From Sclerotinia nivalis (taxonomy: Eukaryota > Ascomycota > Leotiomycetes > Helotiales > Sclerotiniaceae), in contig JAPEIS010000003.1 of assembly GCA_029531795.1 (NCBI GenBank), forward strand, positions 2,914,001 through 2,978,000: DNA of 64,000 nucleotides, written 5' to 3'. The notes beneath the pieces were generated by a model. It saw only the letters and a list, made by a program, of their open reading frames with translations. It ran no database searches and was not told the origin of the DNA. The number at the start of each line of letters is the position of its first letter. Within the stretch, counting starts at the first letter, position 1. Made by a program: the position numbers and the translations under genes. Shown in pieces: positions 1 to 64,000 of the stretch.

Positions 1-2304
1 ATGATCACCCTTAAGATTTTTCCCAATATGAATAAATCCTTGCATTACTTCAGTAAAACCAAATCCACTTGTTTTGGAATCTTCGGTTTCATCAATCATT
101 TTAGTAGCCATATCAACTTCAGAATTTTGTGTGCTGTAAGTTTGCAATTGCATAGGAGCATGTTTTGGTTTACCGAATAAATCCAATAAACCATTGCTAG
201 TATCGTAATCGATATCGAGATTGAAATTCTTCGCAGCATGAGCAACTGAGCGTTCAGCAAGAGCGGTAATTGTTGCAAATGGATTAACACCAAGAGCGCA
301 AGGGATAACAGCGGCATCAGAAACTATGAGACCTGGATATGTCTCACTACCACGACCAGTGAGAAGTTCTCCGAAATGATTTGTAGCTCCATACTGAGCG
401 GTGTTGTCTGAACTCATACAAGCACCACCAATAGGATGAACAGTAATTTCCTGTTGACCGAGTGCTGAATAGAATGGATTATTGACAAAAGTTCCACCAA
501 CTGCTTCTGTTGCTTCTTTGAGAATACTATTTATCTTTCTAACATGATCGCTTCGACCAACACCGAGGAACTCAAGAAGAGGTTTGTCATCCTTGAGAGT
601 GAGAATCGCTTGATTAGAATCATGGCTCATGACAAGATATGTTTGTGTTCTCTCGATACTACCCTTTTTGTAGTATGGGCCTAAGAAACGACTCCCGGTA
701 GCTGAAAGTGTGTGCCTTAGCTTTTCGAGAGTTGACAAATCTGATGGTGCTTTAGAACCTGGAAGCTTCTCAAGCATGAATTGAAACAATGGAGCAAGTG
801 CTTTTGGTATTGCCCCTTCCTCAATAACATATCCATCTAAAACATTTGCATGACCTTCTCGGTTATCAATGATACCTGCGATGGTAGGTCCAATTGGATT
901 GTCGGATGTCGGAGACACACGACCAATCCCATTAACTTCTTCATTGGTGTTATAGCCGAAAGCTAACATATCACCATTGCCACTCATGCCTTTGCCTACT
1001 CTATCACTCATATTCATTCCTAAACTCCTACTTCGAAGAAGTATTTCCGTTGTTCCAATTGCACCTGCACCAAGAAAAACACATTTCTTTGCATGTACCC
1101 ACATGAGATCTTCGTAGATGTTGGTTTTGAAAGCCCCGCGATTACTTCCATGCCATGCGAAAAATACGAGATAACCTTCTTCTTTAGGATCTGGATGCTT
1201 TTTGATATATCTCACTTCACATTCACAGAACATTTCTGCTCCCCAATTCCATGCATCTGAGAGATAGTTGACCAAAGTACTACTTTTGCTTCCATCGTTC
1301 ACACCAGTACAGTCCATACCCGTCAAAGCAGATGGATACATTTCAACTCCAGTACTGTTTGGTCCTCCGAGAAATCGAGTAGTTTGTGGTGGACGATAAA
1401 ATTTCTCATGCATCCCGAGTATTCTAGCCTGCTTCTCTAGCAATGTTAACTTAGGAAGTTTAGGCCAATCTTCTGGATAACTTTGAGGTTGTAAGACAGA
1501 TGCTGCTCTTTCGTAATATTCTTTGAGGGCCGCTTCTTCTCGTAATTCCTTCGGCCAACAGTCCATGGCTAGAGTGTCTTCATCGGCTTCAAGAAATATA
1601 TTGGCGTTTAAAAGACTTGTTCCACCTAAACCATTGGCTACAAAAGCATTTTGACCCTTTCCAAATATGAGATGATAAAGACCTGTTGGATCTCCTTCTT
1701 CAACCATTGCTCCCGGTAAAAATCCAGGAGCAAAATTGCCCGACACGTGAAGCTCTTCCATTGCATGTACCATGCCTGTAGGATATTCTCCTGGCCACTT
1801 TTCCTTCCCTCTCTCCAAAAGACAAACAGATTGTCCAGCTCTTGCCATACGACTAGCAGCAACTGATCCACCATAACCAGATCCTATTACCACAGTATCA
1901 TAAACATTCCTCAAAACTTCTACTGGTTTTGATATTCGAGGGAAGTCTCTGCTGTTGATATCATCCGTATATGTTCGGATCTTAGCATGTTGCCCTCGTT
2001 GACCTGAGGCTGTAGTATGAGCACCAAATGATTCAATTCGATGTGATTTATTGATGTGTCGATGCTCTTCATCTGTTGAACTATCCTCACTCGGCTGTTC
2101 TCGGTCATTGATATTTTTGAGATTATCAAATGATTCACCTAATCCACTATCCCCATTACAACTCTCAGCTTGACCGTTCCTTAAGCCAATACCATTAATA
2201 CCGTTTGATTTATGCCCATTCAGATTCCCATTGAAGTGAATCCCATTGAGCCGGTGTTCACCATTCGTCATATTTGACGAATACAAGGGTTCAGATGTCG
2301 CCAT
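1..2304 (-). CDS. GMC-family FAD oxidoreductase, cholesterol-oxidase-like (3' end outside window)
   Basis: Intronless reading frame of 768 codons without stop that leaves the window at base 1, so the C-terminus is missing. The start ATG at 2304 is the first in frame after a stop near 2430. About 130 residues of low-complexity, Asn/Gly/His-rich leader precede the FAD-binding dinucleotide motif VIGSGYGGSVAASRMA (near residue 145), which is followed by an ERGKEWPGE-like segment. Farther on are a GGTSLLNAN substrate-side stretch, VFLGAGAIGTTEILLRS (second FAD contact) and the GMC C-terminal signature with catalytic His in HPIGGACMSSD and the partner Asn in VNPFATITALAERS. These features match the cholesterol-oxidase-like branch of the GMC family (flavin oxidation of an alcohol). 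Fungal members of this branch are often over 1,000 residues with an extra C-terminal region, consistent with the frame continuing. The substrate cannot be told from sequence. Confidence 0.9.
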   Translation of the reverse strand, partial: MATSEPLYSSNMTNGEHRLNGIHFNGNLNGHKSNGINGIGLRNGQAESCNGDSGLGESFDNLKNINDREQPSEDSSTDEEHRHINKSHRIESFGAHTTASGQRGQHAKIRTYTDDINSRDFPRISKPVEVLRNVYDTVVIGSGYGGSVAASRMARAGQSVCLLERGKEKWPGEYPTGMVHAMEELHVSGNFAPGFLPGAMVEEGDPTGLYHLIFGKGQNAFVANGLGGTSLLNANIFLEADEDTLAMDCWPKELREEAALKEYYERAASVLQPQSYPEDWPKLPKLTLLEKQARILGMHEKFYRPPQTTRFLGGPNSTGVEMYPSALTGMDCTGVNDGSKSSTLVNYLSDAWNWGAEMFCECEVRYIKKHPDPKEEGYLVFFAWHGSNRGAFKTNIYEDLMWVHAKKCVFLGAGAIGTTEILLRSRSLGMNMSDRVGKGMSGNGDMLAFGYNTNEEVNGIGRVSPTSDNPIGPTIAGIIDNREGHANVLDGYVIEEGAIPKALAPLFQFMLEKLPGSKAPSDLSTLEKLRHTLSATGSRFLGPYYKKGSIERTQTYLVMSHDSNQAILTLKDDKPLLEFLGVGRSDHVRKINSILKEATEAVGGTFVNNPFYSALGQQEITVHPIGGACMSSDNTAQYGATNHFGELLTGRGSETYPGLIVSDAAVIPCALGVNPFATITALAERSVAHAAKNFNLDIDYDTSNGLLDLFGKPKHAPMQLQTYSTQNSEVDMATKMIDETEDSKTSGFGFTEVMQGFIHIGKNLKGDH

Positions 2305-5300
2305 GATGGAATTCTCACCAGCGTCAGTACACCAGTGCGTCACACTTGAAACCCCAAGTGAAGGATTGAATGATTGTGATACAGAATATGGAAAGCCGAG
2401 AATCGATACAACTCGTGCAGCAGGGGTCTTTTTGATTGACTGAGATCTTCAATGTGATAACGCAAACTTCAAAGATATTTCGAGGAGAACAGAATATTAT
2501 GCAGAATTTTAGGAAGTAAAGTATTGAAACAAAGAGAGTACAATAGTATTCATGGAATGAGCCAACATTTAAGAAAAGAATGTAAGCAGTTAAAGAAACG
2601 ACTTCGTTAGTATATCAGGGGGTTCCCAGGCTGAGTAACGTCAAGCTGAAAGGAATGTCTGAGCCGAACACCAGTTTTCCGGGGCGTACATCATGAACAA
2701 ATAAAAGTGGAAAGAACGACAAGCATTCATCAGGCTGCGTTGAAGAAGTACTCTTAAATTGACCAATGAAAATGAGAGAGATAAAAATTGATACTGGAAG
2801 TTTCATTCCATTGATGATCCCATACCAAGAAACTATTTCCAGATATCAATTAGTTTGACTGAAGTATGGGGGCCATGAAATCAGCCGTGGCCGTAAGCAT
2901 CAAATCAGCAAGACGACGTGATATCTGATTATTGAGATTGCGAGATTGGTTGATGAAGGACAAGTAATGAGTAAGAAAAGTCAGCCCTTAATCCTGCCAT
3001 TACTCTTTTATGTGCCATAATCACAATTGACGAGATGTTATCGAGAATCATTGCGAAATACTAAATCCGTTTTCCGCCCTCTTTTCTTCCATTTCCCCCT
3101 CTATTTTCCCCATAGAATAGATATGAGAAAAAGATGGATAAAAAGCCCCCGGTGATTTGCGATAGCAACACACCCTCATATCTCGGAAAGGAAATCAACG
3201 GAATTGAGCCAACATGCAGCTAACGATGTGATGAATCTCATTGTCACCACTTTAGAAATTTTGGCGTCTTTTTTGATGCGTGCCATTGTGGTAAGTCGGG
3301 GTGATTGAACGCACATCAATCACGGCACATTTTCATCCCATGTACTTCCGTACCTACCTACCTACCTAGTACGTACCCATTTGAGGATATTGAGCAATAT
3401 ACGAGATATACCGCGTAGGATCAATTGTGAACAAAATCAGACACCGAAGGATATCGATGCCTATCATGTCAACCGTTCAACCCGTTTAACCGTTTTGTGA
3501 CGGAATAAGTCATGATAATAGTCATTAGAGTGGGGGGTCAGCTTACATGAATTGAAGATTTGCTGTGCCTCGATATATGGGATCCCAAGAGTTTGTTAGA
3601 GAAAAAACATCATCATTATGAAGTCTAAATTAGACCCACGGTAAGCAATTACATAGCGGAATGTTCTATCCGTTTTCGATCATATTCCCATTTTGGTGTT
3701 TGGTGTGGTGGAAACATAGCCAGCCAGCCCTACCGGCCCAGAGGATTCCCGGGAAAAAATATTGTTAGGGACGTTTATTCTTGTCTGCGACGCCGTTTCT
3801 TCGTGTTTTGATCAATGGAGAGGTGAGGCGGCAGCAAGGGACTTTTACATTGTAAAATCTATTCTTGTCCTCCAATCTTGTGATGTGATGTGATATGATT
3901 TGATTTGTTCACTTGGTGCTTTGTATTTTACATTTCGTAACTACAGTAAGACGACTCGATCCCCTTGCTAGTCTAAGGAGAGGACTACTGTACTACCAAG
4001 CAGGTACACCACTTTTTCTTTTTCAGCACCGAAATTGATCCCATCCCATCCCCGTCCCGTCCCGTCCCGTCACTCTAATAGGTCCCTTAATACCTCGAAT
4101 ATCTCAAGGCATTCATCGCGTCCTACATCCAGACGGACGGGTGAGAAGGAAACCCTAAAAGCCCACAAGCCAAAACGTGGTTTACTAGTGGAGAATCCTT
4201 CCATCTTCGCGTGCACACTACCCTTACTCTAGTACGGTAACTAAAAAGCGGCTCAACATGAATACGAGCTATTATCTTTATGGAAAAACGTACGATGGCG
4301 CTCAAAGCATTTCCTCTAGTGAGGGCTGTCAAATGGCTTACCCGTTTTTCCTTCTCCTGTCTAGTCTGCGCCTCCTTTGTCGAGTCCTTGTAAGTCCATG
4401 CGTCTACTACTACACCACTCAATTTATTACATCAGTTTTATATGTGTCTGCGTGTGGAATGGTAATGTGATTTCGATTTTGATTTCTACAATTTGCAATT
4501 CCTTCGGTGTATATTTCGAGAGGAGAGGAGAATAAAATGGACCCCAAGCGCAGCGAGTAAAGGGCGCTTACCCCAATACCCCTATACAACAATTAATCCA
4601 TTACTAAAATGAATGACGCTCCGCTGGTTCTCCGAGGGCCATTGCCGTGGGGGCAGACTATTTGGACAGAGAATCTATTCTATTCTACCCTACTCTCAAT
4701 GTACTCCAGGTTCATCTTATCATCTCACAAAACGTGATATACTTCAAGTAAAGTTTGACGGGGCGCAGAGACGTCTTCTAATCCATAATGTCAATGATAC
4801 TAGGCAGGATCTCAATCCTTGAAATATTGTCGTCATTCTAGTCAGCTACTTCACATATTAGGTATTATTATTACTCATTGCTGGCTCTCGACTCACTCAC
4901 TTCATATCCGAGATGTGAGTGTGAAATATGTGTATGAAGTCACAAAACATTCAATGACTAACAATTTAGATATACCCGAATTGCGATAAGTTGCCATATT
5001 ATTATCCCAAGTTGTTGGAACACTCTACACATATCTAGACAAGACATCCCTTCCAATCCCCCAAAATTGCCAAAATTGCTTTAACCTTATATAATCTCAC
5101 CACAACAAGCATACCATACCATAATCCCCACAAACCGAACCAAACCATCGGTAACCTTACAAAGTACTCCGGACAAACTTCAAAACATTAACTTCGACTA
5201 CCTATAAATCCAAACCTTAAACAATAGATATATCAATCAATCAATAAAAAACAAGGTATTTAAAACACAGGAGGGGTATTACTATAATGTGCAGATTTAA

Positions 5301-5589
5301 CATACAGAGCTATGTTGTGTTGTGCTTTATGAGATGAGATGAGATTGGGTTGATGGTTTTATAAAGCGGCTGATGGGTCAATAGTGGGAAATGGGGGAGG
5401 AAGAGCTGAGTTGGGAGTCAGGATATGTAATGGTTTTTTGCGTATATTGAATATTCGTACGTGCAGTGCATATAGATTAAGGGATTCAAAAAGAGAAAGA
5501 AGCAGCCTTAGGAAATCCAAATATCGCATCCCCACCACACAACCCACATCCCCTCACGACCCATCCTTCTCTTCAGCCTTTTCCCATTC
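2305..5589. other. 3.3-kb intergenic region, no supported gene
   Basis: No ORF with coding character, splice structure or recognisable domain was found on either strand. It holds the likely promoter of the GMC gene (next to 2304), short CCTA repeats (about 3354-3368), CCCGT repeats (about 4050-4070), and the 3' flank of the dioxygenase gene after about 5270. A 63-codon minus-strand ORF (2615-2806) begins with a hydrophobic stretch but has no other support. Confidence 0.5.
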
Positions 5590-6979
5590 TCACTCCTCCT
5601 TCTCATTTCCCCTATCCCTCTCCCTCTCCCTCTCCCTCTCCCTCTCCAACTCCAACTCCAACTCCAACTCCAACTCCAACTCCCTCTCCCTCAACTTCTT
5701 CCTCACCCCACTAAAATTCCTCTCCATCGCCCTCTCCGTAAACTCCTTCCCCGTAATCTCTATATCCATCCCCTTCTCATCCTTCCCCCTAATAACCACA
5801 TCTTCACAAGGATTATTAAAAAAAGCAATACTGTACCTATCACCCCAAGCTTCTTCTCCGTAACCATCACTTTCGTTATCCTCATCCTCCTCTCCATCAT
5901 TTCTCCCCGCTCCATTCTCCCCAACCCCTTGACCTTTCGCTCGAGGCGTAACAACCCTATGCCACGTACTCCTGCACCTCCCCCCACTCCACCACATAGC
6001 ACAATCCCCAATATTAACCACGACCTCCCCATCTCTCGGCAGGACCTTCGTCCATTTATCCCCCCACCCAAATTCACTCTGTACCTCTTTCCCCGGACAG
6101 ATTTCCAAACCCGCTTCCCCCTCCCTCTGAAAAAGTAACGTTAAAAAACTCCAATCAACATGCGGCCCCGCTCTTATCCAGTCTCCCTCTCCATCCTCCC
6201 TATTCACAACCTCCCCATCTACAGCAAAATAATGCAAAAGCCTCAAAACCGTCTGACTCTCCCTCCTCCCAATATCATGAGCACGTACAAACATTCCCTC
6301 TTGAACCCCTAAACCCCGCTCAAAACATCGCATCAATTTCTCACTAAGTCCCTGGCACGCACTCATGAAGCCTCGCACTTCGTCTTGAAAACCAGGGAGG
6401 AGAGATTCGGGAAGCCAGTAATCGCTCATGGTGGGGTTGAATTGTAATTGGTAGGATTCTTTTTGGTCGGCGACGCCGGTGGAGGGTCGTACTTGGGAAT
6501 TGGTTTCCCAGCCGATGTTGTGGATGGGGGAGAAGGGGATGAGGGATTTAGTTGGGGTGGGGAGGGAGAAGAATTTTTGGGAGGTGGTGAACCTAGATTA
6601 TTGATGCGGGTGGTTAGGATTGGAGATTGGTGGGAAGGCGGAAGAAGGAGAGGAAAGGGGAGGATGGATTAACGGGGATACGTACATATGAGAAATAGTA
6701 GATAGATCGATACCATGATTAATCAAGACGAAAAACCCATCAGTTTCTGCTGCGCGCATAAGCCTATAGTATATAAATCAGTAACCATAACCGTCATCAT
6801 CAAACCCCCTCATCCAAAACCCCATTCCAGACCTCCTCACTCCAACCCTAAACAACAAGTAAATCCAAATAAAAAACTACTCACTCCTCAGTAATAACCC
6901 CTATCCTCTCCTCAAAATCATGCAGCGAGATCTTCGGTATAGATCTATCCGCATATTTCGTTTTCCTCATTTTATCCAT
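5590..6979 (-). CDS. 2-oxoglutarate/Fe(II)-dependent dioxygenase (isopenicillin N synthase-like)
   Basis: Three exons (6979-6885, 6763-6686, 6592-5590) give 391 residues. Introns are GTGAGT..TATAG and GTACGT..TCTAG. The N-terminal DIOX_N region reads ISLHDFEERIG, then AAETDGFFVLINHGI, the typical opening of this superfamily. The double-stranded beta-helix core contains the iron ligands H and D in GPHVDWSFLTLLF, the distal H in STWHRVV, and the 2OG-binding R-x-S in RYSIAFFNNP. All catalytic residues are therefore present. Two oddities: an acidic, Gly/Asn-rich insert of about 30 residues lies between the distal His and RxS, and the protein ends in an alternating Glu-Leu then Arg-Glu tail encoded by hexanucleotide repeats. 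Substrate unknown; family members hydroxylate or oxidise small metabolites. A second ATG three codons downstream (6970) could also serve as start. Confidence 0.85.
5613..5683. repeat. (CCCTCT)n / (CAACTC)n hexanucleotide repeat
   Basis: About six CCCTCT units run directly into about six CAACTC units. On the minus strand they encode the Glu-Leu and Arg-Glu alternations at the C-terminus of the dioxygenase. The unit is six bases, so length changes keep frame. Confidence 0.9.
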
Positions 6980-7744
6980 CCTTTTCACTCTCCTGCAATT
7001 TCTTTCTTTCGCCAACCTAGAATATAAAAATAAATCTTTTACTTCTTCTCCATCCCTCCATTTAGATCCCCAGAATCGAAAGAAGTCAATCCCTTATCTT
7101 CCCCTCCTTCCCTATCTTTCCCCGCATCCGGATGTGACACATGTGACACCCCCCAGCGACCACTTAGATGACGTTGCAGCTGTCTGCAGAAGAAGGCTGA
7201 AGACATTTTTTGAGGGGGGGGTTTAATCTGCTGAATGGAGAAATCAAAGTGAAAAGTAATTCAAAAAATATATGAATATCATTACCTATATATTTTGTAG
7301 ATATGCATAGAAATATGACTTCTCATCACACCCCTAAATTTCAAAACAAAATCACTGATTGGATAATGAGGAATGAGATACTTATCTCAGAAATGATGGG
7401 CGCATACCACACCTAGACCAATCTCTCGTGATTCTTTTCTCAATCCGGTATAGTATTAGGATAGTAAATATATCTCGTAAGGAAATATCTCACTAAAACG
7501 GCAATTTGTTCCTTGATGTGATTTGTACATCCTAAATTTGATTTTGATACAGCACTATGTTCCGACTCAAAAATAGCCATCCACTTTTGATGTATTGTAC
7601 AAATGCATTCCTCCCGTATTCAAGATAAAAGAAAACATCGATTGAATCCCAAAATTGAGCTTGAAGAGAACCAGACCCTAACTTGTTATTCCTTTCCTAC
7701 GTTTCATCATCCATTCATATGTCCAATTGATATCGCTTGAAGAT
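6980..7744. other. Intergenic: promoter of dioxygenase and 3' flank of IRC22-like gene
   Basis: A pyrimidine-rich stretch lies upstream of the dioxygenase start, with a TGTGACA direct repeat (about 7134-7147) that could be a regulatory site. I see no gene. Confidence 0.4.
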
Positions 7745-8769
7745 TTATTCAGATATGACCTTAGTCTTGATCTTAGAGCTACCGCTCTTAACACGTCTTG
7801 CGGATGGACGGTTGATGTGGTGGTCAGGGATCCAGCTCTCGTCATAAGCTTGTTGTGCCAAAGATTGAGTTGTAACAGCTGGTCCATCAGCACCAATAAC
7901 AGAAACTTGATCCTTAACATCGACAGCCTTCTTGCTTCCTCCAGATGAACGCTTGGCACGTTCACCACCTTTACCACCTTTGCGACTTTGTGGGAATAGA
8001 GTTTCGATCCAAGTCTTGTAGACAAAAAACAGGGTAGCGCCAGTTGAGGCGAGGAGCACGAAATACAAGAAGATGCTAATAACATGTCAGTTTAAATGAA
8101 TCGTTAACAATGGTATCGCAAGAAGGACACTCACATTTGAGGGTCAAAGATGCTGGTAGCAGCCTCAACAACAGTAACAGTCTCATTATAAGCCTGAATT
8201 TGGTAAACACCTCCTTTTTGACTAGCCACAACCGCAATGATGTTCAATCTCAAATCCTGAGGGTTCAAATCGGTGGTAAATGTATAAGGCAGGATCTGCT
8301 CTTCACCAGCCTGAATCTCAACATCATATCTTGTCGAGGTCAAGTTGCGCACAATAGCAGCACTTGGATGAGTTCCTTCCGGTAGTGTTTGCAGAGTAGA
8401 CAATGCGCCTCCAATAACAGCTAGTTGCACAGATTCAGGCTCATCATTCTTGAAGGAAATGATAGCTTGCGAAGCATGGCCATTGACGAGTTTAACACCG
8501 AAGATTTCGGATTGAGGGAATGAAGCAGAAACCGAGACCGCAAGATTGGTTGGAGGAGTTTCGAAACCTTCTGCGGCAGCTTCTTGACGATGATCTTCAG
8601 TCTGTTGATGAACTTAAATTAGTACTCTTAAGCTTCGAATAACTTATGTAGCTTATGACAGCTGTCAACAACTATGGGAAACTTTTAAACTTACACTTTC
8701 TGGCGCAGCGAAAACGCTGACAGCACGAAGAGCAAGAAGAGCGAGAGCAGAGTACTTGTAGAATCCCAT
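7745..8769 (-). CDS. irc22: IRC22/TRAP-alpha-like ER membrane protein
   Basis: Three exons (8769-8695, 8601-8135, 8075-7745) give 290 residues. It opens with a signal peptide (MGFYKYSALALLALRAVSVFAAP), followed by a lumenal beta-rich domain with NLAVSVSASFP, an LVNG motif, an N-glycosylation sequon in RNLTSTRY and a YNETVTVVE end. One transmembrane helix (IIFLYFVLLASTGATLFFVY) precedes a basic, Gly/Ser/Lys-rich cytosolic tail. This architecture is that of the alpha subunit of the translocon-associated protein complex, annotated in fungi as increased recombination centers protein 22 (IRC22). Role by family: an ER membrane protein associated with protein translocation, with a poorly defined function in fungi. 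Introns are canonical (GTAAGT and GTGAGT donors) and frame is kept across all three exons. Confidence 0.88.
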
Positions 8770-9632
8770 GATGGCAGATCAATTGAACGAATTGAGAAGA
8801 ATGTGAAGAATTAAATGTAATATGTACGGAGTAAAGGTGGTCGGATCGTGTTATGACGAATTTATGTCACAGCTTCAGAAATGTGTTCTCGGTAACTAGC
8901 GTATAAATTGTCACCACTATTCGAGGATCCTAGCAAGTGCAGCAACAGATCAACATGGGATGAAGTCATAAATTATTCAATTGGGAAAATAGATAATAGA
9001 TGATGGAAAACAGCATTTTGTGTTTATCCGTACAAAATCAAACAGCATAGCATTCATTGACAGGTCGTGAAATTGAGGAGATAAATTGCTTTCTGTTAAT
9101 AGACAAGTAGGTAAGCAAGCAGCAAGCAAGCAAACCTCAATAAAAGCAGTCCATTTTCTACAAAACCAACACCATCAATCAATCACTCAGAAGAAACATG
9201 AACTTTGATCATTTTTTCATTATTTTGATTCCTGGGTCCGTAAATACGTGATGCCCAATACTATCCATACCATGCATTGCTATTACCAGTTTTCCCAGTA
9301 GTCATCAGAAACCTTTCGAGGCAAAATGTCCCAGAAAGCGTGCTATCATCAAATGCAGGCTCTCGTAGGGAAAGCACTGCCGTTCTCTATCATACATACA
9401 CGGGAAAGTTCTAGCTTGTTCTGTATGCCATATTTCTAAAACAACATCGTGCTCTGGGTGCTCATTCTCAAGAGCAGCTGGATCATTCAACCTCTTATCG
9501 GGAATGACCTGTAATGTTGGTATCAACAGCGTGTATATCCATAAGCAACGAGTCAACGAGCCAAAAACACGCGGAGCTTTTTCTTTATTGGCCCAACAAA
9601 TTTGAAGGGGCGAAGACGTTTTTTTCTCAAGT
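8770..9632. other. Intergenic: IRC22 promoter and Med19 3' flank
   Basis: No gene seen. A short AAGCAAGC-type repeat lies near 9110-9135. The remainder is A/T-rich and consistent with 5' and 3' untranslated sequence. Confidence 0.4.
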
Positions 9633-10846
9633 TCAAGCACCAACCATTCCAGGTCCGTAACTTTGACGCATCGGTCCTTGAAAACCGTGAGATGTTGGAG
9701 TCTTTCCCTTGTTAGCTTGCACGTTTGATGGATATAGCACACTACCCACCTTCTTAGGTCGCTTTCGACCACCGGCTCTGTCATCACCATCGCCGGTGGA
9801 ATATCCAGCTTCGTCATCAATGTAACCCTCGCCGTAACCTTCGTAACTGGCATCACCATACGATCGCTTCTTAACAGTTCTCTTTGGACGTGCGATATCT
9901 GCCGCTCCTCTGTTCTGCTTTGGTATACTCATAGTGCCCTGCGGAATTGGAGCCTTTGCCTTCGCGGGAACAGCTTTCAAAGATTCGTTGACAATTTGAT
10001 TACCCATTTCTCCAATAACAGAATGATTCCATCGGTCTTTTGGAATAGTACCTCTACTCATGATTACAGCTTTGCTGAGACTGGATCGCAACTCGTCCGG
10101 GATGCCTTTATCAATTTCTCTTCCTTGTACTTCAATTTGATCCCATGCTTCCCTAATCGAGGTAGGTCCCCCAGGATTGATCAAAGAGTAGAGTGATCCG
10201 GGTTGGTCTGGCTCAGGGCCCTTAACTGCATCAAATTGTCCAGCAATACCCAAAGATTTTATATATCCTTTGTAAGTTTTTCGAACTGTGTTTTTCTTTC
10301 CGTCTGGAGTGACTCGAGCAAGACTCGCAGCAATTTCCTGCAAACCAAACCGATCATATAGATCTTGTTTGATATTCAGGTGCTGAGGCTTATGAACTGT
10401 ACATCATTTCATGTTAACAAAATGTTTCATATAGATGGTGGACAAGACATATGATTTAAGTTATGTGCCTGAGATTGTAGCCACCAAAAGGTTAGATCAA
10501 CTAGAAAGAAGGAATCCTTACGAGTTCTGCAGAGAAGGTATTTTTTACCGACATCCTGATGGAGATCGTCAATACTAGGTCTGCTGTCCTCGACATGAAC
10601 TTTCTTCTGGTCTCGATCGCCAAGATCTTCAACATCTCTCTTGCGCTTGTTCGTGGGATCTTCCGATTGGGATGCCTCAATGGCAGAATTAATCGTTGAC
10701 ATGCTGCCGTTAATGCTGTGAGCGGGTGTTGGAAGCGACGTATTTATTCGTGGAGAAACTGTATTTTTCGAGGATATATCGGTGGAGCCTTGGGTATTGG
10801 AAGGACTTTGTGGTGTTTTTGGAGGATCAGAAGGCATTTCGATCAT
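9633..10846 (-). CDS. rox3: Mediator complex subunit 19 (Rox3/Med19)
   Basis: Two exons (10846-10522, 10396-9633) joined by a GTAAGG..TACAG intron give 362 residues. The N-terminal 100 residues are a Ser/Thr/Pro-rich disordered region with a KRKRDVED basic patch. The conserved core follows: DLHQDVGKKYLLCRT joined across the intron to LHKPQHLNIKQDLYDRFGL, then VRKTYKGYIKSLGIAGQFD and ELRSSLSKAVIMSRGTIP. This order is the Rox3/Med19 signature of filamentous fungi. The C-terminal third is basic and Gly/Tyr-rich. It acts in the nucleus as part of the Mediator head/middle module bridging activators and RNA polymerase II. The gene is divergent to the ribosome-biogenesis gene at 11.9 kb across about 1 kb. 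Confidence 0.88.
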
Positions 10847-11871
10847 GAAGGTGAGTTTCGAAGTACTCGAAGTTGTAAAAAGACGGAAGGTGAATACGGT
10901 TTGTGGAAAACTTGATTGTTGCGATTTCGGCCGTGCTGAAAATGTTATTGAAAGGATTGTATAAGGGTATCAGAATGCGCTTCGAGTTTATTTAAAAAGG
11001 AAAAAGGCGAGGTATATTGTACAGAGTATTGAGCGAGTGTCGAGGATGAAAGAGTTTGTTTTCAATCGGATTCTCGAGGTTCGAAGAAGGGTAAGAGGGA
11101 ACGAAGGAGAAGGTGGATCGAGAAACGATTGTCGCAGAAATGCACCTACACCGCCGACGGCAGCGCTAAATCGACCTGTGCTCTTATTTCATGTAGGTCG
11201 TTTGAATTGTATTGTTGATGCGATATCCTTTTTTGTATATCAACGCTCTATTCGTTATGTCGTTGATGGTGTTGTGTTTCTGCTTAGTCGAGTAGAATGT
11301 TAATGTGAGGTCAATGAGATTGGGAGGCGCCGCTTTGTCAAATGGAATTGGCCGAAGTGAGGATTTAGCGCCCGGTCACGTGTAAATTGGGCCGAGGTCA
11401 TCCTTTTCATTTGAATAATTTTTCTTCTCTGCTCTTCTGCCTTTATTTATTTATATGGCCAGTTCTGAGTAGTGAACGAACACCGCACAATATAATTATA
11501 TGTAACAATATTTCCAGAATCATAAAATAAATGATACACAGTAGAATTTCAAACGGACTTTTGTTGGAGTCAATATTAACACTAACAAACAACTTCCGTA
11601 TGATTCCAGATTCTTTACTTCGTAGCCAAAGATTAAAACATTTTGAGTTGTTCCAGTCAGCCGCAACTTTATTAGTTCAATTGACCAAGCACATATGCAC
11701 TAGTCTAGATATAGGCTAGCTTACATGGAAATTACCGGGTTTGATACTGATAGGAAATAATTTTTTGATATGGAGAAAATTCCCTGTGAATGTATTAATT
11801 CTTGATATTTGAGTTAAGAAAGAAACAAGAAACAAGAAACAACAAACATTTTGATATTGAACAATACAATC
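10847..11871. other. Divergent promoter region between Med19 and Nop4-like genes
   Basis: The region of 1,025 bp holds no convincing ORF. It contains a CACGTG-like core near 11377 (GGTCACGTG) and an A-rich tract with repeated AAGAAAC units just before the Nop4-like start, typical of a highly expressed 5' leader. Confidence 0.4.
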
Positions 11872-14384
11872 ATGTCTGAAGGAAGAAAAAGACCATTCAA
11901 TGATGATTCTGCCATTGAGGCAGTATCTGAAGAATCTCAAGGACATACCTCGAAAAAACTCAGAAAAGAAACAAATGCATCTGCCCGCCGTTCATTGTTT
12001 GTTCGTTCTTTACCTGCAACAGCTACAACCTCAGCATTGACTGAACTTTTTTCCGACAATTATCCCCTAAAGCATGCAACAGTTGTACTCGATCCCGTTA
12101 CAAAACAATCAAAGGGTTATGGATTCGTTACCTTTGCAGATGCGGAAGATGCTCAGAGAGCCCTGGACGAATTCAATGGTCAATCATTTCAAGGTCGTAA
12201 AATGAAAATTGAGATCGCTCAACCACGTTCCAGAGAAGCGCCCGCGAAAAGTGGAGAAGAGGGGTTGCCAGTGAAGAAGAAGAGTGCAATTGCTGCTGAA
12301 GCTGCTGCTGTTAAAAAAGCTCGACAAGAGAAATTGGCCGAATCAAAAGCACCTCCTAAACTTATCATTCGAAATCTGCCATGGAGCGTCAAAACTCCTG
12401 ATGAATTGGCTAAACTGTTCATGGGTTTTGGAAAAGTCAAATATGCTACATTGCCTAAAGTCAAGGGAAAGGAAGCGGGGTTTGGATTTATTGTTATGCG
12501 AGGCAAGAAAAATGCGGAAAAGGCAATGGCTGCAGTCAACGGACGTAAGATTGATGGCAGACAATTAGCTGTAGATTGGGCTGTTGAGAAGGATGTCTGG
12601 GAAAAGAAAAAGACTGATGATGCAGATATGAGTGATGCGGAAACTCCCAAGGACGAGCCCGAAGAACCAAACGATAAGGCGGACGATGACGATGTAGACG
12701 ATGATGTTGCCAATTTCATGAAGAACTTTGGAGATCAATTAGAATCGGAGGATGAAAGTGATACTGAGGCAGATGAAGATAATGAGGATGACATTGACGA
12801 TGAAGACGATGAAAACGATGACAACGAGGAGGATGATTTTGAAGATATAGATGACGATGAAGAGGTTGAGGAGGAAAAGCCCAAGAAGAATTTCATTACC
12901 GACAATTCCTCGACACTCTTTATTCGCAACCTCCCCTTTACAACTCTTGATGCAACCTTGAAGGAACATTTTGAACAATTTGGCCCTATTAGATATGCTC
13001 GAGTGGTCATGGATAAGGCAACCGATCGTCCTAAGGGTACTGGCTTCGTTTGTTTCTACAATGTCGAAGATGCCGATTCTTGTTTCCGAAATTGCCCCAA
13101 GTATCAACCCACAGGCGCCAACGCAATCAAGAAGGGCGATACTCCACAAATTAAGCACTCTCTCTTGGAACCCGAAAACGCAGACTCAACAGGTGCTTAT
13201 ACTATCGATGGACGACTTCTTCAGATATCCAAGGCCGTTGAGAAGGACCAAGCAGTGAAGCTTACCGAGGAGGGATCACATTTCCGTGATAACCGCGACA
13301 AAGATAAACGAAAGCTTTACCTTCTTCAAGAAGGTACCGTGGCTAAGGGTACACCTCTCTACGATTTACTTCCACCTTCTGAGGTTAAAATGCGCGAAGA
13401 TAGCGCCATGCAAAGAAAGAAACTTATCCAAGGCAACCCCACTCTACATCTTAGTCTTACCCGTCTGGCCATCCGTAATATACCTCGCAACATTGATTCC
13501 AAAGCACTCAAAGCTTTAGCCCGTGAAGCTGCCGTTGGATTCGCCACAGATGTGAAAGAAGGAAAACGTCAACAACTTTCAAAAGAAGAATTAGCACGAG
13601 GAGGCGAGGAGATGCGCGAAGCCGAAAAACAAAGAAAAGCTAAAGGAAAGGGTATCGTTCGACAAGCTAAAGTAGTATTCGAAGGTAGAGAAGGCAAGAA
13701 AGTCAGCGAGGAAAGCGGAGCTGGAAAATCAAGAGGATACGGTTTCGTCGAATACTCAAGTCACAGATGGGCACTCATGGGTCTTCGATGGTTAAACGGT
13801 CATGCACTCAAAAACTCCCAAGGAAAAACCCAAAGAATGATCGTTGAATTCGCTATCGAAAATGCACAAGTCGTCTCGAGACGAAAAGAACAGGAAGAAA
13901 AAGCTCGTAATCGTTCAAAAGAAGTTTCGGATAAAATTGCCAAGGGTGAAATCGTTAGTTCGAAAAAATTGGCTGGTAGAGATCAAGACATGAAATCAAT
14001 GAGGAAAGGTGGAAAGGGTATTAAAGGTGCTGGGAAAAATGGGAAGAGATTTGAAAAGGAGAAAAGTTTCGATAGAGTCGCTCTTAAGTATGTTTACCCG
14101 TTCACCCCTTTCCCTCTTCCACTCTACCCTCAATACACACCCTTCACACCAAAAATCCATCTCATAACCTCATATCTCATACTAATACATAACACAGAAG
14201 CACCAATAAACGCAAAGCCGAAGACGACCTACCCTCACAAAAAGATAGGAAGAGACCAAGAAATTCATCAACAAATGATGCAAATGCAACTGAAGGAAAT
14301 GAAGATGATGGAAAACAAAGGAGAAAAGCACAGATTATTCAGAAAAAGAGGATGATGAGGAGAAATAGGAAGGGTGGTGCTTAA
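11872..14384 (+). CDS. nop4: Nop4/RBM28-like ribosome biogenesis protein, four RRMs
   Basis: Two exons (11872-14087, 14198-14384) give 800 residues. The ATG at 11872 is preferred; the frame is open upstream but without an ATG. RRM1 starts near residue 40 (RSLFVRSLP .. KGYGFVTF), RRM2 near 160 (KLIIRNLPW .. GFGFIVM), RRM3 near 346 (TLFIRNLPF .. KGTGFVCF) and RRM4 near 529 (LAIRNIPR .. RGYGFVEY). A long Asp/Glu-rich block lies between RRM2 and RRM3. The 110-nt intron (GTATGT..ACACAG) is required to reach a lysine/arginine-rich C-terminus ending KKRMMRRNRKGGA; unspliced, the frame ends early with a non-matching tail. Domain count and order match yeast Nop4, a nucleolar protein needed for 27S pre-rRNA processing and 60S subunit assembly. 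Confidence 0.9.
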
Positions 14385-15077
14385 GTATGGCATTCGGGGG
14401 TCTTCCCGATTGCCATACTGGGTCTGGGGAAGGAAGACGTGGTTGGGGGGAGGGGGAAAATGCTTAGATGTGAATTACCTAGCTAAAGGTTAAGCTTAAA
14501 CCGAAGCTCAACGTAACTTAACTGTGTGATTCCCTAGATTATCTAGATAGTAGGTAGAGTACTAGAGTATAACACCTGTCTGGATATCAAAACAATAATT
14601 ATTTCTTTTCCTTTTTCATGAATGAGGGATTGGCTATATCTATCTATCTATCTATATCCTCAATCCGGACATTCTAAGATATCTATTCTATTTGATATTG
14701 GAAGTGTAAGGCTTCAACTACTGTATCGAATCCATAACTCTCCCCCTTGCCCCCTTTGGTTTTTTCAAAGTAAGACTTACCTTGTCTATAAAATTGCCAA
14801 TGATTTCACCTCTGATTACTATACCAGTATTCCTGCAACTAAAAACTAGGCGCACATTAATCCTATTTCATAAACGAAATCCACACGCAAAAGCATAACG
14901 AAACAATACAATAGAGTAATTTATTTAAATTTATTTCGCTTTAGTGCATATGATATCAAATTGCATAGCATGGCAGCAGCCCGAACCATCAAAGCCAGCC
15001 GCATACCAAACCCCATTCAATTCCATTGCATTCCATTCCCATCCATCCCATTAATACTACTACAACCAATCCCACAC
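14385..15077. other. Convergent 3' intergenic region
   Basis: This lies between the Nop4-like gene (plus) and formate dehydrogenase (minus). It holds a CTAT tetranucleotide run (about 14638-14656) and CCATTC-type short repeats near 15015-15050. No gene. Confidence 0.4.
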
Positions 15078-16610
15078 CTATGCCTTGTTGGCACCAGCAG
15101 CACCACTAGACTTCGCTCTCTCACCATAAGCCTTAGTAGCATAATCACCACCGATAACAATCAAATCCTCAGGTCGGTAATCATGTTTACCGGACAAGTA
15201 GCTCTGGAGAATAGCTTTGGTACCATCGGCATATCTCTTTTGAGCATCCAAGGAGGTACCTGACATGTGGGGAACCATGGCGTTTCCACCGCCGAAGGGG
15301 TTCTTTGCGTAGCGGAGTGGGTGGTCTTTTGGTGCTGGTTGTGGGAACCAGACGTCTCCTCCGTAGCCGCGGAGGTGGCCGGATTTGAGGGCATCGGCAA
15401 CATCTTCCTTGACGACGATGGCTCCACGGGCGGTGTTGACCAACCAGGATCCTAAGGGGGATGTTAGTTATTTGATAATATCAGTAGAATAAGAAGTAGG
15501 AAAACATACCCTTCTTCATCTTGGAGATCAACTCCTTGTTGAAAAGACCACGGGTCTTCTCGTGGAGAGGGCAGTTGATAGTAACAACATCACACTGAGC
15601 CAACATCTCCTCCAAATCAGTAACACGTCTACATCCAATCTCCTTCTCAATTTCCGGCTTAAGAGGTTGGTAATCAAAGTACAACAACTCCTTGCAATCG
15701 AAAGGCTTCAATCTTCTCAAGACACGTTCACCAATTCTTCCAACGGCAACGGTACCAACGACCTTACCCTCAAGATCGAACTCGTTCTTGGCAGCGGCAG
15801 CTACATCCCATTCTCCAGCTTGGATTTGTTCATGTGCGGGGACAAAGTTGCGGACGAGAACCAAGATGGTCATGACGACGTGCTCGGCAACAGATACGAC
15901 GTTGGATCCGGTCACTTCGGCAACGGTGATACCACCGTTGGTCTTGTTGGCAGCATTGAGATCGACGTGATCCGATCCAATACCGGCTGTGATGGCAATC
16001 TTGAGGTTCTTGGCTTTGGCAAGACGTTCGGCAGTGAGGTAACCTGGGTGGAAACTAAAGAACCATTGTTAGCTTCTGTGGATTTGTATAGATAATTGTG
16101 AGTAGCATACGGAGTAGTAATGATAATCTCTGCATCTACCAAGTGCTTGTCGAACTCGGAATCTTCTCCCTCCTTGTCGGAGGTGGTGATGAGCTCATGC
16201 CCTTGATCCTCAAGCCATTTGCGGATACCGAGCTCGTTCTCAGTTGTGCCAAGAAGCTCTGGGACCTAATTGAAACATTGTTAATCAAATATTCTTAATA
16301 GAGATACTCAATGGAGTAGTTGAGAAACTACCCCGCCATTGAACTGAGGGGTAAAGTAAATAAAACATACCTCTTCGGCGTGCTTCTTTCCGTCGTACAA
16401 TACAAGAAGTACCTTAACCTTTTCACGTTTATCACCCGTCAGCATTCTGATATTTTTAAAAGTATGATTAAGCTTCTGCGAGCGAAAAGCAGTTGATCGC
16501 GTCGTCAATGTAGGTGTCGGTCTCGCAAAAGCAGAAGCTGTGAAGATTGAACGAGCGCAAGGAGATGGTCTTGATGCCAAACGATGGAGGGAACGAGTGA
16601 GTAGTACCAT
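15078..16610 (-). CDS. fdh: NAD-dependent formate dehydrogenase
   Basis: Four exons (16610-16371, 16265-16111, 16054-15510, 15451-15078) give 437 residues. The core carries [30 protein letters not shown], the Rossmann stretch [27 protein letters not shown], the catalytic-Arg region NTARGAIV and the catalytic-His region [17 protein letters not shown], all diagnostic of D-2-hydroxyacid-type formate dehydrogenases. It oxidises formate to CO2 with NAD+. About 55 residues rich in Arg, Ser and Thr precede an internal methionine at 16445 ([19 protein letters not shown]), where most fungal homologues begin. The extension looks like a mitochondrial presequence, so a longer organellar and a shorter cytosolic form are possible. 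All introns are GT-AG and the frame is exact. Confidence 0.93.
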
Positions 16611-18733
16611 TTTGAGTTCTTGTTTTATTGGTCTGTAGTTTTGAAAGTGTTTATTGATTGTAGAATGAAGAGACAAAGAGTATTTATCTGTTGCGTAGAT
16701 GTTGTCTTAGATGCTGTATTTGGAAGGTGCGGGGTTCGGAATTGATTAACCTATGTTGGCAAATGTCATCAGCAACATGTACATCAAGCATGTAACATAA
16801 TGAAACAGGGGGCTCAATAAGTACTAGAATAGTTCCATGGATTCAAGGCCTATTGATCTTTGGATCATATGAAGCTGTCCAACTACCTAATATTGTGCTT
16901 TGGAGGGTTAGAAGCTTACCTTTGCTTGTGGATGTCTGATGAAAGAAGATGAAGATGATGAGTATGTATGCAGATAGGAAACTTGGGAGCAGCTCTTCAA
17001 TAAATAATATTCAATACGCCTCGATGCTCAAGGATTTTGGTATTTCCACCATTTCCCCTCTTTTACCAAAAATATTAGGTCAAACTATCCACAAATGAAA
17101 AGTGGTCGACTCGGAGGGCTTCATCATATCTCCACTTAGAACATAACAACCAACGAGGTAACTGGTAAGAAGCCCATGAGACTCGGAAAAGGTAAAGGAA
17201 TCTTGTTTGGCTATGCTGATTTTGGTCCACGTCTCCGAGCTGTGATGCTTTGATATTGAATCGGTATTCGGGTTGTTAACTCTAGGTGTTTTCTCGTGAA
17301 GTAGGAAGCTTGACGGTGTCAGGGTATAATATGGCAGGTGCAACTCTAGTGGGAATACATATTGCTTCACTCGTACGATAATGATAAATCGACCCCTCTC
17401 CACACCTACAGAGTACAGTCTGATGGGAGCTATGATGATAGAGCTAAGCCCAGTTACAAAAAGACCCACCTAGAACTCAATCTCAATGGCAACTCTCTAC
17501 GGAGTTTTCAGATGAACCTCAAACGACTGGTATCCCAACCAATTCTCACCCACCTCTCCAACCTCTTGTAACACACATGCAAGCTTCCTGTGATATCGCT
17601 GTAGACCGTATCATATCCAATGTAAGCCGTCTGTGTGCTCGAGCTATCATTTCCTACCAAATATCCCTTGCTGCAGGATTGCGGGGTAAAGCCATTTCTG
17701 TGTCACATCACCTCACCCAATCGCGCGCCGGACATGTCTCGGTATGCCGCTAGCAACCACTCGGTATTCCATCGCTTGTACTCTCCGAGCTTCCCCTTCA
17801 TTCTAACACACGTAGCGAAATTCGGTATCTCTACAAGGGCGCAACAACCAACATCGAAAAATCTCCGTGCAACATGTAGCATTCTCCAAATATGGCTTTA
17901 TAGTCCTTCAAACCCGCTTTCATTCAATACACCTTAAGCTTTCCGCGGGGTACAGGTCGTGAATAGATATGCATCCGTACCTAGTCTTAGTTCTGTAGAA
18001 TAACACCATTAAACGTGTGATGGGTAGTCGTGCGGCCATAAAGTGTAAAACTCCGAACGCTACAGCGGTGTTAAGAAAGAAAGGGAAACCTTGAAAATGG
18101 GGTAATTTGACCAATAAGAGCAATTACTCCCTAGCGTTCGGAGTTTTATACTTTCTGGCCGCACAAGAGATCCAGTATACTTCCTGGCAATGGTCGAGAC
18201 CGATGGTATGCGTGAGGACAGAGTAGGGCGCGGCTTTGAGCAATGGATCCGCGACTGTTCGTCCCACTATCATTGACGTGTTATCTCGGGGATCAATGAA
18301 ATATGATCCTAGCTGTCAATCTTTCATTCAATACATCTACTTCACGAATATTCCGATGGATTGACATCAATTCCTGGCCTTCCTGCCTTTCCTACTGTCT
18401 ACTGATAACTATCCGGTCTCGGATCTCAACCGGAGACAAATGCTTTTCACATTTCATAGAATCAAGGGGATTCAAAAGCAAAGATTAAGAGAATGAATGT
18501 GTAAAGGCAACGTGGTTAAGTATTATCTATCTGTCTCTAGGTAGTCTACCTATGTCTTTCGGCAGTGCGACCAGCGCGTCTATGACTATCTATACTTTGT
18601 TTAAAGAAATCCTCAGTCGTGCGGCTAGCGCACCAGGCCTCTCGATATCTAACTACATCCTATTAAGGCGTCCAGCGCGTCTAATATCTAACATCTGTCA
18701 CTGAGTTCCTCCTGTACACTCGGATTTCGATCT
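16611..18733. other. 2.1-kb gene-poor region with an inverted-repeat element
   Basis: The FDH promoter is adjacent to 16611. Only short, unsupported ORFs are seen on either strand. The notable content is the MITE-like inverted repeat at 18030-18164 and, at about 18565-18680, two copies of CCAGCGCGTCTA-like sequence that may be remains of a small repeat. Confidence 0.4.
18030..18164. mobile_element. 135-bp MITE-like element with 32-bp terminal inverted repeats
   Basis: The left end (18030-18061, beginning GTGCGGCCATAAAGTG) and right end (18133-18164) are reverse complements over 32 bases with two mismatches, separated by 71 bp of unrelated sequence with no ORF. Size, inverted ends and lack of coding content fit a miniature inverted-repeat transposable element or a solo folded repeat. 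I cannot see a clear target-site duplication, so the exact ends and superfamily are open. Confidence 0.65.
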
Positions 18734-20148
18734 TCAGGCTTGGTATTCCTCAGTTTGACGCTTTTTGTGTGGTGGCTTATGAGAATGGTGACTTGTGGAG
18801 GCATGTGAGTGATGCGAGTGGCGCGTACTCGAAGGTGCAGAATGTTTCCTCGTATTACGCGATCCTGAAGGCTCGTCCTTCTTGTCCTTTGGTGGCCCCT
18901 CGATAAACCAGCGAGCGTTTTTCGGGTTGAGATCTTCTTTATATAAAAAACTCTCGATTTGCCATTCCCAGCGGAATCGCTTATTGGCTAAGGCATCTTG
19001 GTATGAGTATCCATAATATCTCACAATTGTTTCTAGTACATTGCGAAGGACTCTCTTGGGAGAAAGACCATTGGTATTTACCCAGTTCAGTACCTGTGTA
19101 AATGCTTTCCACGATTGGGATTCCTTTTGTTGGCGAGAATAGAAAACAAGTCTGACACTTGCTGATAAGTGAAGCCATTGTCTGGCCGTTTTTGGCTTAT
19201 TCCTCCAAACCCTGGTGGTCTTCCGGCGTTGTTGAGTATTCTCACTATGTCATCCAGCTTGTTGACAGTCTTGTAATCTCCTATTTCTTCGCTGAATTCC
19301 GTGAATCCCGGTCTCTCAACCGTTCCCCGATGAACCGTAGTGATGTATGCTAGTCGATAGAAATCCACATGATCAAACAGGAGACAGACTTGTTCTTCCT
19401 TTTCATCCTGCCAGACACCTCTCCATAAATCAACCACGCAACCTTTATTGAGTTTCTTCCCCTTGAAGGTGGGGAAGTAACCCGAGTCCCAAGGTTCAGT
19501 AGGCCAGATTCCGTAAGGTCCTTCTCCGGGGTCATCCCTTGTACCCCTATATGGAATTGCCTTTGCTCCCGGTATTTCAGTCTGTAGCTGTACTATTCCG
19601 ACCGGTGTCCCTACGGTTCCCGGGCGAATAGAACCCTGACGCTCAAGTAAGTAAAAGCCTTGATCTCGCCCACGAGCCTGATCGTGAACATAATCACGAG
19701 TTTCAGATTTCTTCACAGCATAAGCATTAGCAGCTTCACCGTAACCGCAAGCTCGAGCTTCACGGGGATCTATTACTGATGGACAAAGATCACTTGAATT
19801 CACGGTATGTGGCCCCGAATCATAATCTGGAAAATCCGTGTTCCCCGTGGCACGTACCGGTCGAGGTTGGGCAATACTTGCAGGGTAGGAAGTATATCCT
19901 CTTGGTTCTTCCGTATTTATTACTGATCCAAGGGATTGTCCGTAATTTACTGATGGATGATTGCTTTGTGTCCCAACAGATTGAGACTGCAGTGTTGTAT
20001 TGTATGAATAATAATCTCCTGATGCAACAGACTCCACAGGATGACTTGGGCTCGAGGGTCGTGGATAAAGGCGCCTTGCCTCATCTATCTGGTCTGGTCT
20101 CCATTGTTTTTCTAAAAGTTGCGCGCGCGTCCATAGTGCCGAATCCAT
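18734..20148 (-). CDS. Unrecognised lineage-specific protein, joined by a weak intron or frameshift
   Basis: A 353-codon ORF starts at ATG 20148 (MDSALWTRAQLLEKQW). Its first 200 residues are Ser/Tyr/Pro-rich and disordered; the second part is globular, with IPYRGTRDDPGEGPYGIW and VDFYRLAYITTVHRGT. The same type of sequence continues in another frame (WVNTNGLSPKRVLRNVLETI, then RYYGYSYQDALANKRF) to a Ser/His-rich basic tail ending at 18734. Two explanations fit. A 65-nt intron 19158-19094 (GTGTCA..TACACAG) joins QQ to VLNW in frame, giving 449 residues; or a one-base loss near 19147 would keep extra residues such as SRQQKESQSWKAFTQ. The donor is weak and no good branch site is visible. I do not recognise the family. 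Confidence 0.55.
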
Positions 20149-20555
20149 AGTTACTTAAGCAAGTCAAGGCACAAATTCTAGTCTTTTGTACTGAATCTGA
20201 CCGACGATAATGTCAGTCGCCGAGGTTGATAGATGAGCACTATCTGTGATACCGAGCCAGCAGCCCAATAACAGAGGCGTATTCGATACTTTAGCGCCGA
20301 GGTACCCCTAGATACGTTGTTGGACAGCAAGGTAATGTGGCGCCGATTAGTGGACTTAGGAAAGCCTGATATGGAAGATAATGAAGGTATTTTCATCGAT
20401 TTGCAGGTGTTTTGGTGTACTTTGATGTATTCTGAGGATGTGGATGTTTCGTTGTTTCCAAAGTTGAACCAAGAGGGGTAAACCGACTCTACTTATGCAC
20501 AAGAGCCCCCTTGCAATATCCCTCCTCGGAGTCCTTGTAAATAAGGTCCAAACAA

Positions 20556-21201
20556 GGGTATTTTGACTCGAAAATCTTCATATTGGGTATGAATGTATCT
20601 GCAATAGGATATCGAGTCAAGATAATGAGGAAATGAGTCCGAACTGAGAGTATTTTTGACTCCGAAAATACATTTCAGGATATGAATATATTAAACATGG
20701 GGTATCCGAGTCAAGGAAATGAGGAGATGACTAAAAGATAAAGATATATGAGTCTTAGGCGGGTGTATTCTGACTCCAAACATTCATTTAAGTCTATGAA
20801 TATGCTTTGAATAGATGGTTTGAATTAACATTATACGGAAATGACTGGAAGGATACCAAAAATGGTCATTTATGAATGTATAAGAATACGACTCTGAATG
20901 AATATGGTTGTGACTATGAATGAATATAATTATGACTGTAAATGGATATGATTGTGAGTAATGAAGATGACTGTTTGTGAATATGATTCTGAATGAATAT
21001 GAATATGACTCTGAATGGATATGATTGTGAATGCGTATGACTGCGAATGAATACAACAGAATGTGAATGAATATGAATATCTTTCAAAATGACCAAATAC
21101 CAAATATAATGTATTCTGACTCGAAATGTTCATTTTATGGCATGACTATATTTGTAACAAGGTGTTCAAGTCAAAACAATAGAGAAATGACTGGAAAATG
21201 A
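20556..21201. repeat. Four degenerate copies of a ~92-bp repeat
   Basis: Copies at about 20556-20647, 20648-20745, 20762-20855 and 21109-21201 share the frame GTATT-T-GACTC-AAA--TTCAT, then a TATGAATAT-like middle, then GAGTCAA, and end in A-ATGAGGAAATGA. The first two copies abut. The third and fourth are separated by a TGAATGAATATGA array that seems to have expanded inside the repeat block. All copies are in the same orientation. Confidence 0.75.
20865..21085. repeat. GAATGAATATGACT-type simple-sequence array
   Basis: Irregular tandem units of 12-18 bp (TATGACTGTGAATGAATATGA and variants). Minus-strand ORFs through it are His/Ser/Ile-rich artefacts of the repeat. Confidence 0.75.
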
Positions 21202-22279
21202 GCGAAAGGAGTCATTCTTCGACTGGTTATGACTCGGTATTCCCCTTCAACTTCACCAACAAACATTCACTATTCAACTCCAATGTATACACTACTCCTA
21301 TCATTCAATCCCAACTCATTCACTTTACATTTTAACATGTCATCTACCTAGTGTTCAAAACCCATCACGATCCTCATTGAAAACACACCATAACATGTAT
21401 CCAATATTTTTCATATTACATCTCAATACATATCAAAATACCCGAGACACCCCGTCATAGTGAGATGTATATATAGAGAACATGTTATATGCTTCTTATT
21501 ACCAGTTGGCTATAGTATATACGATCGATTTTATGGTAAGATTACCTTACTGTTCAATCTTTTTCCGTTCAATATCAAAAATCATCATATCCATACCTTG
21601 AAATAATTATAAAACCTTGAATACCTACAGATGGGTCAATGAGATTAGATCCTTGGACGCCCTGTGCAATTATGTAGAGCCAATACCGATACATTTGGAG
21701 CTTTTGAGATAGTTAGCCATCAAGAAAATTTGTGATTCGACTCGAATGCTTTGTATCACCTCAATAGAGCTTTGCTACCTCCCATTTCCCCATTTCTTCG
21801 CAACTTAGCATATCAATCATAGCCAATCATTGTGCCAGCAACCCAAGATATCCTTCGTCATCAAAAAAAAAACAATCATGGATATTGATTAATCGGAAAT
21901 TTCGGATTCTACAGTTGAGATCCTCTGCAACATCACCTCACCAACCTTCACTTCCTCTGGAAGACGAAGGATGCCGCATTTTCTAAGCTCGAGAGAATAA
22001 TTGGTAGCACCTCGCTCAAGCACTCTATCGGCATATATACTCAACTGCGATTCTAGGAGTCTGTTTTAAACGGAAAGATTTCTTGGGAAGTACTCTTCTG
22101 CATCTTTAAATCTACCAAATCATTTTAATCGTGAAAATTCTTCAAGATATTCCTCGTAATCTTCAATCATTTCAAATTCTAGATGGATAGTGTGGTCTTG
22201 AATCAGATTTGTGATGACGTGACAAAAAGTCCGTGGATCGAAGATTGAGATGTCATTTGATCCAGAATGACCTCTTTGC

Positions 22280-23560
22280 ATAACAATATCATTCACACAG
22301 AACTCGCTTGAACATAAATACAAGCCTTTCTATTTGCATGTCGAGATAGATGGAAAATTGAAAAGGATGAATGACAGAATCACGAAGCACATGAAATTAT
22401 CATCGGCTTCTCGTGAGAATCAATGGCTTGGGATGGCTTTGACGTTGATTAATCTAGGGTCCGGGATACAATACAAGCGAAATCTCAACGATCTTGCTGC
22501 TGGTTTACCAATTGCTGTAATAGGCAAATATAAGCTCGTCTCTCTTCAGATTTCAGAAACTCTACCGGCATCTTTTGAAAGTGTCGAAAAATTGCCCCGT
22601 AACCGACCCGCAGGAGCTGAAAGCACTTTACATGAGCATCATACAGAGCAGAAGGATGAAGTTCGTAATGACAACAGGATATCACTCTTAACTACAAGTG
22701 CGCTATCAGCGTCAGAATTCACGGATGATCCACTCTTCAAATTCTCTCGGGCGCGCCGTCAATTTTCTACATCAAGACAGAAAGAACACTGCACAACGCC
22801 AGCAAAGGAATGATTAGCAGTTTGACTTCAAATCTCTTTGTAGCCTCTACTAAAGACGATGTAACAAAGTTAAATAGTTCAATAGTGCCTAGTACAGCGC
22901 CATCACAATATCTCCTGACGCGCCTTCTGTATCTTCAATGTCAAACTCAACTCCGGCAGGAAACAAGCATACAAGCAAGAGAAAAAAAATAGAGAAGCCC
23001 AGAACGTTCTGATCCGATTGAATAAATCATCGTTTATTCTGCTATTCGTAGGACTACTTCTGGCTTTGCGGATTTCCTTGGCAAGATCCTGGCGGGATTC
23101 ATGAAGGTAGCTGTAGCTCCGGCGAAGGATATCGGTAATCTGGATAAGGACGAAAAGAACCAGACTCAAATTACCGAATAAGAAATACAACTACTTGATA
23201 CTTCTTACTTCTCGACTTTGTCTTATGAGCACCGTTCTACTGAAGTTGTCATCAGGGATCACATCTATGTATTCTCTCCATACGCATTTAAGCACCTCGG
23301 ATGCATATACTGGGTAATCAAAACCACCAAGACCATCGAGGAAAAAGACCAGCAAGTGCGAATACAAGATAAACCTCTCTTTTCTTTCAATGCAGAAGAA
23401 GCTATTTCACTGCAAACTTAGTGCAGAGAGTCCTTCAGCAATCCATTAGTATACCAGATCCGGAACGATTTTAACGCTGGAAAAGATCTAGATTTGAGTC
23501 CGGAGATTGAAGTGAAGATTTGTCCCGGTGGTAAACTTCTAAATACCGGTAAGTATATGT
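22280..23560 (+). pseudogene. Probable decayed gene(s) of unknown family
   Basis: A plus-strand open stretch without a clear start runs from about 22280 to 22813, with coding-like codon use (HVEIDGKLKRMNDRI .. KYKLVSLQISETLPASFESV). A frame change leads into 22810-22992, and a third open stretch (23218-23560) reads on past one in-frame TAG at 23419 (IYWVIKTTKTIEEKDQQVRI .. LDLSPEIEVKICPGGK). No domain is recognised. The pieces could be exons of one gene, but I could not find splice sites that join them. A minus-strand 95-codon ORF (22903-23190) with two hydrophobic ends overlaps and is an alternative reading. Confidence 0.3.
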
Positions 23561-24434
23561 AATAGCTTTTTGGGAATATAAAAGATTATATAAGGTTATG
23601 ATATGAATTCGAAGAATTAAACGCGTTTTTAAATTCATGGTAGAATAGGTATGAGTATCGTGTCATCTCGAGAGATTCGGGCAGTTGATATTCGGTTCCA
23701 AGTCGATCGGATGGATATTAGACCGTTTCTATAGATTGATTGATTGATTGGCGATATTATTATAACTATCTATCTAATAGAGATTTGTGCTTGATGAATT
23801 ATATATAGTAGTTACAACAAACTTGCGATACCGAAAATATCAGGCAAAATCGGTGTGATATTCATCCGCTCAGGTGTTTGGCATCAATAGTGTCATTTAC
23901 ATATCTGCCAAGGAATTGGCGATGAAGATTAGAGGCTTGTCAAAAGCTTGACTTGACGTCTTTAGCGGAAGAGGGGATCCTGAAACACAATTTGAAGATT
24001 GCAGGTTACTGATATGGATTATGAATGTTCATCTGATCTCTGATCAGACCGACGAAAGTAGAACGATTAATGAAGTCACAAGTGCCGAGTATTCCGTGGG
24101 TACCAGTACAGAACATCGATGATCATAAAACCTTGAAGGAATCGAGATGTATGATGATGAATGAATGGCCTGTTTAAATTTCGATTTTCCTGTTCTTTAC
24201 GATCAGACCACCTTTCTATCTATCCTCGTAGTGCTTACAACGCATATTTATACGGGCCAATTACGAGACTAAATGTACTTACTGCCCAACCCCCGGAAAA
24301 GCTTGAATCCAAGGAAACAAGCCCATCTCAAAGCCAAGATAAGGAAACGTGGAGATGAACTTGGCCGTGTCAATCCATAATTAACAATTAGAATTTCGAA
24401 CATGAAACAAGCATGAAGCCATTCCAAGAAAATT

Positions 24435-24516
24435 GTGTTGTGTTGTATTGTATTGTAATTGTATTGTATTGTAATTGTATTGTATTGTATTGTATTGTAT
24501 TGTATTGTATTGTATT
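24435..24516. repeat. TGTAT pentanucleotide microsatellite
   Basis: About sixteen TGTAT/TGTAA units with a GTGTT start. It lies 150 bp downstream of the first cysteine-rich gene. Confidence 0.95.
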
Positions 24517-24669
24517 GATTTGAGAAATTCATTATTCTCCCCAGTATGTATTGTACTTGTCATAATCATAAACCCATATTTTCGAATCTCTATTGCAGAG
24601 TTCGAATCAATCCCATCGCTCGCCTTCGTTTAAGTTCCCATTCACTCCATGTTATTCATGCCACGGCTT

Positions 24670-24920
24670 TTAACAGCATGATTCTCCACATCCACATCCA
24701 CAGCAGTCACATCCGGCGGATTCACCACCACGAAGGTTGGTCTCGGTACCCATGGCAGCAACGGGTTTCTGTAGAGGTAAGATTAGTATATTGTGTGGTG
24801 TGAGATTGTGTTCAGGGAAGGGTTTCGTACAGGCTGTTGCATCTCGATACCGACGTTCTCGGAGCTCATGGGAGCCTCGGATTGGATTTGTTGCTCGACG
24901 ACTGGTTGTTCGAAAGGCAT
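24670..24920 (-). CDS. Small cysteine-rich, metallothionein-like protein (copy 1)
   Basis: Two exons (24920-24831, 24768-24670) joined in phase 0 by a 62-nt GTACGA..CTACAG intron give 62 residues. The N-terminal half is Gln/Glu/Val-rich with no hydrophobic segment. The last fourteen residues are CDCCGCGCGESCC-type, with seven cysteines as C-x-C-C-x-C-x-C-x3-C-C and the protein ending on Cys. The density of C-x-C and C-C suggests thiolate metal binding (Cu, Zn or Cd). The family is not identified by name. The gene lies about 1.25 kb from a second cysteine-rich gene with the same strand, same one-intron phase-0 layout and a similar acidic N-terminus. Too short to be seen as a long ORF, and the intron hides it further. 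Confidence 0.75.
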
Positions 24921-26171
24921 TGTGAAGGATGTCTAATTGATTGAATGTCAATAACGAGATCAAGTCAGCTTGGATACAAGTATACTGACTTTTTGAGGTG
25001 GTTTTTGGTAAAGAGAAGAGTTCTTTTGGTTGAAAGTGTGTTAAGTCTTGAATATGGATAAGAAGAAGATCTGATGGGGGATTTTCGAGCCTTTTTGAAT
25101 CCTCTCAGATCAAGCAAACAGTTGCTATTATGGACCGTGCAGAAAATCATTGGTCTCTATGACGTTTAAGTGCATTGTGGAGACGACTTCAAGATATTTT
25201 GTTGGCAAAAGCAGGGCAGGGTTCCAAACCGGGTGGACTCGCATGGAAGAATATGAACCAACCATCACTCAATGAAGAACCGGTGAAAAGTAGTAACCGA
25301 TTCAGCCACGTATATCTGCAACCAAAATCATCCAAATCCGTCGCAAATCAAACCACCCAGACTCTAGAGTAGTATTGTACTATCATGCACCTACTTGTTT
25401 GGTACCTGCGTGGTATGTTCCGCGCGCTTCGTCTGTACGAAGTACAGTTCATCACACACATGTAAGTCTCACAACCTACGGATCAGCCAACTTTTGCTTG
25501 GATGTTTCACCAAAGAAAGTTCTATCCCCTGCAAACGAGGCTGGCGATACCGAGTAGTATTTACCAGGTTTTTCGTTTGTTTGGCTGGCTGGAAGATCCA
25601 GAGTGTTTGTGTGCCTTTCATAAGCTTCATGCATTATCTGCTACGCCACAAATTATTAGCAGGGGCCAATGGTGGAACTTCATATTTTGGCTCATCTCAT
25701 ACCACTTGAGGTTGCGTTCATCCTTTTCGTATTCCTGCCATCTCGATCATGGAGTGGTGTTACACAACGTGACATTTCAATCCTTTATTAAATCGCGCAA
25801 CTCCTAATGGTGAGTGTCGAGCAGTCATCTTGAGATTTATCTGCTCAGCTCTCCCAGGGTTTTGTTTGATGCATTCGGGATCCCCGAATATGGGAAAATC
25901 CCGGAGAAGATAATCTCACAATTCCCCTGCGATGGTTTGAATAAAGTTTGGAATAGGATCGGGAACGGAGTTGAGATTTCACGATTTTTTCCCGAGACGT
26001 ATCATGGCCACTACAACAATCCTGCTGTAACATTCAGAGGATAAGCCGGCCGAATCCGATTGACAATTTAAAGGCAACGATTATGATATTAACTTTGTGT
26101 TGGTGAGATGCATCTAAGAGTCTGCTAAAATGTTAAAGATCTAATCTCAAACTCCTTTCCATCAACGACGA
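24921..26171. other. Spacer between the two cysteine-rich genes
   Basis: No supported gene; short ORFs on both strands overlap each other without domains. The 250 bp above 24920 would hold the promoter of copy 1. Confidence 0.4.
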
Positions 26172-26452
26172 CTAGCAACCGCTACAATCACAGCCATCGC
26201 AATCTCCACCACAATCATTTCCACTACCAGGGCCAAGCTGACCATGGGAAGGGCAACATGTGCAGCAGCAACAAGTATCTTCACAGTTCTCCAAGCATAT
26301 ATCTGTTTCCCTTTCTCCGGTCTTGGATTCGGCACTCATGTTTGGGATCGGAACCTACGGAACGCCATTTGTTGGTGTATTAATACCGCGAGATGGCTTC
26401 AAATTCTACTCACTGGCTCTTGGGTGATTGTTTCTGGTGATTCGCTAGTCAT
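26172..26452 (-). CDS. Small cysteine-rich, metallothionein-like protein (copy 2)
   Basis: Two exons (26452-26414, 26354-26172) joined in phase 0 by a 59-nt GTGAGT..CCGTAG intron give 73 residues. Exon 1 encodes MTSESPETITQEP. Exon 2 continues VPIPNMSAESKTGE and then two cysteine clusters: eight Cys in ICLENCEDTCCCCTCC and five in a C-terminal CGGDCDGCDCSGC block, separated by a Gly/Ser/His linker. Thirteen cysteines in 73 residues with C-x-C, C-C and C-x2-C spacing indicate a metal-thiolate protein. Two clusters joined by a linker recall two-domain metallothioneins. It is probably a distant paralogue of the neighbour at 24.7 kb, sharing strand, intron position and N-terminal composition. Confidence 0.75.
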
Positions 26453-28191
26453 GGCTTCATTTTGAGAAGGTTGTTTATTAATGGAATTTATCGTGACGGC
26501 TCAAGTTTTCGAAGTCGTTGAACTTTTTCCCTTCGTGCAGAGAACGCTTGTTATGATATACCGTGGGCTAGGGAAGTTTTCTGTCTCGGTGATATGACTT
26601 ATGTAAGGAAGGGCCTGTGGATTGAAATCTCGAAGGTAGAAGATACTTTTTGTACTGTGTTTTCGAGTTGTTGAAATGCGTTATTGTGTCAATGGTTTTT
26701 TTTTGGGGGTAAAGATACAGGTACTTGTGTCATGGAGCTATTTTACCTTCGAGTCATTTCATTTTCTATGTCAGTCATAAACTTCAATACTCAGTCATGG
26801 CCTAGTCATTGGCGAGTTATTCTGTGAAGGCCGAGTACGTGATTTATTCACCTTCACACACTTACTCAAGAATCCGAGTGACTGATACTAGAATAAACCG
26901 CAAGAGTCACTCGAAACGCCTCAAGACTCAGAATCAATCCTCTAAATAGCAGACTCACATGGTTTTATAGCTCTAAATCGAACGAAGTTTCTAACCAAGA
27001 AAATATCGAAAACATCATAAATTCAATCCTTAATCTCATATTTCATCCTCAGAAGCCTCCTTGTGCATACCCAACTCAAATCATAATCACTATGATCACC
27101 CCGTTTGCAAAAGTCAACCAAACATCAGAATGAACATCACAGTTTAACGACCCCCTAGCTCCGGAGTCTATGGCCACATCTATGACCACACACCAGATTC
27201 AACCTCATCTGCACCAGTACAAAAATCTCATACTATAAGCGCCAGTATCTCCACTGATCAAGCTCTTTCTAATCCGTTCAAATACCTCCTCCACGCCAAG
27301 GACCATACCTCCACACCAAGGACCAATTCAGAAGTGCGCATTCGAGGGGGAGACCGCGATACGAACAAGGAGTCTTTTGCCTGGATTATGCTGCCGGCGC
27401 CCACCTGCGCTGTACAACGAGTGGCTATTGGAAGGTTTGTCGAGTACTTGACAGGGAGTTACTGTTCCATGAGACAGGGGCCCAATGACTGGGTTGATGA
27501 ATGAATGGGAATATGAAGATAGTCACCGCAATTTCTGGATTATCGCCGGAGAATTTAGAGTTTACGGGTTTACGATTTTTCAATGGCGGGGTTTGAAATG
27601 GATATTGGGAAATAACGGCGGATTTCTGTCTTTGTACTTTGATAATTAATGGGAATAGGAATAAAGATTTTTTATCTGATATTGATGTGTAACTCTAACA
27701 AGGTTATGCTGTTGAATATTAGTGCTTTCACTTTTTCTTTCTTTTCTCTCTCTCCGATATCAAAGTATCAAAGTATCAAATATCATTAGCTATCTAAAAC
27801 CTCGAATAAATACCCCTATAACATACTCCTTCATTTCACAAATATTAAAATCAAAGTAAACCTTGAATGATCCATCATTTCGCACAAGCAACCAGCTTTT
27901 TGTTCGGTTCGTATTACTATTCATATCAAAAATGATGACAATACTTGGATTTGGATTTGGATTTGTACTTTACAACACGATGTAATGATTACCTCCTAGG
28001 AACTTATAACTTATAACTCGAAGCAAAAACATGACACAAACGAAAAAAAAAGCCAAAACCAACAACAAATTCCATCCCCATTTCCATTTCCATAAAACTC
28101 CATCTTATATTATTATTATATCTCCCTTCTCAAAATCATGTATATCCCCTACATCCTTCAAACTTCTCTTAATTCAAAATCACCTGGGTGT
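26453..28191. other. 1.7-kb intergenic region
   Basis: Promoter of cysteine-rich copy 2 is next to 26453. The rest shows no ORF above background. GAGTCA/TGACTC-type heptamers recur between 26750 and 26940, possible AP-1-like sites, but they may be chance in this composition. Confidence 0.4.
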
Positions 28192-29317
28192 TTAAACGGG
28201 ATTTGTCGAGATGCCTGGTGTACCAGTGTTTGTACCAGTCGTCGGATGAGTAATCGGTGATGCGGTGTTAGCACTAGTTCCAGTTGGATTCGGATACCCC
28301 GTATACCCCGTTTGACCAGTGCCTGTTTGACCAGTGCCCGTTTGACCAGTATACCCCGTTTGAGGCGTGGGTCCCGTTTGTCCTGTAGCCTCCGCGGCGC
28401 CCATCTGACCCTGATTTTGCATCTCCACATCCGTAGCATGTTTCTGTGTAACTGCACCGCCTGTCCCGTGATGATGTCTGTCATCGCGATGATTGAGGAT
28501 TCTGGCTAGGGTGTAGAAGAAACTTATGATGAAGAGGACGCTGTGGTTTTGTTTTGTTAGTAAATGTTAGGGATTTCGAATCTCCTATTTATTCAGGAAG
28601 CGAAAGCGCGCTGCGAGAAATTAAAAGAGAGGGGAAAAGAAAAAGACAAGCGCAAAAGGGGAGAAGAAAAGGGGAAGATTAAAAAAGAGAAGAGAAAAAG
28701 AACTCACAATTCCACCGCCGCCAAAACAGCAACCGCAATAAAAACCGATCTCCAAGTCCTCCAATACACATCTCTCTTTTGCAACCCCCCACCACCATTC
28801 AAATCATCATCACTCACCTCCCACTCCAACAAATCCCTCCTACAAAAAAACCATCCGCACCCATAATACCCAAAGCGAAATCTATAACGACGGATTTGCA
28901 CCGCGGAGGTGATCCATGTTGCCAGCCAGAAGATGATGAGGAGGAGATCGAGGAGTGCGATGGCCCAGTTGTTGAAGATGTTTGTGAGGCGGTGCGTGGA
29001 GAGGAGCGTGTAGAGGAGGATGAGGGTTGTTGCGCTGGCCTTTGTTCAGATGGGATGGTTGGTTAGTGGGTGTGGTATGATGTGGGATGGGATGCGATGG
29101 GATGAATGAATGAGAGGAGAGTTAGGGCAGGAAGACCTACGGCGAAAATCGCCAAAATAGCACCCGAATAAGCCGCATTCGCCACGACAAAAGCCGCCAT
29201 TCCCAAAATCGCCAACGCGATAATAAGTTGCAGGAGTCTCAGCAAACTAGCTGCTTTACTAGGTCTCACCCCATGATCCGCGTGTATATCTTCGGTACCG
29301 TTCCGCGTAGTAGCCAT
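28192..29317 (-). CDS. MARVEL-domain membrane protein with QTG-repeat tail
   Basis: Three exons (29317-29141, 29039-28708, 28540-28192) give 285 residues. Four hydrophobic segments fit MARVEL topology: LLQLIIALAILGMAAFVVANAA, the ILAIFA/ASATTLILLYTLL stretch across the first intron, WAIALLDLLLIIFWLATWIT and the SVFIAVAVLAAVEFVLFIIS stretch across the second intron. Between helices 3 and 4 is a Cys/Arg-rich loop. The cytosolic tail has a HRDDRHHH patch and then QTGYTGQTGTGQTG-type repeats. Fungal proteins of this layout are associated with membrane apposition and eisosome or secretory compartments; the exact role is unknown. The first donor (GTAGGT) is weaker than the second (GTGAGT). Frame is exact. 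Confidence 0.8.
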
Positions 29318-30024
29318 TGTTAATATAAGACGACCTTTTCGTTTTGCGAGATAGGGGAGATTTGATGGGCGATTGGGATGATGAATGGATAGATAGATAG
29401 ATAAACTGATAAGATAAGTGGAAGAATGGGGGAATGGAACCTTTTTGAGGATGTGAAGAATGTAGATTGGTTGAATGCGTGCAAGTGAGACATATGATAT
29501 GGGGATGAAGAATGAATGAAAGGGGCGTTTTCGCTAGGAATAGGCGAGTGGCGATGTTTTCGGAATAAAGAATGGGAAAGTTCATACATCATTACCTTTT
29601 GGAAAACTGCTTGCAAGTTATGTTTGTGTCGTCATGAATGAAATCGGTAGAGTCTGGGTGTAAAAATATCATGTTTGCGATTTTTTGATGGGAGTTTCAG
29701 ATGAAAATGTTGGACAAGTAAACTGTGATAGATTTTCTCAATTAAATTTATCGCATTCGTCATCTGATGAGTATATTCAACGATCCGAAAATTTTCGCAT
29801 CACGAGCTGGATATTGTCGCTCACTTAATGTGGTTCACTCAAACCATCTGAGCTGTCCCACCGAATCAATAGAAACAAACCCATACCACCTGCCAAGCAC
29901 TTCATACTCACGGAAGTATTGGCAGGACCGCTCATATAAAATTGAAGAAGAGACCCCATGAGTCAAGCATTTTACTCATCATCCAAGTTTGACAGACACA
30001 CCAAGACTACATCGATTCAAATCA
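29318..30024. other. Intergenic: MARVEL gene promoter and bZIP 3' flank
   Basis: GATA-rich sequence (GATAGATAGATAAACTGATAAGATAAG, about 29389-29417) lies 70-100 bp above the MARVEL start and offers several GATA-factor sites. No gene. Confidence 0.4.
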
Positions 30025-31578
30025 TTAACTTCCATCCTGCGCCATAACCTCATCCACGACCTCCCAGAAGCTGCCAACATCCATCACGGCTCCAAACTGA
30101 TAACATCGTGATAGGCTACCCAATCCTTTCTTCATATCACTTATCTTCCTCGCTTCAACAACCTTTTCGATTTCATTATGATATTTCTCCGCTACCATAA
30201 ACCATGCCTGAACAGGAGTAATCTCAAAGTCTGAAGTAGGTAGGGATTGAGACATGGCATATAGCTGAGCTAAAGAAATAGATGACGAAAACCATGAAGG
30301 TTCGGGACTAGAGTCATTGAATGCTTCAAGTGGTGCTTGGGAGAAGATGTGGGTTGAGGCCATGAGTTCGTGACCGGAAGGGCTACCGGTGGGGTCAAAA
30401 GGGGGAGCGGGATTTGGAATATGGTGAAAATGGGTACGACAAGGGTGTTCGAGGCTATGAGGTTGAAATCAACATACACTCTGTGTTCAAAGGAGAATGA
30501 CTTACGCAAGAATGAAGTTCATCGCTACAATTGATAGATCAGGTGATGGTTTCCTGGTGGTGTTTTGAGATGCAGGAACTTGACCAGGAAGCGGTGGTAG
30601 AGGTTTGGACAAATCAACCGCCCCGGGTCCTCTGTAGAAACTGTTCGATGGCTCGCTGAGTTGAAGACAAGAAGCGTTTATAAACTCATCGAATTGAATA
30701 CTGATATGTGAGCCAGTCCAAGTACTCGAGTGGGGTACATCTTGGCTGTTGGAAAAGTAGTTTGTGACGGGAGTATTGTCTTGAGGAGTAAGCATATCAC
30801 TGATATAGCTGGAAAGTCTGTCATTCTCTGTCTCATAGTTGACAGGTGTGATAGTGGGCCTCTTTTGTGTTGAATCAGTGATGGTAAGATCACTGAGTGA
30901 ATCATATTCCCGTGGAGGTAGAAAAATGGTAGGTTTGTTTCCAGGTAATTTTTGATTTTGCGACCGCACATTCGAAAGGTACTTCACGCCTGAAGCTGAT
31001 AAAGTAGATTTTATCGCCCCATTTTCTTTCATCAAGGTCGAACTTTCGTTTTCTGTTGCAGCAATCATTTCACGAAGACGTATTAGATCTTCTTCAAGAT
31101 GCTTGGCGTAGTTCTGTTTTCGCTGTCGATGTTCTCTAGGAGAGGGATTAGCACTGGTATTAAATATCACGTCGAGAGAAGAATCAACATTTGTGCTCTT
31201 CGGACTTGAGCTCTTCTATGTTGTTTTTGAGCTGTCGCCGATTTCCTTTCACCATCATCGTCTTTGGCTATCCATCCTCAATTAGTGTTGCGTAAAGAAA
31301 GGAGATATCGAGCAATTAATTCCGTATTGCCCCTAGGAAGAGAATGTATGATTGCGCATATATGAAAACCGAAACGAAGGAGGATTTGTGTAGACATATA
31401 TAGACATATACGGTGGATAAGAAAGATATCAGAACTTAGAACTAAGAGAAGAATCAATTATCTTACTAGTCTTTGGCTTCGTGACATTTGGCATAAATTT
31501 GAGCTTTTTGGATGAGATCCTATCTATAGAACGATGCCAGAATGATGTGAAGGTTGCATCTTGAGATTCATCTGTCAT
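30025..31578 (-). CDS. bZIP transcription factor
   Basis: Four exons (31578-31467, 31267-31189, 31135-30506, 30454-30025) give 416 residues. The basic region is assembled over three exons: KQHRRAQVRRAQ, then after a GTTGAT..CCTAG intron IEHRQRKQNYAKHLE, followed by a leucine-zipper-like EEDLIRLREMIAATENE. Spacing to the fungal VRRAQ-x2-HRERK bZIP subgroup is exact, which supports the unusual donor. The invariant basic-region Asn is Val, as in that subgroup. The C-terminal domain starts MNFILALEHPCRTHFH and continues FEITPVQAWFMVAEKY, a conserved non-DNA-binding module of these factors. It should act in the nucleus; targets are not predictable. The first intron (199 nt) is supported by frame and by a GTAAGA donor and CTAAT branch. 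Confidence 0.82.
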
Positions 31579-33188
31579 GATTAGAGTCTATAGGTCTGAT
31601 TCGCCACAGTTGATTCCAAATCTATCGCGTTTTCGTGATTTCTCATTCAATCTCCGATGACAAGTCTTCAATGTGATACGAGGGCTGAATTCCGCCAGGT
31701 CAATTGCTATTGAATGGGTTTAGTGTGTCAGCGGAGGGGGTGGAAAGTTTGATATATGCTTCAATTGATCTGGGCTGCCAACGAAAACATGAAGAGAGGA
31801 ATGGTATATTGTATATTTTGTTGATAACTCTTGACATGATCATTTTGGATGTCAATTACTAATTATTGAATACGAAGATGTATGTAGGTCATGTAGGTCA
31901 TGTATGTCAGATGCAGCTTGCGTTGCTTCTTTGGAATACAAAGTACTTGATCGAGCCTAGTGCCTTGGCTTTGTTTTGTGTGTGTAGTCACGTGATGTTT
32001 CCTAAATCATCTATTAAACTCGAGCTCTCTGTCTGTCCTTCCTTTGTTCTAAATCTACATCATCTTTGATTTTACACTAGATTTGTGACAATTTGTTGGT
32101 TATTTCTCAAAATCTATTGTCACATAACTTATCGTTTTTCACAAAATCTATTGTCACATAACTTATCGCTTTTCACAAAATATCTTCATGTAGTCATTTC
32201 TGCCCCACTCGGTCAACCTGACAACAGCTGCGACTTCTTTTGACTTGCATCGTGAGCGTTCTTTGAAGTCGCACCTACCAGCTGTTTACAACTCATTAGC
32301 CTAATAGTTGCCCAATGTATATGTATATGTATATGTTTGTCCGTTGAATTGGGCTAGCTATGTTCAACTCTTTTGGAACAATACCGTAAGGATCAATCAT
32401 CAATCATCATTCGATATTTTCACATCATTTCGGTTCATCACTTATCGGCTTGATTGGATAAAGCCAATGCATCTTGTTATGTGTTATGTTATAGTGTTAT
32501 GCACCCACCTCGCCGGATGATTACACGGCGATAACACTTCGCGACCAATAATATGCTATGTGATGAACTGGTGCTTGAGGTTTCAAAATGGCTGAAATAG
32601 CCAACCCTTATTGGTTGATTTTCCATTCTCAAACTTGAGCGCTTATCAGTAACAAAAAAGCATGCACCCTTTCCACATCAGCTTGGTGCTGCATGAAAGG
32701 AATTATTTGGTAGCCAGCACGTGGCCAAGTTACAAATGCATGAGAGAAAAAGAAAAGTTGCCCATGTTTTCATTTTTCCTCCTCTTTTGCTGTTTCAAAT
32801 AATTAATCGCGTTGTTGAAGCAAACACTTTTTTCTTCTTCATGAAAATAATTATGGCTATTTTTCATTATTCGTTACACCATACTTCAGTGGTGATTTAA
32901 ACAAATCGAGGATACCATCTCTATTCTCTACTCTCTACTCGGTGAAGAATTCTATGAGGCTCATTGTTTGCGTCACCGTCGCTTTGACGAACCACCAACA
33001 CTTTTAACATCAACACCATATGCTTACACCCAAACTTAAACTTATATTTTAACTTTTCCTCCACCGAGGATTTATTTTTGTCATATAGTCTGCTGTTAAT
33101 CTATTCCAGTACCTTCAAACAAATTATTGTTAGATCGTACTCTTCATTCGACAAACTTGTATTTCCTCTCAGCGTACAGACCTCAACT
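31579..33188. other. 1.6-kb intergenic region (divergent promoters)
   Basis: It separates the bZIP gene (minus) from the Gag-like gene (plus). It contains a 34-bp tandem repeat (32109-32185), a TATATG run (about 32317-32336) and a Pyr-rich leader before 33189. No gene. Confidence 0.4.
32109..32185. repeat. 34-bp tandem repeat, just over two copies
   Basis: AAAATCTATTGTCACATAAC occurs at 32109 and 32143 followed by TTATCG and TTTTTCAC; a partial third unit follows. Confidence 0.85.
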
Positions 33189-34418
33189 ATGAGCGCATCA
33201 CGTCGCATGCCTAAATTTGAACAGGCAGGAAAGTTCACTGGCGAAAACCAATCAGCTTCGAGATGGCTCCGGAGAATTAAACTTGACCTGGCTGCTAGCA
33301 ACTCCGATACCATTTCAATTTCCATGTATTTATGGGCTATTGATGTTTTGTTGGAAGGACCTGCAGCACATTGGTGTGATTCTGTCCCTAAAATCAAAGA
33401 TATCTTAGAGAATTACGACACGGCAAATATGTCCGAGGTCAAATGGTTGGAGAGTGAGCTGATGAAGCAATTTCCTGGGAAGTTCATCCCTACTCCTGTG
33501 GACCGCGGGATTAGGAGCCGTTCACATAGTCTAGAGGCAAGTTCGGACTCAGGCAGCGCTGCGACAAGGCTAGGAAAGTTGTATATTGGAGAGAACCCCA
33601 AAGGCTGGAATCAAAGGCCAGAAGCACCACAGGTTTCCGAAGTGCATCGGAAAAATCGATACCATGACGATGGACAATATAAACGTGGGTCACGGCAAAA
33701 CACGATAGAAGGAAATGTCATTGATGAATACAAATTCCATGACAAACCCACGACTGCATCGAGGTCTCCAAAATACCACAATGAGCAGCACCACAGCTCT
33801 ACAACGTTTGCTCAAGCAACACAAATCTCCAAAAATTACAATACTGATCGAGCCCAACTATCCACAGCTCCAAAAAGCATCCTAAAAAGCAACACAAGCT
33901 ATTACCGGCAGCCAATTACCCGTTCTTACAGCAGCCAAGAACGCCCAAACGACCGCTACTCAAGAGTTAGGAGCCCCCCTCTCATTCAAAGCAATCATAA
34001 TACAGACCAATATCGAAGGCCTGAAACTCAACAGCCCCAACAGCCCCAACAATTACCACATGCTCATCATCCAACTGCTCCATCTCGCCCTTCTGAGTCG
34101 AGGCCGATATCCCAGAGTTTAAGAACTTCGTATCAGGGAGTCACAATAGTACCATCTAAGCCTGCAAAAGGGAATTGGTCCTATGTGCCACATACCACTT
34201 CTCGGTCCACTCGCTATCCAGTCCAGAAGTCGCCTAATCATGAACGGGATCCACTACCGTATCAAAAAAGATCAGAACCGACGTCTAGTTCTTGGAAAAC
34301 ATCCAACACTGCCATTGCTACACTTGAGCATCGTCGTCAAGCATCGATTCTGCCTTCTCGGAGGCCGGAATTCGAACGCAGAACCACATATCCGAAAATG
34401 GGCGCAGAATGGCGATGA
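33189..34418 (+). CDS. Gag-like (retrotransposon capsid-like) protein, stand-alone
   Basis: Single exon of 409 residues. ATG 33189 is chosen because the open frame upstream lacks an ATG. The first 100 residues (KFEQAGKFTGENQSASRWLR, then YLWAIDVLLEGPAAHWCDS, then WLESELMKQFPGKF) have the helical capsid-fold signature of fungal LTR-retrotransposon Gag: an F-x-G-x3-ASRWLRRI opening and an L-x-G-PAAxWxDS core. The remaining 300 residues are Ser/Arg/Gln/His-rich and disordered, with a QQPQQPQQ stretch. No CCHC knuckle, protease, reverse transcriptase or LTR is seen nearby. It may be a domesticated Gag or a remnant; the long intact frame and 5' leader favour an expressed gene. Confidence 0.65.
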   Translation: MSASRRMPKFEQAGKFTGENQSASRWLRRIKLDLAASNSDTISISMYLWAIDVLLEGPAAHWCDSVPKIKDILENYDTANMSEVKWLESELMKQFPGKFIPTPVDRGIRSRSHSLEASSDSGSAATRLGKLYIGENPKGWNQRPEAPQVSEVHRKNRYHDDGQYKRGSRQNTIEGNVIDEYKFHDKPTTASRSPKYHNEQHHSSTTFAQATQISKNYNTDRAQLSTAPKSILKSNTSYYRQPITRSYSSQERPNDRYSRVRSPPLIQSNHNTDQYRRPETQQPQQPQQLPHAHHPTAPSRPSESRPISQSLRTSYQGVTIVPSKPAKGNWSYVPHTTSRSTRYPVQKSPNHERDPLPYQKRSEPTSSSWKTSNTAIATLEHRRQASILPSRRPEFERRTTYPKMGAEWR

Positions 34419-36370
34419 TCTTGCTGATGAGGCTGCACTTTCTAAGTGCCTCTGTGTCAGTCGGAGAAATTTTCCAATGCATTCTCCCATTTTCAGGTGT
34501 ATGATACCAATGTTCATCTTCATTGTCCTGGTTGGTTTCAAGGGATGCATGAATATAGCTCGACATTCATGCTGACTAAAGTATCGAAAGAGATGCCGCC
34601 TCACGACACTCGTGGCTGAATGATACACCATGGGCGTGTGTGGTGTGGATTGGGAGAGCGCATGGATGAGGTGATGTTTATGAGAATATCCCGTGAGTGT
34701 TATCCTTCTTTCCCCTCGATACTTCCAATAACCCAATACCAGAGCCGTAATATTCAACAACCTATTCGATATCATTTCGCGCTCCAAATCTGCGATTTGG
34801 ACGCCCGAGCATTATTTCCTCGCGCGATACCTATCAATATGCCTCTTCGTCGTTAATTAAAGCGTGTTTCCTCTCCAATGCGTGAAGGAAAAGGGAGGTA
34901 TATAGGAAAGCACTGCAAGTGGTCTTTGCAGCCGGAACTACATTTGCTGGGTCGGAGTTTTTGGCTTTTTTTCTGGAGAAAGAAGTTTCATTGAGGAGTA
35001 AGCTAGAAACTGGATATGGACTCAAAGATACTAGTGTCAATGAGTCGAAGAAGGGGGTGAAATCTGGGAGTGAAATGCACCGGAACGAGAAACGAAAGTG
35101 TTGATGCAGGATATTCGTGTATGGTATGCATATATCTAATAATAATTGGTTATCTTAAATAATTTTTCAGAATTGAGAATAACTAGAAATCATATAATAT
35201 CCACACCATTCTTTGTGCTCAAGCTCGTGTCAACTGCAATAATGAATTTTAGAATGAGCCTCCATTTCCAAATCCATTCCATCACCAATCATATCAAAAA
35301 CTACCCATCCATCCTTTTCCCACTAAACCAAAAGCCATCCTCCCAAACTTCCCACCAACAACCTCACTCTCCTTTCCCCGATAGAGACCCTAGTGCACCA
35401 CCCAATACAACACGAGAAGCACTAATCCGAAAGAACATAATGCTATCTGTCGTGCATCAATCGAAATATTTCCAAGACTACTCAGAGAAAATAAGATAAA
35501 AGTATATCCTGTAAAAGTAGTATATGGAGAGTTTGACGAATTTCGGAGGACTAAAGATATCGAGACGGGGACAGATGCTTGTGGTCTGCCTTTGTGTGGG
35601 GGTCTTTGTGTGGGATTGTTTGAGGTGAAATGTATCATGGAGAATACTGGGTTTTGGGTTTTGGGTTTTTTGTGTTCAGAGTGGGGTTATCTTCTTTGTC
35701 CGATGTTATTTTTAGGTTATGGATTATGAGAATTTTTTCGGCTGTGTTGTTGATGTGTAATTTTACGGAAGAAGGAGAAGGAGAAGGAGAAGGAGAAGGA
35801 GAAGGAGATGGATAATACTGAATGAATTAGGTAATAAAAGGGATAATTTTTAACTTTCTACGTTAGCTTCTGTACCAAATTCCATCATTCTATCATTCCA
35901 TCATTCCACAACCAGCAACCATCACCATCATAAAGCACAAAGCTGCAAAACTACCATCCAATATAAAACAATACCAAACAATACCAATATTGTCAGAAAT
36001 GACCGACTATGATTTATCTTACCGTCTCAGATAATTACCTCGTAGATTGATAGAAATGTGAAATGAGGAGTATTTTCTTTTTATGTTCTGTGAGGAGGTA
36101 TTTGGATACATATCTTTTTTTTCGTGATTTTTTCTCCATTGATTGACCTTGATCTGGTGACTGGCCAGCAGCTTGTATGGATTCTGCCTGCGTGATTTAA
36201 TGAATGGTTTACATATAAATATTCATCAGTACATTGAAAAGACCCGCCAAACGAACACTAGTACTGAAGCAGAGGAGTGTTATATATGTAGGGTATTCAA
36301 TTCATGATCCATTCCAAAAATGCTGCAATAAAAATGAGGTGTCTCGAACATCACAACCCATCACAGCCAT
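34419..36370. other. 1.95-kb gene-poor region
   Basis: No ORF has coding support. It contains a GAGAAG hexanucleotide run (35768-35808) and A/T-rich sequence. No reverse transcriptase or integrase remains of the Gag-like gene are seen here. Confidence 0.45.
35768..35808. repeat. (GAAGGA)n hexanucleotide repeat
   Basis: About seven perfect GAAGGA units. Confidence 0.95.
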
Positions 36371-37715
36371 CTAATTAGCAGCTAATATCTCCGCCGCTCC
36401 TTGGGAAGGTAAATCCTGAATATGTTCATCATGCTTCGCATGAATCTCTGCTTCCTTTTTCCTTCTCTCCTCGTGCTCATGAGCTTTGTAACTTGCGTAT
36501 CTCAAGCTTGTCAGTACCATGAATGCCATGAATAATATCCCCATTACTGATCTTCGTGTGAGGACCCATCGAAGTCCTTCTATTTCGGATTTAGCGTCAC
36601 TGTTGAGCATGACGGTGATTTTGTAGTTTAGTTCTTGGATCTGTGGTTTTGTTAGTAATTGTGAAGGTGAGGAGAGTGGGTTACATACTCCAGTTTCCAT
36701 TGTACGTTGTTCTTGTCGCACAGTCATTTTGCGATCATCGAACATTCCTTTCAGATCATCTTTGAGTGTGAGCAGCTCTTGAGTGAGCTTTTGATTCAGT
36801 ATGTCAACTTCGTGTTGCAGTAATGTCCGTTCCCGGCGCATCTTTTCCTCGTTTGCTTTACGGTTATTTTGTATTTCGGCTTTCAGTTCCGAGCATGCAG
36901 CGCGGAAAAGGTAGGTTTCCTACAGATTAACTGTCAGTAAATTTGTGAGGATAGGCAAATATATTACCAACGTTTTCTACATCGCTCTTGCTAACTAAAC
37001 CTTCCTTCGCAACGTCCAAATTGAGCGCCAACAATTCTCTCACTGCCTTCATGGAAGTAATGCTCTGGTCTTTTGTAAAGCCCCCTTGATGAACCTGTTG
37101 AACTAAAGCATATGTGTCGAAATGATGAACATAAGGTGGGGTCTGTAAATGTGGTGGTTTTAATGAATTTTGAGCTTCCGCGGACTCAGGTGGTGGCATG
37201 TGCAATACTGTTTCCAGCGGTGCCATCTTCCCAGCATTCGTAGAAGCTTGTTGGCGGTGTGTTGATTGTTCCGGTCCTTGAGCGGTATTAGATCTCACCG
37301 TGACTCCAGGATCTCCAGTTGTTGAAGCGGCCTGCATTTCTTCTGATAATGGCGCTGCAGATGAAGGCCCCCTTTCTGCTTTCCCATCATTGTCTTTGAT
37401 TTTGTTGGCTTTCTGTGGCTCCCTTCCCACTTTCGCGCCCTTCGTATCCTCCTCCTCTTCTTCCTCGACTTCTTTCTCCGGTAGAAAAACTTTCACATTG
37501 CTTTCGTTCTCTCCATCTTTCAGAAAAGGCTCTACAGCTTTTCCATGTCTTTGCACAAAGACATCCCTCCTTCTCTGAGTTGTACCAAATTGTCTCGGTC
37601 GTTGTGGGCGAGATGCTCGTCTGGATTGTATTCGTACTCTTGGAGCAATAGGGTCGCTAGTTCGAATTGCACGAAAAAAGGTGGGATACAGAAAGGTCAA
37701 GCGTGTTGTAGACAT
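36371..37715 (-). CDS. Mitochondrial CCDC90/DUF1640-family protein
   Basis: Three exons (37715-36972, 36919-36689, 36640-36371) give 414 residues. The N-terminus is an Arg-rich mitochondrial presequence (RRASRPQRPRQFGTTQRRR), followed by a disordered acidic/Pro-rich segment. The DUF1640 core begins PYVHHFDTYALVQQVHQGGF and KAVRELLALNLD. Coiled coil then follows (FRAACSELKAEIQNNRKANE, then LLQHEVDILNQKLTQELL) and one transmembrane helix near the C-terminus (VMGILFMAFMVLTSLRYA). The family includes yeast Fmp32 and animal MCUR1/CCDC90B, inner-membrane proteins linked to respiratory-complex assembly and calcium uptake. Intron 1 uses a GTTGGT donor with a CTGAC branch and restores frame; intron 2 (48 nt, GTATGT..CACAG) is in frame, so retention is possible. 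Confidence 0.82.
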
Positions 37716-38196
37716 ACTTCATATTGATTGACGTTGAATTTTATAGAGCTTCTACCCAACAGAAGGCCGATGATTTCCTCGTTCCACGTGGAAACGTGGG
37801 ACTGCCAGCCTTGCTGCAAGGCTACAAGAGATTTCCATGCACGGACCTTCCCAATTCTAAGGCTCCTAGATAACCGAGATCTTTAATATCTTTCACGGTT
37901 TTATATTTTGTTATTGTTTGACAACTTGCATTTAGAAAAGTTAGATGTTTATGAGAATCCGAATTTTCCCGGATTAATGCATGGTTCTGGCATCCAATGC
38001 CTTTGTGCGGACGACAAGATATGCAATACAATTCAGGGTCTGACAGCCACGGCAAGTTGCATGTATGCTGTGGTCAGATGGCAATATCACTACACCACGG
38101 CGTAAAAATCAATATTAATCAGGGCTGAGTTGTGTCTTGATATTTTCAATCGCTCCATCTCAATAAAAGTACGAAAATTATAATTTCTCTTGCAAA

Positions 38197-41100
38197 ATGC
38201 TTGATCCCTTTTCAGCTGTCAGTCTTGCTGCGGCTATCATTCAACTCGTGGATTTTAGTTCAAAGGTCATCTCTAGTGCTGCGGAGCTACATCGCTCCTC
38301 TAGCGGAGCCTTGGCTAACAATCTTGAGCTCTCTACCATCGTCTCGGATCTCAGTGCTCTCAGCAATAATTTAGAGGCACGAATCCTTCACCAAGGAAAG
38401 CATAGCTGCAACACGGACGAGCAGGCGATCAGAAGCCTTGCCTCAGAATGTAAAGAATTATCAGACAAGCTCCTGCATGACCTTGATGGCTTGAAAATCA
38501 AGGGGCCACACACAATGTGGGCAAGTGCTCGTCAATCACTGCGCAGCTTGTGGAAGGAAGCTTATATTTCCCATATGTTGAAACAGCTAGATGGTTTTCG
38601 AAGTTAACTGATGGTTAGGCAATTAGCTTTTATGAAGTATGATTATATCTTCACAATTAAATACCCATCTGTCATTTTAATGAAAGCTGACTTTTTTTAC
38701 ATTCAGTGACCGACAATATGAGATGAGTTTAGAGCTCAAGGAACTGCAACACTGCCAAGGTCTTATGGAAACGAACATAACGCATAACTTGCTCGCTATA
38801 TCTCAAGATATTTGCAAGCATCAACAAGCCAATGATGAAGCATGGAATCAATTCTCGAGCACTATTGAACATGAAAGGGCACTTATTACCCAGCGCGCAA
38901 TCCTTGAAACACTGAAATACGAAAGGATGAGTCAAAGAAAGTCTAATATCATCGAAGCACACATTGGCACTTTCGAATGGATATTTGACCCTCTTCGGGT
39001 AGGATTCATGCATTGGCTCCGTGAAGGTGGCGACATATATTGGATCAATGGGAATGCTGGTTCTGGGAAATCTACGCTCATGAAGTATCTAATGGGCCAC
39101 GACGTGGTCAAAAACGCTCTAGTAGATTGGGCCGGCACGAAACCTCTTTTCACAGGCAATTACTACTTTTGGAGTACTGGGAATGAAATGGAAATTTCCT
39201 TATTATATATAATAATATTGATAAGGAGGGTTTTTGAACCCCAGGATTAGTTTTCACTTCCCCTACTCAATTAAGAGATGGAGATCAACTCCATCGATTT
39301 AACTCTGTACTTGCTATGGTCGCTAGGCCAGCATATTACCATTTATTATTTGTTAGAAGCTTATAAAGCTTCTAGCCGTCTTAGATAGTCTTAGACTCAG
39401 TGTAGACGTTAATTAAAAATCAAATCAAAATCAAATGAAATGGAAAAATCTCAACAAGGACTTCTACAATCACTTCTATACGATATTTTGGGAAACTGTC
39501 CTTTAGTATTGCCAAAACTGTTCCCAGATAGATGGGCGTCGCCAAACCACGCAGGTATCAACATGGATGGCTCTTGGTCGCAAGCTGAGCTTCTAGCCGC
39601 GCTCAACCAGCTCACAAAAGAGCAAATATTGCCGGGCAAGTTTATTTTTTTCATTGACGGTGTGGATGAATACATGGGGGATCCATCAGAAATTGCACGT
39701 CTCTTGAAAGCATTTGCAAAATGTGCAGATGTGAAACTCATCGTCTCGAGTCGACCTTGGACAGATATCAAAACGTTTCTCAACCCAATCCCAGGCCAAT
39801 CATTAACTTTGCAAGACTTCACCCGAGAAGATATCAAACACTACATTCATGAATTGATAACTGAACATCCTGGTTTCCGGAACACGCAAATAGACAATTA
39901 CAACAACCTCATCGCCGAAATAGGCAGGAAATCTGAAGGTGTTTTTCTCTGGGTCGTCTTCGCTGTCCGGGAAATATTGAAGGGATTGACGAATGAAGAT
40001 TCAATTTCTGAACTCGAAGCTAGACTACAAGATATACCACCCGGGCTAGAAGAATTCTTCCAACGAATACTGAATAGTATCGAGAAGCGTTATCGCCCTC
40101 AAACATCGCAAATTCTTCGAATGTGCTTAGCAGCTAACCACCCGTTGCCTCTCCTTACCTTTTCCTTTCTGAAGAAAGAACAGGACAATCCGAATTATGC
40201 GATTTCGGAAAAAATAATCCCATGGACCACTGATCATATGGAAAAGGAGCTTGAGACTTTGAAGAAACGAGTAAACGCTCGTTGCCGTGATTTTCTGCAG
40301 ATTGTTAGCATTGGTCAACCAATGTCCTGTGTCGAGTTCTTGCACAGAACGGTTAGGGATTTCTTTTCAGAGCACAGAAACCAGGCGCGTTTACATGATT
40401 GGATACAATATCCGTACAATCCTCATTTGTCACTGTGTCGCTCGTTCGCGATGCAGATGAAAGTCCTACCAGTGGGCAAGTCGCACCCCAAACATCTGAT
40501 CGAGCCAATCACTTCCTCTTTGTATCATGCTGCACGAACGGACACCAGCTGCGGCCCAGAAGCGTCAGAAATAATTGAAGAGATTGACCGCATCGTTAAT
40601 GTTCGGAAAAGTCGGTACAGAGAAGATAATTTCCTAGGGCATTTTTTTGGGTTTTCAGAAGATGATTGGGAGCGAGGCTCGATCCTGGCAATAGCAGTTC
40701 AAAACGGAAATATTGGGTATGTTCGACAGAAGCTTCAAGAGAATCCTGCTTTACTGAACAAAACCTATGGGGGCCACTACCTCCTTTTTTTTGCTTTGAT
40801 CCACCCGAACGTAGCCTTATCGCGTCCCGCAGATGAGGTTATCTCGATGGTCCGGATGCTTCTAGAAGCTGGTGCTAACCCGAATCAGCATGAAGAGCAT
40901 GTGAATTTTTCTCACAAAAAGAATAGGGACGGCACTTCTATCCCAGGGACTCTCACGAGAGAAAATGTCACTAGCGGGCTTTGGGCCACATTCCTGCAGA
41001 TCGCGTTTTCAAATTATGGGGGGATCTTCGGCCGCGAAGTCAGGACAGAATCTTTTAGATTGTTACTCGATCATGGCGCTGACCTTTCGGTCAAGCTTGT

Positions 41101-41356
41101 TAATGATCGGGAACATGAGCCATTACAATACCACAGCGTGTCCGAATATCTTGAAAAAATGCTGCCTGATTCAGTTGAATGTTATAACATCCTCCTCGAG
41201 CACATGAGGAAGAATGAATCAAGGAATACCTGGAGCGGTATTTTGAAGCGGAGATTTAAGTTGTCGAATATTTTGAGTTACATCTCAGGGGTAGAGACTG
41301 GAGTACTAAGTTACGTTGTACACAACATAATCATAATTGCCTTGGAAATGCTGTAA
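38197..41356 (+). pseudogene. NLR-like STAND gene (Helo-like N, NACHT, ankyrin-like), disrupted by insertion
   Basis: Part 1 (38197-38607) encodes a Helo-like fungal STAND N-domain (MLDPFSAVSLAAAIIQLVDF). Part 2 (about 38708-39194) carries the NACHT start, with Walker A in GNAGSGKST and YYFWSTGNEME. Part 3 (39447-41356) resumes KSQQGLLQSLLYDIL, Walker B in FIFFIDGVDEY, sensor-like IVSSRPW, then a helical region and degenerate ankyrin-type repeats (LLEAGANPNQ, LLLDHGADLS). Fungal proteins of this type act in non-self recognition and programmed cell death. A 252-bp net insertion (239-bp element plus one 13-bp duplication) splits the NACHT domain with an in-frame stop. The intron between parts 1 and 2 has a strong acceptor, but the expected donor reads TTAACT where GTAACT would keep frame. 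It is probably a pseudogene. Confidence 0.85.
39195..39433 (+). mobile_element. 239-bp non-autonomous retroelement-like (SINE-like) insertion
   Basis: The element lies between two perfect copies of AATGAAATGGAAA (39182-39194 and 39434-39446). It has no ORF and ends in an A-rich AAATC-reiterated tail (about 39415-39433). A duplication of this length plus an A-rich 3' end is what target-primed reverse transcription leaves. A palindromic GGGTTTTTGAACCCC (near 39229) could be a degenerate RNA polymerase III box B, but no good box A is visible, so SINE is a working label. It interrupts the NACHT coding sequence. Confidence 0.75.
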
Positions 41357-41587
41357 GGAATCCTGACTGCAAATTAGAGCCATGGCAAGAGAACACGCAG
41401 GTGGAAGGACCATGGACCTATCATGACATTTGGATACCGTTTTGGGATCACTCTTTTTGTACTCCGGTAGTTTAAATCTTACGATCATGAATGGAATTTG
41501 AACCCCAGGTTCTCTGCATATCTAATACTCCCACCTTCTCACATCTTCATCCCTCTTAGAATCTTCTCCCACTGACCCAATCTCACA

Positions 41588-42281
41588 TTAAAGAATCCCA
41601 TGATCAGCCGGATCCCTTTTCGCCTGTACAACCTCCAGCGCCTGCGCTTCCAAAATCCCCTTCTCAACTAATCTCCTCACTAAATCCATAGTCCACTCTT
41701 GACATCGCCTATTAGTCGTCATTTATTTCTGTTAATAAAAATCTCACACTTCATGAATCCATAAATCCATCAATCAGAAAATCTAGAAAAGAGACGAAAA
41801 ACAAAGATCGTAAAGTGTGAATTACGCACATCATTAACCTTTGCCCTAAAATTCTCACTCCTTCCCGGTGGAGAAATCTCCGCTGCTTCATTCTCTATTG
41901 CGGTTTTGGGCGTATTATCCACGCTCAACTCCTCATTTACCACCTTTCCATCTCCATCTACCCTCCCTTCCGCATCCAATTCACAATATCCCAAAACCAC
42001 CTCTCCGATCCAAACTAATTCATAAGAACCAAGTGCCATGGTACTCGGTTCGTAGTTTCTTTTGAATTCTAGCGTGTAGCCTAGCATTGGGGCGCCGATG
42101 ACGTGGATTTTGTTCCTTTTGTTGTTTTTTCTTTTGGGGGGTTGGAGCTGGTGGGGAAGGGAATGTGAGAAGAGACGGGAGAAGGAGGAGGGGATGGGAT
42201 AAAGAGGGAGAAATGAGCGCGTTGTTTGTGGGATTGACGCTCGGTGTGGAGGTAGATGGGATGGGTTGAAGGGGTGGACAT
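41588..42281 (-). pseudogene. Small conserved fungal protein of unknown function, apparently frameshifted
   Basis: The frame from ATG 42281 reads MSTPSTHPIYLHTERQSHKQ and RAHFSLFIPS, then enters a Pro/Ser- and Lys-rich stretch and stops. In another frame, starting around 42110, the expected continuation appears (KIHVIGAPMLGYTLEFKRNY, then ALGSYELVWIGEVVLGY) to about 41830 (FRAKVND). A final block RRCQEWTMDLVRRLVEKGIL to DPADHGIL ends at TAA 41588. The first break coincides with C6/A6 runs near 42125-42140. The last intron has a GTGCGT donor (about 41832) but no AG acceptor in the right phase (an in-frame TAA lies just before ACGACTAAT). It resembles short fungal proteins of unknown function; a sequencing error at the homopolymer cannot be excluded. 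Confidence 0.5.
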
Positions 42282-43133
42282 GGTTGGATTGAGGGGTCGA
42301 TGGTATCGGGGTGGGGATTCAAGAATTCGGAGCGGGGGTTGAATGGTGGATGCGGGGGGGAAAGAATAAAAAGACAGAGGAAAGAGTATTACTGAATAGA
42401 TTAAATTTAAGTTTAAGATTATATAGATAGAAAAGGTGGCTAGCGCTGCGAATGATATCGATGGGTGAGGGTAAGTGTACGTACAGATTTTGCCAAGGCG
42501 GTGAAGTGAGCCAGAAAGAGGGTTTCCGGCTCCTCGAATGTTTAGGAGTCGTTTATACAACAGAACATTGATGTCTGAAAGTAATTTACACTATTGAGGT
42601 AAAATGCATTAAAATATCTGTTCAATTTCCAAAAGTGGTTAATACGATCAAAATTCGATATTTGAAAATGGCGTATACAAGAGAGAGGTATCATCAAAAG
42701 GTTAGGTACAGATACGCTTCAAAGTTTCCCTATTTTTCTATTGTAATGACTTCAATAGGTAATCTAATATAAAATCAACTTGGAACAAGTATCCAAGAAA
42801 CCCCAAAGCCGCTTTGTCTATCTAAACAATTCCTTTCACAATATCCAAAACACAGATCATTAATGCAAACCTATTCCTCTAACAACAAAGAACAAAAACA
42901 ACAAAACGAAAATAAGTTATTATCCCCAGAAAATACCAACCAAACAATGCATTATTTCCAATATAAATTCAAACCCAATATCCAAGTTATCCTTTTTTTT
43001 CTTCATATACTATCTAATCTCAAATCTTCTTACAATTTCAATCTTTGACTTCAACACTCGAAACCAAAGCTAGAAATCAGTAAGTCAATATCCAGATCCT
43101 AAACTAATTATTATCAAGCAAATCATTTTCAAA

Positions 43134-43772
43134 ATGACTTCCCCAACAAACCCACCCCCATCTTCTTCTCCAAGCCCATCACCAAGCCCATCCCCAAACT
43201 CATCCCCCAAAACCCTTAGCGTCCAGCTAAGTGAGATTCTCAGCATGACTAACACCTTCCAAGATGATAACAGGCATAGCAGTGCCTCTCCGGAGACACC
43301 CGCCGAATCATCCCGACCATCATCCCCCTCGGCATCTCCCGTACCCTCGAATGTTATGCGGACCAATCCAACTTTCTTTTCAACTGCCACTCCTGATCCT
43401 TTTTATGCCTCAGGTCACTACCGCAGCATAACGAAGTTCATATTCCAAGCTCTCGGACAACGCATCCGAGACGAGGCGGAAGCCAAGATGAAGACGAGTG
43501 AGATTTTGATGTATGAAAGATCAGCCGAGCTACAGGCTGAACTCAGAATCTTAATTGAGCTGAGGATGAAGAGTAATAAACAAGAGGATGATCTTGAAGA
43601 GATGGAAAAGAAGGTTGAGGAGGCGGAAAAGAAGGTTGAGGAGGCGCAAAAGAAGGTTGAGGAGGCGCAAAAGAACCTTAAGGAGGCGCAAAAGAAGGTT
43701 AAGGAGGTGGTAAAAGAGATTGAGGAGGCGCAAAAGAAGGTTAAGGAGGTGCTCAAGGAGCCTGAAGTTTGA
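43134..43772 (+). CDS. Low-complexity coiled-coil protein built from 21-bp repeats
   Basis: Single exon, 212 residues. The N-terminal 80 residues are Ser/Pro-rich (SPSPSPSPSPNSSP) and disordered. A central segment (FYASGHYRSITKFIFQALGQ) leads into a continuous charged coiled coil. Its last 60 residues are seven repeats of the heptad K-K-V-E-E-A-Q/E, encoded by a 21-bp tandem repeat. The repeat period equals one coiled-coil heptad, so unit gain or loss only changes rod length. No signal peptide or known domain. It is probably a lineage-specific gene; function unknown. Confidence 0.7.
   Translation: MTSPTNPPPSSSPSPSPSPSPNSSPKTLSVQLSEILSMTNTFQDDNRHSSASPETPAESSRPSSPSASPVPSNVMRTNPTFFSTATPDPFYASGHYRSITKFIFQALGQRIRDEAEAKMKTSEILMYERSAELQAELRILIELRMKSNKQEDDLEEMEKKVEEAEKKVEEAQKKVEEAQKNLKEAQKKVKEVVKEIEEAQKKVKEVLKEPEV
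43608..43754 (+). repeat. 21-bp coding tandem repeat, seven units
   Basis: Units AAGAAGGTTGAGGAGGCGCAA with near-identical copies 1-3 and diverged copies 4-7. Confidence 0.95.
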
Positions 43773-44247
43773 GGCTGAGGAAGATGCAAAATGATCTCTA
43801 AATACAGAAATTCTCGATGCGCAGATGAAGCAGCTTGAGAGAGTATTTTACAAGAGAAAAAGCCTCTGATAGTAGATCGATGCAGGATTTTCCTTTGCAG
43901 TTTCTTACTTTTTTTTAATGGACGCTGGTACGTCTTGTTTTTCCTAAACAGTCGAAACGATCTGAGTCAGAGTTGAACAAGAGAAAGAGCGATTGACTGT
44001 ATGTTAATCCAAGATTTTCCTTTTTAAATTTCTTTTGCTTTCCGACAAATGAAGAAAATTCTTTTCTAAATAACGAATATGTTAAACAAAAATCTACCCA
44101 TGCAATTTAGTGATTGGATACCCATGCATAAACGTGACTGATGACTTACAACGCAATTTATAAAATATTGTAATGTTGTAAATTTTGCATTCAATCTGAA
44201 GAAATACTGGTCAGTACTTAATCCAGGTACATTTCCCCTCAGTTTTC

Positions 44248-45717
44248 TCAATGACTTCCTCCTTGACTTCCCCTTCCTTTTCCTCCCCGACTTCCTCTTC
44301 CTCTTGACTTCCTTAAACCATCATTTCTGCTTTGACTATTTCCCAAGCGATTTATTCCATCTTCGGGCATGGTGATCCTCTTTTCAAGCTGGGCAATCTT
44401 ACCTTCATTGTTGGAGTCCCGTCTCTCAATACTGACACTACGCTTACGCTGTGACCTCGGTTTAGCCAATGCTGCCTGGCTCACTGCGCTTTTAGTGTAG
44501 ATATCCACTGCACAACTAACTTCCACAAAATCTTCCATTTCTTCACTGACTATCTTCAACTTTTCTTTAACAGATGCGATCCCTTCATAACCTACGATAT
44601 GTCTTGCCGGGGGATTTTCGTGACCTCCAATTGCTGTTAAGGCATGGACGGTTTCCATAACCAACTTATCCTTTGATTCGCCAGGTAGAATAGGAAACAC
44701 TGATTCAATAGAATATTTATCGTTTTGTGGATCTATTCGAGTATCTGGATGTGAGTTTAACACATGCGCCAAGATGTCCCTTATTTGTGGAGCTGGATTG
44801 TTTTGAGTTTCATATTGTGGTAACTGTGGGGCGAAAGTAATTCTGTTTGTTAGTAGCTGAATTTCTTTATTGGGTTGAACAATCGTTATTTTGATATTGA
44901 ATGGAGCGACCTCGTAAGTCAGGGCATCACAAAATCCTTCCAAAGCCCATGTCGCAGCACAGTACATTGACATTCCTGGTGTTCCTATGTGACCTGTAAT
45001 TCCAGTAAGAATGAGGATATGACCATCACGTTTTTCTCGAAGATGTGGTAAAGCTGATTTAATAAAGTTGACCTGATTGAAGTAAATGGTTTCAAATTGA
45101 TCACGAACAAGGCTTCGAGTCGCAGGATTTGTTGAAAGCTCCTCCACAGTTCCAACAACAGCTAGACTGACATCAATATCGAGTTTTCATAAGAATTTCA
45201 GTATCAAATAAATACCTTCAGATGAGCAGCACATTAAAATATCTATACGTCCGAACACCTTAATAGCTTCTGCGATAGCTGCTAAGCATTGTGATTTGGC
45301 CCTGTCGATTATTCAGTACAGACTCGTCCTATCTCATGGCAACAGAATGCTTAGTAACCTTCCATCAACTTTGATTCCACGAATTCTATCTTTCCACCCC
45401 TCACACTGCTTTTTGTTACTATTACAGTCATTGATGAGTTCCTTGAATTCCAGACATCGCTCATCGTCTTCGATTTCTTTTGGCGGTAGACCAGCGGCTA
45501 CATAATCACCATGCTTGAGAAGAAGTCTGATTAATCTAACAGATAATGGGGATAATGCAGATGTCAAGAACCAAACCCGAGGTGAATTATGTGTAGCTAT
45601 CATATATCAGTAGAGAGCTCCCATGGGTAATGAATGGTCAAAATACTTACGAAATGATGCAGCAGGTACTTTAAGAGGATTATTTGAAGGGCCAGCTTCC
45701 GAATTCTTTCGTTCCAT
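44248..45717 (-). CDS. SDR-like protein lacking the catalytic lysine, with basic Arg/Gly tail
   Basis: Four exons (45717-45651, 45596-45359, 45301-45216, 45161-44248) give 434 residues. The Rossmann opening is VWFLTSALSPLSVRLIRLLL, where the usual TGxxxGxG glycines are replaced by TSALSPLS. It is followed by GRIDILMCCSSE, the strand LILTGITGHIG and the active-site region MYCAATWALEGF, where Y-x3-K has become Y-x3-T. It therefore has the short-chain dehydrogenase fold but probably no oxidoreductase activity. After residue 290 comes a non-SDR region ending in RKSRGRGSRGGKGRGSQGG, suggestive of nucleic-acid binding or nuclear targeting. Introns include a GTTACT donor with a GTACTGA branch; the frame is exact across all joins. 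It is divergent from phosphoserine aminotransferase. Confidence 0.8.
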
Positions 45718-46246
45718 TGTGAAATATCACCGTCCTTAAAGTATATATGAGTAGTAGAAGTTATTAATTACGAATTGAAGTTTGTTTTAATGTGATGAGC
45801 TGCTAGACTGAGGTTTGAGGTGATGGGAGGCAGAATTATGACAATCACGTAATCAATTCATTCTACACTAAACATCCCACTTGACGAATCAGGAAATCCG
45901 GGGTAAAGTTACATAATTTCTTTCTTCTTGACTCACTCATATGACTCTTCAGAAAACATCACAACTTTTAACGTTCGTTCAACCTTCACGATTGATTCGA
46001 AGTAAGTAGTAAATAATAGGTACGTATCTACCATCTGGTTTACTAGTTTTCCAATTGAAGGGAATTGTGTTGAGAGATTTTATCACGCAATTGACAGCAC
46101 AGTTCTAAGTATGGAATGAATTGGCATTGAAACATCATCATTACTATTAAACATTAACATTGTCTGACGATTTTATCTAGAATCATTTACCTGAAATCCT
46201 TCTCAAAACCTCAAACTTCACACACGATCCTACCTCCTTGGAAAGA
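45718..46246. promoter_or_regulatory. Divergent intergenic promoter (SDR-like / phosphoserine aminotransferase)
   Basis: This 529-bp spacer lies between two start codons facing away from each other. It includes TGACTCA-type sequence near 45931-45946 (GACTCACTCATATGACTC), which would suit Gcn4/Cpc1-type general amino-acid control of the serine-biosynthesis gene; that link is inference. Confidence 0.5.
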
Positions 46247-47593
46247 ATGCCTTCTCGCTCGGAAATCACCTATTTTGGTGCAGGTCCTGCCCTCCTCCCA
46301 ACGGAAGTTCTAGAAACCTCAGCGGCAGCTCTTATCGATTACAATGGCACAGGTCTCGGCTTAGCAGAGCACTCACATCGTTCCGAAATTGCTGCGAATG
46401 TTCTAAATACTGCGAAAGCCGATCTAGCAAAATACCTGGAGATACCAGATGACTACGAGGTACTTTTTATGCAGGGTGGTGGTACTGGGGAGTTCTCCGC
46501 GACAGTATACAATATGGTTGGAATTTGGGTTGAGAAGAGGAAACAAAAGATCCTGAAGTCATTGGGTATCTCTTCTGATAAAGATATTCCGGAAGATGCT
46601 CTTGTGAAGGAGCTTCAAAAGGCTGTGGATGAGGAACTTAAGATTGATTATTTGGTTACTGGTTCATGGTCATTAAAAGCTAGCCAAGAAGCCGCCCGAT
46701 TGGTTGGCTCAGAGCACGTCAACATTGTCGCAGATGCTAGGAAGATCAATGATGGCAAATTCGGAAAAATACCAGAAGAAAAAGATTGGAAACTTTCCAA
46801 GAATCCAGCCATGGTTTACTATTGCGACAATGAGACTGTCGATGGAGTCGAGTTCTCCGGTTTCCCAAAAGCTTTAGAGCCAACTGGTGAAGATGATGAG
46901 CCAATTGTAGTGGCAGATATGTCCTCGAATATTTTATCGAGACGCATTCCCGTTAAAAACTTCTCAGTCATATTTTTCGGTGCTCAAAAGAACTTGGGTA
47001 GTACCGGAATCACAGTTGTCATTATCAAGAAGAATCTCCTTCCTCCAGTCATCGCAACTCCTGCGCCTACTCTATTGAGAAAGCTTGGTTTACCAATTGG
47101 TCCAATTGTACTCTCATACGAAACGATAGCCAAGAACAATAGTCTCTACAACACCCTAAGCATATTCGAGTAAGTCAACACAAGCCCTACACACCCACTA
47201 ATACTAACCACCATCGCCAGCGTCTACATCGCCGGACAAGTCCTCCAAAAACTCCTCGCCACCTACCCCAACGGAATCGAAGGTCAAGAATCCATCTCCA
47301 ACAAGAAATCCGCCCTCATTTACTCCGCGCTCGATGCCAACCCTACCTCCTACAAAGTCGTCCCCGATGTATCCGCTCGCTCAAGAATGAACATTTGTTT
47401 CCGTGTCACAACCTCCGAAAACATCGCTGATGCAGAAAAAGCATTTTTAGCTGAAGCTGTTGAGCGAGGCCTTACGGGTCTTAAGGGTCATAGAAGTGTA
47501 GGGGGTATTCGTGCTAGTAATTATAATTCGATTTCATTGGAGGGTGCACAGAAATTAGCAGAATATATTAATGAATTTGCTAAGGAAAAGTGA
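46247..47593 (+). CDS. serC: Phosphoserine aminotransferase
   Basis: Two exons (46247-47169, 47221-47593) give 431 residues. ATG 46247 (MPSRSEITYFGAGPALLP) is preferred. The fold-type I PLP enzyme motifs are present: FGAGPALLPTEVL at the N-terminus, GLAEHSHRS, FMQGGGTGEFSATVYN, ADMSSNILSRRIPV, and the PLP-binding Lys248 in FFGAQKNLGSTGITVV. The C-terminus has RSRMNICFRV and GLKGHRSVGGIRASNYN. It catalyses glutamate-dependent amination of 3-phosphohydroxypyruvate in serine biosynthesis, in the cytosol. The 51-nt intron has a GTAAGT donor and an ACTAAC branch. An insert of about 35 residues after YNMVGIWVEKRK is typical of fungal forms. Confidence 0.95.
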
Positions 47594-48392
47594 GGGTTAG
47601 CGAATTCTCGAGAGCGGAAGCATGAGGTTGGGAAATTAGTGACTCCACGATATGACCATGCGTGATGAGAGAGAGATGGTTTCAACGCAAGCAGAAAATT
47701 TAGCAGGCGAGTAAATTAGCAAATGAATGGATTTGTGGAAATGAAGCGTAACAGAATAAAGACAAAAGTTTAACACCCACCACCTATCTAGTTGTTAGTT
47801 ACTTTTGAAAAAGGATACAAATTGCAATTAACAACTTTACTTATTGTACGCTCAATATTCATACATTGAACATTCATACATTGAACATTCAAACATTCCA
47901 CTTGCTTTACTCCTTACTTCATCACACACTACATACTTCGTTATAATTTCCATAATGGACACAAATGTATATAGCCACAATCACAATCATGGCACATGAA
48001 ACCCTCCAGTTCTGAAAAACACAGTATTAATATCATAACTACTTCAGAAACTTTTTTCCTTTTCTTGAACGTTAAAAACAGAGGTCAAGAATTGCCAACA
48101 AACCATGAAAGTGAGTAATCCCGTCCCGCAAAGCAACACACATGCGCCTTTCCATTCCTTTTCCGTTCTTTCCATTCATCACCTCCATGAGCATTTACAT
48201 CGCCCAAGTAGAAGATGTCAACAAGCTATTACATCTGATCGATGAAGAACATACCCACTCAGTATGAACCACATGAAGAAGATAACCAGTAATGAATCCA
48301 TCACCCTTTCCATCAAGCGATTGTACCCATTCATTGTCGGTAATAATCACACATTTACCGAACTCCAACTATCTGTTTGTACGCCTGTAAAT
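47594..48392. other. Convergent 3' intergenic region
   Basis: No gene. A short reiteration of ATTCATACATTGAAC occurs near 47859-47890. Confidence 0.4.
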
Positions 48393-49757
48393 CTACAAGA
48401 AAAAGGCTACAAGACCACCAGCTATGGCCGCAAAGCTCAAACCAACGGTAGCGGCACCGGCTGTGAGTTGAGTTGGTTTAGTAGTAGCAATGGTGCCATT
48501 GGTCTTGCTGTCAGAACCAGAAGCTGAACCTGAACCTGTGCTATTTGTCTTGTTTGAGCCAGTACCAGATGTCTTGTTAGATGACGTTCCAAAGCCGGTG
48601 CCAGACCCTGTGCTAGGCGCCGAACATGGACATGAGCCCGAGCCTGAGCCAGAACATGAACATGTACCAGATGGTGAAGTTGTTCCATTGGTCTTGATTC
48701 CGCCTGAAGCTCTACAAACCATGTAATTGTTATCGCATAGAATGTAGTCTGTTTTTGGTGCTTCTTTGCAAGCGACCTTGATAACATAGCATGGATCCAA
48801 CTTAGGCTTGGTGATGGTTGGGTCGTATGAGGCGCAAGTATTGTTTGGTGCAAGAGGACATGTACTGTCAGTGCAAATAGATTGCAACTGAGCTCCTTGA
48901 CTGGGAATAATAGTTGCAGGTGGCAAGCAACGATAACCGAATGATTGCCGGAGTGCATAGCCGATGATCATTAGATCCGAGGCAGAAACGCCAAAAGATG
49001 AAGCGGATAGTGCAATTTGTTCAATAAAGTAATTAACTTCAGCATCGGAGAGATTCATGAACCTATTGTATTGTTGTTAGAGGTTGCATTGGCTTATCAA
49101 TTGAACTAGGTTCGAGTGACGAAAGTACCATGAGGCATTTGGTTTACTTACTTGTGAACTTCATACTGAGAAGCAGAAGCAGAATACGCCGGAAAGTCAG
49201 TGCCACCTTGCTTGGAGCATCCAAATAGCACACCAAAGTACTGGTAGAGATGGGTCATGAGGAAACTATCGTGGTTAATGTCTTGCTGTATTTGGTATCC
49301 GGAGAGCTTACTATTGATTGCTTGACATAGAATCGGCAACTTTGAAACTCCAAAGAGTACCCAATCCACCACCATCGAGGAAGTTGACAGATATCGGCTT
49401 TCCTCCCACGTTTGTAGAGAACAAGCCACCGTCAAAATATGGTGATAAATTGACTTTGATACCATTGTAGGTTCCATTGAAGAGGATACCAGTGACATTG
49501 ACACGACGGCGAGAATTTTCGCCTGCAAGAGATTGATGAGTGAAACCCACCGCAGAACTTTAACTGGAAGACTTACCATAGTTACCAATAAGAGCAATAT
49601 TGACGATGCGCATCATCAAGTATTGTTGAAGTTGGGCAGTATTATTCTGGAACAGTGCAGTGGTATAATAATCGCAAATACTAGTATCCGTAGGACGTTG
49701 AGCAGTAACCGCACCAGCAAGGCCAAGAGCTGCAACGGCAAGAGATTTAAAATGCAT
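48393..49757 (-). CDS. GPI-anchored secreted surface protein
   Basis: Four exons (49757-49577, 49522-49312, 49265-49152, 49062-48393) give 391 residues. The signal peptide is MHFKSLAVAALGLAGAVTAQ. The globular part begins TDTSICDYYTTALFQNNTA and continues NVTGILFNGTYNGIKVNLSP, then SMSSNQYFLMTHLYQYFGVLFGCS. A Cys-rich segment (CTDSTCPLAPNNTC, CYVIKVACKEAPKTDYILC) is followed by a Ser/Gly/Thr/Asn-rich stalk and a hydrophobic C-terminus (AATVGLSFAAIAGGLVAFFL) preceded by small residues, the pattern of a GPI-attachment signal. Several N-glycosylation sequons are present. It is expected at the plasma membrane or cell wall; function unknown. The 46-nt second intron (GTAAGC..GATAG, TTAAC branch) restores a frame that otherwise breaks. 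Confidence 0.82.
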
Positions 49758-50000
49758 GATGAGTGAAATTACTTCAAATCAAAATGTTTCGAATGATAAT
49801 GCAAGAAGAATGAAGTTCCAATATTACTAGAATGGATGAAGTAGAAGCAAAAATGCAATAGAGCCAAATGAATTTGATGATGATGGATTGCTGATGTTGA
49901 GAAGAATGAGATGGGAAGAAGAGAAGAGATCATATGGATATGGGTGTAAACATAGTAGGTAGGAGAAGGAGTGTAATTACCGTAATGAGCTGCAATTGTG

Positions 50001-50064
50001 GATTGAGGAACGTTGCTGGATTGAGGAACGTTGCTGGATTGAGGAACGTTGCTGGATTGAGGAA
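50001..50064. repeat. 18-bp tandem repeat, 3.6 copies, upstream of GPI-protein gene
   Basis: GATTGAGGAACGTTGCTG is repeated perfectly at 50001, 50019 and 50037 with a partial fourth at 50055. It lies 244 bp above the start of the GPI-anchored protein gene. Confidence 0.95.
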
Positions 50065-50329
50065 GTGCCAACCATTGAGGAAAGAACAAGAAACCACCCG
50101 GTATGCATGGCAAATTGGCAAGAGCATATCGACATCGATTGCTCATTTGCTTTGAAGAAATCCCAGTCAATTGATGCAACATATTACCTTCAATCCGAAG
50201 AAATTTTTGGTAATCCTGATGAAGGACGAGGAAATATGTTACAAAAGAAGCCTCGATTTGAGTTTTTGAGTGGACGAATCATGCTCGTCATCTGAGCTGG
50301 TATATGCACCTAGGTACGTATCAGTGAAC

Positions 50330-51071
50330 TAAAGAACCCCCGTGTTCAAGAAAAGATAAAAAGTTAGAAGATTTGACATGGCAACATGTTGACATGAAAA
50401 TATTCCCTCTTTGGAAGAACGATACTTGTGGAAGATGGAAGCTTCGGACGTTAAGTCGATAGCGAGTTCATCACTTGTCTGAAGAACGATCTCCTGATGA
50501 TAGTCACCACAGCTAACCATCATGAGCATGAGCTTTGACATTCGAAATATGCAGCAAGATTGTTTCCCGTGTCAAAACCCATAATTGAATGGACGTTTGC
50601 TTCATCGATGGAATATTCTGGGCCATGGCCGTGCACCATCTGAACCCCCATTCAGAGAATGTAGATGATCGACCATTTCCAGGTTTCATTTCATCCAGTG
50701 TAGGTAGGGCTGAGGGTCCAATTGATAACCTTAGTATCCATAGGATAAGTAAATCCTTGGCATCCAAAAATAAATCCAACCCCTTTTTCTAACCATTCGG
50801 GGGTTCAGTTGTCCTCTGGAAAGGTGTAGATTCCTGTAAGAGTGATAGATTCAAAATTGTAAAGAAACTGAAAGTTAAACAGCATTGTTTCGAAGAAAAG
50901 GAAATCTGAAAGGAATAATCGGTCTACTTGCCTTACTGCATTGCAGGCATTGATACTCTCGTGAAGTCGTATAAACGATGTGTCTTGGTTAGTTTGTAGA
51001 CTAAGGGAAAATATCCACCTCAAAGTTTTTAGATCAAATTGAAGAATCGAATGATTGGAAGCAGTGGTCAT
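50330..51071 (-). pseudogene. Possible decayed gene of unknown family
   Basis: An ORF from ATG 51071 (MTTASNHSILQFDLKTLRWI) runs to a GTAAGG donor near 50937. Downstream, a single frame reads EWLEKGVGFIFGCQGFTYPM and, past two in-frame stops, YSIDEANVHSIMGFDTGNNL and AAYFECQSS. The continuity of one frame through stops suggests a gene that has decayed. No domain recognised, and no splice set rescues it. Confidence 0.25.
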
Positions 51072-53480
51072 TTGGAATAAGTGAATGATGCTCTGGGACC
51101 ATGTGGATTGAAATTGAAATCATCTTGCGGAGTATGAACAGCCCCTTTTACGAATCCACGACATTTTGGATAAGAGCATGAACTTTGCAGAGATGGCTAT
51201 TGTTACCATCGGCTCTTGTATTGAGAAAAACCGACACTTATCTGATTGACATGAATCTGAGTTACCAATGCCCAGAAATCAGAGATTTAACATGTTTGTT
51301 GAGCCGTAGACTTGACCGTCAAATATTTGGAATCAAAGTAACCTCGGCAATGACTATCACTCCCTAGCAACATATTCGTCGTCAACGTACAAAACCGACT
51401 TTGGTGTGTTTGCAGCTCGATCCAGCTACACTGATCTGGACACAATGAGTGCTCTGTAGAGTCAATAGTAAACAGTCAAGCTTTCTGTAACGAAAAAGAT
51501 CGACTTTCTGAACCCCAAGTTTTCGTGTTCTGGTAAAACAAATTGCGCAAAAGATTCAGATCTTATCGGCTGACGTGCGTTTTGTACTCATTAAAGTATG
51601 ACAAAGTCTCAGTTAGTAGTCTTTGAATCAAAATATACTATTTTTTCTTTATACAAACTCATGGGTCGATGATACCCGGTGGCTGGGGAAACAGTAGAAT
51701 ACTTGATTCATATTCGGCGATGTATCTGAAATAGTAACCTTTTTGTGGGAGGACTCCGGTTGATAAGTGCGTACTCCAAGTGCGTACTCCGTCGTCTGGA
51801 CACTCAATAGTCGGAATAGTCGGTATAGTCGGTATAAGTCGGTAACATTTTAGCTTTCACCGTTTGACACCGCAATTATGCAATGATGCCATGATGCCAA
51901 GATTTGATAATAATTCTTTCGGTGTATCTTGATTCTTCAGATTTATGAATTGATCTTCCATAGAATGAGGGTTTTGACAGGATAGAACTTCCAAGGTCAC
52001 CTGCATATGTCAAGGATTCCTCGTGGGCTTACGGAGTATGAACCTTAGGTGGGACAGTGGACAGTGGACTGTGGACTGTGGACTGTGGTGGGTTGTGGAG
52101 AGGAAAAGATCTCCCGGGAATCCTACTATTCTGAGGTTAATCGATTGATGAACGTTCCACCGTTGCACCGTTCCTGGATGCTTCTGTAGATTTATGGATT
52201 TGATATGGAGATAGGGGATACTGATGATCGCTTATGAGCGGAGAGGTGCTCGAGTACAGGTACCGGCATTCGTCCAAACACATCTATGGAGTATGGAGGC
52301 AACTTCAGGAAATCGAAAGCTTTCATCAATCGGATATTAGATGATATATGCATGACATGAGCAAATTCATAAAAGTTATATACACCTAGTACGGAGTACC
52401 GGTAGATATATCTTCCGAAAAACTTCATATATATGAAAACAATTGTTTCAAGTATTAATAATTCTATCAATCCTATCAATTCTATCAAATCTTCAGAATG
52501 TCTAAAAATAATATAAAGAAGAGAGAATACGGAGAGAAATATCCACTTCCTCAAAGTCCCCCAGCCATTCTCAATTCTCCTCCCCTTGTAAGTTTATGGG
52601 CGGAAATTTGACGCGCATTGAAAAATCCATTAAAACCCATGAAAAACCCATGAAAAACCTATCGGATGTACCAATTTATCAATAACTGGTGTATTAGCGA
52701 CTTCACCCAATCTCCCATTAACACATCTTCCGGGCATCGGTTTGTCCATCGTTTTTGAACTTTTGAACTTTTTGACTTGTTCTACTAGGTAATTCAATCC
52801 AATCCAATCCAATCCAACCATCTTCTTTTTCTTACTTATTTTACTATCCTTTTTTTTTGGGCCTCAATTCCCACTCAATTCCCACTCGATTCTCCTCAAT
52901 CACTAGGTATCTCGATTCTTTCTTTCTTTCTTCCTTGATTCCTTGTAATTGCATCTAAACTCAAACATATCCTATCAATCCATTCCATATGCTATCACCA
53001 TCATTCTATTACACTCATTACACTCTCTATCGTATTCCTTGAACATCCGGAAGGTCCCATTCAATTAAAGCATACATACAAGGGGAAAGAAAAAAAACTC
53101 AAAATCTCCACCAAGAAAGAACGAGAACACAGAACAGAACAATCTCTAGTTCTTTCTGCATGGTGCGGTGTTCAAGACAGCTTTGTACAACGACCCACCC
53201 TAAGAATCATGCAAGCAACCGCCTTGAACGACGAACGGAGAAGCCTGTAAGACGGCATCACTCGAAACAGCTTGCATCACCTCCACCTTGACCTCCACCT
53301 TGTCCTCCACCTCCACCTTGACCTTGACCTCCGCCTTCTTCTTCACCTTCTCTTTATTATTCAATTATTATGTTTCAATCCCTCTTATGCTTGTAGACCA
53401 TCACTCTCTTAAGGTCTTTTGAGCAATGCGCCAGCTATTTCCTCATTACAAAAAATACTAATCATCGAACATAATAAAAC

Positions 53481-56400
53481 ATGGAGAGCACACCAGTTAT
53501 GACATCTTCTGCGTCGAGGCTTGCCCCTCCAATGCTACACCCAAGATCTTCATCAAGAACAAGATCACCAACCAGATCCTCAAGTCGATCGCATCGGGTT
53601 TCAGACGACCTCCTTTCCGACCTCACTCCTGCCACAACCCTGCAAGCTCTTGCTTCTCCGACAGGTAAATTGAAAGCGAGTATTGAAGCTGCCTCCCCTG
53701 CAGACCGAGCGTTTGCCATACGCGCAACTCTAGCTTCGAAGAAAGTACAAGAATGGTTGGAAGAATTATCAAATTGGCCATGGCCGAAAACTGGAGGATC
53801 AGCGGGCTTCGAAGTACCAGCTCTGTCGAAGAAAATAAAATTATCACCACCCCAATCAAGCGACCAAACGGAGCAACAGCATGAAGAAGATTCAGAGCCG
53901 CAGTATTGTGGGAGCCTTTCGTTCGAGCAGGTTGCAAGATTTGAATACCGGATTGAAGAAATTGGAGAAGGATTGGATGATTTGAAAGTGGAGGAAATAA
54001 AACGACAGGTCCTGGATACACACTTTTCTGGGAATTCTCGACTTTCATCTTCCCCTTCAATTGATATGCCAACCTTCCTTGCCTCTTACACGGTTATGGA
54101 TGATTTCACAGCCATAGTTACGGCCACGGTACTGCAGGCATTACCGAATTTGGCAAAATTAACACGCCTAATGGATATATGGGGTATTCGTCTTTCTGTA
54201 CTTCGAAGAGTACCATCTTTATTACTCGGATTGGATGATGCGGAGATGGCTTTAAATTCGGGATGGCAGGCTATAAAAATACCAGGCGTGACCACTACTG
54301 GTGGTGAAACGGGGAATACGGTTCTATCACGACAAACTTTCGAAGTCATGAAAAATGTTTTACAAGCCAAAGTTACGATTCTTGGAAGAGATTTGGATTA
54401 TATGCTCGATATTTTGGAGGGCAGGATGGACACTCTACCAGATAGCTGGTTGGACCGGATGGAAAATCTCGAACGGGACTATGGCGAATGGGTCGTTTCA
54501 GCAGATCGTAAAATTACAGACGGTGAGTTAGCCGCAATTGCGACTCCACGAATGGCGAAAAAAGACACGCCCCAAGGAGAAGATGCTGAGGCTCCTGTCG
54601 GAGCTGATGGCAAACATGCGAATGAACAGGAAGAGGTCCAAACCCCAAAAACCGAAATAGCACGTGAAGGATCTCGTGCCGCATCAACACCAGCGATCAA
54701 AGGTGGTGCAACAGAAACAGATATGATTCCTTACGAACAGGAGCCAACCATTCCCTTCCTGGAGGCTACTGGCATTTCGACTGAAATAATATCACCATCG
54801 CTGGACACTCAGCCAATCGCACAAGCAATTTGTGGTGAACCTACGTATACTCCTCTCACTCGCTCGACCAGCGTCAGAAGTATTAGTAGAATACCCAAAT
54901 TTGGCCACACTTTTGCAAACGCCTTAAGGCGTACCATTTCGAATGAAGAATCGCCAAAAATGCCAAGCCATGATCTTCACGCCGTGTCTCCCAAAACCTC
55001 GTTACGACCATCATCAATGATTCTTAATAAGTTTCCTAGTCCACCCTTAATGTCACCGGCAAGATCTCAACTGGCAAGACTTCGTAGTTCGAGCTCACCA
55101 CTTATTATTGGACTAGAGCGACGGCCCGTGGACCATTCTTCGAAAGATGGATCTGTCTTGGGTGCACCGGCTTCCAGTATTGCGTTAGCACAACAGCTTG
55201 GTATTTCTTCTGCATCGCATGAAAATGTGGATTCCGGTAATTTAAGGGCACCAGCACATTTACCTAGCATACCTTCTCACCTATCTACCAATTCCTACAA
55301 CTCTACAATAGCTAGCAGTGACGGAGCTTCTGAGAGTGTTCAGAGTACTAATCCCGAAGGCATGGAATTTGATCTTTTAGATGCCCAACTTGAAGCACGC
55401 AGGCCTTCTATAATCGTCGACAGTATTCACAACAATGACACTCGTGATAGTGATGTTTCGGATGATTCACTCTCGGACCGTTGCAAATCTAAAATGACAC
55501 CAGAAGTCGCCTCCAGTCTCGTCGACCCAGACTCTGATGATGCATCTACAGTAACATTTGAAGATTCACCTTTGCCACCTGGGAAATGGTCACATGATTT
55601 ACAACAATATGATAATACACCACCTGGTTCACCACCAGGAGCTCCAAGAAGATCTGTTCGTCGCCCTCCTCAACTCCTCGAAAGTCCCGATTTCTCACAT
55701 TTGATATCCACTCCTGAAGACTCTTCCTTTCTTCAAAGCATTCCTGCATCGCCTGTCAACAGCAGTAGCGATGATCAGATGCAGCAACAAATTAGTTCCT
55801 TACTTCAATCGATTCCAGCTCATATTCGTCTTCGCTCTGAGCCAGAAGAAAAGTCAAATCCTAAAGGAATTCGTCCTCCAAAAACTCGCCGTTCAGTTAC
55901 TCCCTCGATGCCCGCCGTTCGTTCACAATCGTCAATTGGAAGTTTACGTACTCCTACGCCTTCGTTTACTCTTGCCCCGGCGTATGCGAAAACTGGTACT
56001 CCACGTCACAGAGCTCAAAACGGTCATCCAGAAATCAAGGTTTATCATCTATCTTGCTCTAGTGGTGAGAAACCGATTAAGTTATTTGTTCGCCTAGTAG
56101 GTGAAAATGGTGAAAGAGTTATGGTACGTGTCGGAGGTGGTTGGGCAGATCTTGGAGAATATCTTAAAGAATACGCAAGTCATCATGGACGTCGAGCACC
56201 AGTTGATACCGATAAAGTCGAGGTTCAAGATTTACCATCACGTATTTCATCTGGTGGCTCTACTATTCGTGATAATGGACGAACTACACCTGGGCCTCGT
56301 TCTGCGTCTGCAATGGGCGTTCGTCCATCAACTGCTGTTGATCGACCTAAATCATCCCTAGGTATTCGAAAAACGAGGAAATCCACATTTTCTTCTTCTG

Positions 56401-56735
56401 ATGGGGTGCCTCCACTTCCAGCTACACCTTTTGCTGAAGTTCAACGTGGACATGAGATAAATAATACACCTCCATCAGCTGCATCAAGAAGTTCCTCAAG
56501 ACTTGATTGGAATGAAGAAGATGCTTCATTAGGCCTTGCTGGACCAAGAGGTAAACAAAAGGAATTGGATCAGAAAGATTTAGAATGGGTAGAAGGTATG
56601 AAGGAGAAAGTTATGATGGCAAGTGCGGAGGAGAAAGAGAAACGTAAGGGGGGTCACAGACAGAGTTTAGGAGAGATGGATAAAGTTGGAGCTACTAAGA
56701 GATTATTTAGGCAAACTTCAAGGTTAGAGCTCTGA
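53481..56735 (+). CDS. Kar9-like cytoskeletal protein with GAS2-related (GAR) domain
   Basis: Uninterrupted frame of 1084 residues from ATG 53481. The first 40 residues are Ser/Arg-rich. Residues about 45-330 are helical (DLLSDLTPATTLQALASPTG, KASIEAASPADRAFAIRATL, LSFEQVARFEYRIEEIGEGL), the pattern I associate with the fungal Kar9 karyogamy family. A long Ser/Pro-rich region with many SP/TP and SxIP-like sites follows. Near residues 846-905 is a compact domain (IKVYHLSCSSGEKPIKLFVR, then VRVGGGWADLGEYLKEY) matching the GAS2-related microtubule-binding domain. Kar9 links EB1 at microtubule plus ends to actin transport for spindle and nuclear positioning; a GAR domain would add direct microtubule binding. 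The absence of introns in 3.25 kb contrasts with neighbouring genes. Confidence 0.75.
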   Translation: MESTPVMTSSASRLAPPMLHPRSSSRTRSPTRSSSRSHRVSDDLLSDLTPATTLQALASPTGKLKASIEAASPADRAFAIRATLASKKVQEWLEELSNWPWPKTGGSAGFEVPALSKKIKLSPPQSSDQTEQQHEEDSEPQYCGSLSFEQVARFEYRIEEIGEGLDDLKVEEIKRQVLDTHFSGNSRLSSSPSIDMPTFLASYTVMDDFTAIVTATVLQALPNLAKLTRLMDIWGIRLSVLRRVPSLLLGLDDAEMALNSGWQAIKIPGVTTTGGETGNTVLSRQTFEVMKNVLQAKVTILGRDLDYMLDILEGRMDTLPDSWLDRMENLERDYGEWVVSADRKITDGELAAIATPRMAKKDTPQGEDAEAPVGADGKHANEQEEVQTPKTEIAREGSRAASTPAIKGGATETDMIPYEQEPTIPFLEATGISTEIISPSLDTQPIAQAICGEPTYTPLTRSTSVRSISRIPKFGHTFANALRRTISNEESPKMPSHDLHAVSPKTSLRPSSMILNKFPSPPLMSPARSQLARLRSSSSPLIIGLERRPVDHSSKDGSVLGAPASSIALAQQLGISSASHENVDSGNLRAPAHLPSIPSHLSTNSYNSTIASSDGASESVQSTNPEGMEFDLLDAQLEARRPSIIVDSIHNNDTRDSDVSDDSLSDRCKSKMTPEVASSLVDPDSDDASTVTFEDSPLPPGKWSHDLQQYDNTPPGSPPGAPRRSVRRPPQLLESPDFSHLISTPEDSSFLQSIPASPVNSSSDDQMQQQISSLLQSIPAHIRLRSEPEEKSNPKGIRPPKTRRSVTPSMPAVRSQSSIGSLRTPTPSFTLAPAYAKTGTPRHRAQNGHPEIKVYHLSCSSGEKPIKLFVRLVGENGERVMVRVGGGWADLGEYLKEYASHHGRRAPVDTDKVEVQDLPSRISSGGSTIRDNGRTTPGPRSASAMGVRPSTAVDRPKSSLGIRKTRKSTFSSSDGVPPLPATPFAEVQRGHEINNTPPSAASRSSSRLDWNEEDASLGLAGPRGKQKELDQKDLEWVEGMKEKVMMASAEEKEKRKGGHRQSLGEMDKVGATKRLFRQTSRLEL

Positions 56736-57970
56736 GTGAGGAAGTTTTACTATTCTTTGCATTGCATTCAAATATTTTGTTTCATTATTGCATAGCGTTG
56801 CTTCTTAGGGAAAGGCTTTATTTTAATTTCCTTTGTATGGAGTGAAGGATACAGGGCAATTGAGTGGTAGGATGGATGGATGGAATGGGGGGGGGATAGG
56901 ATGATGAGGGTCTAGCTGGTTAGCATGTTCATGACATGACATGATAGTATGGCATGACATACATGAATGAGCAATAGCGGACACATTACACTATTTCTTT
57001 ACTTTGCTTTGCGTATATTTTCCTTGCGGGCCGGACAGCAAACATAGGGATTGGTGTGGGATAAGACGGGATTATTATACATGGCATGCATTATCTGAAA
57101 AGGAACTCAGATAATGAGGGAAGGGAAGGGAAGGATACGGTATATTACTTGGTGGATAAATGGATGGATGGATGGATGGATGGATGGATGGATGGATGGA
57201 TAGAACAAATAGAGGTCTTGATTGAAGAACTTTGTGTAACTTTAAGAAATGGATGGATGAATGGTAGAAGATGGATGCATGGATGCATAGATGCGCACTT
57301 AGATATACAATACAATACCCCTTTTTGTTCTTTTCGTATAAATCTTTTCGTGTTAATTAGATCTCTCTCTCTCTGTCTGTATCTCTCTCTCTAGTGTATT
57401 CTTTCTTCCTTTGCCTCCTCTCACTCCCTTGTGAACTAATTGCATCAATTTACTTACAAAAATACTTGCAATTCATAGTTGGAAAATATCATATGTGTGC
57501 CTAATATGTGGGGGATATCAATACGCTCTCTCTGTAAGTAATGACATTTGTGGATTGTTGTATCTGTGTATTTTCTTCTCTGATATTTATCAGGATATCC
57601 ATACAAAAAGTTAGAGATGCAATGTAAGGGCTATTAACAAGCAAATGGGTAGCGCCCATACTATGATCATGATTGGAATACTCATGGTTAATGAAAACCA
57701 AGATTAAGGGGAGGGAAAAAAAAATATGAATTCATCATCTACAGAATCTGCTTTATCATTTTCTTGTTTCTTCAGCTATGTCTGTACCCAGAATTCTTAT
57801 TCGCCACCCAACTCACTCATGTACTCACAAATTCCTCTCGTGATCCTTAACCATAATTCCCATCCGAGCTTCGGGTAGAGTATATATCCAGCCCAACCCC
57901 GCCCAATAAACCTAGTAGCCAACAAAAAAAACCCTCGACACCATTGCCATTGTAGCAATATATGCCCCTC
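56736..57970. other. Convergent 3' intergenic region with ATGG repeats
   Basis: No gene. It contains G-rich and ATGG-type simple sequence (56870-56895 and 57157-57200) and a CTCTCT run near 57362. Confidence 0.45.
57157..57200. repeat. (ATGG)n microsatellite
   Basis: About eleven TGGA/ATGG units; a shorter related run lies at 56872-56884. Confidence 0.95.
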
Positions 57971-60900
57971 TCAGACGTCATACATACGATTTCTTGCTTC
58001 GAGGGCACCTTTGATAGCTATCCATAAGTCAGTAGCCATACAATAAGAGCACCACTTCCACCCCAACCAAAAAAGCATATTAGAATAAAATGAGATGACT
58101 TACCATCACAACTATCCTTAGCATCACCAAATAACATCCTCGTATTAGGCATATAAAACATTGGATTTACAACATCTGCGTACCCACTTGCCATACCTCT
58201 CTTCATAACAATAACTTGCTTACTCTTCCAAGCATGTAAGACGGGCATACCAGCGATTGAAGAACCAGGTTGAAGAGCAATTGGATTGACAGTATCGTTT
58301 GCGCCAATGACAAGAGTTACGTCAGTTTCTCCGAAATCATCATTGATTTCATCCATTTCGAGAACAATATCGTATGGTACACTAGCTTCTGCAAGTAGGA
58401 CATTGCATTGACCAGGCATGCGACCTGCGACGGGATGAATGGCGAATCGGACATTGATACCCTTGCTCTTGAGCATTCGTGTGATATCACTAATAGCATA
58501 TTGGGCCTTCGCAACAGCCATACCATATCCAACGACGATGATGACGTTTTCCGCATTTTCTAGTGATTCCACAACTTCATCGATATTAGTTTTGGTTATT
58601 TGTCCTTCGATCTTATGCTCGGTTTCCGCGCTAGGAGCTATTCCTCCGAAAAGGACGTTTCCGATGGAACGATTCATCCCGACACACATAATAGATGACA
58701 GAATCGAACCACTAACTCCAATTAAAGATCCGACTGTTGTTAATAAAGGCATGTCAAGCATGAAACCTTCAGATACTATTGCAAATCCGGAATATGCATT
58801 GAGTACTGTAATGACGACAGGCATATCTGCTCCACCAATAGCTGCGGTAGTCGTGTAACCTTTAATGAAACTGAGAACTGCATTTCCTGCTAAGCAACAT
58901 GCAGCAATTACTGGTGCCCCGGGTGCAAATGTAATGAAAGTAGCCATGCTAGCCATATTAAGAGCAAGTAGGGAGGAATTTAGTGCATGTCTGGGACCTG
59001 GAAGCTTGATTGGTTTCGAAGACATCCGACCTGCCAGTTTGAGATATGCTACTATGGATCCGGTAAATGTGACCCCACCTAATAGATATTAGCGAAATGA
59101 GTAAAAACATTGATTGGTACTTGCTCACCAATTAGAACACCCATATATCCAGCTACGAGGTGAAGTTGTGATATGTCTCCAATATCTGCCATGACAGATC
59201 CAAAACTTGTCAAAACAGCCGCAAGGCCAACGACGGAGTGAAGTGCGGCGACAGTTTGGGGTAGATCAGTTGCTGTCGTACGTCGTCCGATCCTTAACCC
59301 TAGCGCGAACAACCATTAGCTTATTGCCCCTCTTTTTATATGCGAGTAGAATAATTACCAATGATGGCACCGCAACCGGCAACAGCTGCGAATTGTGCAA
59401 GAACTTCAACAGGAAATCCTACAGCGGCTAGCGATGCAAGTATACCTGCTGCAACTCCTAAGATACCTAACATATTTCCTTGGCGCGCCGTTGTTTGAGA
59501 AGCAAGGCCAGATAATGATGCTGCTGAAGTTAGATATTGTTTTAATACAAGTTCAAAAGAAGAAATTACCAATGCACAAAAGACTGCTAGCAATATATCC
59601 TGCTTGAACAAGCCCAGCCATGCCAGTAGATGCAGCTGCTATGTATCCTACACCAAAGACAGCAGCAGGTATAGCATATAACCATGGGTATTCAGGTGGA
59701 TCAGTTGGTCCTGCAAGAAGTTAGACAAGGCGCTATACAATAAATGAGTGTGATACATACGCTTAAACATATCTAACATTCGCTTCGTAATGAGAAAGCC
59801 ACCAGAAACATTGATAAATGCAAGCGTTACAGATAAAGCGCCCAGAGCTTGAGGAATGGTATGGGGTATAAGACCACCTCCCATAATGAAGAAACCGCCT
59901 ACACCAACCATGCCTGATATAGCATTCGTGACACTCATGAGTGGAGAATGGAGTGCGGGGGCAACTCCCCATACTGTTCGGTAACCGATCAATCCAGCCA
60001 ATGCAAATGTAAAGACATTGTTCATGAATAATGGTCCTGTTGCTTTACCAAGAAGAAGTGCAAGACTCATCCCCCCAGTGACAGCTCCAACTTCTCGTGT
60101 TTGCTTTTGCCATGGGGTTAAGGCTACAGTATTAGCGGTTGAAGCATTGACATCGATAGCTGAGGCAGCTTTTGGCGCTGGAGGTAATGGCCGTGGTGCA
60201 GTAGGTACAATTTCACCATTATGTGTCACAATGGAACCACGGACAACTTCATCCCTCATGTCAATTCCGAACTGCTTTTCTTCGGGGGCAATAGAAAGAA
60301 GGAACTTGGTAATATTGTTCGAGTACAAAGTAGACGATTGAGTCGGAAGGCGAGAAGGAAGATCAGTATATCCTGTTGAGATATTAGTTACGCTACACAA
60401 TGCATCAAAGTATACGACGAACCTATGACCTTGACCCCTTTGTGTTCAATCAATTGACCGGCCACAGTAACATCACAATTGCCACCTGCTTCAGCTGCCA
60501 AGTCGACAATAACAGAACCGGGTTTCATTGCTGCAACCATCTATGAAACCAGTCAGATCATCTCTAGCAATTATGGTTCAATTGAAACTCACATCCTCAT
60601 GAATCAATTTAGGGGCAGGGCGACCTGGAATCAATGCAGTGCAGATGATAATATCAATATCGCGGCATTGTTCCATGAATAATTTCTTTTCGGCATCCAT
60701 GAATTCTTTCGACATCTCTTTACCATAACCACCGGCGCCAGAACCATCTTCTTTGAAATCTACCTCGATAAATTCGGCACCTAATGATTGGACTTGCTCA
60801 CGTGCGGCTGATCTGGTGTCAAACCCTCGTACGATAGCTCCCATGCGTCGAGCCTAATGAGGGATGCTGTTAACATTCAGGTCTAGATTATACATCATAC

Positions 60901-61972
60901 ACTTACTGTTGCAATGGCACTCAATCCAGCCACACCCGCTCCAATGACAAGTACTTTACAAGGAGGAACCTAGAAATATTAGTGACGGGAACTAAAAGCG
61001 GACACCGGACGCTAAAGTAAGTACCTTTCTAAAAGTCACTTAATTAGCTTAAAGCACTAGCAACATATAGAGATTCACATACCCAGCAGCAGTGACCTGG
61101 CCAGTCATGTAGCGTCCAAAATGATTGGAAGCCTCCAAGACTGCCTTATAACCGGCAATATTAGCCATAGAACTAATCACGAAATTGCATGAGCTTTTCT
61201 TCTTCATAAGTGTGATATGGCAGTCACCCGTACCTTAATGCGTCAAAAACTTGAGCTCTCGAAATTCTAGGAATCATATCCATCGCGAATGAAGTAACTT
61301 TTCTATGAGCCAATTTCTCTACTGCACCTTTATTTACCGCTGGGTATAAAAACGAAATAAGTGTTGCATTGTTCTTCAAGGAATCAACTTCATTGATAGG
61401 TCCATCCACACTCGGTGGGCGAACCTTCAAAAGAATATCACTTTCCGACCAAACATTCTTCCTGTTTACTATTTTGGCTCCTGCAGTCTCGTATGCCTCA
61501 TCCGTGAATTGTGCTTCTGCTCCAGCACCTCGCTCGACAAGAACCCTGGAGAACCCTTTCTTAATCAAGAGCTGTGCATTTTGTGGAGTGACCGCAACTC
61601 GTTTTTCATTCGGATATGTCTCGCGAGGAATACCAATTGTCAAGTTTGAATATGGAGTGCTAATCAGATCCGGAGCAACGGCATTAGAAGAAGCTGTAGA
61701 CAGGGACGCAGAATTCGGAACGGCAGATGTGGGAGAGGAAGCAGTTGTCGATGTATATCTCTTGTACTTGGTATGACTTGTTGGATAAAGTGATCGTACG
61801 TGAGCAGCTAATGGAAAGACATATTAGTCTCAGTCTGGTAATTGATGGACGACACGGTGGGCTAGAATTGACATAAGGAATGGAACGCACTAAGAATGCC
61901 ACCAAATGGACCTGGCGATACTTTAACTTCTGAAAAGTTATTCGCACGACACAATCTGAGTATCGGCTTCAT
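57971..61972 (-). CDS. nnt: Mitochondrial NAD(P) transhydrogenase, proton-translocating
   Basis: Thirteen exons: 61972-61891, 61807-61234, 61172-61083, 61028-61025, 60969-60907, 60853-60593, 60540-60423, 60372-59761, 59710-59570, 59523-59359, 59299-59129, 59078-58104, 58017-57971; exactly 1101 codons, 1100 residues. Basic mitochondrial presequence ([13 protein letters not shown]), then the PntA NAD(H) domain with [19 protein letters not shown] and dinucleotide motif [13 protein letters not shown] (near 257-269). The membrane domain follows ([60 protein letters not shown]). Last comes the PntB NADP(H) domain ([62 protein letters not shown]). It couples inward proton flow to hydride transfer from NADH to NADP+ in the inner membrane, supplying mitochondrial NADPH. 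Exon 4 is only four bases; it is needed for the AAGKVPP motif and frame. Confidence 0.93.
61025..61028 (-). other. nnt: Four-nucleotide microexon of the transhydrogenase gene
   Basis: Exon 3 ends in the first two bases of a Gly codon (GG) and exon 5 begins GTTCCTCCT. Between them, an acceptor (CTTTTAG), four bases AAAG and a donor (GTACTT) complete the Gly codon and add Lys. This yields [16 protein letters not shown], the expected sequence before the NAD-binding fold. Direct joining of exons 3 and 5 shifts frame. Confidence 0.85.
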
Positions 61973-63064
61973 TGTTGAAGTCCAGGTCATCTTTTAGACC
62001 CGCATCTGTAACTGTCGATGTTGGTTCGTAAAAGGGAAGACAGTTGGTACGTTGTTTCTAGGAAAAGGAAGTAAGTATTGTACTCGTAGGGAAATAAGAA
62101 ATAGCGGTTCAAGAGAGTACGATATATTGGTAGGATTACTGTTGCATAAATGAATGTTTGATCATCTGCACAATCTTTTTTTACCGTGTTATACCATTTT
62201 CGAATGAATGGAAAGAGCGTTTGGTGAATAGACAGTGTCTATACTGTTCGGGTTGTCGTCTTATATATGGGACAGAGGGAGGGTGTAACGTTGTCGTAGC
62301 TAAAACGGGTTATACATACACAGTTACCTATCTACTCACATGGTTTCCGTGTAAACAGGCTGATCTGTTGGATCTTCTTGAATGGAATTAATCATTCGAT
62401 GAAAGTTGCAATGGAACTCTTTTTTGCCTGTTAGGACAATTAGCTGCCAAAGTAGGTTTAGATTCAATGACGGCCCTTGCTACCTTCATAGCTTCCTAGC
62501 TTATTCCCCCGCAATGGACCACATTTCCCCGCATTCCTTTCAATCAATTGGCTTATTCTGTTTATTGATTGACCGAGGAAAACAGAGAGGCCGTCTTGAT
62601 TCTTTGGTCGGTGATACAAGAAGAAGAAAAAAAATCAAACAAAAGCTTGGAAATGGGGTGAAATGGAAGTAAAATCATCCGACCAAATATCAAATATGAT
62701 GAAATTGTCACGATACACATTTATTTCATTTTATTGGAGGTTTGAAGGTCCGATTGATGATGCAGTGAGATGAAGAAATGCAAGCCTCTCAATGCAGTGC
62801 GATAGGATGGAATCTTCGGTGCACAAGCCATCAAGCTCAAACACATTCACGTGATGATCTAGAACCAATTTCTGCCCTCAAATGTATGCTCGATTTTGTT
62901 CTACAAACAGTCTGTGGTAGTATTCTACAGAATTTTATCATCATTAAAGCTCAAAACATGTCCAATCTTGCCCGTCAATCATATCAAATCATCACATCAT
63001 ATCCATCCCATCCATAATCCACGTCTTCCGGCCCATTCTTATACAACCTCATCGCTAACCCCCT
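61973..63064. other. Intergenic: transhydrogenase promoter and 3' flank of coiled-coil gene
   Basis: No supported gene. Short plus-strand ORFs at 62158-62672 lack domains or coding bias. Confidence 0.4.
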
Positions 63065-64000
63065 TCATTCCTTATCAAGACCAAATTTATGATGAAGATC
63101 GTGAATTTCCATATCTAGCTCAAACGTCCTGGCTTGCTCTAGGTCGAACAATCGCTGGTACTCCACGGCCCGGTCACGGTGGCGGTGTTCTTCCACTATA
63201 GTTTGCAGCAATTGGTGTTGCCTAGCCCTGCCGGTGATCTCTTGATTCCAAACTCTATCTTGCAACATATTACACTTCTCCTCCAGCCCCTTGTTATTGT
63301 GTACCATCTCGTTAAGGCGTTCTTCGAGAGCCATGGTAGCCTTTTCGATTCCCTTGGTAACTCTATCTTCCTCCATACGAGCGTTCGTTCTGCTGGCGTT
63401 GTTGATAGCTTCAGAGTCACGCAAGCTGGTTTCCAGTGACTTAATCGTCTCGGCACAGTTAATATGATCTTCTTTTGCCTTTGCGAGTGCTTCCCGAGTG
63501 CTTTCGAGATCGCTGGAGTTCGTGGTCAAAGCTGCTGTAGCTATGGACAGCTCTCGCTCCTTTTCCGCCAAATACGCCGTCTTTTTGGCCAGATTGTTGT
63601 TACTCTTACCCAAAGCCTTTTGTAAATCCCGCTTGGTCCTTTTTAATTCAGCATTAGCCTGCTCAGCCTTGGTGGTAGTAGCTTCCAGATTGGCAGTCAA
63701 TTGTGCAAGTTCCTTCTTGTGCCAGCCTTCCGCGTCTACTTTTGATTGATGAAAGACTCTTTCGCCTGCTGTCGCTTCTGCTCGAAGTCTCTTGATCGTT
63801 TCTTCCAATCTGCTTGTCTTGTGTTCTGCTTCTTCTTTTGCAAAACGAAGCATTGTGGCATGTTCCGAATGACGCACTCCCCCTTGTAGTTTGCTGATCT
63901 CTGCTTTTGCTTCCTCCAGCTCAGCCTTTTTCTTCTCTGCCTCCCTTTTTAGATCTGATATGGTGCTGTTTTGGCTCTTTCTCTTCGCTTCGGAGACTTC
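63065..64000 (-). CDS. Coiled-coil protein (5' end outside window)
   Basis: An open frame enters from the right edge and stops at 63065, giving 311 codons visible. It is a near-continuous charged coiled coil (KREAEKKKAELEEAKAEISK, EETIKRLRAEATAGERVFHQ, AKKTAYLAEKERELSIATAA, VTKGIEKATMALEERLNEMV) with few prolines, ending FELDMEIHDLHHKFGLDKE. No internal intron is needed. Heptad density resembles myosin-tail, golgin or SMC-like rods, but there is no head domain within the window, so the family cannot be named. Confidence 0.75.
   Translation of the reverse strand, partial: EVSEAKRKSQNSTISDLKREAEKKKAELEEAKAEISKLQGGVRHSEHATMLRFAKEEAEHKTSRLEETIKRLRAEATAGERVFHQSKVDAEGWHKKELAQLTANLEATTTKAEQANAELKRTKRDLQKALGKSNNNLAKKTAYLAEKERELSIATAALTTNSSDLESTREALAKAKEDHINCAETIKSLETSLRDSEAINNASRTNARMEEDRVTKGIEKATMALEERLNEMVHNNKGLEEKCNMLQDRVWNQEITGRARQHQLLQTIVEEHRHRDRAVEYQRLFDLEQARTFELDMEIHDLHHKFGLDKE

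What the first reader, a model, noticed from the sequence alone, without database searches (positions are those of the whole stretch)
39182..39446. NLR-like gene split between Walker A and Walker B by a 239-bp element with a 13-bp target-site duplication
AATGAAATGGAAA is present on both sides of a 239-bp non-coding segment. The two coding parts are exactly 252 bp (84 codons) out of register with each other, so one copy of the duplication plus flanking sequence reads GNEMEKSQQGLLQSLL in frame, a stretch expected in NACHT proteins. The element has an A-rich reiterated tail. This is a clean non-LTR-type insertion that has killed, or made polymorphic, a non-self-recognition gene.
Basis: partly seen in the sequence, partly recalled or inferred. 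Interest (0 to 1): 0.8.

Follow-up and report, generated by a model that had tools for sequence, protein, structure and literature searches.

The report
LINE fragment interrupting a broken NLR
A short leftover tail of a common jumping gene has landed inside a fungal immune-type receptor gene that also carries an independent early stop, so this is an ordinary, well-preserved example of a mobile element interrupting a decaying gene.

Summary
AATGAAATGGAAA occurs at 39182-39194 and 39434-39446 around a 239-bp segment lying between Walker A and Walker B of a NACHT/NPHP3_N gene. The segment is not a complete short element. It is the 5'-truncated 3' end of a multi-copy LINE: longer copies carry an endonuclease-RT-RNase H ORF, and a 25-bp 3' motif occurs 431 times in the genome (control 0). 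Ten of 18 truncated copies examined, this one included, have 13-14 bp flanking repeats. The closest copy compared differs at 1 of 220 bases, so the insertion looks young. Six of 9 Sclerotiniaceae protein models read straight through the site (the other 3 diverge or lack it), so the insertion is derived. The host is almost certainly Sclerotinia nivalis.

That the insertion killed the gene is only partly supported: exon 1 has its own in-frame stop at 38605-38607, and the order of the lesions is unknown. No isolate or RNA data were available. Known kind, new member. The boldest reading left open is parallel loss of this DUF7791-type NLR across the family: 8 of 9 relatives' models look damaged.

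The parts
38197..38636 (+). NLR exon 1, SesA-like N-terminal region (weak Pfam match)
   Evidence: SesA PF17107 19.4 bits, below its 26.3 cut-off; aligns with the N-termini of 8 of the 11 relatives aligned
38605..38607 (+). in-frame TAA inside exon 1, independent of the insertion
   Evidence: of the 8 relatives with this region 7 read on and one model (P0006) has a gap there
38637..38706 (+). inferred intron 1 (70 bp, GTATGA...TTCAG)
   Evidence: sequence; placed by hand so that frame and residues match relatives; the intron-1 scan used a wrong upstream frame and was discarded; no RNA evidence
38707..39194 (+). NLR exon 2, upstream part with Walker A (GNAGSGKS), ending in TSD copy 1
   Evidence: NPHP3_N profile positions 1-65; alignment
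39182..39194 (+). target-site duplication, copy 1
39195..39433 (+). 5'-truncated LINE 3' end, same sense as the gene
   Evidence: 41 matches in own genome (463 candidates, 40 scored); most fetched copies extend further upstream
39374..39414 (+). terminal 41 bp of the LINE 3' UTR, conserved between subfamilies
   Evidence: identical in 17 of 22 aligned copies; last 25 bp counted genome-wide
39415..39433 (+). irregular A-rich (AATC-type) tail
39434..39446 (+). target-site duplication, copy 2
39434..41356 (+). NLR downstream part: Walker B (FFIDGVDE), DUF7791, weak ankyrin; stop at 41354-41356
   Evidence: NPHP3_N positions 65-164, DUF7791 98.6 bits, Ank 17.5 bits below its 21.1 cut-off

Best explanation
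A LINE of a multi-copy family in this Sclerotinia genome inserted by target-primed reverse transcription into exon 2 of an NLR gene. Its endonuclease nicked the target, its reverse transcriptase started at the conserved 3' end of its own RNA and copied about 240 nt before stopping (5' truncation), and the staggered second cut gave the 13-bp duplication. The insert brings in-frame stops between Walker A and Walker B. The gene also has a separate in-frame stop in exon 1, so the locus is a pseudogene, or a null allele, with at least two lesions of unknown order. Shown: element identity, truncation, TSD, uninterrupted relatives at protein level, second stop. Inferred: the enzymatic steps, loss of function, role in non-self recognition.
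For: Many genome copies, the best near-full-length ones 96-98% identical and the closest 219 of 220 bases identical outside the tail. A 25-bp 3' motif occurs 431 times at up to 2 mismatches, control 0. Longer copies run upstream into an ORF with Exo_endo_phos_2, RVT_1 and RNase_H. Ten of 16 truncated copies (window copy among the ten) have exact 13-14 bp flanking repeats; none of 270 control placements exceeds 6 bp. NPHP3_N is split 65|65. Six of 9 Sclerotiniaceae proteins read through the site. Exon 1 stop.
Against: Six of those 16 copies, and 2 more looked at only (L033, L038), show no clear TSD at the crude junctions used. Three of 9 Sclerotiniaceae models diverge at the site (P0004) or lack it (P0008, P0011). 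Relatives were compared as predicted proteins, not as DNA. No RNA or isolate data. The tail is irregular compared with the family's.
Confidence: 0.93

Rival explanations
1. A SINE, i.e. a complete short element borrowing a LINE's machinery through a shared 3' end.
For: Short, with a conserved 3' end and a reiterated tail.
Against: Most fetched copies continue upstream beyond the window's 5' junction, 7 of 12 larger pieces share over 2 kb, and truncation points vary between copies. No tRNA (ARAGORN) or Rfam match at gathering score in the window.
Confidence: 0.03
2. The insert is spliced out or has become part of an intron, so the gene still makes protein.
For: Repeat plus element is a multiple of three, and six in-frame donor-acceptor pairs in the scanned ranges span it without a stop.
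Against: Only two of the six have a GT donor (both GTACTG at 39174) and four have GC donors; the acceptors have at best one branch-like motif, 46 bases off. Every pair removes residues conserved in relatives. The exon 1 stop remains.
Confidence: 0.05
3. The exon 1 stop came first and the LINE merely landed in an already dead gene (a refinement of the best explanation, not an exclusive alternative).
For: Independent in-frame stop at 38605-38607; 8 of 9 relatives' models also look damaged.
Against: The rest of the coding parts stay open over about 800 codons, which suggests that the gene has not been dead for long; the order is not resolved.
Confidence: 0.4

Closest known systems
Fungal Tad1-type LINEs (non-LTR retrotransposons; comparison from recall)
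   Same: Endonuclease, RT and RNase H domains in one ORF, CCHC-like motifs in the ORF upstream (read by eye), 5' truncation, short TSDs
   Different: Clade not tested by a tree; no Pfam match for the upstream ORF; tail is AATC-type repeats
Stringent-type LINEs with 3' tail recognition (UnaL2, ZfL2; PMC4176376, abstract and passages seen)
   Same: 3' end better conserved than the rest of the 3' UTR, followed by a short tandem-repeat tail
   Different: Recognition of a stem-loop not shown; one hairpin tested gave no clear covariation
Fungal NACHT/NLR genes, including het genes (PMC9815663, passages seen)
   Same: P-loop NTPase domain, SesA-like N-terminus (weak), C-terminal region with a weak ankyrin match
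   Different: DUF7791 present; no known incompatibility phenotype; gene broken

Membership tests
LINE / non-LTR retrotransposon | RT ORF with endonuclease in longer copies | tested here: met
   RVT_1 109.4, Exo_endo_phos_2 79.5, RNase_H 42.3 bits in the 1303-aa ORF of one copy, L048
LINE / non-LTR retrotransposon | 5' truncated copies sharing one 3' end | tested here: met
   8 of 20 sampled copies judged truncated within about 600 bp, 12 run on; two of the 8 (L091, L093) match over only 34 and 42 bp; all 20 were chosen for a perfect 3' motif
LINE / non-LTR retrotransposon | target-site duplications | tested here: met
   10 of 16 copies with 13-14 bp exact repeats, 0 of 270 control placements above 6 bp; 2 further copies without
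Tad1 clade | RT phylogeny within Tad1 | not tested
   No tree built; domain content only
Stringent-type LINE | ORF2 recognises a structured 3' tail | tested here: inconclusive
   Terminal 41 bp identical in 17 of 22 copies. Hairpin: shuffles reach the observed covariation score in 47 of 500, pairs changed on both sides in 380 of 500, further pair types in 499 of 500
Fungal NLR (NACHT/NPHP3_N) | P-loop NTPase domain with Walker A and B | tested here: met
   NPHP3_N over its 24.8-bit cut-off in both parts, 33.3 and 27.2 bits; Walker motifs named by eye
Heterokaryon-incompatibility gene | allele-specific incompatibility reaction | not testable with these tools
   needs isolates and fusion tests

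The most novel reading that the evidence does not exclude
The NLR is a syntenic, DUF7791-bearing allorecognition or immune receptor, the only one of its kind over the Pfam cut-off in this genome, that is being lost independently in many Sclerotiniaceae by different lesions, of which the LINE insertion in S. nivalis is a fresh one. That would be parallel relaxation, or balancing selection on null alleles, at one locus.
Probability: 0.25. Interest if true: 0.5.

Novelty: new member of a known kind. Interest (0 to 1): 0.3.

Why it matters
It is a clear example of a LINE interrupting a fungal NLR, with full anatomy (junctions, truncation, TSD, source family). It offers a marker (insertion present or absent) for asking whether null alleles of this receptor segregate in Sclerotinia. 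On its own it changes no general picture: transposon hits in NLR-type genes are expected.

Tried and rejected
tRNA or Rfam origin of the segment: no match in the window. SINE reading: copies continue upstream. Functional intron: judged unlikely. Close paralogue in the own genome as an empty site: none; the best other match to the downstream part is 35% identical (14 matches, 20 candidates), so proteins of other species were used. RIP as cause of the stop: 95 of 101 differences in 8 LINE copies against L009 are C:G to T:A, but not in CpA alone (4 further copies named in the script were absent from the alignment and skipped), and the NLR's RIP indices (0.63, 1.48) are not shifted in the RIP direction from the window's (0.68, 1.33); PMC8959702 (passages seen) reports very low RIP in S. 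sclerotiorum and B. cinerea. Not pursued. Hairpin covariation: not convincing. The 30 RT loci fetched were not analysed further. Paper searches: the rows shown (only the top rows where more papers matched) name no paper on this locus or this LINE family by title or abstract start; nothing wider is claimed.

Full report
Observation. The window lies in an unnamed 50.3-Mb genome at G000:C3:2914001-2978000. At 39182-39194 and 39434-39446 the 13 bases AATGAAATGGAAA are identical, and 239 bp lie between. Upstream, an open frame with GNAGSGKS (Walker A) runs through the first copy to a stop ending at 39250. Downstream, a 647-codon frame opens at 39413 and carries FFIDGVDE (Walker B), DUF7791 and a weak ankyrin match. 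Pfam NPHP3_N ends at profile position 65 in one part and resumes at 65 in the other. Because repeat plus element is 252 bp, the two parts are in the same frame.

What the segment is. A search of the own genome gave 41 matches from 463 candidates, 40 of them scored, the window itself included. Apart from it, 21 copies are 85-99% identical and the others 78-82%. The 25-bp 3' motif was counted 431 times (212 forward, 219 reverse) at up to two mismatches, against 0 for the pattern read backwards. Among 39 fetched copies plus the window copy, most continue upstream beyond the window's 5' junction. Of twelve larger pieces, compared by three queries, seven share more than 2 kb with each other, and the other five share only about 0.3 to 1.0 kb. 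One of the seven, L048, has a 1303-aa ORF with endonuclease, RT and RNase H domains. A 217-aa ORF upstream of it has no Pfam match but contains CCHC-like motifs readable by eye. L048 may itself be 5' truncated, since similarity to other copies starts at or near the same base (4725-4747) of L048, so the full element is at least about 4.9 kb. The window copy is therefore a 5'-truncated LINE, in the same sense as the gene.

Mechanism evidence. In 16 truncated copies, the window copy among them, the longest exact flanking repeat was 13-14 bp in 10 and at most 6 in 6; in 270 placements with the junction moved 26-90 bp upstream none exceeded 6. Two more copies treated as truncated (L033, L038) gave no TSD and were not in the 16. 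In a positional, not random, sample of 20 copies with a perfect 3' motif on contig C1, 8 were judged truncated within about 600 bp, two of these on matches of only 34 and 42 bp. The terminal 41 bp of the 3' UTR are identical in 17 of 22 aligned copies and across three subfamilies that fall to 60-70% in places upstream; the five that differ (L015, L020, L024, L027, L029) do so by C-to-T or G-to-A changes. That is what a LINE whose enzyme recognises its own 3' tail would show; PMC4176376 (abstract and passages seen) describes that type and names the Tad1 clade among those with LINE/SINE pairs sharing a 3' tail. The hairpin that I tested is not supported by covariation: 47 of 500 shuffles reach the score, 380 of 500 the number of pairs changed on both sides. 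The copies were chosen by similarity or by the motif itself, and those had to hold the last ten bases, which favours conserved ends.

Age and derived state. Outside the tail the window copy differs from the closest copy compared (L009) at 1 of 220 bases, and its TSD is perfect, so the insertion looks young. Relatives were found by a protein search (277 proteins, 120 listed). Of nine Sclerotiniaceae proteins aligned, six read through the site: for example GNEIEKSQQGLLQSLL in Stromatinia cepivora, GNEMEKSQKGLLQSLL in Ciborinia camelliae and GNGMEKSQQGLLRSLL in S. sclerotiorum SS1G_09046. P0004 diverges right there, and P0008 and P0011 lack the stretch. They are predicted proteins, not DNA. Host: contig C9 has 2,654,634 bases, the same length as the contig of two Sclerotinia nivalis LINE proteins. 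A NOP4-like protein in the window is 97% identical over 89% of the query to S. trifoliorum and Stromatinia proteins. Locus tags place the NLR and the NOP4-like gene near each other in Stromatinia (EAF04_005887 and EAF04_005903) and Botrytis paeoniae (BPAE_0235g00060 and BPAE_0235g00150), so the locus is probably syntenic (inference from tag numbers).

Second lesion. Exon 1 is 38197-38636 and intron 1 is 38637-38706 (GTATGA...TTCAG), placed by hand from frame and alignment to relatives. An in-frame TAA stands at 38605-38607; of the eight relatives with this region, seven read on and one model (P0006) has a gap there. The other coding parts are open to 41353; the final stop comes a few residues before the end of several relatives. 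So the locus has two independent breaks, and 'the LINE killed the gene' cannot be claimed.

Splicing. In the ranges scanned (donors 39100-39250, acceptors 39300-39520) six frame-keeping, stop-free pairs span the insert: two with a GTACTG donor and four with GC donors, all with poor branch context. RNA evidence is lacking.

Wider state of this NLR. Among the nine Sclerotiniaceae proteins (P0001-P0006, P0008, P0011, P0015), only Ciborinia camelliae P0002 shows every part. The other eight lack a segment, have an altered Walker A (GKF in P0005, GES in P0011) or diverge at the site (P0004). Gene-model errors are possible, and the nine came from a search limited by protein length. In the own genome DUF7791 has one match, over its cut-off, at this locus (2 candidates scored). 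NPHP3_N has 54 matches, two of them the halves of this gene, and 10 rows have stops inside. PMC9815663 (passages seen) was used only for the general build of fungal NLRs.

Verdict. A true and well-preserved LINE insertion in an already or concurrently broken NLR-type gene. Kind known, member new, general interest modest.

Noticed in passing
G000 contig C9, about 2.445-2.655 Mb (L048 lies in it): The last 210 kb of this contig hold 7 of 54 NPHP3_N matches and 6 of the listed RVT_1 matches (151 found, list cut): NLR genes and LINEs interleaved near a contig end.
   Followed up: no
LINE 3' ends, e.g. window 39374-39414 and L009, L031, L035: The terminal 41 bp are identical in 17 of 22 copies from subfamilies that differ strongly upstream; suggests 3' tail recognition by the LINE enzyme.
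   Followed up: partly
LINE copies L011, L014, L015, L017, L020, L024, L027, L029 against L009: 95 of 101 differences are C:G to T:A, in CT (34), CC (32) and CA (25) contexts and rarely CG (4); RIP-like decay that is not limited to CpA.
   Followed up: partly
window 39195; L012; L016: Three copies are truncated within 10 bp of each other (positions 301, 299, 291 in the L009 frame), perhaps a preferred stopping point of reverse transcription.
   Followed up: no
P0001-P0006, P0008, P0011, P0015 (relatives of the NLR): Eight of nine Sclerotiniaceae gene models lack parts, have an altered Walker A or diverge at the insertion site.
   Followed up: partly
window 32988-34418: 476-codon open frame that reads gag-like by eye; possibly a domesticated or stray retroelement gag.
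   Followed up: no
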